From NCBI GenBank assembly GCA_963281255.1, contig OY725495.1:1426001-1490000 (forward strand): a stretch of 64,000 nucleotides of DNA, written 5' to 3'. The notes beneath the pieces are model-generated. The model had not been told where the DNA came from and did not search any database. It saw only the letters and a program-made list of their open reading frames with translations. How positions within the stretch are numbered: position 1 is the first letter of the stretch; each line of letters opens with the position of its first letter. A program made the translations under genes and the position numbers. Positions 1 to 64,000 of this stretch are shown here, in pieces. This DNA comes from Aphrocallistes beatrix. Taxonomy: Eukaryota; Porifera; Hexactinellida; Sceptrulophora; Aphrocallistidae.

Positions 1-766
1 GTATAATTTAGTAGATATATTTAATAACGATATTTTTTAAAATGGTTCCTAATTTTATTGTTTTAACCTCGTTTATCATGTCAATATTGCAGTGATCCCG
101 GTAAATCCAACGGTGAGCCAGTAATTTAATGACGCGCAGTTTTATCAAATCAACTCTTTTAATTAATTAGTGTTTCTCCATAAAATACTTAATAGATTCC
201 TCTCGTCAAAGGTTGTTTAAATAAAAGCTTGAACCGTTATTTTGTCTCACAAAACTACATTGTAGATCTTGACACATCAATTAATAATATTGAATTTCAT
301 TTCATTAAAATCGTATTATATTGTATGTAGAAAATAATATCCAGATTAACTTTAACATTTTGCATTTAGCAAGTCCAACAATGTAGCGAGGAACTAAATC
401 TTGAATTTCTTCTTTGTGATCTTCAGCAGCATCCTGGAATGAAATCCACAGTCCAAGGAATATAGGAACGCTACAAATGAGTTATATTGTATCCACATTG
501 GAATGGACTTGATGAATCTTCCTGAAACTTGGTGGCGATAAACACGTATTGGTAACAGTCTGTTATATTTGGTCTCTTAAGTACGTCATTGCTAGACCAC
601 TCAGAACAAGGACAACTAATGACGTCATCGGACAGTAGGAAGATATCTATCTTGAGTTAAGTTTGCAAAATAGCATACATCATGATCAGAGAAAGGAATT
701 CACTTCCAAGGTACCTATTATTTGCTAAGATTATGATACAATCCATCAATATTATTGCCGTTCTTG
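1..766. other. Unassigned AT-rich sequence
   Basis: No terminal repeats, family resemblance to the rest of the window, or credible coding frame was seen. A 73-residue frame at 682-903 runs into the TTAA-R repeat that starts at 771 and is probably a chance reading frame. Confidence 0.4.
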
Positions 767-770
767 TTAA

Positions 771-2975
771 GGATACCGCCCTCGAAAAACATTACTTGAT
801 ATTTAAAAAAATGGTGAAATTTTTTATTCTTAATTCCATTGTATTACTGAGTCTACCATCTAATCGTAGTTGGGCGGTATTTATTTTGATATTTATGAAT
901 TGACTCCCTAAAGTTTAGTCTTGCTAAAAATCGGAAAGTCTTTCGTGGTTTTGCGGCGCATTCATCAATTATTTTCTAACTTATCTGATATTTTTACAAT
1001 TTTATGGACCTCAAAATGGTTTTGGCCCATTTAAATATTAAAAAACAGATGCATTTGGAAAAAAGAGGCATATAAGATCCAATCAAAAAATCTCTATGAG
1101 GGACTTTATTTCTAAAATGCTCGGGAAATGGCCGTTGTGATATTAGCTATTGTGTATAGAATAGAATTCTGAAAATTTTTTTAAAAAATTTGTTCAGATC
1201 CGACCATTATTTCGTAAGTTATAGTATATTATAGGTAAAGTTCGGACATCAAACCTCTCTATGGTCCCGAAAGTGCTCGATGCAAATGCATAAAAACTAT
1301 TGAAGATATAAAATCTATTATAATCTTAAATGAAAGGATAAATATGATAATATATAGGTTCCTCAAACATCTCTCTGTCAAAAAGTAAATATTTCTCGAC
1401 TTATCATCGATTTTATTGTAATAAAAATTCTATGGAGAACTTTGAATATATTAGAAAATGGCGAATTTTGTCATGAAATAAGTTCCCAAAAGTAGCTATT
1501 AAACACAAAAAAACAATGCAATAGTCACTAGTAATGTGTACAGAAATTTTGGAGCACTCAACATGATCATTTTGGAAGTTCAGATCATTTACCTCTCAAA
1601 TTCGGTCAAAGCCCCCCATTTATGGTCCAAAAACAGATTCTTCCTTATCTCGGGAAATATATACCCAAATTCTTAGCTCTCAATTCCTAATATGATTTTC
1701 ATGACGGTATATTTCTAATTTTTTAATAATAAGTGTACTACATCGTATGGAATGCTAAGTTTTAATTTTTTACAACGTGATGACGTAGCATTTTTCGAAA
1801 TCCTAACTTTAAAACTAAAAGTCGTAGACTCTCGCTCTAACTTCCTAATATACTTTTTAGAAGTTCGTTATTCATTCTAAAACGATGGATTATACTTTGC
1901 AGTACTAGGAGTATGAATTATATTTCCCAATTGGTCCAAAATATTCGGAGGGTAGGAGCCTCAAGAAAATTTTGAATTTTCACTATGCTTTTCCTATCTT
2001 CACCAAAATTTGACGTAAATCCTTACTATTAAAACTCGATTATTGTTTGTGTTTGTGTGTATATATATATATATATCTGTAACGAATTGATTGAAGAAAC
2101 TGCCGGGCGTAGAAAGCTGATTTTTGGCATGTGGGAGTTTTTTGGCTATGGCTCCAGTAAGTCCTGAGCTCAGAGCAAAATGTCGACTCATCATGGAATT
2201 ATGACGTCATTGTCACATTTTTAAAAGTTAAGCAATACAGTTGTTCGAGCATAACTCGGCCATTATAGGAGATAGAAGGCTGAAATTTTAATAGAATCTG
2301 TATACTAACACGCCTCACATATGATGCAACTATCATCAAAAATGATGACTCATCACTTTGTTATGAGTCATCATTACTCATCAAAAATTTTAAAAATTGA
2401 AAATTTGGTGTTTTTCGTGAGATATCGATTTTTAAACTAAGATGGACATATTTAGAGATGATATCTTCCTTATAATTAACCAATGTCACTTCCAGGCGAC
2501 CGAAGGAAGCCTCCGGAGGACACAAAGTGTCCGCCAGCCGCGCAGAGCAAGCATGCGAAGCTCTTGTATATCTAATTCATCAGTATAAATGCGATTAAAT
2601 GCCCATGGATGCTTTTATTTATCGTTAATAACTCATTTCACATCGTTCTTAACATTAAACTTCAAATCCCTATATCTCGGGACTTTAAAATTCCAAAATT
2701 GACCGTCTTTCAAAAATTTTAACTCAAAATTGCTTTGAGATAGAGGTTTGAAAATTTCAGGAGTTGTTCCATATCATTATGCGATGAGCGTAGGACCACT
2801 CTATTTTCGATATCTTATAAATTTGTGATTTAATTGCTGATTTCCAAAGAAAATCATGCTTTTTTCGCATTTTTTTTCAAACACCTATAAAATTAACAAT
2901 TCTGGTTATTTTAACTTTCTTTTGGTTCTATGCGATTGCAAATATTATAGACTATATATGAATAAATTTTCGAAG
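771..2975 (+). mobile_element. TTAA-R repeat, copy 1 (interrupted, 3'-truncated)
   Basis: The copy starts with GGATACCGCCCTCGAAAAAC directly after TTAA (767-770). It matches the full copy at 12771-14480 along its length until about 2975, where similarity stops before the other terminal repeat. A Helitron-A copy (2020-2566) splits it. No protein is encoded. The TTAA target suggests piggyBac-type mobilisation, which is inference because no such transposase is visible. Confidence 0.75.
2020..2566 (+). mobile_element. Helitron-A, complete copy 1
   Basis: The 5' end is TCCTTACTATTAAAAC, followed by a TA-rich run and a conserved body. The 3' end has the stem GGACACaaaGTGTCC, a GC-rich hairpin and a terminal CTTG. 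The host repeat around 13820 (copy 2 of TTAA-R) gives an empty site of the form ...GAA|TATACC..., matched here by ...AAA|element|TATATC.... The insertion is therefore exactly between A and T with no target duplication, as established for Helitrons. The copy is non-autonomous and carries no Rep/helicase. Confidence 0.8.
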
Positions 2976-3282
2976 CATTTGATCTAAACATGTGTTTCAA
3001 AAAAATCACAGAGTGGAGGAGGAGTACATAAGAGCTTATATTATCTCTAATTTCTTGACTGGGAATATATATTAATTAAATGTAGATACATATTTTGTTA
3101 TAATTTAATGAGTGCATTGTATATACGAAGTTGGATAGAATTGTTATTCAATCTGGTAATGAAAGTAGTTGGTCGCAACTCCTCAAATCAGCTGTTCTCT
3201 GTATATATTCCACCCAAAAGAAATCACATGGGAATGTTCATAGTTATTTTGGATTCCAGATAAGAGGACCTTATTCCAACTA
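2976..3282. other. Unassigned interval
   Basis: AT-rich sequence between the truncated TTAA-R copy and a pogo-type fragment. Nothing recognisable is present. Confidence 0.35.
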
Positions 3283-3455
3283 CAGTCGAACCTGCTATAA
3301 CGGCCACTATATATATATAACGGTCACCTGTCTATTGCGGTCACCAATGAACAGTCCCGTCCGAAATTCCATAATATTGAACCTGCGTATAGCGGTCACC
3401 TGCTCAACGCGGCCAGCGGCCACTCGTTTGTAGTCCCTTACTGGCCCTAAACTGT
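3283..3455 (-). mobile_element. pogo/Tigger-type MITE fragment
   Basis: It begins CAGTCGAACCTGCTATAACG after TA. It then carries the motif series 'CGGTCACC' and 'GTCCCGTCCGAAATTCC', which recurs in inverse order at 9840-9965 and 43000-43090. Only one end survives. The CAGTRGAACCT..ATAACG terminus is typical of pogo/Tigger elements. Confidence 0.65.
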
Positions 3456-4441
3456 TAGGGTTATAATTCAATTCAAGCATTTTTTCAATGAATAGTACTA
3501 TCCAGTAAGGCGATAAAAACAGCCAGATACCGGATATGAAACGGATATCCGGTGCATCTTTAGTCAAAACATGATTAAGATGAAATTATAGCGCATTAGA
3601 ATGTTATTTCAATGACCCATTTCTACCCGATTCTACAGCAGAACATAAGAAACAGCACTTATAATACTCTATTGCACGAGGATGTTCCCAATTCCTTGAT
3701 ATTATTTTTTCTTAAATAAGACAACATGGTAATTTTTTTGAATCTTTAAATATTAAAATAAATATATTTCTACAAGTACGCTACACTTGCTTGCGCTGCT
3801 AGGTTGGCAGAAACTTTGTGTCCGCCAGAGGCAACGCAACTGAAGAGTCCAAGCCTGGACGAAACGCAAACAGATGAAATTTATATACGTATATATATAT
3901 ATATGTATGTCCTCGGTAGTAGTTAGTGCCTAGATTAAAAAAATATCGGTCACCACGAACTCTGATACGTATATTAATTCTTATTGAATAGTCCGTATAG
4001 TAGTTGTAGATTTTCAGAAACTAAGGGAGCTAGATGAAATCATTATGGGTATATTACAGTGCAATTCACGTCACAGCTGGTCCATTTTGCAGAAAAATTG
4101 TTTGTTGGCATATAATATGATAATTTGATATTACGAAATCAACAAATACAATCATTTAATTAGCTAAGAGAACACTGTTTTGATTAGGGCAATTGTAAGT
4201 ACATGTTATAACAGACATGCCAACTGTTTTACCTGCGAGTTGACATGTCTGTGAGTATGAGATGTGTAATCTAAACCCTCGATTGAAACTTAACCTCTCC
4301 CGGGTTTCATTCAAATCTTCTTCTACCGATTAAGAGAGAAGAGACAGTCAACGTTGGAAGACCGAATGAATTGTCTCGATTCTCACCGATTTCAGTTTCC
4401 AAATGTTGGCATTTACGATATTTACGAATATAGATACATTC
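3456..4441. other. Unassigned, with a Helitron-A 3' remnant
   Basis: Mostly AT-rich sequence without a gene. Around 3773-3835 a degraded reverse-strand Helitron-A 3' end is visible (CAAG, GCTTGCGCTGC, then ACTTTGTGTCCGCC). A short TA microsatellite lies near 3885-3905, and a small imperfect hairpin of ACAGACATGCCAACT with its complement near 4212-4252. Confidence 0.45.
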
Positions 4442-5055
4442 TTACGGGGAATTCCATGTCAAAAAACCAATCATTCCACCACCATTGACCGATTTGTCTG
4501 AAATTTGCTGTGCCACAAGGCACTGATATGTCTTTACTTTTGTGAAAATTTCAGATCAATCGGTCATGTGGTTTTTGAGTTATGACGTCACAAATTTTTG
4601 AATTTTTGCTGTTTGACCAAGGATTTTCACAATGGTAAAATCACCATCCCATTTTAAACTCGAATAACTCGAAAAATATTCATCAAATTCTTTCATAAAT
4701 TGCAATACTTATGTTTTTACATATGGAGAATACGAAAAACTTGAGTAAATTAAGTTTTGAGTTCCTTTTCTTTGTGAAAACTGGAACTGAAACTAACTCC
4801 CGAAGCAAACCGGAACTATGACGTAACAAAAATGTATATTTTGGAAACTGTTTTATTTTTGGGTATTTTACTGTTTATATTCATAATTCATTGTATAGAA
4901 AAATGCATTTGGTTTCCATATGTTCTCTTTGAGTTATTCACATTTTTGTACCTGTAAACGCTTTCTATATATAACTCAAAATTTTATGGCTTTTGTAAAT
5001 TATAAAATTGACCTGACAACTCTCAATTTCTACTATTTTGAAAATGCTTTTACTA

Positions 5056-6384
5056 AGGGCGTTCAAAAAGTTTACATCATTTGTAAATATTAACTAAACC
5101 AACATATCTACTATCAATGTAATTACATAATGTGTTCAAAGTACTCTCCTTGATTATCGATGCAAAGTTTCAGACGTTCAATCCACTTCGAAAAAGTTTT
5201 TTTGTACTCATCTCTCTCGATACTATGTAGGTAGTGGTAAACGGCGGTTCCCAGGTCGGATCTTGTTGAAAAATGTTTCCCTCCAAGGTGTTTTTTCATC
5301 TCTGGAAATAGCCAGAAGTCGCATGGTGAAAGATCAGGTGAGTAGGGAGGATGTTCTAAAACTTCGAACCCGATTTCATCTATAGTTTGTCTGGTAAGCT
5401 TGGAGACATGGGGCCTGGCATTATCGTGGAGAAGCTTAATTCCACGAGCCCCAGTGCTTGGTCTTCTGGTTTTGTAAAAATCTTCAACCTCTCGTAGACA
5501 TTTTGATGAGTAAAAGTCACCATTCATCTTTCCGCCTTTAGGTACAGGTATTTGTGCTACTGGGCCATATGCATCAAAGAATATACTGTATAGCACCTTT
5601 TCCTCTCTGAAATCGGGCCGAGGTTTTGTAAGGGGGATCGAATTTTTTGGGAGCCATGCTTTGCTCCGCTCCTTTCGTTCAGGCTCTGAGAACTTTATCC
5701 ATGTTTCGTCCCCTGTAACTATTTCATATAGTCTTCGTGTATCACAATCTTCATACTTTTTGATGAGCTTTTTTGCACACGACACTCTTTGTTTTTTTTG
5801 GTCTTTTGTCAGCAATTTTGGTATCCACCTTGCTGAAACCTTCCGCAAATTCAGAACGTCATGCAGAATGTGATGAACTGCTCCCGTTGAGATGTCTACC
5901 GTCTCAGCAATCTCTATCACGCTTAAATGGGGATCATCATTTATCAATTCCTCTACAATAGCAATTATTCCGCTGGTAGACGCTGATTTTGGCCTACCTG
6001 ACCGAGCCTCATCTTCAATGTCCTCCCTTCCTTCTTTCACTTGACGAACCCATTGTCTAACGGTTGAATATGCAAGAGCATCATATGAATATACTTTGAC
6101 GAGCTTTTCATAAATATCGACTGGTTTTTCACCCAACAGCGTACACGCTTTGATGAATGCTCTTTGTTCATATTTGCTTGATGAATATTTTGAAGCCATT
6201 TAAAACTATCAGAAAGTTGACTAAGTTCAAGAATTTCAAATTTCAAAAGTATAATAGCTAGATTCGATTACTTTACAGCAATTTAAAGAGCATCGATAGC
6301 CCTATTTTCAGTTATCAATGGTTTCACATTACATGCATTACTTTTCTAGCAAGAAGCAAATGATGTAAACTTTTTGAACGCCCT
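5056..6384 (-). mobile_element. Complete mariner element
   Basis: The 1,329-bp element has perfect 28-bp terminal inverted repeats (5056-5083 and 6357-6384, starting AGGGCGTTCAAAAAG), flanked on both sides by TA. It contains one uninterrupted transposase gene. The matching position in the opposite fold-back arm (near 7940) lacks it, so it arrived after the palindrome formed. Confidence 0.93.
5123..6199 (-). CDS. mariner transposase, 358 aa
   Basis: A cut-and-paste transposase that would bind the element's 28-bp inverted repeats and integrate at TA. The N-terminal part (residues about 8-120) is the paired helix-turn-helix DNA-binding region typical of mariner, followed by the linker motif WIPKLL (126-131). 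The catalytic part carries D164 in TGDETW, D259 in HDNARPH and D294 in YSPDLSPCDFW. The last two are separated by 34 residues, the mariner DD34D signature. Length is close to the family norm of about 345 residues. The start is the first ATG after the right inverted repeat, and no intron is needed. No stop or frameshift is visible, so the protein could be active. Assignment is by motif recognition and the subfamily was not determined. Confidence 0.95.
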   Translation of the reverse strand: MASKYSSSKYEQRAFIKACTLLGEKPVDIYEKLVKVYSYDALAYSTVRQWVRQVKEGREDIEDEARSGRPKSASTSGIIAIVEELINDDPHLSVIEIAETVDISTGAVHHILHDVLNLRKVSARWIPKLLTKDQKKQRVSCAKKLIKKYEDCDTRRLYEIVTGDETWIKFSEPERKERSKAWLPKNSIPLTKPRPDFREEKVLYSIFFDAYGPVAQIPVPKGGKMNGDFYSSKCLREVEDFYKTRRPSTGARGIKLLHDNARPHVSKLTRQTIDEIGFEVLEHPPYSPDLSPCDFWLFPEMKKHLGGKHFSTRSDLGTAVYHYLHSIERDEYKKTFSKWIERLKLCIDNQGEYFEHIM

Positions 6385-6565
6385 TATATATCTTCCTCTA
6401 TAATATCACTCATTCTTACAACATTCTGCTATTGATAAGTGCATTCGGAATTATAAGTCTGTTGTATATTTGACCACAGACTAAACATAAACAGTGCAAT
6501 GCTGTTGTTGCTATGTAATAGGGATGCATTAAATGTCACTAATGAGTTGAAAAGTTAATTTTAGA

Positions 6566-7233
6566 GGACTAATATTTGCTAAACAATCCGAAATTTAGTT
6601 CAAATCATAGCACTCTGTATATAAGGCCTTCCATCTAAATCTCACGAGTTATTAGACAAATTACCAATTCTGACCAAAGTGATAATTTGTCTAATAACTC
6701 GTAAACCATTGAATCTAGACGTGGAAATTATGTTATGGCTTTATAGGAAGTAGTCTATTGTCTATCAAATAAGATCAAATTTGAATGTATAGTTATTGCG
6801 GTTTTCAAGATATGACCTCAACTGATCAAAATGCGTTTCCATAGCAACGCTGGAATGTAGGAACTTTTAATGAAAAACCCCCAAAAATTTTGCATCAAGC
6901 CCATTCAGTTCTATGCGAAAAATAAAAACACTTAGAAGCGACCTTAAACGGCCTCTGAAAATCACAAAATTTGTCCCAAGTATAACCTATTCAATCACAT
7001 AATGACTAATCGAAATTTTAACAACGGATTTAGATACTTTGGCGTCATATTTATATATACTGGTAATACATTTCGAAGCTCTTCTGCGTCGTTCATGATT
7101 TTTGGCAGATCATGATTTGATCAACCTTCTTCGACCGCATCCCTGGTCCATTTTTGAGATTTAGATGGAAGGCCTTTTATACAGAGTGCTATGATTTGGA
7201 CTAAATTTCGGATTGTTTAGCAAATATTAGTCC
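6566..7233. mobile_element. Palindromic element at fold-back centre (FB2)
   Basis: Arms of about 80 bp start GGACTAATATTTGC on the left and end with the complement at 7233, with one or two mismatches. The inner sequence has relatives near 22900-23350, sharing a GTTGCTATGGAAAC segment and a flanking AAGGCC motif. Its outer GGAC/GTCC coincides with the inner end of the large fold-back arms, so the exact boundary is ambiguous. Confidence 0.55.
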
Positions 7234-7750
7234 AGTTGTGTAGATTCGTGAGATTCTTATACTATATAACCATGGATGGTTTTCTAGCGTAGAATTCTGA
7301 GATTATCCGTAGAATCGTGAGATTTTGTTCCGTTTACTCAAATCACCTTATGGTTCAATCAGTTTCATCGTAACTTGATAACCGCCGCCACCAAATTGTG
7401 GCACGCGACACAATTTGATGGCGCGCGTCATAATTTAGTGGCACACGACACAATTTACTTTGTAAAACCCCATATGGACCATGGATGAATTTTATTTTGC
7501 ATTTATGGTCCATATGGGGTTTCACCATAGTAAATTGTGTCGCGCGCCATCAAATTGTGTCGCGCGCCACAATTTGGTGGTGGTGGTTATCAAGTTACGA
7601 TGAAACTGATTGAACCATAAGGTGATTTGAGTAAACGGAACAAAATCTCACGATTCTACGGATAATCTCAGAATTCTACGCTAGAAAACCATCCATGGTT
7701 ATATAGGATAAGAATCTCACGGATCTACGATCTCACGAATCTACACAACA
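7234..7750. mobile_element. Palindromic element at fold-back centre (FB3)
   Basis: The ends are GTTGTGTAGATTCGTGAG and its complement, and both arms (about 200 bp) read as near reverse complements. They include the GGCGCGCG-flanked AATTTG repeats and a central CCATATGG-type inversion. GTCC flanks it on both sides. Non-coding. Confidence 0.6.
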
Positions 7751-8019
7751 GTCCTCTAAAATTAACTTTTCAACTCATTAGTGACATTTATTGCATTCCT
7801 ATTACATAGCAACAACAGCATTGCACTGTTTATGTTTAGTCTGTCTGTGGTCAAATATACAACAGACATATAATTCCGAATGCACTTATCAATAGCAGAA
7901 TGTTGTAAGAATGAGTGATATTATAGAAGAAGATATAAAAGCATTTTCAAAATAGTAGAAATTGAGAGTTGTCAAGTCAATTTTATATTTTTACAAAAGG
8001 CATAAAATTTTGAGTTATA

Positions 8020-8499
8020 CAGGGTGGCCCATAAGTTCTGTCCCAAGCTTCATTAGGTATAAAAATTTTTATACTCAAACAGTCTTAGTTATTATGGTCT
8101 TTAGAGATTGTAATTCGAATACTTTCAACGAGTTAAAAAGATTTTTCGAGTCTGAGACCTAGAACTGTGTTTTGTATGGTGAGTTTGGTGAATAAAAAAT
8201 GTGTCCTGGCTCGCAGCGAAAATCGCAAATCAGGTCCCTTTTTTCCCGATAATTTGAAGACTAGAAAGATAATTCGAAAAGCAGTGGCCTCTGATTCGCG
8301 ATTTTCGCTGCGAGCCAGGACACATTTTTCATTCACCAAACTCACCGTACAAAACACAGTTCTAGGTCTCAGACTCGAAAAATCAAATCGTTGAAAGTAT
8401 TCAAATTACAATCTCTAAAGACAATAATAACTAATATTGTTTGAGTATAAGAAATTTTATACCTAATAAAGCTTGGGACAGAACTTATGGGCCACCCTG
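8020..8499. mobile_element. Palindromic Tc1/mariner-type MITE
   Basis: The ends are CAGGGTGGCCCATAAGTTC and its complement, flanked by TA (8018-8019 and 8500-8501). The two halves are largely reverse complements, including TCCTGGCTCGCAGCGAAAAT and its inverse. The small frames inside are mirror images caused by the palindrome. The element is absent from the opposite fold-back arm. Confidence 0.82.
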
Positions 8500-9154
8500 T
8501 ATATAGAAAGCGTTTACAAGTATAAAAATGTGAATAACTCAAAGAGAACATATGGAAACCAAATGAATTTTTCTATACAATGAATTATGAATATAAACAG
8601 TAAAATACCCAAAAATAAAACAGTTTCCAAAATATACATTTTTGTTACGTCATAGTTCCGGTTTGCTTCGGGAGTTAGTTTCAGTTCCAGTTTTCACAAA
8701 GAAAAGGAACTCAAAACTTAATTTACTCAAGTTTTTCGTATTCTCCATATGTAAAAACATAAGTATTGCAATTTATGAAAGAATTTGATGAATATTTTTC
8801 GAGTTATTCGAGTTTAAAATGGGATGGTGATTTACCATTGTGAAAATCCTTGGTCAAACAGCAAAAATTCAAAAATTTGTGACGTCATAACTCAAAAACC
8901 ACATGACCAATTGATCTGAAATTTTCACAAAAGTAAAGACATATCAGTGCCTTGTGGCACAGCAAATTTCAGACAAATCGGTCGATGGTGGTGGAATGAT
9001 TGGTTTTTTGACATGGAATTCCCCTTACTCATCTGAAAGGACTGACAATTCTTTCCGTGGATAATTATCACTTCATTTTCCAATATGTATTATTTGTATT
9101 CATGCAAACATTTTATATCAGATTTCATTTTATGTTCATATATTGTCAAATGTA

Positions 9155-10250
9155 TCCTTACTATTAAAACTCGATTAATGTGGGTATATATATATATATG
9201 GATACATATATGGATACAGTGGAACCTATACTATATAACGGCCACCAGGGTTTCATCCAGCTTTCCAAAGTCATTACGCCTAAATGAACGCCACCATTCT
9301 TCTATGCGCCTAGACTCTACATTTTATATTTGTTAATGGAACTCTAAACACGTATTAGTAATTTTTTGACCAATTGTAAACTCATTTGAAGTTGTTATCG
9401 TTACCATTTACAACTTTTAAAAAATTCACTTAGTCCTAATTAGTACATGTATTCGGTATAACACATACCTTTTACTTGCAATATAAGAAAAATATGCCAC
9501 GCGCTTAGCCCCAAAAAAATTATACGCCTAATTATGATCCATGGGATCAAATACGCGCCTCTAGGAGTGCCCAGTACGCCTGATTGAAAGCCTGACGGCC
9601 ACCCAAGGGACTGGACAAAATTGGCCGTTATACACAGGTGATTGTCTTAATCCCCATAAGGTATTAACGTAGTGAAATAAATATGTTTTTAGAAATCCAT
9701 TACTTGAAAGAATTACATGAAACTTGTTATCTTTCGTCACAGGTCCTGTAATGAACACATAAAAAGGTGATGACCGTTATAGACGGGTAGTGGGCGTTAT
9801 AGATAGGTGATGGCCGTTATACACAGTTTTAGGATCAGTAAGGGACTACAAACGGGTGGCCGCTGGCCGTGTTGAGCAGGTGACCGTTATACACATGTTC
9901 AATATTATGGAATTTGGGACGGGACTGTTCATATAGACAGGTGACCGTTATAGCAGGTTCTACTGTATATGTAACGAATATATTGAAGAAACTGCCAGGC
10001 AGCAAAACTAATATTTGGCATGTAGGAGTCTTTTGGCTATGGTTCCCCTACGTTCTAACCAAATGTCGACTCATCATGGAATTATGACGTCAATGTCACC
10101 TTTTTATAATTAAAAAATTCATTTTTCGACTTTAACTCAGCCATTTTAAGTGATAGAATCCGAAATCTTAATAGAATGTGTATATTAATATCTCAAATAT
10201 GATACAACTCTCATAAAAAAATGCTGACTCATCACTCTGTTATTTCCCTG
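9155..10250 (+). mobile_element. Helitron-A copy 2, split and 3'-truncated
   Basis: The 5' end TCCTTACTATTAAAAC starts at 9155. The body is interrupted at 9217-9965 by a pogo-type MITE and resumes with GTAACGAATATATTGAAG. It keeps one TGACGTCA site near 10086, then similarity fades around 10250 before the GC-rich 3' hairpin. Confidence 0.7.
9217..9965 (+). mobile_element. pogo/Tigger-type MITE, complete
   Basis: The ends are CAGTGGAACCTATAC and the complement of CAGTAGAACCTGC, flanked by TA on each side. The 749-bp interior repeats short phrases such as 'GGTGACCGTTATA' and 'GGCCGTTATACACAG'. No transposase frame is present. Confidence 0.78.
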
Positions 10251-10820
10251 ACAAAAGACACCTAATTGTTCTGTCTTTATAAACAAACCAAATTTGGATT
10301 TCGAAAAATGCTTTTTTATACAGTTGTATCGTTTCAAATTAAAAATTTTCACACTATTATACCTTGCGGCTAGTCCGCACCTTTTCTGAAATGCTAATTC
10401 ATTTTTGTAGGATTTTTTTATAAATCCCTACAATTGTCTACCACAGTATAGCAATCTATTCCTATATAATACTAAATTGAGAGATGCAAATATCCAAGAA
10501 AGTAGATATCTTGTAGTTGTGTGCATTTTTTGAGTATTTTCAGAATTAGGGGTGTAATTGACAAGAGCACAGAATTACAATGCAAAAATTGAAAATTTCG
10601 TTTTTAAATTCACTATTTTATTATTATAATATGATTTTGTTGTTGAAGAATACCATAGCCGGCACCAATTTTTATGAGAAGTCGGTGTCGGTGATTTGTC
10701 TAAAAGTGGGTGTCCATGTAGGGAAGGATATATACTGTACAATTAGATACATTGGGATGCAGTAGGTGTCACCTAGAACACCCGTGGTGCCGCCACTGAA
10801 TACATACTATCATTCTAGAT
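10251..10820. other. Unassigned interval left of hAT-1
   Basis: AT-rich sequence. A possible small inverted-repeat unit runs from GCCGGCACCA (about 10660) to TGGTGCCGCC (about 10788), but no target duplication was identified. The eight bases at 10813-10820 (TTCTAGAT) are the left target duplication of the next element. Confidence 0.35.
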
Positions 10821-11239
10821 CAGGGGTTCTCAACCTGGGGTATGCCAGGTGTTTTTTGAGGGGTACGCCAGATGTTTTCGAGGGATACGCTGAACCAACT
10901 TTGAATGTCTAGAAGTACTATGAAATTGTGTCTGGTAATTACTTCTGATTCGAGACCTGTCAAAAGTAAACCATGATTTTGACAGTACGTATTCTTTGGT
11001 TAATTATGTAAGGTTGCTAATAACCAGTGTATATTTTTACGATTTATGTACTTCATTTGACTATACCATTTTAGCGTTTCAATTTCTAGATATAAATTCT
11101 AAAAATAAATTGTTATTTCACATAATTTCAGATCAATTTAAAATTTGAACTGTACTCAAATCGCAAATTCATTACTAAGGAATCGGAGAAAAAACGAAAA
11201 TATAATGATAATTATATTCAACACGGTTTCACACTTATG

Positions 11240-12766
11240 CTGAAAAATGGACGCGAACTACCACAGTGCGTAGTGAGCTTTTTATGGTCCTTTCTGATCA
11301 ATCGATGTAGCCAAGTTTACTCAAGAGGCATCTTAGCGGATGTCATCCAGAGTTAGTAGATAAAGATGCTGCATTCTTCAAACGAATGGAAATCGGAGTG
11401 AAGAGAGTGCGTTTAGATAGGAGTGGTCAGGTAAATCAAATAAATAAAGGAAGCCTTCGTGCATCATGCATGGTTGCTCTGAGAATCGCTCAAGAGAAAG
11501 CTCCACATACAATCGCTGAGAAGCTCATACTACCATTTTGCAATGACATCATACGCTGTCTAATTGGAGATGATGGAGAAAAGAAGATCAGTTATGTGCC
11601 TCTCTCCAAAGATACAGTTCAACGGCGAATATGTGATATTGCAGAAGATATTGAGCAGCAGGTAGTAAGATAAATACGAAGTGCATCTTTGAACAAATTT
11701 GCAATCCAGCTAGTTGCGCTCTTATTGTTTTCACATGGTACATTAAGGATGGAGACTTTAAGGCAGAATTCCTGTTTTGTCATTGTCTGGAATCCACTAC
11801 AAAGGGGAGTGGATGTTTCACGGAAGTTTCTGAATATTTAGAGAGTAGAGGACTTTCATGGAACAATGTAAGTGCGTGCACCACTGATGGGGCTCCTGCC
11901 ATATTTAGCAATCGTTCAGGATTTCGGGTACTAGTGAAAGCAGTCAATCCTGATACTAAGCATATCCACTACATGATACACCGATATGCTCTGGCAAGAC
12001 GCTACCATCTGAGCTAAAATCAACCCCTGACGATGTAATCAATATGGTTAATTTCATCAAGTCAAGCTCTGTCAATACTCATCTCTTCCGATTATTATGC
12101 AAGAATTTGATGATGAATAGAATACGCTGCTCTTTCACACCGAGGTTCGTTGGCTTTCTCGCGGAAACATGTTGTCTAGAGTGCACACTTTGAGAAAAGG
12201 GATAGCAGAATTCTTTGAGCGCAACGACCTAGCCAAATCAAGAGTTTTTGCGACAGGTTGGCAGATAAAGCATGGATTACTAGACTTTCTCACTTAGAGA
12301 ATATTTTCTCACGCTTAAATTTCCTAAACAAGTCACTTCAAGGAAAGTTCACAACCATAATTGATTACATTGATAAACTTCGAGCTTTCATAATGAAGTT
12401 GGACTTAAGGGAAGAAAAGCCAAGGACGGAAATCTAGACATATTTGAAAATGTCATTACTCTTCTTGAGGGAGAAGAAATGAAAAAGGACATAATGGCGC
12501 TAGTGCAAGTGCACCTTTCTTGCTTGAAAGAAGAGTTCAAATTATACTTCCCAGACCTGAGTGAGGTGGATCTTAAGTTGATTCGAAATCCGTTGTATGT
12601 AATTGTATGTAGACGTGCGTTTAATACACAACAATGTGCAGAAAGAATACATTGAATTTTTGAACGATTCTACAGTACGAGATGCATTTGAAACTTTGAC
12701 ATTGGTGAAGTTCTGGCCTAGAATGAGTCGACATTTCCCTAGTGTCACTGCACTGTTATACGTATA
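11240..12766 (+). pseudogene. hAT transposase relic (ZBED5/ZMYM-like lineage)
   Basis: A decayed transposase of the hAT lineage that includes ZBED5-type domesticated proteins. The best open stretch (11386-11673) contains 'RVRLDRSGQVNQ', 'PHTIAEKLILP' and 'DTVQRRICDIAEDIEQQV', all recognisable family blocks. A BED zinc-finger remnant precedes it (near 11270-11370). Further blocks follow in shifting frames: 'TTDGAPA' near 11880 and 'FHTEVRWLSRGNMLSRV' near 12134-12185. Several frameshifts and stops break it. The coding sequence ends where a TTAA-R element inserts at 12767, and the C-terminal dimerisation domain is not found on the far side. Function is lost. The family call is from recalled motifs, not a search. 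Confidence 0.75.
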
Positions 12767-12770
12767 TTAA

Positions 12771-14480
12771 GGATATCGCCCTCGAAAAACATTGCCTGGC
12801 GTTTAAAAAAACGGCAAAAAAAAATTTTATTGTTAATTTCATTGTAGATTTAGAAGAATGGCCGAATAAAATCCAAACAAAATAGCTCTAAAAGGGAGTA
12901 CATTTATATAATGCTCGGGAAATCGCCTGTTTGAAATCAGATATTTAGCGATCACTGGATCAGAAATATAATTCTGATCGTTTCAAAAAAAATCCGACCA
13001 TTTGTTCTTGAGATATCGCTTATTATCGGTAAAGTTCGGGCATAATATCTCTCTATGGTCCCGAAAGAGGCCGATGTCATATCTTAAAAACTATTGAAGA
13101 TATATAATCTATTATATTCTGGAATTAAAGGATATATGCGAAAATATATAGGTTCCTCAAACATTACTTTGTCAAAAAATAAATATTTCTTGTCCTATCA
13201 TTGATTTAATTGTAATACAAATTCTATGGAGAACTTTGAATATATTAGAAAATGGCGAATCTAATCATTAAATATGTATCCAAATGTGGCTATTATGCTA
13301 AATATTGAATATAATTGTCGTTAATAATGTGTACAGAAACATTGGGGAACTTTTGATAATTATTTTGAAAGTTTTGGCCTTGGACCTCGCAGATTCGGTC
13401 AAAAACCCCCATTTAGGGTCTAAAAAGAGATCTCTCTATCTGTGTGAATATAAGCACAAATACTTAGTTCTCACTTCCTAATATACTTTATATGAGGGTA
13501 CATATATGATTCATTGATAATAATTGCACTACATCCTATGGAATGTGAGTTATGGATTTTTGTCATATGATGACGTATCATTTTTCAAAAATCCTAACTT
13601 CGAAACTAAAAGTCGCAAACTTTCGCTCCAACTTCCTAATATACTTTTTGGAAGCTCTTTATTCATTCTAAACTGATAGATTATGCTTCGTAGTGCTAGG
13701 AATATGAATTATTATTCGCAATTATCTCAAAATATTCGGGGTTAGGGGCCTCAATGAAATTCGTGGATTTTCAGGGTACTTTTGCTATTTTTTGTGAATA
13801 TTTGGTTCGAATATACCTAAATCAGCAGTATAAATGAGAATAAATGTCGTGAATGCTTCCGTTCATTATTGATAACTCATTTTACATTTTTCTTAACATC
13901 TAAACTTAAAATCTCTATATCTTGGGACTTTAAAATTTCAAAGTTGAACGTCTTTAGAGAATTTTAACTCAAAATTGGTTTGAGGTAGAGGTTTGAAAAT
14001 TTCAAGAGTTGTTCCATATCATTAGGCAATGAACGTAGGACCAATTTATTTACGATATCTAATAACTTGGTGATTTTATTTACTGATTTCTCAAAAAACA
14101 GACATTTTGCCGTTTTTTGGCCCTTTTTTTCAGACATCGATAAAATTTACAATTTTTGTCATTTAACTTTCTTTTGGTCCTATAAAGTTGCAAATATGGT
14201 AGACTATCTATGATTCAATTTTGGAAGTATTTGATTCCTTGGTATGTCCTAAACAATTCCTTGAGTGCCCGAATTTCTATAATTAAGATGTGCTAGCAGA
14301 AAAACGAAAAAAACAGGGTTTGAGACACTGTGTCTCAAAAACTAGAAATGAGAATCAAAACGGTTTGGAATGTGCCAGAATTTCTTGATGGAGATACCTC
14401 CCCACGCTTAACATCTTTTATAGCTCTACTTTCATTGTATGCTGTAAGCCAAATCATATGTTTTTTTGAGGGCGGTATCC
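12771..14480 (+). mobile_element. TTAA-R repeat, full-length reference copy 2
   Basis: Flanked by TTAA on both sides (12767-12770 and 14481-14484). It starts GGATATCGCCCTCGAAAAAC and ends in the complement of GGATACCGCCCTC. At 1,710 bp it is the only complete copy in the window and defines the family. It is AT-rich, with repeated phrases such as CTTCCTAATATACTTT, and has no meaningful frame. The short inverted ends plus TTAA suggest the piggyBac group (inference). Confidence 0.8.
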
Positions 14481-15678
14481 TTAAAATTCTGTAAAGACGG
14501 TCAATTTTGAAATTTTAAAGTCCCGAGAAGATTCTATGTTTAGATGTAAAGATCAATGTAAAATGAGTTATTAAAAATGAACAAAAGCATTCACAGACAT
14601 TTATTCGCATACGCATATAGTGATGATTTATGTATATTCGAACCAAATATTTACATAAAATAGAATAAAATCCACAAATTTCCTTGAGGCCCCAAACCCC
14701 GAATATTTTGAGATAATTTTGAATAATATTTCATATTCCTAGCACTACGAAGTATAATCTATCAGTTTAGAATGAATAAAGAGCTTCCAAAAAGTATATT
14801 AGGAAGTTATAGCGAAAGTCTATGACTTTTAGTTTCCAAGTTAGGATTTTCGAAAAATGCTACGTTATCATATGACAAAATTTAAAACTTACATTCCATA
14901 GAATATAGTGCAATTATTATCAATGAATCATATATGTACCATCATAACAAGTATATTAGCAATTGAGAACCAAGAATTTGGGCTTATATTTACAGAGATA
15001 GAGAGATATCTCTGTTTGGACCCTAAATGGGGGTTTTTGACCGAATCTGCAAGGTCCAAGGCCAATACTTTCAAAATAATTATCAAAAGTTCCCAAATTT
15101 ATCTATATACATTATTAACGACAATTGTATTCATTATTTAGCATAATAGCCACATTTGGATACATATTTAACAAGCGCGCTTCGCTTGCTTCCGCAGCTT
15201 TGCTGGCGGACACTTTGTGTCCGCCTGAGGCTTCCTTCGGTCGCATACGGTCACCAGTGTTTAATTATATGTGAAATAACATCTCTAAATACGTCTCTCT
15301 TACTATTATCACGGACTTTCAACTTCATTTTACGGTAAAATTAGCGTAGGCTGAAAATTAATATCGATGAGTTACGTTTGGTACATTTGACATCACATTT
15401 TTGGTGATATATGTATTATTGTTGAATAGGAAGTTGCATATGCTGATTTCATTGGCCATATTGGAATACTTGAAATATTTGTGGTTTTTGAGTTTCTGCG
15501 GTTTCAACACCTTCCCATATATGGTAATCCCGTTAATAATTCGTAATTGGTTCGAGTTAGACATGTCAAATATACTATTGTTGGATAGGAAGTCATACAT
15601 AAGGTGTCATTTGAGCCTATCGACTGATCTTAGTTATGTCTGACATTTTTGATTCCGCGGTTTTCACACCTCTATATA

Positions 15679-15704
15679 TCTTTACTATTAAAACTCGATT
15701 AATC

Positions 15705-15736
<32 letters not shown>

Positions 15737-16228
15737 CTTTAACGAATTGATTGAAGAAACTGTCAAGCCCAGAAGGCTGATTTTTGGTATGTGGAAGTCT
15801 TTTGGCTATGGCTTTAGTAAATTCTGAGCTCAGACGAAAATGTCTGCTCATCATGGAATTATGACGTCATTGTCACATTTTTTTAATTAGAAATTTCCGT
15901 TTTTCGACCATAACTCAGCCATTTTAAGTGATAGAAGGCTGAAATTTTAATACAATTTGTATATTAAGATACCTCACATATGATGCAACTATCATATTAA
16001 AATGATTACTCATCACTCCGTTATGACGTCATCATTACGCATCATAATTTTAAAAATTGACTAATTCGGTGATTTTTGTGCGATATCGACTATAACAGTA
16101 GCACAGACGTATTTAGAGATGTTATCTCCCATATAATTAATCAGTGATGACCACAGGCGCCCAAAGGGCGCCTCCGGCGGACATAGTATCCGCCAGCCGC
16201 GCAGCGCAAAACAAGCGAAGCGCGCTTG
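15679..16228 (+). mobile_element. Helitron-A copy 4 (left arm of FB4)
   Basis: It runs from TCTTTACTATTAAAAC to the GC hairpin and CTTG. It carries two TGACGTCA sites (near 15862 and 16025). It sits at the same point of the arm as the inverted copy in the other arm. Confidence 0.78.
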
Positions 16229-16244
16229 TATATATATATATATA

Positions 16245-16728
16245 TCCTTACTATTAAAACTCGATTAATGTGTATATATATACACACAACCGCGCTTCTT
16301 TGGGCATTTGAAGTCACATTGATTAATTATATGGGAGATAACATCTCTGAACACGTCTGTCCTACTGTTATAATCGATATCGCACAAAAATCACCGAATT
16401 AGTCAATTTTTAAAATTATGATGCGTAATGATGACGTCATAACGGAGTGATGAGTAATCATTTTTATATGATAGTTGCATCATATGTGAAGTATCTTAAT
16501 ATACACATTCTATTAAAATTTCATCCTTCTATCACTTAAAATGGCTGAGTTATGGTCGAAAAACGGAAATTTCTAATTATAAATAATTGGACAATGACGT
16601 CATAATTCCATGATGAGCCGACATTTTCGTCTGAGCTCAGAATTTACTGGAGCCATAGCCAAAAGACTTCCACATTCCAAAAATCAGCCTTCTGGGCTTG
16701 ACAGTTTCTTCAATCAATTCGTTACTGA
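16245..16728 (-). mobile_element. Helitron-A copy 5 (right arm of FB4), rearranged
   Basis: A plus-strand Helitron 5' end (16245-16285) is joined directly to a minus-strand Helitron body that begins within the 3' part (AGTCACATTGATTAATT) and ends at ACCGAATTGATTGAAG-like sequence near 16725. The 5' terminal motif is missing on the outer side. The junction marks the centre of the FB4 palindrome. Confidence 0.65.
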
Positions 16729-17584
16729 TATATATATATATATATATTAAATATAGAGGTGTGAAAACCGCGGAATCAAAAATGTCAGACATAACTAAGA
16801 TCAGTCGATAGGCTCAAATGACACCTTATGTATGACTTCCTATCCAACAATAGTACATTTGACATGTCTAACTCGAACCAATTACGAATTATTAACGGGA
16901 TTACCATATATGGGAAGGTGTTGAAACCGCAGAAACTCAAAAACCACAAATATTTCAAGTATTCCAATATGGCCAATGAAATCAGCATATGCAACTTCCT
17001 ATTCAACAATAATACATATATCACCAAAAATGTGATGTCTAATGTACCAAACGTAACTCATCGATATTAATTTTCAGCCTACGCTAATTTTACCGTAAAA
17101 TGAAGTTGAAAGTCCGTGTATTTAAGAAGTCCGTGCTATTATAATCGATATCGCACAAAAAATCACCGAATTTGTCAATTTTTAAAATTTTGATGAGTAA
17201 TGATGACGTCATCACTGAGTGATGAGTCATCATTTTTTGATGATAGTTGCATCATATGTGAAATATGTTAGTATACAGATTCTATTAAAATTCCAGCTTT
17301 CTATCGCCTATGATGGCTGAGTTATGCTCGAGTAACTGTATTGCTTAACTTTTAAAAATGTGACAATGACGTCATAATTCCATGATGAGTCGACATTTTG
17401 CTCTGCGCTCAGATCTTACTGGATCCATAGCCAAAAGACTCCCATATTCCAAAAAATTAGCTTTCTGTGTTTTGCATTTTCTTCAATCAATTCGTGACAG
17501 ATATATATATTCTAGTATACCTATATACATATAGATTAATCGAGTTTTAAAAGTAAGGATGATTTTATTCGCCATTTTCTAATA

Positions 17585-17772
17585 CAGTCGACTCCGCTTA
17601 ATAGGGCCACTGTTTAGTCGGGTCAGCCGCTTAATCGGGCCACTTTTGGCAGGACCGGAATAGCTCTCACACATAGAAGCTAATACAAAATATTTTCGGT
17701 TAATAGGGTCCTCCGCTTAATCGGGGCAAAATGTCCTCTGACCGATGTGGCCCTATTAAGCGGAGTCGACTG
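17585..17772. mobile_element. Small TA-flanked MITE
   Basis: 188 bp with ends CAGTCGACTCCGCTTAAT and its complement. TA lies on both sides. The interior repeats CGCTTAATCGGG-like units. Its pogo/Tigger-like terminus indicates a Tc1/mariner-type origin. Confidence 0.8.
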
Positions 17773-18187
17773 TATATTTAAAGTTCTCCATAAAATTTGT
17801 ATTACAATTAAATCATTGATAAGTCGAGAAATATTTATTTTTCGACGAAGGAATGTTTGAGGAACCTATATATTTTCTCATATATCCTTTTATTTAAGAA
17901 TATAATAGATTATATATCTTCAATAGTTTTTAAGATATGACATCGGCCTCTTTCGGGACCATAGAAAGGCATAATGTCCGAACTAGGGTTGCCAGATTTC
18001 AAAAGGCCAAACCCGGACATAATTTATTCTCTAAAAAAATGCTTATTGTAATGTTATCTAATTTTAAATTTGTATCAATAACTTATCGTCAAAATATACA
18101 GAATATATAAATAATCAAGAGAAATTATAAATTATATTTCGTCTATTAATTATTGCGGGCAGAGGCGTAGCTTACACCTATGTCGCC

Positions 18188-19214
18188 GGGGGCGGATACA
18201 GGGTTTAGACTCAAAAATTCTTTAACTTTAGGTGGCCAAATATCAATGTACAGCAATTCTTATCAAATCTCAAACGGGATTTGAATTTCCTTGCTGTAAC
18301 CTGATTACCACTTTGTGCTTCGTGCCAATTCATCACAAGCGTTAAACCGGATTTCAATACTCATTTTAGTAGTGAAGAAAGCACTGAAATATGTACAACT
18401 AGAAATATAAAAAGAATACGACTAAAACAAAAATTCTAACCTTCTTGGACTACTATGGGCAAATTTGAGATGACGTTTTCAATGTTTACACGGATGTCCT
18501 TATTACAAAAAATGAGAGCAAGACTAGAAAGTCGCTCTTCAACCATAGTAGACCTCAAGTACGTTTTAACAAGCCTGAGTTCACTGAAGGATCGCTCTGA
18601 AGTACATGATGAAACAGCCACATTGGCTGCTAAAATAAGTCAAAATGGAGCCGGTCATCACTCGTCTACGTTTAGATTCCATTTTGTTACGATCTAAGCT
18701 TCCTGTACACAGTAAGTTATCAATATGTTATGTAAAGAAAGGAATAATTTATGAAGAGGTAATAAGAAAAAATTGATAGTAAGAAAACCCCGGCATAATT
18801 AAAATGTTTTTGCGAGTATATTTAGGTTTTAGTCAACATAGTGATAATGATACAATGTATGGCATTCTAATGAAAAATAATTCAGTACGGAGTTTAGATG
18901 CCTATGAAATAGTAGCATACTCAAGTTTTCACCTCAATCGAATCTAAATGGTCTCAAATAAAGGAATAATTGTTACACTTATGGGTTAATGTAAATCAAA
19001 TCTGATGAAATCATTAAACACGGAATAATTGAATTGAAGAAAGTAGTATCTTAGTAGATATCATTGGAATTGAGAAAATAACCTCATATAATTGAGGGCT
19101 AAAGTTCACAAATCTGGGGGGCTAGGCCCAAATAGCTCCCCCGTAAATCAATTCGTAAAATATTCAGGGGGGGGCCATGGCCCCCCTGGACCCCCACTGT
19201 ATCCGCCCCTGCCC
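18188..19214 (-). mobile_element. Probable third nested hAT (ends GGGGCGGATACAG)
   Basis: The inverted ends GGGGGCGGATACAG and CTGTATCCGCCCCTG lie just inside element B. They resemble hAT termini of the CAGGGGCGGATACAG type. The left CAG is missing and no clean 8-bp duplication was found, so it may be part of B rather than a separate insertion. Confidence 0.45.
18436..18621 (-). pseudogene. hAT transposase C-terminal dimerisation fragment
   Basis: This short reverse-strand frame encodes the conserved end of a hAT transposase. The block 'SERSFSELRLVKTYLRSTM' is followed by 'ERLSSLAL', the hallmark of the hAT C-terminal dimerisation domain that pairs transposase monomers. About 60 of the usual 600 or more residues survive. 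The DNA-binding and catalytic parts are absent, leaving an internally deleted derivative. The frame stays open to a stop at 18436, and the apparent ATG is incidental. The fragment belongs to element B or to the nested inverted-repeat element around it. It has no function by itself. Family identification is strong because this block is highly characteristic. Confidence 0.8.
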
Positions 19215-20161
19215 TCAACACATATTTCTACCTCAACTTGGCAAGTGTATTAACTTAATTTGTTGTGTGTATTTTTCCCATTTATATTTTTAATTGTTTC
19301 ATTGTTTATTCATTAACAAATATTGTTGTAATACATAACTAGTAGAATCAGTGTAAGTAAATATCGTTCATATTTTGCCGCCCCCTATTAAGCGTCGCTT
19401 CCCCCGCCCCCCCTAGCTACGCCACTGATTGCGGGTAAACCAAAATCTCAGAGAATAAAATTTGAAATAACAATTTGAATGTAGGTAATTCACTGTAAAC
19501 CAGAGCTGCAAAGACACATAAAATGACCCTTGACCCACGTGACTACATGTCTACATATCATAATTCATCGTTGAAGCCATTGAACACAGAAACAAAAAGA
19601 AGATTACAAGTATACTCATTACGAAACATGTTATGCAGTTAGAGTCAGTGCTCAGTAGTATACGTACACTATGATAGCATTACAAATCAGTAATAATCCA
19701 AATTTCACAAACTTGCACTCTTTCTTCAAATATTAGAGAATGACACGTTTGCAGCAGAGCAATAGCTAACTAAATAACTTAGATACAGATAGAATCTATT
19801 GACAGTCCTGAATAGTGAGTAGTCGGACAGGACTCAAAATTCTCCAAACCCGGACAAATTCATCAAATTCCCGGACTCTGGGCAAATGGCTCGAAACCCG
19901 GACTGTCCGGGTCAAATCCGGACGTCTGGCAACCCTGGTCCGAACTTTACCTATAGTAAGCGATATATCGCGAACAAATTGTCGGATCCGGACAAATTTT
20001 TCTAGATACGTAAATTATGTTGTGCTCATCATATTACAAATTATATCAACATATAATAATTTAGCGGAATCTTGCTAGATTTGAAACGAGGGTACCTGGA
20101 CTTTTCCTTTCGCCTCAGAGGGTACGCAGTTCGTAAAAGGTTGAGAACCCCAGTTCTAGAT

Positions 20162-20395
20162 CAACACTTTAATCGTGATTTGTTAGATTTATAGTATGAT
20201 GTAGCATGCAATTACTAGGACCATCCTAGTACTCATATTTTTTATGAGTTATATACCTATCAGTTTCAGTTGACAATAATGATACATTTCAGTTTCAGTT
20301 TCAGTTGACAATAGCACTACATTTCAGTTTCAGTTCCAAATAGGATAAAACTATTTCAGTTGGATTTCAGTTTCAGTTAGCAGCACTACCTTCAA
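20162..20395 (+). repeat. CAGTTTCAGTT-rich short repeats
   Basis: Between about 20258 and 20385 the phrase CAGTTTCAGTT recurs imperfectly, spaced by GACAATA-type sequence with ACATTT. The rest of the interval is AT-rich and unassigned. Confidence 0.55.
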
Positions 20396-20973
20396 ATGTT
20401 GAAGGAACGGTCCGTTATATGCAAACCTTGGGGAACCAGCCAGGCAATTGAAGGTGAGACTTCAGTCCTGCTTTTGAAATGCTCTGTCTCACACAATCAA
20501 CTCGAATACAGTACTTACATTGGTGATGGTGGCTCTTCATCGATCAAGAAATTTCAAGATCAAACCCGCAAGAAGGCAAGGAAAAAATTCGCAAAGAGGA
20601 TGTCTCGACTATGTTCGAAAGAGAATAAAGAACTATCTATTGAAAAATCAACCAATTATTTTTCTCTGACAAAATAGAAAACTGAGCGGGTCGGTCAGCT
20701 ATACGCACTCGTGGTAGTCTAAAATCGTGGAAAGGCTACTGAAAATATCCAAAGAGCTTTATGGACACTCTAGAACATCTGGGAGAGATTCATAGCAGTT
20801 TGCCTTACACTACACAACCTCTTTGGTCCTATTATGCTAAAGCTCAGGCTAAGGAAGATTTAGATCCAACAGTTTCCCATACTCAACTTCATAAACCCTT
20901 TCTTTGCGAATCTCACACCTCTCCGCAAGAGAGATTTTCCAAAACTTCTAATATAAATGGTCAGAATTTTTGA
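20396..20973 (+). pseudogene. Possible Mutator-like transposase relic
   Basis: Two broken frames resemble a Mutator-like transposase family common in invertebrates. The first (20396-20677) has 'YSTYIGDGGSSSIKKF', close to the family's GDGDSSS block with the middle D changed to G. The second (20761-20973) has 'LWSYYAKAQAKEDLDP', similar in position and composition to the SWCKYxRAxAEG block. The intervening region contains stops. No terminal repeats or 8-9 bp target duplication were located. If correct, the loss of the acidic residue and the stops make it inactive. The resemblance is recalled rather than searched, and chance similarity remains possible. Confidence 0.33.
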
Positions 20974-21629
20974 ATGACTTTTTCTCGAAAATAATAATTC
21001 GATTGAATAGACAGGTTACTTGAACCTTTTTGGGGAAAGATGATCCTAGGAAGTTATAGTTAAACAACATCAGTAAGATATAGTTTACTTGATCTTTTCC
21101 ATCCCAATTAGCGAATTTATTTCTGGTGTGGAAATTTCAAGGCCTTTGCAAGTCTGCACTAGCGATAAGGTGTAACTATCTTTTTAGAAAGTTTTCAAGT
21201 CAAGAATTAGTTTATATCCTGTCAAATGCATATTGGAGAGATGTTTTCGAGAGAAATCACACCGTTGACATTCTACAAAATTCGAAAAGATGGTTTCCAA
21301 TTTACAAACTGAAATTGTAATTCAATGAATACCTTTGAATTGAAATCAAATGATTCTATTTGGATCTATTTGTGAATTTCAATAAAATGAATGTATCTTC
21401 ACATTTTCGCAACCACAATATCATTATTCTGTGATATGAAACTGATGGTAATATCTGAGGTATTTAAAAGCACCTAGCGCATGCGCAAGAAAGTATTTAG
21501 TGCATAAAATGCGATTGATATTTTAATTTATTAGTTCTTTAGCAAGTTTTTAATTTAATGAATATAGCCACTTTACCAATGGAATAATATGCAAACTCAT
21601 CACTTATGCAATCATAAATACTAAAAGTA
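20974..21629. other. Unassigned interval
   Basis: AT-rich with no repeat match noticed elsewhere in the window. A 64-residue frame at 21126-21320 shows no recognisable motif. Confidence 0.35.
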
Positions 21630-21935
21630 CAGTAGAACGTCAGTTATCCGAACTTCAGTTATCCGAACACTTCAGTTATCCGAACCCCTTGGCTGACCAA
21701 ATAAAATTTAATGAATTTATAAATGATGCATCTTTGAGTTGAGAATTGAAAGTATACACTTCCATCATTTTATATACTTATTGAAGATACTTACACAGAT
21801 CAATATGTATTTTATTCATATTCATAATTATGACTACTTAGCACTACTGACCAACTTTTCTATATAATTACATAACAACTTCAGTTATCCGAACCCCCTC
21901 GGTCCCAACCCGTTGGGATAACTGACGTCCTACTG
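21630..21935. mobile_element. Tigger-like MITE (GTTATCCGAAC repeats)
   Basis: 306 bp with ends CAGTAGAACGTCAGTTATCC and the complement of CAGTAGGACGTCAGTTATCC, flanked by TA. Both ends carry extra copies of CAGTTATCCGAAC. The end sequence closely resembles Tigger/pogo termini. Confidence 0.82.
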
Positions 21936-23855
21936 TAGTTCCCTTCTTTATTTAATTACTATTTTACTATCTACTTTTATCAATTTGTCCTGAATTAGGT
22001 AGAAGAAATTATGGATCAAAAGATTAATGTCCGAAATGGTCGGATCGAAAATTCTGTTTACATTATGTCAAATCAGGGTACAGTTAAGATACACTGGTCG
22101 GACTCTTAAGGTGATATCGGGATTATGATGATGACTATTCAATTACAACACCTCATGCTTCTCCAATACGCGATCAATCTCCTTATACATATCATTCATT
22201 ATCAAGTACACAGACCCATGCTCAGAATAATTCAGCATGTTTCGTATTCAGATACTCTAACATTCGCATAGGAAGAACATCATTTCTACAAGTTCTCAAT
22301 TGTAATAGGATACATTATGTTTTTTCTTAGAGTATACCAGGTGTTCTCAATTTATACAATGGCATGCGCACTGGAAATTTTCCACTTAACATTAAAAAGC
22401 GATAGCATATTGTGTTCACTAATTTTTGCAGGTCAAATAAGGGATTTTTTATCTATTTGAGGTCCGCACGACCGTGCATATATCACGGTAGCTGTTATTT
22501 TTTGGGAATGGCATTAACTTGTATTATTTTAAATTATACTCTTCAAAAAATCACAGAATGTTTATTTAATTATATAAAACTAAAATATCTAACAAATCTA
22601 ATGGGATATCTAAAATTGTTTTAGATTATACAAAGAGTCAATGTCTGCTCGCCTACCAGATCTCACAATTGGTAATTTCCGTGTTAAATTAATCTCTATT
22701 AGGAATTATCTAGATTTGTTTTTGACATTTTTCATTTGATCTTTTAAATTATTTTGGTTTATTATTTGGAACAAGACAAGCCTGATCTGTAAAATCAAAA
22801 ATCCAGCTATTCTACAGCTGCAGAATACCAGACACCGTAAAGGAAATAATGCACAAGCAGAAAAGGTTTATGGTTTGGGCATAAAATGTGTTAATATATT
22901 CTTTAGACCTATAATGCATATTTTTCGATATTTAGTGGTGCTAATCGCTCAGTGAAATGGCCTTGTAATTAGAAGGCTATGAATAGCATACTACATATAA
23001 TGCCACATGGTAACTTGGACTTTGGACTAGGGATGCATTAGAAGATGGATGAACTAATACATAAGCTGCCTGAAATCATTAAACACGCACAATAGAGCTT
23101 AGGAATGTATTACCAACATATACAAATATGGTGCAAAAATACCCATATCCGTTTTCAAAATTTAGATTAGTCATCATATTATTGCGCATTAGGTTTTATT
23201 TGTTAGAAATTTAGTGATTTTCAAAGGCATTTTAAGGACTTCTAAGTGTTCGCTACTGAGCTATGAATGAGTTAATTCGAAAAATCTTGATTTTTCTTGG
23301 AATGTTGCTCCATTCCAGTGTTGCTATGGAAACGTATTTTTGTCAGTTGGGGTCATATCTTTTTTTTCTACACTAATTTCAATGGTATACGTTTTATTCG
23401 ACAATTTATCAATACCCAATATTATAAATTGTCTACCATCATTAGTATCTCTAGGACTTAATGATAAAGTCACATTAAGTCATTTTTAGTGCTGCTCCAG
23501 TAGTAGAGAGATGCCCTTATGGCTTATGGCATGGACGGCGTTTCTAGTCCGTCCCTTATGTATGTGTGTATACATCTTCGTACGCGCGCTACTACGATAT
23601 CTAATAGTCCGATTTTTATCAAATTTTCCATGTAAGATTTCTTGATTTACTTTTGAAAACGGATATGGGCACTTGATGTCATGTTTATATATGTTGTAAA
23701 TATATTCTTAGACCTATCATGCATATTTTTTGATATTTACTTTAATATTGATTATCGCTATCAACATTATCTTATCCATGGTACTGATGCAAATCACTCA
23801 ATGGAATGGCCTTGCATTTAGATGGCTATGGCAATGGCTAATAATATGCTAAAAA
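21936..23855. other. Unassigned region with a degraded direct repeat
   Basis: No gene was recognised. Near 22905-22985 and 23700-23830 a phrase recurs in direct orientation (TAGACCTAT then ATGCATATTTTT, then AATGGCCTTG). A segment around 23290-23350 matches the interior of the palindrome at 6566-7233 in inverse orientation. This suggests a decayed relative of that element or of the T repeat. Confidence 0.4.
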
Positions 23856-23859
23856 TTAT

Positions 23860-24895
23860 CACTATTCTATATCCCTTCTTTCTTCTGAATTACATCCTTT
23901 AATCTGCGAGGGAAGGCCTATAATGCAACAAGCCCATTCTCTCCCCAACGACTCCTTAAGAGATTCATATTGGTCTGGGCACAAGCCTTTGTCTCTAAAA
24001 TAGACTAGATCGTGTGATCTATTGGTTTTAAATCGAGGCTGTACGGGGACCATTCCTCTAAGGCAAAAAATCGGGGATCTACTCCTTTAACCATGACTGG
24101 GTGAATTTTGGATGTGGGCAAGTACACCATCCTGTTTAAATAAAAAAGACTCTCCAGAGAACATGTACAGGCATAGATCTTTCAGTGCAAGCTCTAAAAT
24201 AAGGTCGCGATACGAGATTGAGTTGATTTTAGCTCGTGGTCGAACAAAAACCTGGGATGTCCGACCAATTTCCGAAACCCTGGCCCAAACCATGACAGTG
24301 TATTTTCTGAACTCGCCCAACGTCATGCAAATCTCTGGGATTGCACGAGCACTAGGTGCTATTATTCTGTTATTTCAAGCATTGCTAGCTTCTCCTAAAT
24401 TTGCATGAAGAAAGACGTTTTACAAGATAGCGTGCCGATCTCATTTTCAATGATCTCCAACTATCCTTTTTTTGCCACCCAATGACACATGTCACGAGAT
24501 ATCACCATTGTGGCATTGATGGTACAAGTTGTCACAGTTTTAAATATTTAACCTTGTGGTAGGGGCGTAGCCAGTGGCGCCGACAAGGGCCTGCCAGGGG
24601 CTACGGTCCGTCCTAACTGGGCCTGCAGGAACATTTTCTGGGCCTGCAGGATATTTAGTGGGCCTGCGGGCAGGCATGCAGGCCCATTGGCTACGCCTAT
24701 GCCTTGTGGGAGAGTAATCGAGTGGAAAAATAATAAAATGAGTAATTCGAATGTGTAGAATTCGAATTTGAAGTTGAATCAAGCGTATCTCTTAAAAATT
24801 AAAATGTCCTTGATTCACTAAATAGATTAGTTTATAACTATTTGTATGGTAAATTTGGAGTGTATGAATACTTTTGTCCAAGAAGTATAATTTTG
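23860..24895 (-). pseudogene. Tc1-like transposase relic
   Basis: Degraded remains of a Tc1-family cut-and-paste transposase. The clearest frame (24087-24326) has 'VMVWARVSEIGRTSQVFV' and 'FKQDGVLAHIQNS', corresponding to the core block and the second catalytic Asp (QDxxxxH). In another frame toward 23950-24053, 'WSPYSLDL' followed by PIDH corresponds to the WPxxSPDLNPIEH block that contains the third acidic residue, with a stop nearby. Upstream (24400-24550) the N-terminal region is unreadable. At about 24875-24890 the sequence GAATACTTTTGTCC matches the ends of the MITEs at 26785, 34500 and 42234, making this a plausible relative of their source. A 142-bp hAT MITE interrupts it. Confidence 0.68.
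24560..24701. mobile_element. 142-bp hAT MITE
   Basis: The ends are TAGGGGCGTAGCCA and the complement of CATAGGCGTAGCCA, with the perfect 8-bp duplication CCTTGTGG (24552-24559 and 24702-24709). The interior is unusually GC-rich for the window (GGGCCTGC repeats). Confidence 0.82.
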
Positions 24896-24967
24896 CATGT
24901 CAATTAATGCAAAAGTATATTCAAAATAATCATTTATCTGTTTTACATCAAGGAAATTCATATACTA

Positions 24968-25460
24968 CAAGCGCGCTTCGCTTGCTTGCGCTACACGGCT
25001 GGCGGACACTTCGTGTCCGCCTGAGGCTCCCTTCGGTCGCCTGGAAGTGACATTGGTTAATTATAGGGGAGATAACATCTCTAAATATGTCCATCTTAGT
25101 GTTAAAACCGATTTCACTCGAAAAATCACCAAATTTGTCAATTTAAAAATTTTTGATGCTTAATGATGACGTCATAACAAAGTGATGAGTCATCATATTT
25201 TGATGAAAGTCGCATAATCTGTGAGGTATGTTAGTATACAGATTCTATTAAAATTTCAGCCTTCTATCTCCTATAATAGCTGAGTTATGCCCGAATAACT
25301 GTATTGCTTAACTTTTAAAAATGTGACAATGACGTCATAATTCCATGATAAGTCGATATTTTGCTCTGAACTCAGAACTTACTGGAGCCATAGCCAAAAG
25401 ACTCCCACATGCCAAAAATCAGCCTTCTGCGCCCGGCAGTTTCTTCAATCAATTCGTTAC

Positions 25461-25499
<39 letters not shown>

Positions 25500-25527
25500 C
25501 ACAATAATCGAGTTTTAATAGTAAGGA
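24968..25527 (-). mobile_element. Helitron-A, complete copy 6
   Basis: It runs from CAAGCGCGC to AGTAAGGA (complement of the family ends), flanked by ...CTA on the left and TAAAT on the right, fitting A|T insertion. It retains two TGACGTCA sites and a long TA microsatellite near the 5' end (25462-25492). Confidence 0.82.
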
Positions 25528-25656
25528 TAAATCAGAAATTTTGGTATGATTGGCGCATAGGCTAAGGTTTACTTGTTGATTGGGAAATAATCAAACATAG
25601 TTATACTGAAAGAATAATATTACCGAATTCAGAATACTAGGATATAATTCAAGTAA

Positions 25657-26208
25657 TCCTTACTATTAAAACTCTATTAATGTTTGTGTATATATATGTG
25701 TATATATATATCTCTGTAACGAATTGATTGAAGAAACTGCCAGGCGTAGAAAGCTGATTTTTGGCATGTGGGAGTCTTTTGGCTATGGCTCCAGTAAGTT
25801 CTGAGCTCAGACCAAAATGTCGACTCATCATGGAATTATGACGTCATTGTCACATTTTTAAAAGTTATACAACACAGTTATTCGGGCATAACTCAGCCAT
25901 TATAGGAGATAGAAGGCTGAAATTTTAATAGAATCTGTATACTAATACGTCTCACATATGATGCAAATATCATCAAAAAATGATGACTCATCACTTTGCT
26001 ATGACGTCATCATTACTCTTCAAAATTTTAAAAATTGACAAATTTGGTGTTTTTTCGAGTGATATCAATTTTAAAACTAAGATGGACATATTTAGAGATG
26101 ATATCTCCCTTATAATTAACCAATGTAACCTCCAGGCGACCGAAGGGAGCATCCGGCGGACAAGAAGTGTCCGCCAGCCGCGCAGCGCAAGCAAGCGAAG
26201 CGCGCTTG
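25657..26208 (+). mobile_element. Helitron-A, complete copy 7
   Basis: TCCTTACTATTAAAAC at the 5' end and the GC hairpin plus CTTG at the 3' end, between AGTAA and TATT. TGACGTCA sites lie at 25839-25846 and 26002-26009. It lies inverted to copy 6 with a 129-bp spacer, a potential hairpin in single-stranded DNA or RNA. Confidence 0.83.
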
Positions 26209-26536
26209 TATATTATAATATGATGAGAGAAACAATTACCTACAATTACCCATGATTATTCGTAAAATTCCTACTTGTATCATCATTTAGTTTCTCGTGT
26301 TTAATTAGTTCGCCGCCATCAAATATACAATATGTATAGCACTTTTAACTAGTAGTATAGATAGTATTGCTAAACAGTTAGCCCCCTGCCCCCCGGGAGA
26401 TATTCCACTCAGTTGAAACAATCTAAAAACAAGGCGTCACTCGATATGATTCCTGGCAAGTTTGGAGATCGTAATGTTGTCACATTCCTGCTGTTGTTAG
26501 GGAATTACAAAAGAAAATTTCTATGATTATGATCAA
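26209..26536. other. Unassigned spacer between Helitrons
   Basis: AT-rich, with a short C-run (GCCCCCTGCCCCCCGGG) near 26380. No gene or repeat was recognised. Confidence 0.35.
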
Positions 26537-26742
26537 CAAGCGCACTTCGCTTGCTTGTGCTGCTCGACTGGCGTTATAAGTTAGATAACATCTCAAATAC
26601 GTCTGCTTTACTGTCACAATCGATATCACTCGAAAAATCACAAAATTTGTCAATTTTTTTATTTTTGATGCGTATTGATGACTTCATAACAGAGTGATCA
26701 GTCATCATTTTTTGATGATAGTTGTATCATATGTGAGATATA

Positions 26743-27760
26743 TCCTTACTATTAGAACTCGATTAATGTTTGTGTATATATATACACTACCCGGACAAAA
26801 GTATTCGACCACCACGAAACTTACATACAAATAGTACTAAATTAGATCTTTTAAAAAAGGAACATGTCCCTAAACAGTAGAAAATACTCTATTTTTAGTT
26901 CAAATTCGTAATCTACACATTCTAATTACTCATAATTCAGAGTTTCAACTCAATTACCTATTCTTATGTTGAAAATTATCAACCTCTGCCACTTTGTGTC
27001 ACTAAACGCCATCATTTATAATGGCTGTGACTTAGGACAAGTAGCATCAAGTAGCAAATGTTGATATTTGTTAACTTGGAAGTTAGTAATTAAGCTGAGG
27101 CTATCAATTATGAGCAATTAGCATGTGTAGTTTACGAATTTGAAATAAAAAATAGAGTATTCCTTACAGTTTGAGAACATATTCCTTTATGAATAGACCC
27201 ACTTTAACACTATTTGTATGGCAGTTTCTGTGGTGGTCGAATACTTTTGTCTGGGTACTGTATATATGTAACGAATTGATTGAAGAAACTGTCAGGCACA
27301 GAAAGCTGATTTTTGGCATGTGGGAGTATTTTGGCTATGGCTCCAGTAAGTTCTGAGCTCAGACGAAAATGTCGACTCATCATGGAATTATGATGTCATT
27401 GTCACAATTTAAAAAGTTAAGCAACACAGTTATTCGGGAATAACTCAGCCATTATAGGAGATAGAAGGCTGAAATTTTAATAGAATCTGTATACTAACAC
27501 GTCTCACATATGATGCAACCATCATCAAAAAATGATGACTCATCACTTTGCTATGACGTCATCATTACTCATCAAAATTTTAAAAATTGACAAATTTGGT
27601 GTTTTTTCCAGTGATATCGATTTTAAAACTAAGATGGACATATTTAGAGATGATATCTCCCTTATAATTAACCAATGTCACCTTCAGGCGACCGAAGGGA
27701 GCCTCCGGCGGACACTTCGTGTCCGCCAGCCGCGCAGCGCAAGCAAGCGAAGCGCGCTTG
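26743..27760 (+). mobile_element. Helitron-A copy 9 nested in copy 8
   Basis: 5' TCCTTACTATTAGAAC and 3' CGCGCTTG. The flanks GAGATATA and TTAATATA join to GAGATATATTAATATA, the exact uninterrupted sequence of the same family near 47690. This shows precise A|T insertion with no duplication. A 476-bp MITE lies inside. Confidence 0.88.
26785..27260. mobile_element. Tc1-type MITE copy 1
   Basis: The ends are CACTACCCGGACAAAAGTAT and the complement of CAGTACCCAGACAAAAGTAT, flanked by TA. Just inside both ends is an inverted CATACAAATAGTACTAAA-like motif. About 476 bp and non-coding. It belongs with the copies at 34500 and 42234. Confidence 0.82.
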
Positions 27761-28138
27761 TTAATATATACATTCTATAGAAATTTCAGCCTTCTATCAC
27801 CTAAAATGGCTGAGTAAATTTGAAAAACTGAAATTTCTGATTATAAAAAGGCGACAATGACGTCATAATTCCATGATGAGTAGACATTTTAGTAAGTCAG
27901 AACATAGCCTACTAAACTCATGCCTGACAGTAAAACGTAAATTTGTAACCAAGGATGCGAACGAAGTCATTCACAAACTTGGGCAATTTATGATTAATAT
28001 ATTTATAGATATAATGAATATCTATTTCGATTATTGTGGTTTAGGATAAATTCTTGAATAATTTTTAGCACAACCATAATGTTTACACTTTGTTAGTTAT
28101 AGTCATCAAGTTAATTCAATCATTCATAATTTTGTTAA

Positions 28139-29163
28139 GGATACTGCCCTCGAAAAAACATATGATTTGGCTTACAGCATACGATGAAAGTAGAGCTATA
28201 AGAGATGTTAAGCGTAGGGAGGTATCTCCATTAAGAAATACTGGCACATTCCAAACCGTTTTTGATTCTCATTTCTAGTTTTTGAGATACACTGTCTCAA
28301 AGTGTGTTTTTTTCGTTTTCCGCTAGCACATCTTAATGGTAGAAATTTGGACACTCAAGGAATTGTTTAGGACATACCAAGGAATCAAACGCTTCCAAAA
28401 TCGAATCACAGATAGTCTATCATATTTGCAACTTCATAGGACCAGAAGAAAGCTAAAATGACAAAAATTGTAAATTTGATCGGTGTCCGTAAAAAAAGGG
28501 CCAAAAATGTCAGATTTTTAGTTAGAATATCTCAAAAAAATGGTGGTCCTACGTTCATCGCCTAATGATATGGAACAACTCTTTAAAATTTTCAAACTTC
28601 TATCTCAAACCAAATTTGAGAAATAATTCTGTAAAGACGGTCAATTTTGAAATTTTAAAGTTCCAAGATATAGAGATTTTAAGTTTAGATGTTATTAAGA
28701 ATGTAAAATGAGTTATAAATAATGAACAAAACCATTCACAGACATTTATTCGCATTCATACTGCTGATTTAGGTATATTAGAACCAAATATTTACAAAAA
28801 ATAGCAAAAGTACCCTGAAAATCCACAAATTTCCTTGAGGCCCCTAACTCCGAATATTTTGAGATAATTGGAAATAATAATTCATATTCCTTGCACTGCG
28901 AAGTATAATCTATCAGTTTCGAATGAATAAAAAGCTTCCAAAAAGTATATTAGGATGTTAGAGCGAAAGTCTACGACTTTTAGTTTCGAAGTTAGGATTT
29001 TCGAAAAATGCTATGTCATCATACGACAAAAATCTAAAATTTAACATTCCATAGGGTGTAGTGCAATTATTATCAAAGAATCATATATGTACACTCATAA
29101 ATAGTATATTAGGAAGTGAGAACTAAGAATTTGGACTTATGTTTACAGAGATAGAGAGATATG
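28139..29163 (-). mobile_element. TTAA-R repeat, copy 4, partial
   Basis: It starts GGATACTGCCCTCG after TTAA (28135-28138) and matches copy 2 in inverse orientation up to about 29163. It then stops mid-element at the junction with the T repeat. Confidence 0.72.
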
Positions 29164-29486
29164 ATTAAATAACTAAGCCATAGTCTGTTTTCCATTATTC
29201 CCTACACTCTAATAAGAGTTAATATTTTATTTTGAACATATTTAATGAATGACTAAGAACAACATGTATCAAATTACATAATAGAAAGGTTAAAATGGCA
29301 ATAAAAAAGGTCTTCACAATACTTTTCATACTTACCTTTTAGATCTTGCAAATTCCTGACAAGGTACCTCTCTTTCTCCTCAATCTCATATTTCAAGCTA
29401 GGAGTCTCCTTTGTTAAGCAATATTATTCCTTTTACTCCAGAGAACGGAGTCCGTTTATTTTAGATATCGAGAGCAATTCATATTA
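29164..29486 (+). repeat. T repeat, copy 1, left part
   Basis: A dispersed repeat recurring in inverse orientation at 46514-46745. It contains CTTTTAG followed by a short exon-like stretch ending CCTGACAAG and then GTACCTC, which looks like splice acceptor and donor. The repeat is cut at GCAATT by TTAA-R copy 5 and continues at 30625. Confidence 0.5.
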
Positions 29487-30624
29487 TGTACAGAAAAATT
29501 GGAGAACTTTTGATAATTATTTTGAAAGTTCTGGCCTTGGACCTCGCAAATTCGTTCAAAAACCCCCATTTAGAGTCCAAAAAGAGATATCTCTCTATCT
29601 TTGTAAATACAAGTCCAAATTCTTAGTTGTCACTTCCTAATATACTTTTTACGAGTGTACATATATGATTCTTTGATAATAATTGCACTACACCCTATGG
29701 AATGTTAAGTTTTAGATTTTTGTCATATGATGACGTAGCATTTTTCGAAAATCCTAACTTCGAAACTAAAAGTCGTCGACTTTCGCTCTAACTTCCTAAT
29801 ATACTTTTTGGAAGCTTTTTATTCATTCTAAACTGATAGATTATACTTCGCAGTGCCAGGAATATGAAATATTATCTACAATTATCTCAAAATATCCGGA
29901 GTTAGGGGCCTCAAAAGAAATTTGTGGATTTTCAGGGTACTTTTGCTATTTTTGGTAAATATTTGGCTTTAATATACCTAAATCAGCAGTATGGATGCGA
30001 ATAAATGTCTGTGGATGCTTATGTTCATTATTAATAACTCATTTACATTCTTCTTAACACCTAAACTTAAAATCTCTATATATCTGGACTTTAAAATTTC
30101 AAAATTGACCGTCTTTACAGAATTATTTCTCAAATTTGGTTTGAGATAGAAGTTTGAAAACTTCAAGAGTTGTTTCATATCATTAGGCGATGAACGTAGG
30201 ACCACCATTTTTTGGACATATTCTAACTCGGTGATTTTATTCATGATTTCCCAAAAAAACAGACATTTTTCTCCCTTTTTTTGCCCTTTTTTTTCAAACA
30301 CCGATAAAATTTACAATATTTATCATTTTAACTTTCTTCTGGTCCTAGGAAGTTGCAAATATGGTAGACTATCTATGATTCGATTTTGGAAGCGTTTGAT
30401 TCCTTGGTATGTCCTAAACAATTCATTGAGTGCCTAAATTTCGAAAATTTAAAAAACAGACTTTGAGACACTGTATCTCAAAATCTAGAAATGAGAATTA
30501 AAAACGGTTTGGAATGTGCCAGTATTTCTTGATGTAGATACCTCCCCACGCTTAACATCTCTTATAGCTCTACTTTCATCGTATGCTGTAATGCAAATAA
30601 TATGCTTTTTCGAGGGCGGTATCC
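29487..30624 (+). mobile_element. TTAA-R repeat, copy 5, 5'-truncated
   Basis: It matches copy 2 from the ATGTGTACAGAAA region to the right terminus GGCGGTATCC, followed by TTAA (30625-30628). The T repeat near 46575 (GCAATTAAGAGG in complement) shows the TTAA empty site. The left terminus has been lost. Confidence 0.72.
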
Positions 30625-30628
30625 TTAA

Positions 30629-30986
30629 GAGGATACCATGAAAAGCAATATGATTTAGCTCCAGTCCCCACTTTTGGTTTTGTATGTATCCCCTTCAACA
30701 GGATCCTTTGGATGGAGAAAAGAAAATCGAAACGTCGGTTAAATGTCTCTCTCTAAGTTCTTGCATCTTAAAATGGAAAGTGATCTGCTGCTGAGAAGGA
30801 TTATGGCTAGGTTAAAAATTTGTGACAGAGAATATGGGGGAAACAACTTCACATAATGTATTCTCATTGATTAAGCTAGTGATAAAATAATCATTAAATT
30901 TGTGGTTCATTATAATAATCGTCCTCTAGTGCATTCCTAGTCCAGATTTTCCAAGTAGAGGGCAGGCCTTATATACAGTAGGGTAT
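30629..30986 (+). repeat. T repeat, copy 1, right part
   Basis: It continues the T sequence after the TTAA-R insertion and matches 44857-45152 inversely. In the other copy the block after CCCTTCAACAG encodes an open tail with 'DPLDGERESKRRSNV' and 'LHLKMESDLLMRRIMEARL'. Here that tail is frameshifted. The origin is unknown: a captured gene fragment or an intron-containing transposon gene. Confidence 0.5.
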
Positions 30987-31841
30987 GGGTTGGTGTTTCC
31001 CATGGGACACTTGTTTTTACTAGAAATGTGTCCAAATTGCTTTTTTATCATTTTTAGATCCATATAGGGGTTCTAAACAATAATTCCAATTTTTATAACT
31101 CTAGCCCCAATATTTCGCCACTTTGAGCCACTAGTATACCTGCGGCCGTATTCACTAAGAACTTAAGTTCGATCTTAAGTCGTATTCACTAAGATTGGTA
31201 TTCACTAAGATTTAAGTTCGATCTTAAGACCGAACTTAAGACCGAACTTTAAGCAACCTAGGGAGGTGTCTTAAGTATTGGAATTGATTCGATTTTCACT
31301 AATTATACTCCATAAATGTTGTTCAAAATTACTTCTATCGAACATTGAATCTACCTTGTTTGATATTAGACTTCAAATAAAATTTTAATATTTTTTAAAC
31401 ATTTCTCTTATTGTGTGTAACATCGCTACATGTATCACATGCTATAGTTCGTGGCATATTCTTCTTGGGTTTGTATGAATAAACAAGCATACATTCTTTG
31501 ATTGTATAATCTTACACTAATTCTAACATGCATAATTATAGAGACGGCTTTATATATTGATTCACATGACTGATGATAATTACTTTGATCCTATTTTCCT
31601 ATTTACAATGATTTTTCCAGCAGTCTCTGACGTTTTAATCGATAATAGTCCCTCTGTTCTTCTATTAACTGCAGCTGTGCTGAGAATACAGCCATCTGCT
31701 GGAACAAACTTCCTGCTGTAACGGAAGTAAGTCTGCAGCCTTCAAGAGTTCGACAGAATCATCTCGTTTATCAACAGTTCGCCTTCTCTTCCGACTTTTT
31801 TTTGATGCCTTATATGTTGTCGGTATTTCAATTTCTGGAGA

Positions 31842-32339
31842 CTATAAAATTGGAGTATCTTCAGATTCATCTGGACCTGTAGCCGATACTGTTGACGCTA
31901 TTGCTGGTGCTAGAAAAAGATCAGCAGCACCTGAAATTCCACTGAAAGCAGGAGTGTTTTGGAACATCTCTGTTACCCGATTTGCAGAGTCAGCAAAAAT
32001 ACTTCTATCTGCTGATAGGATTTGCATATCTTCGTCTTCTACCTGTCCAGCACTGTTTGTACCCCCTCCAGTCTTTCTGGCTTCCCTAAAGCTGGCATCA
32101 ACTTTGGACTTTGCATTTAGCTTTAGGTTGGTCCATTTTTTTCTGATATCCTCTACAGCTCTGGCATTGCCATGTATTGAGTTGAGTTTGGCTGCGATGT
32201 CTCTCCAGATTTGTTTCCTCCTTTTGTTTTTGTCGGCAGAATTTCCTGACCCTCTCAATATATCACCTGCTGACTCAATTTCATTAATGAGACTGCACTC
32301 TTCTTCTCTGGTCCAATTTGATTTTCGTGTTTTTTCCAT
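31842..32339 (-). CDS. Harbinger Myb/SANT-like accessory protein, C-terminus broken
   Basis: The partner protein of PIF/Harbinger transposases. In characterised elements it enters the nucleus, binds the subterminal repeats and recruits the transposase. Residues about 5-80 form the trihelix Myb/SANT domain: NWTREEECSLINEIE, then KRRKQIWRDIAAKLNSIHG, then VEDIRKKWTNLK. The frame opens at 32339 and stops at a TAG at 31842-31844. Reading continues in the same frame past that stop with a basic run (KASKKSRKRRR). After a frameshift near 31720, the usual C-terminal helix appears as QQMAVFSAQLQLIEEQ. So about 75 residues are probably lost through one nonsense codon and one indel, although the TAG could mark a short intron end (TTTTATAG). 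It lies 296 bp downstream of the transposase, same strand. Confidence 0.82.
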   Translation of the reverse strand: MEKTRKSNWTREEECSLINEIESAGDILRGSGNSADKNKRRKQIWRDIAAKLNSIHGNARAVEDIRKKWTNLKLNAKSKVDASFREARKTGGGTNSAGQVEDEDMQILSADRSIFADSANRVTEMFQNTPAFSGISGAADLFLAPAIASTVSATGPDESEDTPIL

Positions 32340-32635
32340 TTGTTTCGGTATTGTTAATGCAAGTACTCAGCAGCAATTTATATACACGGGAAGACGCCGA
32401 CTTACCTTAACCACTAATGACACCATTTATTTTCGTAACACCAAATGACGCAGAAATCGTAACGTCGATAGAAATTTATTTACTTCTCATATCCAGTGTT
32501 TATATTTTGTCTTAGAGAGGTTTTCATGTTACAATATACAAAGACACTTGTTGTTTATATGTTTTGTTTAATATAATATTATGAATGCATGAGATACAAC
32601 TTATGCTCGTTGATAGCTCCTAAATTTAGATTAAT

Positions 32636-33679
32636 TCAACTAAAGTTATGAATAGCAAACTGATCCCTGTAGTGTTTTGCTGCAATATGTCCAGTTTCCT
32701 CAAATGTAAACGGTTCATCCATAATGCTTGTATGATGGTCAATAGTGGAATCTTCCAACATGGGCTGCTTCCAAACAATAGCCATATTATGAAGAACAGC
32801 ACAGGCAAGAATAATAGTGCAGACTTTATCTGGAGCCATCCGGATCTCGCCGTGAAGGCAATGAAATCTTCTCTTCCATCTCCCAAAGGTTTGCTCGATC
32901 AATACACGCGTTTTTTTGTGGGAGTAATTATAATTCTCTTGGGCATTTGAAGCAGGTTGTCTGTATGGAGTTAATAAATAGGGTTTCAGCATATACCCAC
33001 TATCACCTAATATATGCTCACCAGCCAAGAAGTTATTCTCCACATATGTTCCGACCTGAGAGAGCTTCCAAATACGTGAATCATGAACTGAACCGGGGAA
33101 TCTTGCCAATACATCGGAAAATCTACCATCAGGTAGACAGATAGCTTGGACATTTATGGAGTGGTAGAAATGTCTGTTTACATAATCTGCCTCATTTTCA
33201 GAAGGCTTTTGAATACGAACATGCGTTCCATCTACAAGTCCAAGAACGCCGGGGAGGTTCGCGAGCTCATAAAACTGTGACTTAATCGTAGCCTTGTCAG
33301 CAGAACCGGGCATGCTAATGAACTTTGAATATATCGATTGCAGTCCAAGTGCAACGGCTCTGATGTACCTGCAAGCTGAGGGTTGGCTCACGTGAACTCC
33401 ATCACCATAAATAATCTGAAAAGTACCAGATGCAAAAAATTGTAGAGCAACACAAACTTGTGCGTGTGGATGTGCAGCATGAGATCTATCAGTTGTATTA
33501 AGATGATCAACTATGATCTCTGTAATCTTTAATATTGCTGACCTTGAGAAGCGAAAACGCTGCAACAATTCTAGATCATCATAGAATTCCAGAGGATCAC
33601 TACGATCTCTGAACACTCTCTCTCTCTCGAGTGACTCTTCCGAATCTTCTGCTAAAAACAATGGGATCATTCCTGCCAT
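32636..33679 (-). CDS. PIF/Harbinger transposase (HARBI1-like), 347 aa
   Basis: A nuclease of the Harbinger superfamily that cuts and joins the element ends at 3-bp targets, working with the Myb-like partner encoded downstream. The N-terminal half (1-130) holds a helical DNA-binding region with RFRFSRSAI and 'VCVALQFFASGTFQ'. The DDE nuclease follows: D150 in GLVDGTHVRI, D200 in SVHDSRIW (conserved but not assigned here), D226 in GDSGYMLKPYL and E262 in LIEQTFGRWKRRF, the order and spacing of HARBI1-type proteins. Length (347) is typical. The frame is open from ATG to stop with no intron. Homologous host proteins exist, but exact element ends and a target duplication show this is a transposon gene. 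It may be functional. Confidence 0.95.
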   Translation of the reverse strand: MAGMIPLFLAEDSEESLERERVFRDRSDPLEFYDDLELLQRFRFSRSAILKITEIIVDHLNTTDRSHAAHPHAQVCVALQFFASGTFQIIYGDGVHVSQPSACRYIRAVALGLQSIYSKFISMPGSADKATIKSQFYELANLPGVLGLVDGTHVRIQKPSENEADYVNRHFYHSINVQAICLPDGRFSDVLARFPGSVHDSRIWKLSQVGTYVENNFLAGEHILGDSGYMLKPYLLTPYRQPASNAQENYNYSHKKTRVLIEQTFGRWKRRFHCLHGEIRMAPDKVCTIILACAVLHNMAIVWKQPMLEDSTIDHHTSIMDEPFTFEETGHIAAKHYRDQFAIHNFS

Positions 33680-34499
33680 TTAGATGAGCCGAGAAAGGTA
33701 TATGATAATATTAATAAGAAATGGATATAATTTTTTCATTATAAACCTAATTACGTATACTAGAGTAATTTCATCGGAGTGCAAGTAAGATCACACTGGT
33801 ATTTCACTAGTATAAGTTTTGCAATGTACATTCCTAAACACATTCAAAAGATGTGTTGGTTGCCATAAAGATTCCTTGCTTCCTTTGATATTGGCTAGTG
33901 TAGAATAATTATAGATTACATACATAAAACAATGCATTTTCATAATAGAATTCAATCAAGTCAAAACAATCTTTAACCACAGATATTCTAAGACACTCAC
34001 CAGGCATTCCAGGCGGTACAACTACATAGTTAGAAGCTATGTCTTACAGGAGTGGGTTAATCAATCTTATTTGCTCCTAATATTGACATTAATGGCCTCA
34101 ATTTTGCTCAAAAAGAAGAAATATAGTTTATTTTTACTAGATCAATACTAAATGACTACTTACCATTACCAATATTATACTTTAGTTTTGTATTTGATTA
34201 GTATAATGCTATATTCTAATAATATTAACCCTAAAGTTATTTCTAAGTTCGATCTTAAGATCGATCTTAATTCTTAGTGAATACCGATCTTAACTAAGAT
34301 CGATCTTAAGACTTAAGATCGATCTTAAGACTTAAGATCGATCTTAGTGCTTAAGATCTTAGTGAATGCTGGTGTCGCTCTAAAAACGATACATTTTAAA
34401 TGCGAAATGTCTCACAGCTATAACTTCTTTTAACAGTGACATATCATCTTTTTAATGCTGAATTTATGCTCAGCACTAGATTTCCAGCAATTTTATATA

Positions 34500-34979
34500 C
34501 ACTAAGCGGACAAAAGTATTTCAACACTTGATTCTTTCCCATACAAATAATACTAAATCGGATTTTTTCATGAAGGGTAATATGTTCAAATTCAAAGAGA
34601 TACTAAAAATCTGATTTCAGATTCGAAATCTACACATTCGAATTAGTCATAGTTGAACATAACTAATAAATTACTCAACTCAATGAACAATCTTATCAGC
34701 CTGAGCCACCATAGGTAATTCATTGCCATCATGTATAGTGGTCAAAATGGGTGTATGAGGCATAAAGTGGCACTGATTGATAATTACAAAAAGTTAGGAA
34801 TTAATGATTAATTAGAAAAATTAACATGTGACTAATTTGAATGCGTATTATTCGAATCTGGAATCCGAATAGCTGTATCTCATACCGTTTAGAAGTAACC
34901 CTCTTCATGAATAGACCCATTTTAGTATTATTTGTATGGGAAAGAATCAAGTGTTGAAACACTTTATGTCCGCTTAGTG
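34500..34979. mobile_element. Tc1-type MITE copy 2
   Basis: The ends are CACTAAGCGGACAAAAGTAT and the complement of CACTAAGCGGACATAAAGTG, between TA dinucleotides. The inner motif CCCATACAAATAATACTAAA is mirrored at the other side. It interrupts TTAA-S2 copy 1. Confidence 0.82.
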
Positions 34980-35913
34980 TATATATTGACCATATTTGGA
35001 AACTTTTTTGTTTGACCGTGCCTTGCAACGGCCAGGAATTTTTTAACATTCCTAACCGTTGCTAGGAAAAGACAACTAAAAATGTTTCCAAATATGGTCA
35101 ATATATATATAAAATTGCTGAAAATTTAGTGCTGAGCACGAATTCGGTATTAAAATAACGACCTGGCATACTCATATAAAGTTATAGATATGGTACTTTG
35201 GCGGATACTATCGGACATGGTCATTTTTGGATCCCCAGTCATAACTGACAACTTTTTCACACTTTAGAAGGTGTCGTGATGTGGAAATATTTGATATGCC
35301 ATATTTTGAAGTTAAGTATTGCTATAAGTTGTTGATTTAGGATGTTTAGATGTTATTTATCATCAGAATAAAGTAAACTAATGGAAAACAAGCCTTTCAG
35401 AAGAAAATTGCTTTGTATAGACTGTTTTTAGCACTTAAAAAATCAATTTTGTAAAGGAGGAATCTCTAGTTACAAAGGTTGTAGAGTAAAAAACTCGACG
35501 GTTTTAAAAAGATCTCGTCACGTAGAACAAAATGATAGGGACAGATCTTCGATATTCTGTTTTAAAAAAAGCTAAAATATTTTTCCTTACGAAAATCTGC
35601 TTCTAAATATTGTAGCAACGAAATTTGAAAGAAAAATTATTTGGGTTAAAATTCAAAATTCTATTCCGATTATTTTCTTTATTTAATCATTTCGTGCAAG
35701 AATAATTGAGTAAAAGAGACATAAGCCATTGAAGTTTCCTTTGAGTGTCTTCTATAAATTAGGTGATTTTAGAAAAAAAAAATTTCTTGCTTCTTGAGCT
35801 TCCGAAAAGTGTATTTTTGCAGATAATTCATCGGGAATAGTTTCAACAAAAAATTTCAGGAGAAAATATTGAAAACTTATAAAGTTAGTTCTGGAAGGAA
35901 ACACCACCCTTAA

Positions 35914-37069
35914 GGTTGGCCTTTCCTATGGGTATTTTGTTTTTTATCAAAAATTTGCCAAAAGTCCTTTTTAACCATTTTAGGATAACTAAAGGGGTTC
36001 TAAACAACAATTTTGATTTTTAGAATTTCAATGCTAATATTTCGCCACTTAGAGCCACTTGTACCACCTGGTGTCGCCTAAAAAAGGACACATTTTGTCT
36101 CATATCCATAACTTCTTTGAACCATGTCAGATCATCATTTTAATGCTAAATTCGTGCTCAGCACTAAATTTCCAGCAATTTAATATATATATTGGACATA
36201 TTTGGAGAAATTCTTTGGCTGCGGGTTCCTAACAACGGCCAGGAATGTGAAAAATTTCTGACCGTTGCTATGCACGGACATCCAAAAACTTCTCCAAATA
36301 TAGTCAATATATATATCAAATTGCTGGAAATTTAGTGCTGAGCAGGAATTTAGTATTAAAATGATGATCTGACATGGTTCGAAGAAGTTATTGATCTCGA
36401 ATTCCGGTGGACACTATCGAATGAGGTTATTTTGGGTGGCCAGTCAGCAATGACCATTTTTTCCCACTTTTGATGGAGAAAAATTTGATATACCATATTT
36501 GGAAGTTAAGTAGTGCTATAAGTTGTCTAAGGATATTTGAATGCTATTTAATATTCCAAAGCAGTTAAAACTAATGGAAATTGAGGGACATATATAAATA
36601 TTTTATATATCCTATTTTCTGAGACTTTTTTTTCAGCAATTATAAAGGTGATAACTTTTTGTAAATTCAACATAGGGACGAAAACTTAACGGTTTCTGTA
36701 TATCTCGAAGAGTAGAACATATAACAATAAGAATACAAATAAAAAGAGAATTATGAAAAAATAGTGTCAAAATTACTAAAAATAAAATTCCTCGGGTGTT
36801 TTGGTGTGAATTTTTAACAATTTTCAAAATTTCAAAAATCTGTCTGTTCATTAGTTAGATCATCGATTTATGAATGAATTTGAAAAGTTTCTAATGGATA
36901 GTAAGCATATTGTTTCCGATTTCTTACTTGTAAAATGACCTTTATCTTTTTAATTATTTCAATTATTAATGCAGTTTTGCAGATAACTCTGCGATTCAAA
37001 TCTGCACTGAAAAAATTAAATGGATCGGTTGAAAAATTCAAAAGTTAGCTTTTATAGGAAAGGCTAACC
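35914..37069 (+). mobile_element. TTAA-S repeat, copy 1, complete
   Basis: TTAA on both sides (35910-35913 and 37070-37073). Ends GGTTGGCCTTTCC and GGAAAGGCTAACC. The core is an inverted repeat around CATATTTGGAGAA and CAACGGCCAGGAA (about 36212-36306). The same 72-residue frame occurs in the inverted copy at 43900-44118 but has no known motif. The right flank TTAAGTTTAGATG shows that it inserted into a TTAA-R copy. Confidence 0.8.
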
Positions 37070-37073
37070 TTAA

Positions 37074-38428
37074 GTTTAGATGTTACGAAGAATGTAGAAT
37101 GAGTTATTAATAATGAACAAAAGCATTCACTGACATTTATTCTCATTTATACTGCTGATTTAGGTATATTTGAACCAAATATTTACAAAAAATTGCAAGA
37201 GTAGCCTGAAAATCCACAAATTTCCTTGAGGCCCCAAACCCCGAATGTTTGGCATAATTGTGAATAATAATTCATATTCCTAGCACTACAAAGTATAATC
37301 TATCAGTTTAGAATGTTTAAAGAACTTCCGAAAAGTATATTAGGAAGGTAGGGCGAAAGTATACGACTTTTAATTTCCAAGTTAGGATTTTCGAAAAAGC
37401 TACATCATCATATGACAAAAATCTAAAACGTAACATTCCATAGGGTGTAGTGCAATTATTATCAAAGAATCATATATGTACACTCATAAAAAGTATATTA
37501 GGAAGTGAGAACTAAGAATTTGGACTTATGTTTACAGAGATAGAGAGATATCTCTTTTTGGAACCTAAATGGGGGTTTTTGACCGAATCTGCGAGGTCCA
37601 AGGCCAGAACTTTCAAAATAATTATCAAAAGTTCTCCAATTTTTCTGTACACATTATTAACGACAGTTGTATTCATTATTTAGCATAATAGCCACATTTG
37701 GACACATATTTAATGATTAGATTCGCCATTTTCTAATATATTCAAAGTTCTCCATAGAATTTGTATTACAATTAAATCAATGATAAGTCGAGAATTATTT
37801 ATTTTTTGACAAAGGAATGTTCGAGGAACCTATATATTTTCGCATATATCCTTTTAGTTAAGAATATAATAGATTATATATCTTCAATTGTTTTTAAGAT
37901 ATGACATCGGCCTCTTTCGGGACCATAGAGAGATATTATGCCCGAACTTTACCTATAATAAGCTATATCTCTAGAACAAATGTTCTGATCCGAACAAATT
38001 TTTTTTCAAACGATCAGAATTTTATTTCTGACCCAGTGATCGCTAAATATCTGAGATCAAACTTGAAATTTCCCGAGCATTATATAAATGAACTCCCTTA
38101 TAGAGCTATTTTGTTTGGATTTTATTTGCCCATTCTTCTAAATCTTTGTGATATATAATCTCCAAAGGTACCAAAACAATGTTGAGGTCCATATCATTAT
38201 AAAAATATCAATTAAGTTAAAAACTAATTGGTAAATGAGTCAAAAACCTCCAATAATTTTTCAATTTTTAATTAACGCTAAACTTTATGTGGTTAACTCA
38301 CAAAAATCAAAATAAATACCGTCCAAATAGTGATATCAGATGGTCGACCGATCAGTAATACGATGAAATTAGCAATAAAAAAACGCCGGTTTTTTTACGC
38401 CAGGCAAGGTTTTTCGAGGGCGGTATCC
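37074..38428 (-). mobile_element. TTAA-R repeat, copy 6, 3'-truncated
   Basis: A reverse copy running from mid-element to the terminus GGCGGTATCC, followed by TTAG, one base off the usual TTAA. Its uninterrupted stretch 37560-37980 serves as the empty-site reference for insertions in copy 3. Confidence 0.78.
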
Positions 38429-38481
38429 TTAGATAGGTCTCGATTATACAATTGTTTTTAATACGTTGAATTCGGTATACA

Positions 38482-38535
38482 TTCTAGAATCTACATAGAT
38501 CCCAGTGTAAACTGGGATCTATGTAGATTCTAGAA
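38482..38535. repeat. Perfect 25-bp inverted repeat (hairpin)
   Basis: The arms 38482-38506 and 38511-38535 are exact complements (starting TTCTAGAATCTACATAG) around a 4-base loop GTAA. It lies 53 bp upstream of the THAP start codon of the P-type relic. It is probably part of that element's terminal or subterminal sequence, but no partner at the other end was found. Confidence 0.8.
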
Positions 38536-38587
38536 CTAATTATATTACAAATATTTTTCTTCGTTTTATTTTGTTAGCGAATAAATT

Positions 38588-41500
38588 ATGCCAACCAAGT
38601 GCTCTGCTCCTAATTGTAATAGCTAATATTACCCACAAGACCCTTATGTTCCTGTTTTTAAGCTTCCTAACGATCCACCTGAATTGCGGCACAAATGGAT
38701 AAACGCACTTCACCGTGAGAACATCTCCCTCAAACATGTCTTCCTTTGCATCAAGCATTTCCGCGAAGAAGACGTAGAGCATGTATATAAAGTACAGAAT
38801 CCAGATGGCTCAGTTTCTGAAATTCCAAGAGGCCAGCCAAAGTTACGGAAAGACGCAGTTCCTTGCTTTTTACAAGACTGTCCTTCATACTACTCTGCTC
38901 CATCTTCCTCTCGTGGTCATCGATTTTCTTTCGAGTCTAAACAAGATGACCAATTTGCATTGGCCTTGCAACTTAGTCGTGTGTCAAAGATGGCAGAAGA
39001 AGCTAGATACCATGTTGAAACTCTAGAAGAACTAAAAGAAATGTTAGCATCACAAACTCTTCGTCCAAACTGGTTATTTTGGTTGTCAGCTGATGGTGAA
39101 GTTCATTTTATATCACTTTCGAAGTCACATCAAAACATATCAGTTCGGTCCTTTTTGACTGTCAGTTCCACACTAGGCGTGAAAGCATTTCACGAAGAAG
39201 AAAATATTAATCTTTCAGTGACGAAGATAAATGATATCAGACAAATCGGTATTTTACTCATGGAAATTGAAAACGTATCTACAATTCCTTCTTCATACAC
39301 TAATTCTGTTTACAATCATATTGCGAATGCCCGCCATCAAATCTCTAAAGCAATGATCAAACTTGAAGAATTTACCTCTAGTCCATTGGACTCATTAGAT
39401 GATTCTCCTATACTAGCTCGACTTCAGTTTATTACTTGTCAACTCGAAAACTCTATTCTACCAAAGAATCGAAGAAGATACAACATTATTACACAAGTTT
39501 TGGCATTGAAGTCCCATCTTATCTCTTCTAGTTGTTACAACCACCTGCAGTCTCTAGACTGTCTTTCTCTTCCTCACTACCATACACTTGAAAATCTTTA
39601 TTCTTCCTTTGGATTAGATTGCGAATACACCGCTTATCTGAATCAGGCAACTGTAAACTTTTCCTCTCAAGAGAAAAATGTTATTGTCCAAATGGATGAA
39701 ATACACGTAACCTCTGATGTTTCCTATCAGGGTGGAGAGATAGTAATTGGCTCTTGTCTTAACCCTGATGATCCTATCAAAACAGTTTTTGCCATAATGG
39801 TTTCTAGTTTGCACAAAAAATGGTCCACCATTGTACGTTTAGTCCCTCTTTCTACAACTAGTGCTAAAGATATCTATCCAATTATTGTGCAGGTAATAGA
39901 TGACGTCGAAAAATGCGGACTATCAGTTCAAGTATTATGCACTGATAACTATCCACTCAATGTTAGCATTTTCAAGTTATTCTCTCCTAATCAGAAAACT
40001 TTGCAAACTATAGTCCCCCATCCTACCTCTGAGAATAGACCTCTGATCCTTATGTTTGATTTTGTTCACATCTTAAAGACTATCCGCAATAATTGGTTAA
40101 ATCTAAAGAATGAAAATAAAGTGTTCATCTATCCTAGCATTGAAGACTTTTATCCTACTTACACTAACTTTCCTCTAACTATACAAAATGCCTCTTTTAA
40201 TGATATTCGCCTAATATACTACAAGTTGGAACAGAATAATATCGCCAAGACTGCTCCAACGTCTAACAACTAAAGCTTGTTGGCCATCTAATTTAGAGCG
40301 ACAAAATGTGAAGTTGGCCCTCCGGGGTTTCCACGAATCTACTGGTGCACCCTTCAAGATATATAATGAGTCCCATCCCGATAAGTTCATATACCAAACC
40401 TCTAATTTTATTGACACTGCTATTAAGATTTGGAAAATTTTCAATATCAATAGGCCAAACAAAGACATACGTTTCAACGATGAATACTCAAGAGTCAATA
40501 CAACTAGTGCTTAATGATCCAAGATTTGATCTATGTCATCGGATTGCGAACTGGATAGATGCATGGAGATCTCTTCCAGGAAAACAAGGCAAGTTGGGTC
40601 CACAAACATTTACTAGCTTCAAACATACATGTCTTGCCCTTCCACTCTTAGTCAATAGTTTAACCTCCCAGTGCGGATTTGCTTATGCACTAACTTTTTT
40701 CTTACAGACTGATCCCCTGGAGCATCATTTTAGACCAGTGTTTCTCAAACTAATTTAGCACACCGCCCCCTAATCACGATTTTAGTGTCGACACCGCCCC
40801 CTCCCCTTACTCATGATCCGTAAGCCATCAACAGTGTAATTATTGTATTAATTAGTCACGGGAAACCATTGACAGTGTGATTATTGTACTTTCTAGCTCT
40901 AACAACTACAGTGAATGTTGAAATTTGTTTCAAAGATTGACCATCTATATTCTGAAATACACATTTTTTTGAGGTTCAAATATCGTAGATGTATTGCTAA
41001 CAAAACACTTTATTAGCGCCCCCTTACATTATAGCGCCCCCCAACAACCTTTCAGCGCCCCATGGGGGGCTCTACGGCCCACTTTGAGAATCACTGTTTT
41101 AGACTGTATAGAATGATGTCTGGTTCAAATTATCATGTTTCTTATTCTCAAATCCTCGAAACTGAACGTCGACTTAAGATTTCCAGCATACTTAAATTAT
41201 TTTCACAGCAGCCCTCTAGCAAAGAAAGTAATTTACAAAACTTTATCAAGTCTTTTTCCTCCATTGAGCTAGATGATAATAGCACAGTTAACTTGGAACC
41301 TTTTCTACCCAAGCTTCAGGATATCTCTAGTATTACACTTGATAACCAAACCATACAATCTTTAGCTTTTATTGCAGGTTACTGTGTCCACCAGTATATC
41401 AAAAAATCTCAAAATTGCCCATGTTGTCGTGATTTCCAAACTATCGACAAAGAACTGTTATTTGATCCTGACGAAACAATAATTTATAGGCTAATAGATG

Positions 41501-41870
41501 TTATGGACCGAGGATCATTGAAGTGGCCATCGGATTCTGCCTTAAACTCAATCATTCTCGTTTGGCGAATTCTCATAACCCTGAAACAATGTGAAGATGT
41601 TTGGAGTCTGTTTGTCAATTTCAAACCAAAGAAGACCTTAATTGAAATTTCTATTCTATTCCTTGAAAACGACTCGAGTGAGCACTGGCGCAATAGATGT
41701 TTAGTTTGCAACACAGAAGGTTGGGACATTGCTCGTAAATTGCTTCTTGTTGCATCAAATTGTCTTATCTCCAATATGGTGAAGATAATGCGTACCTAGC
41801 CTCAAGAGCAGATAGTAGAAAATTAAAGAAAAAGTTAAATAGTGTCATGATATCATATAGACGGGAATGA
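38588..41870 (+). pseudogene. P-element (THAP9-like) transposase relic
   Basis: Remains of a P-superfamily transposase related to animal THAP9. The reading starts at ATG 38588 with the zinc-coordinating block CSAPNC of a THAP domain. A TAA at codon 13 breaks it, after which the domain resumes (LPNDPPELRHKW, then FLCIKHF). The long open frame 38684-40273 covers the rest of the THAP domain, a coiled-coil-like segment and the RNase-H core with VQMDEIHV and VLCTDNYPLN (acidic residues 338 and 421 of that frame) and a following DFVHILKTIRNNW block. A frameshift near 40253 moves the reading to 'LERQNVKLALRGFHES', and another near 40490 leads to 'PLEHHFR'. That exon is then cut by a 361-bp hAT MITE. 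Reading resumes at 41105 (LYRMMSG) to about 41870, with a final shift near 41790. Inactive as it stands. Confidence 0.85.
40736..41096. mobile_element. hAT MITE inside the P-element gene
   Basis: The ends are CAGTGTTTCTCAAACT and the complement of CAGTGATTCTCAAAGT. The 8-bp duplication TTTTAGAC (40728-40735 and 41097-41104) falls in codons for HFR-L. GC-rich CGCCCCC repeats lie near both ends. Removing it restores the flanking P-transposase frame. Confidence 0.9.
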
Positions 41871-42137
41871 CTCGTACTATGATTTGTCTAATTTATTTAT
41901 TGAATGTTTTCCTATACCTTTTTGTGTAGTTTAGTATGAAAACCATAACCACAGTCTCTGCAATTCTAAATTTAGATTACCTGATGTAGTATGCAAAGCT
42001 TCTTATAATATTTAAATATCAATGAGTGATAATATAGCACATCATATTACAAATTGTATTTGAATATAATTAATGACCATATGACTTCGTTTATATCCAT
42101 GGTGTTTTACTGGCAAGCCTGAGTTTGTAGGCTATGG
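41871..42137. other. 3' side of the P-type relic, unassigned
   Basis: AT-rich non-coding sequence that may contain the P-element's right end. No inverted repeat matching the upstream side was identified. Confidence 0.35.
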
Positions 42138-42232
42138 TCAGAACTTAGTGGAGCCATAGCCAAAAGACTCCTACATGTCAAAATTCAGCTTCCTGTGCTT
42201 AGCAGTTTCTTCAATCAATTTATTACATATAT
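42138..42232 (-). mobile_element. Helitron-A fragment
   Basis: It matches the 5'-proximal body in complement: CAGAACTTAGTGGAGCCATAG, then CAGTTTCTTCAATCAATT. It is truncated on the left and cut on the right by the next MITE. Confidence 0.7.
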
Positions 42233-42233
42233 A

Positions 42234-42704
42234 CACTAACCGGACAAAAGTATTTGTACACTAGTATATTATTCTCCATACAAATAGTACTAAATTGGAT
42301 CTTTCCATGAAGGGAAAAATATTCAAACTCTAAGAGCTATTAAGAGTCTGATTTAAGATTTGAAATCTTCACAATCGAATTAGTAATAGTTGAAGATTTC
42401 TAATAAATTGCTCAACCCAATGAGTAAAATTATCAACTTGTGGCACAAAAGGTAGTAGTATATCACCATCATGTATAGTGATAAAAAGGGTCATATGTGG
42501 CACAAAGTGGCAGTGATCAATGGTTTGAAAGCATTGGGAATTAATAATTGATTAGAAATTTCCTGCAATAACTAAGATTTCGAATTTGAAACCCAGTTAG
42601 TTATCACTTACCGTTTCGGAGTTTTAATCTTCATGAATAGACCCATTTCAGTATTAAATGCACTTGAGATAATGAAGTGTGCAAATACTTTTGTCCGGAT
42701 AGTG
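42234..42704. mobile_element. Tc1-type MITE copy 3
   Basis: The ends are CACTAACCGGACAAAAGTAT and the complement of CACTATCCGGACAAAAGTAT, flanked by TA. 471 bp, with the same CATACAAATAGTACTAAA inner motif as the other two copies. Confidence 0.83.
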
Positions 42705-42710
42705 TATATA

Positions 42711-43315
42711 CAGTGGAACCTGTATATAACTGCCACCCAAGGGACTGGACAAAATTGGCCGTTATACACAGGTGACCGTTATATACAGGTGATTGTCTTA
42801 ATCCCCAAAAAGGTATCAACGTAGCAATAAATATAAGTTTTTAGAAATCCATTACTTGAAGTATATACATGAAACTTGTTTATCGTTCGTAACAGGTCTT
42901 GTAATAAACACATAAAAAGGTGAAAAATGGCCGTTATAGATAGGTAGTGGCTGCTATAGACAGGTGATGGCCGTTATACACAGTTTTAGGGTCAGTTAGG
43001 GACTACAAACGGGTGGCCGCTGGCTGCGTTGAGCAGGTGACCGCTATACACAGGTTCAATATTATGGAATTTCGGACGGGACTGTTCATTGATGAACGCT
43101 ATAGACAGGTGACCGTTATATAGAGTGTCTGTTATATACAGGTGATTGCCTTAACCCTATCTAGAATGAAACATAGTTACTACATGTAGTTCCATTACTT
43201 GAAGTAATTACATGAAACTTGTTTATCGTTCGTAACATGTCCTGTAATAAACATGAAAAGGTGAAAAAGGTGATGGCCGTTATACACAGTTTAGGGTCAG
43301 TAAGGGACTTTAATT
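42711..43315 (+). mobile_element. pogo/Tigger-type MITE copy, right end lost
   Basis: It starts CAGTGGAACCTGTATATAAC after TATA and carries the same 'GGTGACCGTTATA' series as 9217-9965. From about 43085 a second, shorter pass through the same internal sequence follows. No right terminus is found. Confidence 0.7.
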
Positions 43316-43657
43316 AGGAATTTTTGGGACAAAATAATTTTCAGTTTTTAAACTTTCCTTTTAATTGAAATTCGCTACTAGCTTAATCAGAGTATTTTGC
43401 GTGTTTTTTACAATATGTTCGCGGTTAAAATGTGATTTTTTTGAGATAGGGTAATCGTACGGATGTGAGTCGATTGAAAATTTTAAAATTTAAATTGATA
43501 GTTTTTGATTGAGAAAGGCCAGATTTACCTGCTACAAGTACATAAATAATCATCAGATTGACAAAATGTTTCATTATCTGCTTGTTTAGACATCCTACAA
43601 TGATATAAAAACATAATTACATTATCTTTGGATTATGTCAATTTTTTACATGTCACC
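43316..43657. other. Unassigned AT-rich interval
   Basis: Nothing recognisable. It ends at the TTAA that begins the next repeat. Confidence 0.35.
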
Positions 43658-43661
43658 TTAA

Positions 43662-44820
43662 GGTTGGCCTTTCCTATAATAGCTAACTTTTGACTTTTTC
43701 AACCGATTCATTTAATTTTTTCAGTGCAGATTTGAATCGCAGAGTTATCTGCAAAACTGCATTAATAATTGAAATAATTAAAGAGTTAAAAAAAATTTTT
43801 TAAAAAATTTGGTCATTTGACAAGTAAGAAATCGGAAACATTATGCTTACAATCCATTAGAAACTTTTCAAATTCATTCATAAATCGATGATCTAACTAA
43901 TGAACAGACAGATTTTTGAAATTTTGAAAATTGTTAAAAATTCACACCAAAACAGCCGAGGAATTTTATTTTTAGTAATTTTGACACTATTTTTTCATAA
44001 TTCTCTTTTTATTTGTATTCTTATTGTTCTATGTTCTACTCTTCGAGATATACAGAAACCGTTAAGTTTTCGTCCCTATGTTGAATTTACAAAAAGTTAT
44101 CACCTTTATAATTGCTGAAAAAAAAGTCTCAGAAAATAGGATATATAAAATATTTATATATGTCCCTCAATTTCCATTAGTTTTAACTGCTTTGGAATAT
44201 TAAATAACATTCAAATATCCTTATTCGACAACTTATAGCACTACTTAACTTCCAAATATGGTATATCAAATTTTTCTCCATCAAAAGTGGGAAAAAATGG
44301 TCATTGCTGACTGGCCACCCAAAAATAACCACATTCGATAGTGTCCACCGGAAATCGAGATCAATAACTTCTTCGAACCATGTCAGATCATCATTTTAAT
44401 ACTAAATTCCTGCTCAGCACTAAATTTCCAGCAATTTTATATATATATTGACCATATTTGGAGATGTTTTTGGATGTCCGTGCATAGCAATGGCCAGAAA
44501 TTTTCACATTCCTGGCCGTTGCTTGGAACCGGCAGCCAAAGAATTTCTCCAAATATGTCCAATATATATATCAAATTGCTGGAAATTTAGTGCAGAGCAC
44601 GAATTTAGCATTAAAATGATGATCTGAAATGGTTCAAAGAAGTTATGGATTTGAGACAAAATGTGTCCTTTTTTAGGCGACACCAGGTGGTACAAGTGGC
44701 TCTAAGCGGCGAAATATTAGCATTGAAATTCTAAAAATCAAAATTATTGTTTAGAACCCCTTTAGTTATCCTAAAAAAAATTTTTGATAAAAAACAAAAT
44801 GCCCATAGGAAAGGCCAACC
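43662..44820 (-). mobile_element. TTAA-S repeat, copy 2, complete and inverted to copy 1
   Basis: TTAA flanks (43658-43661 and 44821-44824). Ends GGTTGGCCTTTCC and GGAAAGGCCAACC. It is highly similar to 35914-37069 in opposite orientation, including the 72-residue frame (43900-44118). The two copies bracket the P-element relic. Confidence 0.82.
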
Positions 44821-45313
44821 TTAAATTGAACATATTTTCCTGATCCATTTGGCTAAATCATAGCCTACTGTATATAATGCCTGCCATCTACTTGGAAAAT
44901 CTGGACTAGGGATGTACTAGAGGACGATTATTATAATGAACCACAACTTTTAATGATGATTTTATCACTAGCTTAATCAATGAGAATATATTATGTGAAG
45001 TTGTTTCTCCTATATTCTCTGTCACAAATATTTAACCTAGCCTCCATAATCCTTCTCATCAGCAGATCACTTTCCATTTTAAGATGCAAGAACTCAGTAT
45101 AGACATTTGACCGACGTTTCGATTCCCGTTCTCCATCCAAAGGATCCTGTTGAAGGGGATTAGGGTTGCAAAATTCCCGGGAATTTTGGAAACTTTTCGG
45201 GAACATGAGGAATTTCAAAATGATCAAATTCTACATATAAATAGATAAACTCAAATTGATGAAGCATGATAATTAAAGAACACATTTGATTACATTTTTT
45301 ATTAACCTAAGTG

Positions 45314-46196
45314 GGGACGCTGCATTAGTTCGAATCTTAAGGTTGTCACTAGTTCGAATATCATAGGTTGTCATTAGTTCGACTCGGTTTTTGCTAAGGT
45401 TGTCATTAGTTCGACTCGATTTTGCTAAGGTTGTCATTAGTTCGACTCGATTTTGCTAAGGTTGTCATTAGTTCGACTCGATTTTGCTAGGGTTGTCGTT
45501 AGTTCGACTCGGTTTTGCTAAGGTTGTCATTAGTTCGACTCGATTTTGCTAGGGTTGTCATTAGTTCGACTCGATTTTATTGAGAGTAAACATTCATTAA
45601 CGGAAATATGGTTGCGGAGAAAATAATCGCAGAAAGTGAAAGTAGGCATTTTAAGTTTGAAACAGTGTCAAATTGACGGCGAAAGTGGTATTTTAATTTT
45701 GTGAGGTTTGGAAGCATAACAATGAGTAAATATCAATGAATTGATCATTTAGAACTAATGCCAACTCTCCCAAAATTCGAGTAAAACTAATAACAACCCT
45801 AGCAAAAACCGAGTCGAACTAATGACAACCCTAGCAAAACCGAGTCGAACTAACGACAACCCTAGCAAAATCGAGTCGAACTAATGACAACCCTAGCAAA
45901 AACCGAGTCGAACTAATGACAACCCTAGCAAAACCGAGTCGAACTAACGACAACCCTAGCAAAATCGAGTCGAACTAATGACAACCCTAGCAAAATCGAG
46001 TCGAACTAATGACAACCCTAGCAAAACCGAGTCGAACTAACGACAACCCTAGCAAAATCGAGTCGAACTAATGACAACCCTAGCAAAATCGAGTCGAACT
46101 AATGACAACCCTAGCAAAACCGAGTCGAACTAATGACAACCTATGATATTCGAACTAGTGACAACCTTTGAAATTCGAACTAATGCATGCACCTCA
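45314..46196. mobile_element. Fold-back of opposed minisatellite arrays (FB5)
   Basis: 883 bp flanked by the 8-bp duplication CCTAAGTG (45306-45313 and 46197-46204). The left arm (45346-45590) is a tandem array of about 30-bp units reading GGTTGTCATTAGTTCGACTC plus GATTTTGCTAA. The right arm (about 45765-46165) is a longer array of the complement. The 200-bp core between them (45590-45765) is unrelated and AT-rich. GCATTAGTTCGAA lies near both ends in opposite orientation. Confidence 0.82.
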
Positions 46197-46263
46197 CCTA
46201 AGTGACTATTATGGCATACTTTGGTATTGTCTACAAGTACAATCAACATTGCCATAGTTAAAG

Positions 46264-46491
46264 TTACTTTACTAGGTCCTCTTCTAAACTATCAGAATCA
46301 GATAAATAATCTGCGTTAGATCCATCATTATCAGAATTGTCACCATCTGTATCAGTGCATTCTGCTTCTGCTAAAGCTAGTGTGGTTGTTTTCGAACCAA
46401 GTGAATCCTCTTCAAACAGTTCTAAGTTCGATTTGATTGCCACAATTTTCTCCACACGTTGGTTTGTCAATCGGTTTTTAAAGTTTCCCAC
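46264..46491 (-). pseudogene. hAT transposase C-terminal tail
   Basis: A short reverse-strand frame just inside the right end of the deleted hAT. The start 'NRLTNQRVEKIVAIKSNLELFEE' resembles the last block of hAT transposases, where the dimerisation domain ends (RLxxxxVEKLVxLxxNLxLF). It is followed by an acidic, low-complexity tail (many D, E, S). The catalytic domain and zinc finger are absent, consistent with an internal deletion between this fragment and the left end. The ATG at 46491 is incidental because upstream sequence in the parent element would have continued the frame. Not functional alone. Its position inside clear hAT termini supports the call more than the protein motif does. 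Confidence 0.6.
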
Positions 46492-46745
46492 CCTTTACAA
46501 CCCTAAAGGGGATACATACAAAACCAAAAGTGGGGACTGGAGCTAAACCATATTGCCTTTCATGGTGTCCTCTTAATTGCTCGTCAATATCTAAAATAAA
46601 TGGACTCCTGGAGTAAAAGGAAGAATATTGCTTATCAAAGGAGACTCCTAGCTTGAAATATGAGATTGAGGAGAAAGAATATGAGATTGAGGAGAAATAC
46701 CTTGTCAGGAATTTGCAAGATCTAAAAAAGTATATTTGCTTTCAA

Positions 46746-47119
46746 TTAATACTAGCAAATTGTATTTGTTCCATCTAACAATTGTATCCGAATTATTATA
46801 TTCTGGCAAATCTTAAAAACATCTCAGAGGATGTCATAGACAGCGAATGGGTCCTATCCCCAAGGGGGTGATACTTTGAAAATAGTTGTTTAAAAATTTT
46901 GGGAAAAATTCTGGGTTATATTTCACATGCAGGTCGCTTGGCCATAGCAATATCAATACTGATAATTATATATGAATTTCAATGAAGCATTTATTTCAGA
47001 AACCACAGGGGGAGCTCCCCGACCTTCGGCGTCTATGATGTTTTCTCGTTTATCCTGAAATAGTCATTTTTATCTGCATATGTAGTGGGTGCGTCAAAAG
47101 CAACAAGGAATAATTTGTA
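46746..47119. other. Unassigned interval
   Basis: AT-rich sequence without repeats recognised elsewhere in the window and without a credible frame. Confidence 0.35.
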
Positions 47120-47950
47120 CAAGCACGCTTCGCTTGCTTGCGCTGCGCGGCTTACGGACACTGCGTGTCCGCAGAGTCGCCCTGCGGGCGCCTGGAATCA
47201 CTCAATCTAGCATATTTTGGAATTCTTTCCTTTATATAACTATTGTAAACAAAGGTCGACAAATAATTTCTCATATGGATCTGAAAATATGATATTCGAA
47301 ATCTACACCCCTGAAACCCCCATGTCAACCGTTTAAAGCAAGTTTCTGGCATATTTTTGAGATTTGTTTACTTTATGTATCTAATGTAAACAAAAGTAAA
47401 CAAATAATTTATCACATAAATCTGAAAATATTATATTCGAAATCCACACCCCTGAAAACCCCATGACAACCGTTGAAAGCAACTTTCTAGCATATTTTTT
47501 GAGATTTGTTTACTTTATGTATCTATTGTAAACAAAGGTAAACAAATAATTTATCATATAAATCTGAAAATATGATATTCGAAATCCACACCCCTGGAAA
47601 CCCCATGTCAGCCGTTGGAAGCTAGTCTCTAGCATTATTTTCAAAATTCATCAAATGATGTTTCTTGATGATATTTGCATCATATGTGAGATATATTAAT
47701 ATATACATTCTATTAAAATTTCAGCCTTTTATCACCTAAAATGGTTGAGTTATGGTCGAAAAACTGAAATTTCTAATTATAAAAAAGGTGGCAATGACGT
47801 CATAATTCCATGATGAGTCGGCATTTTCGTCTGAGCTCAGAACTTAGTGGAGCCATAGCCAGGACTCACACTTGCAAAAAATGAGCTCTCTGTGCCTAGC
47901 AGTTTCTCAATCAATTCGTTACAGATATATATAAATATATATATATATAT
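47120..47950 (-). mobile_element. Chimeric Helitron-like copy (B-type 3' end, A-type 5' half)
   Basis: The left end CAAGCACGCTTCGC with GGACACTGCGTGTCC resembles the Helitron-A 3' hairpin but continues into family-B sequence (47200-47640). From about 47660 the sequence is Helitron-A body in the same orientation (GATATATTAATATATAC, TGACGTCA near 47796). It ends in a TA run near 47950 without the terminal motif. Confidence 0.62.
47215..47645. repeat. Three tandem copies of a ~155-bp unit
   Basis: Each unit contains GTAAACAAA..AAACAAATAATTT, ATATTCGAAATC, CACCCCTG and CAACCGTT, then CTAGCAT. The third is followed by a divergent end. A single related unit is present at 53276-53405 in Helitron-B. 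Confidence 0.75.
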
Positions 47951-48218
47951 GTGGCATCTTCCTTTTTCAGGACCATAGAAAGATATTATCCTCTCTTCTA
48001 AATCATTGTGTTATATAATCTCCAAAGGGGCCAAAACAATGTTGAGGTCCATATCATTAAAAAATTTCAAATTTGTAAAAACTAATTGGTGAATTCGTCG
48101 AAAAACCTCTGGTTTAGCTTTAAAATAAAAATACATGCCGTCAAATTAACACAATTAAATGGTAGAATACTTAGTAATACAATGGAATTAACAATCAACT
48201 TTTTGCCGTTTTTTACTT
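47951..48218 (-). mobile_element. TTAA-R fragment, copy 7
   Basis: It matches 38140-38400 of copy 6 (CTCCAAAGGGGCCAAAACAAT, then CTAATTGGTGAAT). No terminus is preserved. It is cut by the Harbinger-type MITE. Confidence 0.68.
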
Positions 48219-48220
48219 CA

Positions 48221-48950
48221 GGGGCCTCATTCACTAAAGTTCTTAGAATTTTTCTTAATTTAAATCTAAATGCCTTTCTTAGAATATTTCTTAGAATTGC
48301 TATGAAATTCTTAGAATTCATAAATATATGTGACATCAAATTCTTTACGGATTCTAAGAATTATTCTTAGAATTTGATCAAATCTTAGAATAGTTCTTAG
48401 AATCACATTTTTTTCTTAGAATTCTTATAGAATTCTTAACCTTGAAATTTTTTATGGATTTCAAGAAATATACTTAGAATTGATGTCATTCTAATAAGAA
48501 TTCTAAGAATAGTATCTTCATTAATCAAAGCTAATGTTAATATTATAAAATCCTTTTAAAAATTACAACATTGGGAAACTGAAGAGCGTAGATGTTAGGG
48601 CGTTGCACATAACCATTTCATAAATTAAAGCCAATGTTTTTTCTGAAACTAACGGTGGCCAACAATGTAACTATACCTTAAGAGACAGCCACTCTATTTA
48701 TCATTAAATAGCGAGTGGTTAACATTGCACACAATGTATATCTTTAATAATTCGAACTTCAACGATTTAGAATGGATTTAAGTCAATCCCCTACCTCACT
48801 TAAAATTTATCTTGCAATTCGTATAAATTCTAAGAATTTTTCTTAGAATTCAAGGATTTTCGAAGAATTGGCCAAGTGCTAAGAAAAATTCTAAGAATTT
48901 GACTTTAGAATTTTAGTGAATACCACTTAAAATAATTCTAAGAATTTTTC
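48221..48950. mobile_element. Harbinger-type MITE rich in TTCTTAGAAT
   Basis: The left end GGGGCCTCATTCACTAAAG and the right TTTTAGTGAATACCAC (to 48926) carry the ATTCACTAA core that also ends the Harbinger at 31143. The interior is dense in TTCTTAGAATT palindromic units. A non-autonomous relative is likely. The exact right end is unclear. Confidence 0.65.
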
Positions 48951-48954
48951 TTAA

Positions 48955-50823
48955 GGTTGGACTTTCCTATAATAGCTAATTTTTGACTTTTTCAACCGAT
49001 TCATTTAATTTTTTCAGTACAGATTTGAATCGCAGAGTTATCGCAAAATGCATTAATAATTGAAATAATTAAACAGATAAAATTTTTTTCCTAAAAAATT
49101 GGTCATTTTACAAGGAAGGAATCGGACAGAATATGCTTACAACCCTGTAGAAAATTTTCAAATTCTTTCATAAATGCGTGATCTATCAAATGAACTGACA
49201 CCTTTTTGAAATTTTGAAAATTGGAAAAAATTCACGCAAAAACACCCGAGGAATAATTTTTAGTAATTTTGACACTATTTTTTTCATAATTCTCTTTTTA
49301 TTCGTAATATCAAAAATCTGTTTGCTTTGTTCTACTCTTCAAGATCTATTAAAAACCGTTGAGTTTTCCACTCTATGTTGAATTTGCAAAAGGTTATCAC
49401 ACTTATAATTGCTGAAAAAGTCTCTGATAATAGAATAAAAATATTTATATACAGTGAAGATTGGATATAACGCTGTACCATCGGGCAAGAGAAAAATGTC
49501 GTTATTTGCGATATGTCACTATATCCGATCTTAGGGTCACACACACAATATACGCTTAGGATTTCGCTCTGAGCAAGGAAAAATGGTCGCTATTTACGAT
49601 TTGTCATTATATACGATGTCGTTATATCCGATCTTCACTGTATATCACTCAATTTCCTTTTGTTTTAATTGCTTTGTAATATTAAATAACATTCAAATAT
49701 CCTTATTCAACGACTATTAGTACTTGACTTCAAAATAACGTATTTCAAAGATTTTCACCTCCAAAAGTGTTAAAAACTGTCATTCATCCTTGGCGACCCA
49801 AAAATAACCCCATCCAATAGTATCCGCTGGAATTGCATATATATATATGACAAACATGCCAGATTATCATTTGAATGCAACATTGAATTTCCAGCAATTT
49901 GATATATATTGACCATATTTGGAGAATTTTGGGTTATCCGTGCCTAGCAACGGCCAAGAAAATTCCTGCCAAAATTCCTGCCCTTTGCTAGGCACGGACA
50001 ACCAAAATATTCTCCAAATATGGTCAATATATATCAAATTGCAGGAAGTTCAATGCGGGACATGAATTCAGCATTCAAATGATGATCTGACATGGTTCAA
50101 AGAAGTTATTAATCTGGGATTCCGGCGGACACTATCGAATGTGATTATTTTTGAGTGGCCAGTCATCAATGACTAGTTTTTCACACTTTTGATGATGAAA
50201 ATTTTTGATATACCATATTTTGAATTTTAGTAATGCTATAAGTTGTCGAATAAGGATATTTGCATGTTGTTTATTATTCTAAAGCAGTTAAATTTAATGG
50301 AATTTGAGTGAAATATATAAATATTTTCTAAATCCTATTTTCTGAGACTTTTTTTCAGCAATTATAAAGGTGATAACTTTTTGTAAATTCAACATAGGGG
50401 CGAAAACTCAACGGTTTTTGATAGATCTTGAAGAGTAGAACATAATTCATAGACAGATTTTGATATTACAACTAAAAAGAGAATTATGAAAAAAATAGTG
50501 TCAAAATTACCAAAAATAAAATTCCTCGGGTGTTTTGGTGTGAATTTTTAACAAATTTCAAAATTTCAAAAATCTGTCTGTTCATTAGTTAGATCATCGA
50601 TTTATGAAAGAATTTGAAAAGTTTCTAAAGGGTTGTAAGCATATTGTGTTCGATTTCTACCTTGTAAATTGACCTTTTTTTTTTTATTAAATTTTTATCT
50701 GTTGAATTATTTTCCATTATTAATGCAGTTTTGTAGATAACTCTGCGATACTTATCTGCACTGAAAAAGTTAAATGAATCGGCTGAAAAAGTCAAAAGTT
50801 AGCTATTATAGGAAAGGCCAACC
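48955..50823. mobile_element. TTAA-S repeat, copy 3, fully palindromic form
   Basis: TTAA at both sides (48951-48954 and 50824-50827). Both ends are the TATAATAGCTAACTTTTGAC type, so the whole 1.87 kb reads as two inverted arms meeting at the central hairpin (about 49908-50030). The left arm contains a pogo-type MITE. Confidence 0.78.
49452..49640. mobile_element. pogo-type MITE, 189 bp
   Basis: The ends are CAGTGAAGATTGGATATAAC and the complement of CAGTGAAGATCGGATATAAC, flanked by TA. Further GTCGTTATTTGCGAT-like motifs lie inside. Characteristic pogo/Tigger ends. Confidence 0.82.
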
Positions 50824-50827
50824 TTAA

Positions 50828-53153
50828 GGTTGGCCTTTCCTATAATAGCTAACTTTTGACTTTTTCAACCGATTCATTTAATTTTTTCAGTGCAGATTTG
50901 AATCGCTAAGTTATCTGCAAAATTGCATTAATAATTGAAATATTGCAACAGATAAATTTTTTTTGAAAAAATTTGGTCATTTTACAAGAAAGAAATCGGA
51001 AACATTATGCTTACAATCCATTAGAAACTTTTCAAATTCATTCATAAATCGATGATCTAACTAATGAACAGACAGACTTTTTTCATAATTCTCTTTTTAT
51101 TTGTATTATCAATAATATGTCTGTTCATTATGTTCTACTCTTAGAGATCTATCAGAAACCGTTGAGTTTTCGCCCCTATGATGAATTTACAAAAAGTTAT
51201 CACCTTTATAATTGCTGAAAAAAAAGTCTCAGAAAATAGGATTTAAAAAATATTTATATAAGTCTCTCAATTTCTATTAGTTTTAAGGTTGGTGTTTCCT
51301 TCCAAAACTAACTTTAAAAGTTTTCATTATTCTCTCCTGAATTTTTTTGTGGAAACTATTCTCGATGAGTTATCTGCAAAATTACAGAGAAAAATTATTT
51401 TTTTCCCAAATGACCTAATTTATAGAGGACATTCAAGGAAACTTCAATGCCTTATGCCTCTTTTACTCAATTATTCTTGCACAAAATGGTTGAATCAAGA
51501 AAATAATAGGAATAGAATTTTCAATTTTAACCAAAATAATTTTTTCTTTCAAATTTCGTTTATACAAAATTTAGAGGCAGATTTTCGTAAGGAAAAATAT
51601 TTTAACTTTTTTCAAATGTAGAATATCAAAAATCTGTCTCTATCATTTTGTTTTACGTGACGAGATCTTTCTAAAACCGTCGAGTTTTTAACTCTACGAC
51701 CTTTGTAACTAGAGATTCCTCCTTTGTAAAATTGATTTTTTTGAGTGCTAAAAACAGGCTACAAAGCAATTTTCTTCGGAAAGGCTTGATTTCCATTAGT
51801 TTTTACTGTATTCTGATAATAAATAACATCAAAACATCCTAAATCAACAACTTATAGTAATACTTAACTTCAAAATATGACATATCAAATATTTTCAAAT
51901 CATGACACCTTCAAAAGTGTAAAAAAGTTGACAGTTATCACTGGGGGCTCAAAAATGACCATGTCCGATGGTTTCCGCCGAAATCCCATACCAATACCTT
52001 TATTCGACTATGCCAGGTCGTTATTTTAATACTGAATTCGTACTCAACATTAAATTTCCAGCAATTTGATATATATATTGACCATATTTGGAAATATTTT
52101 TGGTTGCCTTTTCCTAGCAACGGTCAGGAATGTTAAAAAATTCCTGGCCGTTGCTAGGCACGGTCAAACAAAAATGTTTCCAAATATGGTCAATATATAT
52201 ATCAAATTGCTGGAAATCTAGTGCTGAGAATGAATTCAGCATTAAAAAGATGATCTGGCACTGTTAAAAGAAGTTATAGGTGTGGGACATTTCGCATTTA
52301 AAATGTGTCGTTTTTAGAGCGACACCAGGTGATACAAGTGGCTCAAAGTGGCGAAATATTGGGGCTGGAGTTATAAAAATCGGGATTATTGTTTAGAACC
52401 CCTATAAGGATCTAAAAATGATAAAACAGCAATTTGGGCACATTTTTAATAAAAAACAAGTTTCGCATGGGAAACACCAACCTTAACTGCTTTGGAATAT
52501 TAAATAACATGCAAATATCCTTATTCGACAACTTATAGCAGTAATTAACTTCAAAATATGGTATATCAAATTTTTTCTCCATCAAAAGTTGGAAAAACTG
52601 GTCATTGCTGACTGGCCACCCAAAAATAACCACATTCGATAGTGTCCGCCGTAATCCGAGATCAATAACTTCTTTGAACCATGTCAGATCATCATTTTAA
52701 TACTAAATTCGTGCTCAGCACTAAATTTCCAGCAATTTGATATATATATTGACCATATTTAGAGAATTTTTTGGATTTCCGTGCATAGCAATGGCCAGGA
52801 ATTTTTTCACATTCCTGGCCCTTGCTAGGAACCCGCAGTCAAAGAATTTCTCCAAATATGTCCAATATATATATCAAATTGCTGGAAATTTAGTGCTGAG
52901 CACGAATTTAGCATTAAAATGATGATCTCACATGGTTCAAGGAAGTTATGGATATGAGACATTTGGCTTTAAAAATTGTCCCTTTTTGGACGACACCAGG
53001 TGGTACAAGTGGCTCTAAGTGGCGAAATATTAGCATTGAAATTCTAAAAATCGAAATTAATGTTTAGAGCCCCTTTAAGGATCTAAAAATGATTAAAAAG
53101 GACTTTTGGCAAATTTTTGATAAAAAACAAAATGCCCATAGGATATGCCAACC
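50828..53153 (-). mobile_element. TTAA-S repeat, copy 4, split by TTAA-S2
   Basis: TTAA at 50824-50827 (shared with copy 3) and 53154-53157. The element's own parts are 50828-51282 and 52487-53153. They join at GTTTTAACTGCTTTGG, identical to the uninterrupted copies near 44180. Confidence 0.8.
51287..52482 (+). mobile_element. TTAA-S2 repeat, copy 2, complete
   Basis: 1,196 bp with ends GGTTGGTGTTTCC and GGAAACACCAACC, inside TTAA duplications (51283-51286 and 52483-52486). The central hairpin is at 52078-52197. A 110-residue frame at 51289-51621 has no recognisable motif and is not supported as a gene. Confidence 0.83.
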
Positions 53154-53157
53154 TTAA

Positions 53158-53809
53158 GCTCTCTTCTTCCCAAATTTTGTATAATCTGTCACTATGTATG
53201 CTGAACGCCGAATTTTCGTTTTGTTTCGAAATTTTCAACAAAATTCACACTAATTCGCGAAACAATTTTGTCATTTGTTTACTTTATGTATCTGATGTAA
53301 ACAAAAGTAAACAAATAATTTATCATATTGATCTGAAAATATGATATTCGAAATCTACACCCCTAAAAACCCCATGTCAACCGTTGGAAGCTAGTTTCTA
53401 GCATAATTTTCAAAATTCGTCAAATCGTGTGAAAATATGTATATAAAGGTGTGAAAATATACAAATAACCTTTTTAACTGCCATACACTATAATAAATAA
53501 TTGAGACATTCATATAAGTTATTGCTTTGAAGAATTAATTACAATGACAGCCTACAATATAGTGTCGTACAATGCTTTCTATTGTGAGAGTGAAGCCGTA
53601 CATAGTATTGTATAGAAAAGGTGTGAAAACTTTTTCCATTTTTTTGCAGAGGTGTGAAAATTTCGCTTAGATTTTCAAACTTAATCCTAGATTCATCATT
53701 TGACACCTACATGCCAATTTTCGTATCTCTACGACTTGCCAATTCTTCAATCAATTCGGACAAACAAACAAACAAAAAATAAAAAATCCTAGCATTTTAA
53801 TATATAAGA
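53158..53809 (-). mobile_element. Helitron-like family B, 5' part
   Basis: The right end reads CCTAGCATTTTAATATATAAGA, giving a 5' terminus TCTTATATATTAAAATGC on the minus strand. That is typical of Helitron 5' ends (TC start, TA-rich), followed by CCGAATTGATTGAAGAATTGG-like sequence shared in pattern with family A. One of the ~155-bp units is present. The 3' terminus is not identified. Confidence 0.6.
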
Positions 53810-54492
53810 TATTAGACACACTTGGAGAAATTCTTTGGCTGTGGGTTCCTAGCAACGACCAGGAATGTGATAAAATTCCTGGCCGTTGCTATGCACGGAA
53901 ATCCAAAAAATTATCCAAATATGGTCAATATATACATCAAATTCCTGGAAATTTTGTGTTGAGCACTAATTTAGCATTAAAATGATGATCTGACATGATT
54001 CACAAAGTTATTGATCTGGTATTCAGGCGGAAACTATTGAATGTGGCTATTTTTGGGTTTCCAGACATCAATGACCTGTTTTTCACACTTGATGGTGAAA
54101 AATTTTGATATACCAAATTTTGAACTTAAGTACTGCTATAAGTTGTCGAATAAAGATATTTGCATGTTATTTAATATTCCAAAGCAGTTAAAACTATTGG
54201 AAATTTAGGCACACATATAAATATTTTCTAAATCCTATTTTCTGATTTTTTTTTTAAGCAATTATAAAGGTGATAACTTTTTGTAAATTCAACATAGGGG
54301 CGAAAACTCAGTTTTTAATAGATCTCGAAGAGTAGAACAAAATGAAGGACAGATTTTTGATAATACAAATAAAAAGAGAATAATGAAAAAAATACTATCA
54401 AAATTACTAAAAATAAAATTCCTCGTGTGTTTTTGGTGTGAATTTTTTATAATTTTCAAAATTTCAAAAATCTGTCTGCTCATTAGTTAGTT

Positions 54493-54790
54493 CAGCGCTG
54501 TCCAACAAGTGGCCCGCGTTGCCTACTTCAATCTCCCCCTTTTTACCCACTTATAGAAACTGAGTCGGATGTAAGCCAGTTAGGAGTGGTATGGTAATAG
54601 GGACATAGGGCTGATAGACCATGGTCCTACCAATTCTTTTCAATAGATATTAGCTTCTATTGTTCACGATACAAATTGTCCAAAATGCCTCTATCCATAC
54701 CCATCCCGAGTGCACGCCGCTGTATTGCGGCCCGCCACTAAATGGTATGAAGCAGTTGCGGCCCGAAGTAAATATAGTTGGACAGCACTG
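54493..54790. mobile_element. hAT MITE (ends CAGCGCTGTCCAAC)
   Basis: The ends are CAGCGCTGTCCAAC and the complement of CAGTGCTGTCCAAC. The 8-bp duplication is AGTTAGTT/AGTTAGAT with one mismatch. The interior has GTGGCCCGCG and GCGGCCCG motifs, as in Charlie-like hATs. Confidence 0.78.
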
Positions 54791-54929
54791 AGTTAGATCA
54801 TCGATTTATGAATGAATTTGAAAAGTTTCTAAAGGATTGTAAGCATATTGTGTCCCATTTCATCCTTGTAAAATGACGGAATTTTCGGAATTTTTAAGAA
54901 TTTTTATCTGTTGAATTATTTCAATTATA

Positions 54930-57279
54930 CACTGGTCAACCAGTAAATTTCTTCTTGAATGAGGGTGACATTTTCTAGACCAAAAAATTGTGCTGATTCT
55001 AAATATGCCTTTTTTTGTTTTTCACCTACACCTCAGAATTTTCAGTTTTGAATAATTTTTGATACATTTCATTACTATGAAAATTATACCATTAATATTT
55101 CATGGATACTATTATTATTTTGTTGTGATTAATTTTACAGGATTTTAAAACCACCATTTTTCAATCAATGCATCGCAAGTGTGAAAATGATCCTGACAAT
55201 TTTTGTTATATATGTGGTATCTACATAATGGGTAGTAGATTCAAGACAATAACTCCTTTAGTTATGGAACAATACTACCTGCATTTCGGTTGTAAAGTCA
55301 GAGACCTAGACAAACCATGGGCCCCTCACTATGCTTGTCACACCTGTTGTAATAACCTAATCAAATGGTCAAAGGGAAACTTAAAAGCTATGCCATTTGG
55401 TGTCCCAAAAGTATGGAGGGAACAAAGAAACCACTTAGATGACTGTTATTTTTGTTTGACAAAAGTAAATGGACATTCAATAAAGACAAAATCTAGGATT
55501 ATATACTCAAATTTGCCTTCAGCTTTGCGCCCTGTAGCACATGGATTAGAAATCCCTGTACCTAAATGTCCTATCGTATCTGAAGTCCACGAATTTATTG
55601 AGAATGAACCTGAAGATCAGTTGGATACATCTTTTGAGGTGCAAAGTGATGCCCCAAAGCTATTTTCACAAGAGGACTTGAATGATTTAGTCAGGGATCT
55701 TGTCCTGTCGAAGGAGTCCGCTATGCTTTTGGGTTCAAGACTTAAAGAAAGAAACCTTTTAGAAGCAAACACTATTTTACTGGTATAGGAGCAGAGAGCA
55801 AGAATTTGAGCCGTTCTTTTCAATGGACAACGACTTGGTTTATTGCAATGATATTAAAGGGCTGATCTTAACGATGGGAATGAACTATGATCCCAATGAG
55901 TGGAGACTCTTCATCGATTCATCTAAAAGGAGCCTCAAAGCGGTGCTCCTTTATATCGGAAACTCCATGTCCTCAATCCCAGTAGCCCATTCAGTTCTCC
56001 TTCAAGAGAATTATGTAACCATGAAACTACTCATAGAAAAACTGAAGTATGAAGAACATAAGTGGTTAATTTGTGGTTATCTAAAAGTTATTACTCTCCT
56101 ACTTGGTCAACAAGGAGGTTACACAAAAGATCCTTGCTTTCTATGCTTATGGGATAGCCGAGCGGATTCTCAACATTATTCAAGGCATGAATGGCCAACT
56201 AGAACTGAATTTATCCCTGGCAAGGATAATGTGAGATCAAATCCTCTTGTCGATCCCCATATGGTCTTTTATTGCCACCACTCCATATCAAACTTGGTCT
56301 AATGAAGAATTTAGTCAAAGCTCTAAATAGGGAAGGTGAGGCTTTTAGGTATCTCACTAAAAAATCTCCAGCAATAAGTGAAGCTAAGTTAAAAGCAGGG
56401 ATTTTTGTGGGACCTCAAATCCGTCAATTGCTTCGGGATCCTAAGTTTGAAGCATTACAGAATATCGTTGAGAGAAATGCCTGGACATCTTTTAAGAATG
56501 TCGTGGAAAACTTTTTAGGAAACAGGAAAGCGGAAAACTACAAAGAACTTGTTCAAACTATGCTTGCTAACTATAAATCTCTTGGCTGTAGAATGAGCAT
56601 TAAAATGCACTTTCTAGATTCGCATTTAGAATATTTTCCAAAAAATCTTGGTGCCCTAAGTGAGGAACAAGGTGAGCGGTTTCATCAGGACATTTGTTAA
56701 ATGGAGAGAAGATACCAAGGTAGATGGAATTCAAAGATGATGGGAGACTATTGCTGGTGTTTAATAAGGGACAGCAACACAGTCCACAATCGAATGTCAA
56801 GAAAATGGCGTTTCATTCCATATGTTCCTTGCTAAAGCTGTTAGATATTATTTATTTATCATTTACATTATCCAAACCATATAGGAATAGTTTGTTTACC
56901 TATATATTCTAATGTCTGATGAATTCAATCATGATTATGATATCCTTCATCTAAATTGATATAGGAAAGGAATTAATGACAAGAATATTGTGTTAACCAC
57001 CATAAAATACTATATTAACGATTAGTGAAACCTACTATTATTGTTATATGGGTTCGAATAATATACGCTTGGATCGTTCTTTATGTTTGGTAGAATTTGG
57101 AAAATGTATTTTTATCCTTGATTTTGCGGTTAAAGTAAATTTTCAAAATTGATTTTTGAAAAATCTAGACGTGTAGCTAACAAATGAATGCCATATTTGA
57201 AATCAGCAAAAGAAATTGGCTAAGAAAAGTTTAGATACATCAAAGAAGAAATTCCAATTTGAAAAAACGTTGTTCAGTG
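54930..57279 (+). mobile_element. DNA transposon of uncertain superfamily
   Basis: The ends are CACTGGTCAAC and GTTGTTCAGTG (imperfect inverted repeat), with AATTAT on both sides (54923-54928 and 57280-57285). The flanks join to the uninterrupted TTAA-S sequence TTTCAATTATTAATG, so this is a bounded insertion of about 2.35 kb. It carries one broken gene on the plus strand. Confidence 0.7.
55168..56850 (+). pseudogene. Broken transposase-like gene of a widespread animal repeat family
   Basis: The protein belongs to a multicopy family I recognise from arthropod, cnidarian and fish genomes, beginning MHRKCxNDP and usually annotated as uncharacterised. The N-terminus has paired cysteines (CYICG, then HYACHTCCNNL, then CYFC) suggesting zinc-binding fingers, followed by 'LPSALRPVAHGLEIPVP'. 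A second frame (55823-56302) has 'EWRLFIDSSKRSLKAVLL' and 'DPCFLCLWDSRAD'. A third (56272-56700) has PPLHIKLGLMKN and 'GERFHQDI'. Frameshifts near 55770 and 56270 separate them, and a TAA at 56698-56700 cuts before MERRYQGRW. The family's GDLK motif, a likely catalytic Asp, reads GYLK here (about 56088). The RNase-H-type role is inference from motif order. The start is the ATG opening the conserved block. Confidence 0.75.
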
Positions 57280-57407
57280 AATTATTAATGCTGTTTTGCA
57301 GATAACTCTGCGATTCAAATCTGCACTGAAAAAATTTAATGAATCGGTTGAAAAAGTCAATAGTTAGCTATTATAGGAAAGGCCAACCTTAAGATTATAA
57401 TATATTA

Positions 57408-57718
57408 CAAGCGCGCTTCGCTTGCTTGCGCTGCGCGGCTGGCAGACACTTTGTGACCGCCGGAGGCTCCCTTCGGTCTCGAAAAATCACCAAATTTTGC
57501 AATTTTTAAAATTTTGATGAGTAATGATGACGTCATAACAAAGTGATGAGCCATCATTTTTTGATGATAGTTGCATCATATGTGAGGTATATTAGTATAC
57601 AGATTCTATTAAAATTTCAGCCATCTGTATCTCCTATGGCTGAGTTATGCTCGAATAACTACATTGCTTAACTTTTAAAAATGTGACAATGACGTCATAA
57701 TTTCATGATGAGTAGACA
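57408..57718 (-). mobile_element. Helitron-A fragment with 3' end
   Basis: It starts CAAGCGCGCTTCGC, lacks a block after CTTCGGTC, keeps TGACGTCA near 57526 and 57691, and stops abruptly at 57718 where TTAA-R sequence begins. Confidence 0.75.
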
Positions 57719-58135
57719 ATAATCAGAATTTTATTTTAGATACAATTGTCGCTAAATATCTGATATCACACTGGCCATGTCCCGAGCATTTTAGAAATGA
57801 ACTCCCTTATAAAGATATTTTGATTGGATTTTATATGCCTTTTTCCTAAATCTTTGTGTTTTACAATGTCTAAAGGGGCCAAAACAATTTTGAGGTCCAT
57901 ATCATTAAAAAAATATCAAATAAGCAAGAAACTAATTGATGAATGCGCCGAAAAACCACCGATAATTTTTGAATTTATGTAACGTTAAACTTTAGGGGGT
58001 CAACTTTTACAATCAAGATAAATACCGTCCAAATAGTAAGATTAGATAGTAGACCACTCAGTGATACAATAGAATCAATAATAACAAAGATTTGCCAATT
58101 TTTACGTCAGGCAATATTTTTGAGGGCACTAGCGT
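57719..58135 (-). mobile_element. TTAA-R fragment, copy 8
   Basis: It matches 38020-38425 of copy 6 and ends in a decayed terminus (TTTTTGAGGGCAC). Degraded relative to other copies. Confidence 0.68.
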
Positions 58136-58736
58136 TAAGTACTACTATAAGTTGTTGATTTAGGATGTTTGAATGTTATTTAATACTAGGATCCAGTAAA
58201 AACGAATAGAAATCAAGCCTTTCCGAAGAAAATTGCTTTGTAGCCTGTTTTTAGCACTTAAAAAATCAATTTTACAAAGGAGGAATCTTTAGTTACAAAG
58301 GTCGTAGAGTAAAAAACTCGATTTTGGAATTTGGAAAGATCTCGTCACGTAGAACAAAATGATAGAGACAGATTTTCGATATTCTACTTTGGAAAAACGT
58401 TAAAATATTTTTCCTTACGAAAATCTGCTTCTAAATATTGTAGCAACGAAATTGGAAAGAAAAAATTAATTGGGTTAAAATTGAAAATTCGATTCCTATT
58501 ATTTTCTTTATTCAACCATTTCGTGCAAGAATAATTGAGTAAAAGAGGCATTAGCCAGTGAAGTTTCCTTGAATGTCCTCTTTAAATTAGGTGATTTGGG
58601 GGAAAAAAAATTTTCTGCTTCTTGAGCTCCCGAAAAGTGTATTTTTGGAGATAACTCATCGAGAACAGTTTCCACAAAAGATTAAGGAGAAAATAATGAA
58701 AACCTTTTGAGTTAGTTCTGGATGGAAATACTAACC
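58136..58736 (+). mobile_element. TTAA-S2 fragment, copy 3
   Basis: It matches the right half of TTAA-S2 copy 1 (35320-35909) and ends GGAAATACTAACC before TTAA (58737-58740). Confidence 0.72.
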
Positions 58737-58740
58737 TTAA

Positions 58741-59160
58741 TAACGTTAGTCGTTCATTCTTGGAATAACTCCGAAAGAAAATTTTTAAAAGTATCGGTAT
58801 CAGCTTCCAGTACTGGCTGATCTTTTTTTAGGGTCTGTCACCTTAATATGCATTTACAAATTTAACAGATATTTATAATGCATATCAAGTTTGTATTTGT
58901 TAATTTATAATTTTTATATTTATCTAGTTCTTATTTATTATAATATATAATTTATAAAATATTCTTCATCACGAATTCCTCAGAATTTTGAGATTCAAGT
59001 TCCAAAATTAAATTTCTTATACTACTTGGGTACCTTTAAAGAAGTTTTATCAAATAGATGCTATTACATTCAAAAGAATCTATTTTAACTTTTGAAGATT
59101 CTTTTCTGAAGCATGAAGCACAATGTGATCAAGGTTTGAAAGGGTGAGTTATTATTTAAA
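58741..59160. other. Unassigned interval
   Basis: AT-rich without recognised repeats or frames. Confidence 0.35.
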
Positions 59161-59164
59161 TTAA

Positions 59165-59398
59165 TGACAATAGCACTTCACTTGCTTTCGCTCGCGGTTT
59201 GCCGATACTGCGTGCAGCAGAATCACCTTGCGGGCTATCAATGAGACGGTTGATTGTTGTATAATTCCATACTAAATAATTTATTGTTTCTGTTATTACG
59301 TTAATTTCTACAATTCCTAAAACTACACCCGAGAAACATGGTCTGTCCATCTGGTAGCAATAACCGTTAGAGATATCAACAAATATCCCTTTGTAGAG
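59165..59398 (-). mobile_element. Degraded Helitron-like 3' end
   Basis: The series GCACTTCACTTGCTTTCGC, then GATACTGCGTGCAGCAG, then CCTTGCGGGC parallels the 3' end at 47120-47195 with many changes. The sequence up to about 59398 is unassigned. Confidence 0.45.
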
Positions 59399-60290
59399 AT
59401 GTGCAAGATCCCGAAGTCGAGTCAATATCAAAGTGGATCCACTAATAATACGGATCAAGGTCAAGAACTACATGTTGATTTCGAACTACAAATAATAGAT
59501 GCAGATGTCGAATCTGTGGATTTAGATGAACGTGAAATCGTGATTGGAGAAACTAAATCACGATTTCACGTTCATCTAAATCCACAGATTCGACATCTGC
59601 ATCTATTGTTTGTAGTTCAAAATCAACATGTAGTTCTTGACCTTGATCCGTATTATTAGTGGACTTAGTGAATTCATCATGCCTCGCAGAACGCTATGTC
59701 TCTCTGGACTGCAATCGTTTACCTTTCAGAACTTTTGAGAATATATGATTTCCTGCACTTTGTACATGAACATGAGCAATTGAAAAGTAATGAGCACAAG
59801 AAATCACGGCTACACAAAGTTGCTGTAGAAGTGCAGCTGTATGTCATGAAGCAAGGTACCATTTCCAGTCAGTTGGACGAAGCAATGCTGAATTCACATG
59901 AACAGTGGCGCAGCTTCCTAGTTAAAGTAATCACTGATCTGAAATTTCTTGGTGAGTGTGCTTTACCTGTTTGAAGTCATGTTACAAGCTCTGGTCTATT
60001 TTTTAAGCTGATGAAATTGAGCTCAACTGATACCACTGGCACTAGTTTTCCAAGTGTCTTTCATCTACCCGTTTGGAATATATGTCACCTAATATTCAAT
60101 ATGAGATTATCCAGCTATTAGCTCATGATGTTCAAAGACGAATTTCTGACGAATTAAGAAATTTTAAGTACTTTATGATTTGTCTGATGGAACTACAGAT
60201 ATTACAGGACAAGAACAGTTATCAGTGATTCTATGAAGTGTTACTCCCGATTTCACTGTAAACGAATACTTTCTGGGTTTGGTCACAATG
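59399..60290 (+). pseudogene. DUF4371-type hAT transposase relic
   Basis: Decayed N-terminal half of a hAT transposase of the DUF4371 (ZNF862/ZMYM-like) group. The readable frame 59696-59974 contains HEQLKSNEHKKSRLHKVA. Farther on, in broken frames, PNIQYEIIQLLAHDVQRRI and ISDELRNF (about 60083-60165) and then DGTTDITGQEQLSVIL (about 60188-60230) are clear family blocks. The last contains the first catalytic Asp region, and the sequence ends at NEYFLGF-like coding near 60280, just before the next hAT begins at 60321. Several stops and indels make it non-functional. The upstream part (59438-59663) is folded into a palindromic duplication. The C-terminal half is absent. Confidence 0.7.
59438..59663. 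repeat. 226-bp near-perfect palindrome
   Basis: Arms of 108 bp (59438-59545 and 59556-59663) around a 10-base loop, with about two mismatches. It duplicates a stretch that reads as protein (GQELHVDFELQIIDADVES) in inverted form. Such high identity indicates a recent fold-back duplication. Confidence 0.88.
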
Positions 60291-60377
60291 GTTTCAACAC
60301 CGGAGAGAAGTTTGCATCTCTAGGGAACGACCAGGATCCCGGTTTGAGTACCGGTCCCGGGAAATTCCGGCTATTTT

Positions 60378-60416
60378 TAGATTCCCGGTCCCGGTCCCGG
60401 TCCTGGTCCTGGTGAA
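60378..60416. repeat. GGTCCC/GGTCCT short tandem repeat
   Basis: Five or so hexamers CCCGGT or CCTGGT in a row inside the subterminal region of the hAT relic. Similar terminal CCCGGT motifs are common in hATs of this kind. Confidence 0.7.
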
Positions 60417-61411
60417 TATTGATATTTTCTTGGGATTCCTTACCGGGAATGGACTACTCAAAGTTGTTAATTTAATGAATAAACATTGTCATTGAAGCTA
60501 CAATTCTAAAAATGAACTTTCATTAAGTATTGCAAGGTCTCTGGCTTTGACACAGTATTTATGAAATGAGCGGCTTCAAAATTTCGTAGATCTAGAACAT
60601 CTTTCTCTTTCAGCATTTTCTTTCTTTTGGAAAAAACATCCCTTGTATCGTGGGTCTAGTAGGGTTTCAAATGTATAGAGATCGCTTGTTTCAATATTGA
60701 CAAAATGGGCTCTGGTATCGCCACCCTCTAAATACTTGTGAATGTTTTCTAATAATTTACTCTTCAACGTTCCTATTCCAAATTCGTGTACCTGTTCGAG
60801 CTCCATTTTCATCCGTTTAGTGATAGGAATAATATCTGAAATTGAAGCTTGGTCACCTTCAACAGTTAAAGTAGCAGCGAAAATGGGTTTAAGGAGGTTC
60901 ATTACTTTCGGGATAAGATCCCAGTCAGTGGGGGTCAATTTACAATCTGTGGAGATATTTAGTTCAGCATCATCTTCAGCGGCTCTAATGGCGAGTTTTA
61001 GTTTGAAAGCCCTTTCAAACATCAAGTAGTCACTATTCCATCTGGTTTCCACACAAAGAATCAAAGATTTTTCAGAATTCCTACTGGATTTTTCTTACGA
61101 TAGCATTTGCTTTTGGTTTTCGGAGTTTTTTGACTATTTTTTTGAGGCGTTGTCTCATCAGCTTCACTCCACTTTGCTCTAATACCGCATGTTTCACAAT
61201 AAGATGGAGGATGTAACACATTCAACTAACTGACTGTTGGTTTGCAATTTCAGAGCCTTTCACTAGGTTAGCTGCATTGTCTCTAACAAGGCAATGGACA
61301 TTTTGCAGACACCAGCTTTTTATAATTTCTGACAAAACCATAGCGATGCTTTCTCCAGTATGTGCGCTGTCGTAGGGCATACATCGTAGAATTGCTATCT
61401 TCCTCTGCCTA

Positions 61412-61445
61412 TCCTTACTATTAAAACTCGATTAATGTATATTTA

Positions 61446-61480
<35 letters not shown>

Positions 61481-61974
61481 CTGTAACGAATTGATTGAAG
61501 AAACTGCCAGTCCCAGAAAGCTGATTTTTGGCATGTGGGAGTTTTTTTGGCTATGGCTCCAGTAAGTTCTGAGCTCAGAGCAAAATGTGGACTCATCATG
61601 GAATTATGACGTCATTGTCACATTTTTAAAAGTTAAGCAATACAGTTATTCGAGCATAACTCAGCCATTATAGGAGATAGAAGGCTGAAATTTTAATAGA
61701 ATCTGTATACTAACATACCTCACATATGATGCAACGATCATCAAAAAATGATGGCTCATCACTTTGTTATGACGTCATCATGAGTCATCAAAATTTTAAA
61801 AATTGATAAATTTGGTGCTTTTTCGTGCGATATAGATTATAACAGTAGGACAGACGTTTTAGAGATGTTATCTCCCTTATAAATAACCAATGTGACCCCA
61901 GGCGACCGAAGGGAGCCTCCGGCGGACACAAAGTGTCCGCCAGCCGCGCAGCGGAAGCAAGCGAAGCGCGCTTG
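61412..61974 (+). mobile_element. Helitron-A, complete copy inside a hAT gene
   Basis: TCCTTACTATTAAAAC to CGCGCTTG, flanked by CCTA and TTAACA, with a long TA run after the 5' end (61451-61480). It contains TGACGTCA near 61609 and 61771. It interrupts the hAT coding sequence between the two catalytic blocks. Confidence 0.83.
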
Positions 61975-62620
61975 TTAACATTAATATAGTAGTGTATGGT
62001 ATAACTAATAAAAGTTCGTTGTCCTTTGCTAGACCAAATATCTGTTGTTATCGAATATACAGCAACATCATTTTCATCGAGAGACTGTTTTATCTTGTAT
62101 TGTACTTGTCTATTCAAGTTGGGGATCAGTTTTTGTCTATTTTTTTTTTCTGATGGAACAAAAAACCTTTTATTTAAATGAGAAATCATTTTCTGGAACT
62201 GATCATTGCTAACCGTTGAATATGGCAATAAACCGTCACACAGCCACTGTACCAATAGTTTTTGACCCAAAAATATGTTCAGGTCTATCTAAATTCCATC
62301 TAGTGGAACGGTCATTAGTTTCTGGTGACTTCAATTGTATTGTAGAGAGTGAGTACACCTTTTTTATGCTCTTTTTCAACTATCTTTGCTTGTTTGTCGC
62401 AATTTGCTCATCTCTGCACTATCATAGTCTATTTTGTGCCAATTTTGTAAATGAATCCAAAGAGCTATAGTCGAGAAGCCTTTTCTCTGAGCTCCATCTT
62501 TTCCACGGACCTTGTTATTTTTGCAATCGTCAGCCTTACAAATAGCAATAGCTTGATTATTAGGATCCACAGTGAAATAGGACCATACACTCGATCTGGG
62601 ACGCTTACTCATGATCAATT

Positions 62621-62825
62621 GTATACGTAGGATTTAACTCGAAGAGGAACAGGAAGCGAAACAAGATCTCTTTAAAAGTAGCGGAGTGTGATTAATTAAA
62701 TTCAATAGAAATTACACCATAAATAGTTTCTTTGTATAATACTATATTCATATTGGTAAGAAGCCAGCTGCTGATTAACAGTGAAAATATGATTGGCATA
62801 ATCTGATTGGAGAATGGTGAATAAT
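62621..62825. other. Unassigned interval after hAT relic
   Basis: AT-rich. It may hold the hAT's 5' untranslated region and end, but no matching terminal repeat was seen. Confidence 0.3.
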
Positions 62826-63817
62826 GAGCTTTATTCTTACAATCTTTTAGAAACTTTTCAAATTCATTCATAAATCGATAATCTAACTAATGCACAGACA
62901 GATTTTTGAAATTTTGAAAATTGTTAAAAATTCACACCAAAACACCTGAGGTATTTTATTTTTAGTAATTTTGACACAATTTTTTTAATAGTTCTCTTTT
63001 TATTCCTAATATCAAAATTCTGTCTGTTCATTATGTTCTACTCTTTGAGATCTATCAGAAACCGTTGAGTTTTCGTCCCTAGGTTGAATTTTCAAAAAGT
63101 TATCAACTTTATAATTGCTGAAAAAAAAGTCCCAGAAAATAGGTTTTAATAAATATTTATATATGCCCCTCAATATCCATCCGTATATAACTGCTTTAGA
63201 ATATAAAATAGCATACAAATATCCATATTCGACAACTTATAGCAGTACTAAACTTCAAAATATGGTATATGAAAAATTTTTGCCGTCAAAAGTGTGAATA
63301 AGTGGTCATTGATGGCTGGGCCCCCCAAAATAGCCACATTGAATAGTGTCCGCTGGAATCCCAGATCAATAACTTTTTTTGACCGTGTCAAATCATTATT
63401 TGAATCCTCAATTCGTGTTCCTCATTGAATTTCCAGCAATTTGATATGTATATTGACCTTAGTTAGAGAATCTTTTGGATGTCCGTGCATAGCAACGGTC
63501 AGGAATTTTTTCACATTCCTGGTCGTTGCTAGGGACCCGCAGTCAAAAAATTTCTCCGAATGTGTCCAATATATATATCAAATTGTTGGAAATTTAATGC
63601 TGACCATGAATTTAGCATCAAAATTGTGATCTGACATTGTTTAAAGAAGTTATTGATATGAGACAAAAATGTGTCCTTCTTTGGGCGACACCAGGTGGTT
63701 CAAGTGGCTCTAAGTGGAAAAATATTGGCTTTGAAATTCTGAAAATCGAAATTGAGGTTTAGAACCCCTTTAGGTATCTAAAAATGGTTAAAAAGGTCTT
63801 TTGGTTGATTTTTGATA
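62826..63817 (-). mobile_element. TTAA-S repeat, copy 6, truncated on both sides
   Basis: It matches 43830-44790 with the central hairpin at about 63450-63570. Both GGTTGG termini are missing. On the right it abuts a Harbinger fragment. Confidence 0.72.
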
Positions 63818-64000
63818 AAGTATAATATTGGTAATGGCAAGTAGTTATTTATTATTGATCTAGTGAATATAAACTATATTTCTTCTTTTTGAGCAAAATT
63901 GAGGCCACTAATGTCAATATTAAGAGCAAATAAGATTGATTAACCCACTCCTGTAAGACATAGCTTCTATCTACTATGTAGTTGTACTGCCTGGAATGTC
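63818..64000 (+). mobile_element. Edge of a second Harbinger copy
   Basis: The reverse complement of 34004-34195, the stretch upstream of the transposase in the Harbinger element (for example GGTAATGGCAAGTAGT and CACTCCTGTAAGACATAG). It continues past the window edge, so the genes of this copy may lie outside. Confidence 0.8.

Follow-up and report, generated by a model that had tools for sequence, protein, structure and literature searches.

The window analysed here, a stretch of 64,000 nucleotides from the hexactinellid sponge Aphrocallistes beatrix (contig OY725495.1), contains an 883-bp element that is a non-autonomous foldback DNA transposon (Table 1). Its ends, GGGGACGCTGCATTAG...CTAATGCATGCACCTC, were fixed by comparison of copies. 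From each end, the arm architecture comprises two outer steps of 24-25 bp followed by units of 31/32 bp, and the two arms face each other across a core. TRF reports 6.9 copies of a 31-bp unit in the left inner array (95% match) and 12.5 copies in the right one (92% match), together with the 24/25-bp zones at 45323-45382 and 46125-46185, and complementarity between the two arms reaches 98% over 182 nt. The opposed tandem arrays of unequal copy number that a first-pass annotation had described are thus present, while its 30-bp unit has to be corrected to 31/32 bp for the inner units and to 24-25 bp for the two outer steps. The flanking 8-bp duplication that it had called is also there, but its reading, CCTAAGTG, is shifted by one base, and the borders defined by the copies give ACCTAAGT. 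The flanks of the element carry a 9-bp direct repeat, ACCTAAGTG, in which one terminal G makes the duplication call ambiguous.

Table 1 The foldback element, its parts and neighbouring features (positions in the window)
Feature	Positions	Strand	Remarks
Foldback element	45313..46195		883 bp
Left target-site duplication ACCTAAGT	45305..45312		present once at each of three paralogous unfilled sites
Left terminus GGGGACGCTGCATTAGTTCGAA and outer arm zone	45313..45391	+	box spacing 24 and 25 bp
Left inner array	45365..45578	+	about 7 units of 31/32 bp
Core	45579..45751		no tandem units
Right inner array	45752..46141	-	about 12.5 units of 31/32 bp, opposite orientation
Right outer arm zone and right terminus CTAATGCATGCACCTC	46125..46195	-	boxes 25 bp apart
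Right target-site duplication ACCTAAGT	46196..46203
Tandem repeat of 142 bp	47206..47641		3.1 copies
P-type transposase remains	38627..41799	+	two ORFs joined by eye
First ORF of the P-type remains	38627..40270	+	THAP and TNP-like RNase H domains
Second ORF of the P-type remains	41035..41799	+	no Pfam match
Cysteine-rich ORFs	55129..56700	+	three overlapping ORFs

Several other features were observed in the window. Remains of a P-type transposase lie on the forward strand, and three ORFs on the reverse strand (5123-6199, 32636-33679 and 60576-62288) are ones that we take to resemble mariner, Harbinger and hAT transposases; a scan of one hAT-like piece found no Pfam match. The cysteine-rich protein encoded by the three overlapping ORFs, possibly an old mobile gene, had no Pfam match in the two pieces scanned. 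Elsewhere in the assembly, the mitochondrial COX1 (L050, C28:3140-4480) uses the invertebrate code, with TGA=W, AGA=S and AAA=K, and contains no TGG, AGG or AAG codons.

Insertion sites, copies and arm variation

The flanks of the element were joined at one copy of the duplication and used as a query against the genome. This retrieved three unfilled sites that span the junction: C16:3030316-3030633 (95% over query 11-319), C6:1718999-1719297 (94% over query 17-319) and C2:6716298-6716523 (98% over query 94-319). Once aligned, each of these loci reads TTAACCTAAGTGACTATTATGG, with one copy of the site (a single ACCTAAGTG), and the C6 locus lacks the five bases immediately upstream of it.

The search for borders covered 35 fetched loci (L015 to L049) and found both ends in 28 of them, giving 31 rows for 29 distinct elements, as L045 and L046 each give two rows because their ends are nearly symmetric. 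No border pair was found in L016, L024, L031, L044, L047, L048 or L049. With at most one mismatch allowed, a duplication is present at the fixed borders in 22 of the 29 elements (8 bp in 17, 9 bp in 5), whereas mismatched left and right flank pairs used as a control gave 2/812 at 8 bp and 0/812 at 9 bp, or 3/930 at 8 bp with the doubled rows included. A lack of consistent boundaries or duplications in other copies, which the first-pass annotation had named as the mark of a local satellite expansion, is not what the 35 fetched loci show, and the examination of flanks that it recommended yields those 22 duplicated sites. The seven elements without a clean duplication are L015, L017, L018, L027, L033, L035 and L041; in L035 a TGTTAAAC duplication with a G run as filler is visible by eye. 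L016, which was located via other anchors, measures 3494 bp including a 200-N gap, and the target duplication is absent at both long copies, L015 and L016. A strong target preference was not seen in the 16 tallied 8-bp duplications, whose A+T content is 70% against 66% in the window.

Two copies deserve separate mention. L019 has a 9-bp duplication, ATTGTAAAC, and its unfilled site is the 142-bp repeat unit found near 47.5 kb of the window, so that the same tandem repeat hosts a foldback copy elsewhere. In L018, inspection by eye finds GTTTCCAG on both sides and 8 extra bases beside one end, as if the donor flank had moved along.

At the scale of the genome (100.5 Mb), a 20-mer of the repeat unit occurs 105 times, 44 forward and 61 reverse, in dispersed copies, and the same 20-mer read backwards does not occur at all; the search for the unit suggested at first pass reveals a family. 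The left 87-bp end has 79 genome matches, some of which are partial matches inside arrays, and five places, including the window, match it at 100%. Copies with the same ends are dispersed over many contigs. A 183-bp core query gave at least 40 genome matches including the window, at 75-100% identity and some of them partial (40 of 96 candidates scored). This core is 100% identical in the window and three other copies, and 98.9-99.5% identical in three further ones; because the cores of these six other copies are so close to that of the window, at 98.9-100%, we consider that the window subfamily moved recently. The cores of other subfamilies share 75-95% identity with it, mostly 90-95%.

Variation of the arms was followed in ten copies, taken from the window subfamily and those closest to it (L015, L017-L023, L025 and L026), to which unit counts were restricted, the box pattern being unsuited to other subfamilies. 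A box, CATTAGTTCGA, is common to the terminus and to the array units. Box spacings in the ten copies are 24-25 bp twice from each end and then 31/32 bp, except at one end of L015, where a single box departs from this spacing. The number of boxes per arm ranges from 3 to 13, which is the variation in array length that the earlier reading had asked to be checked. The right arm in the window shares its first four unit types with the right arm of L023 and then extends the series, consistent with recent expansion. A 93-bp higher-order repeat in that arm, hinted at by the list of units, was discarded, as a plain shift comparison gave it no support. In the three other subfamilies written out (L029, L030 and L046), the unit spacers differ around a common CATTAGT box.

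Deviations in the box were 1/912 against 92/988, which is weak evidence of its conservation, 8 of the 12 box positions being imposed by the search pattern; the four positions free of it show 0/304 deviations. At 6 of 8 ends, the arrays of the same family give the best match to the terminal 28 bp; the ends of L048 are identical to each other. For the ends of the window element, the terminal box compared on its own array and on that of the sister family L052 gives 12 versus 12 (a tie) and 11 versus 13 (worse). The arms of one element are closer to each other than to the arms of other copies, with 1.64 versus 2.11 edits per unit over 9 copies (permutation p 0.002) and 1.48 versus 1.83 in the 7 copies that share the core (p 0.028). 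This similarity can be explained in part by subfamily history, and arm homogenisation is thus only one reading of it.

Coding copies with related ends

Among the relatives, L015 has 2730 bp between its borders, and its ends match those of the window element at 96% over 84 bp and at 93% over query 5-89. Its 432-aa ORF contains a MULE domain (PF10551, 39.6 bits for a cut-off of 27.6) and a FLYWCH match under the cut-off (20.7 bits versus 23.6). An overlapping 140-aa ORF in another frame encodes a RING finger (43.5 bits, cut-off 27), whose best-scoring solved relatives are CGRRF1, MGRN1 and IAP-type RINGs. In L016 these parts recur, but their frames are more interrupted, with MULE at 38.3 bits (cut-off 27.6) and FLYWCH at 21.2 bits, under its cut-off of 23.6. 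Inspection by eye shows L021 to be a shorter copy that has interior sequence in common with L015, and L017 a shorter one that keeps the gene start and the RING part. An element bearing a transposase, which the first-pass annotation had suggested looking for, does exist in L015, with near-identical ends and a MULE ORF, but it is interrupted. No intact transposase copy with ends of the window type was found among the loci examined, L015, L016 and L047 all being interrupted; in L047 the interruption consists, by eye, of ORFs resembling the P-type element of the window. Searches for the core of the window copy in L015, L016, L017 and L021 gave no match, and the window copy is therefore no simple internal deletion of them. 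The origin of the 183-bp core was searched for and not found.

Two of three more divergent families have uninterrupted frames. Identity to the L015 protein is 51% for L052, 37% for L048 and 35% for L051. L048 has one uninterrupted ORF of 535 aa in which MULE (38.8 bits) and RING (39.2 bits) both pass the cut-off, and L051 one uninterrupted ORF of 545 aa in which both also pass (29.1 and 52.5 bits), with FLYWCH under its cut-off (21.5 bits versus 23.6). In L052, the MULE and RING parts, both over cut-off, share a frame with one stop codon between them. The Pfam scan reported no FLYWCH in L048 or L052; an N-terminal FLYWCH finger together with a MULE domain is the mark of Phantom-type MULEs. Candidate D, D and E positions for the catalytic triad were located by eye in an alignment. 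These three families are flanked by opposed tandem arrays, of about 20-26 bp for L048 and 25 bp for both L051 and L052, and by exact 8-bp duplications: ATTTAAAC for L052, GTAGTATT for L048 and GCCAAGTG for L051.

A genome search with the L015 protein gave at least 106 matches, merged into at least 80 loci. In at least 38 of these 80 loci, a RING match on the transposase strand follows within 1 kb; among the matches listed, none lies on the wrong side or strand, and 42 of the 80 loci have no RING. Between L015 and L017, the 348-nt stretch that holds the RING shows 15 synonymous and 12 non-synonymous changes (dN 0.045, dS 0.237), and the resulting ratio of 0.19 is as would be expected under purifying selection. 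The comparison of L015 with L016 over this stretch (0 synonymous and 2 non-synonymous changes) is too close to inform, and those of L015 or L017 with L052 were left out, dS being saturated. A zinc-ligand pattern matched 0 of 6 RING pieces; it is too strict for the spacing here, and Pfam does detect the RING.

Classification and comparison with known elements

We conclude, with a probability of about 0.92, that the element inserted recently and is a non-autonomous cut-and-paste transposon belonging to the Mutator (MULE) superfamily, with arms of the foldback type, for which a relative would supply a box-recognising transposase in trans. PF10551 is present in copies with matching ends (L015 and L016); duplications of 8 or 9 bp occur in 22 of 29 elements, along with unfilled sites, and 8-11 bp is usual for the superfamily (PMC6446971); and the long inverted repeats are built of tandem units whose number differs from arm to arm and from copy to copy. 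The transposase from a relative of the L015 type would recognise the putative box CATTAGTTCGA in the terminus and array units, pair the two ends, excise the element and reinsert it through a staggered cut of 8-9 bp. The arrays would be amplified copies of the terminal recognition box, gained or lost through unequal exchange or slippage. Both the mobilisation and the function of the RING are what we infer.

The source of the transposase is where another reading retains some weight. The element could be a foldback MULE mobilised by another MULE of the genome, where at least 121 MULE-domain matches were obtained at E <= 0.001 (8 of those listed under the curated cut-off), the L015-type copies being mere relatives with similar ends. 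The core, common to subfamilies with differing arms and not found in L015 or L016, would agree with this; yet the L015 ends, at 93-96%, are closer than those of L048, L051 and L052, and we regard this scenario as rather unlikely.

Duplications of 8 bp are found in hAT elements too, and on this length the first-pass annotation had leaned towards a hAT-like or P-like origin. A P-superfamily or hAT element with convergent foldback arms would have a precedent in Galileo, a P-type element with such arms (PMC3573991), and the window has, not far from the element, an ORF that encodes THAP and TNP-like RNase H domains. However, the ORF between matching ends is of the MULE type, which assigns the group to Mutator; Pfam detected no P-type or hAT domain in the L015 and L016 ORFs, no copy with these ends bearing a P or hAT transposase was seen among the loci examined, and L047 looks, by eye, like a family copy interrupted by P-like ORFs, that is, two separate elements. 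With its MULE domain, the family makes a hAT or P origin very improbable, and we rejected it. A local satellite or minisatellite expansion with inverted duplication and no transposon would account for long tandem arrays of variable copy number, but deserves practically no credence given the same fixed ends on many contigs, the target duplications in 22 of 29 elements and the unfilled sites.

The idea of a mobile fold-back in the style of FB or Galileo in another lineage is thus supported by fixed borders, duplications, unfilled sites, arm variation and a transposase-bearing relative. FB/NOF of Drosophila also has foldback arms of tandem repeats in unequal copy number. The same holds for Drosophila Galileo, which is however P-type (PMC3573991).

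Within Mutator, Tm1 of Meloidogyne (Mutator/Foldback, Phantom-like; PMC3169594) resembles the present group: its composite arms vary in their number of tandem units, its terminal motifs are asymmetric, its duplications measure 8-10 bp, and it has a MULE transposase and many short non-autonomous copies. It differs in its units of 13-15 bp, against 31/25 here, and in having 9 bp as its commonest duplication; FLYWCH and MULE are the only domains described for its transposase, and the main text of that paper does not contain 'ring'. The MULEs of Aedes aegypti (PMC5225508), including Muta1, which has been called a Foldback element of type 2 and is mobile in yeast, have 8-9 bp duplications and, in 10 of 12 long-TIR families, subterminal tandem repeats. 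Their repeats measure only 9-15 bp (12 bp within a 145-bp TIR for Muta1), FLYWCH is clear in 13 of 14 families, and the main text is again free of 'ring'. The Tm1 and Muta1 literature (PMC3169594, PMC5225508) had therefore already described foldback MULEs that combine tandem arms with duplications of 8-10 bp.

A RING ORF beside a MULE is likewise known, from the Ghost clade of aphids, spiders and cnidarians (PMC6446971), in which a MULE transposase ORF and a 420-bp RING zinc-finger ORF belong to the same element; our search of the literature found no other paper combining MULE, transposase, RING finger and FLYWCH. Ghost, which we liken to our families by description, has two ORFs, whereas two intact ORFs here include the RING in frame; TIRs and TSDs were not found in its Myzus cerasi element, whereas arms and duplications are clear here, and a TIR of 177 bp is tabulated in that paper for one cnidarian sub-group. 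The same source gives duplications similar to ours for Phantom (8-10 bp) and Rehavkus (9 bp), and notes a minisatellite for aphid Phantom and Rehavkus, described on one side only, as against both arms here. The fingers it lists are FLYWCH or SWIM for Phantom and PHD for Rehavkus, with RING not among them. In the papers searched, which included few from subscription journals and neither Repbase nor the first description of Phantom, an in-frame RING in divergent foldback MULE families appears to be new.

We propose that the RING has ligase activity. A distinct foldback MULE group whose transposase is also an E3 ubiquitin ligase is a tentative possibility, in which the MULE catalytic part and a RING under purifying selection would form one protein. 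The targets of such a ligase might be host factors of repair or silencing, or it might keep the transposase itself in check, and Ghost might be a member of this group in which the frame is broken and the array-type arms went unrecognised.

Altogether, our work gives a full picture of a foldback Mutator group, with its borders, unfilled sites, arm variation and transposase, in which the arm units look like terminal recognition boxes that have been amplified. With the in-frame RING comes the question of a transposase that uses ubiquitin ligation, and this picture may also account for the lack of reported ends in the most complete Ghost element.
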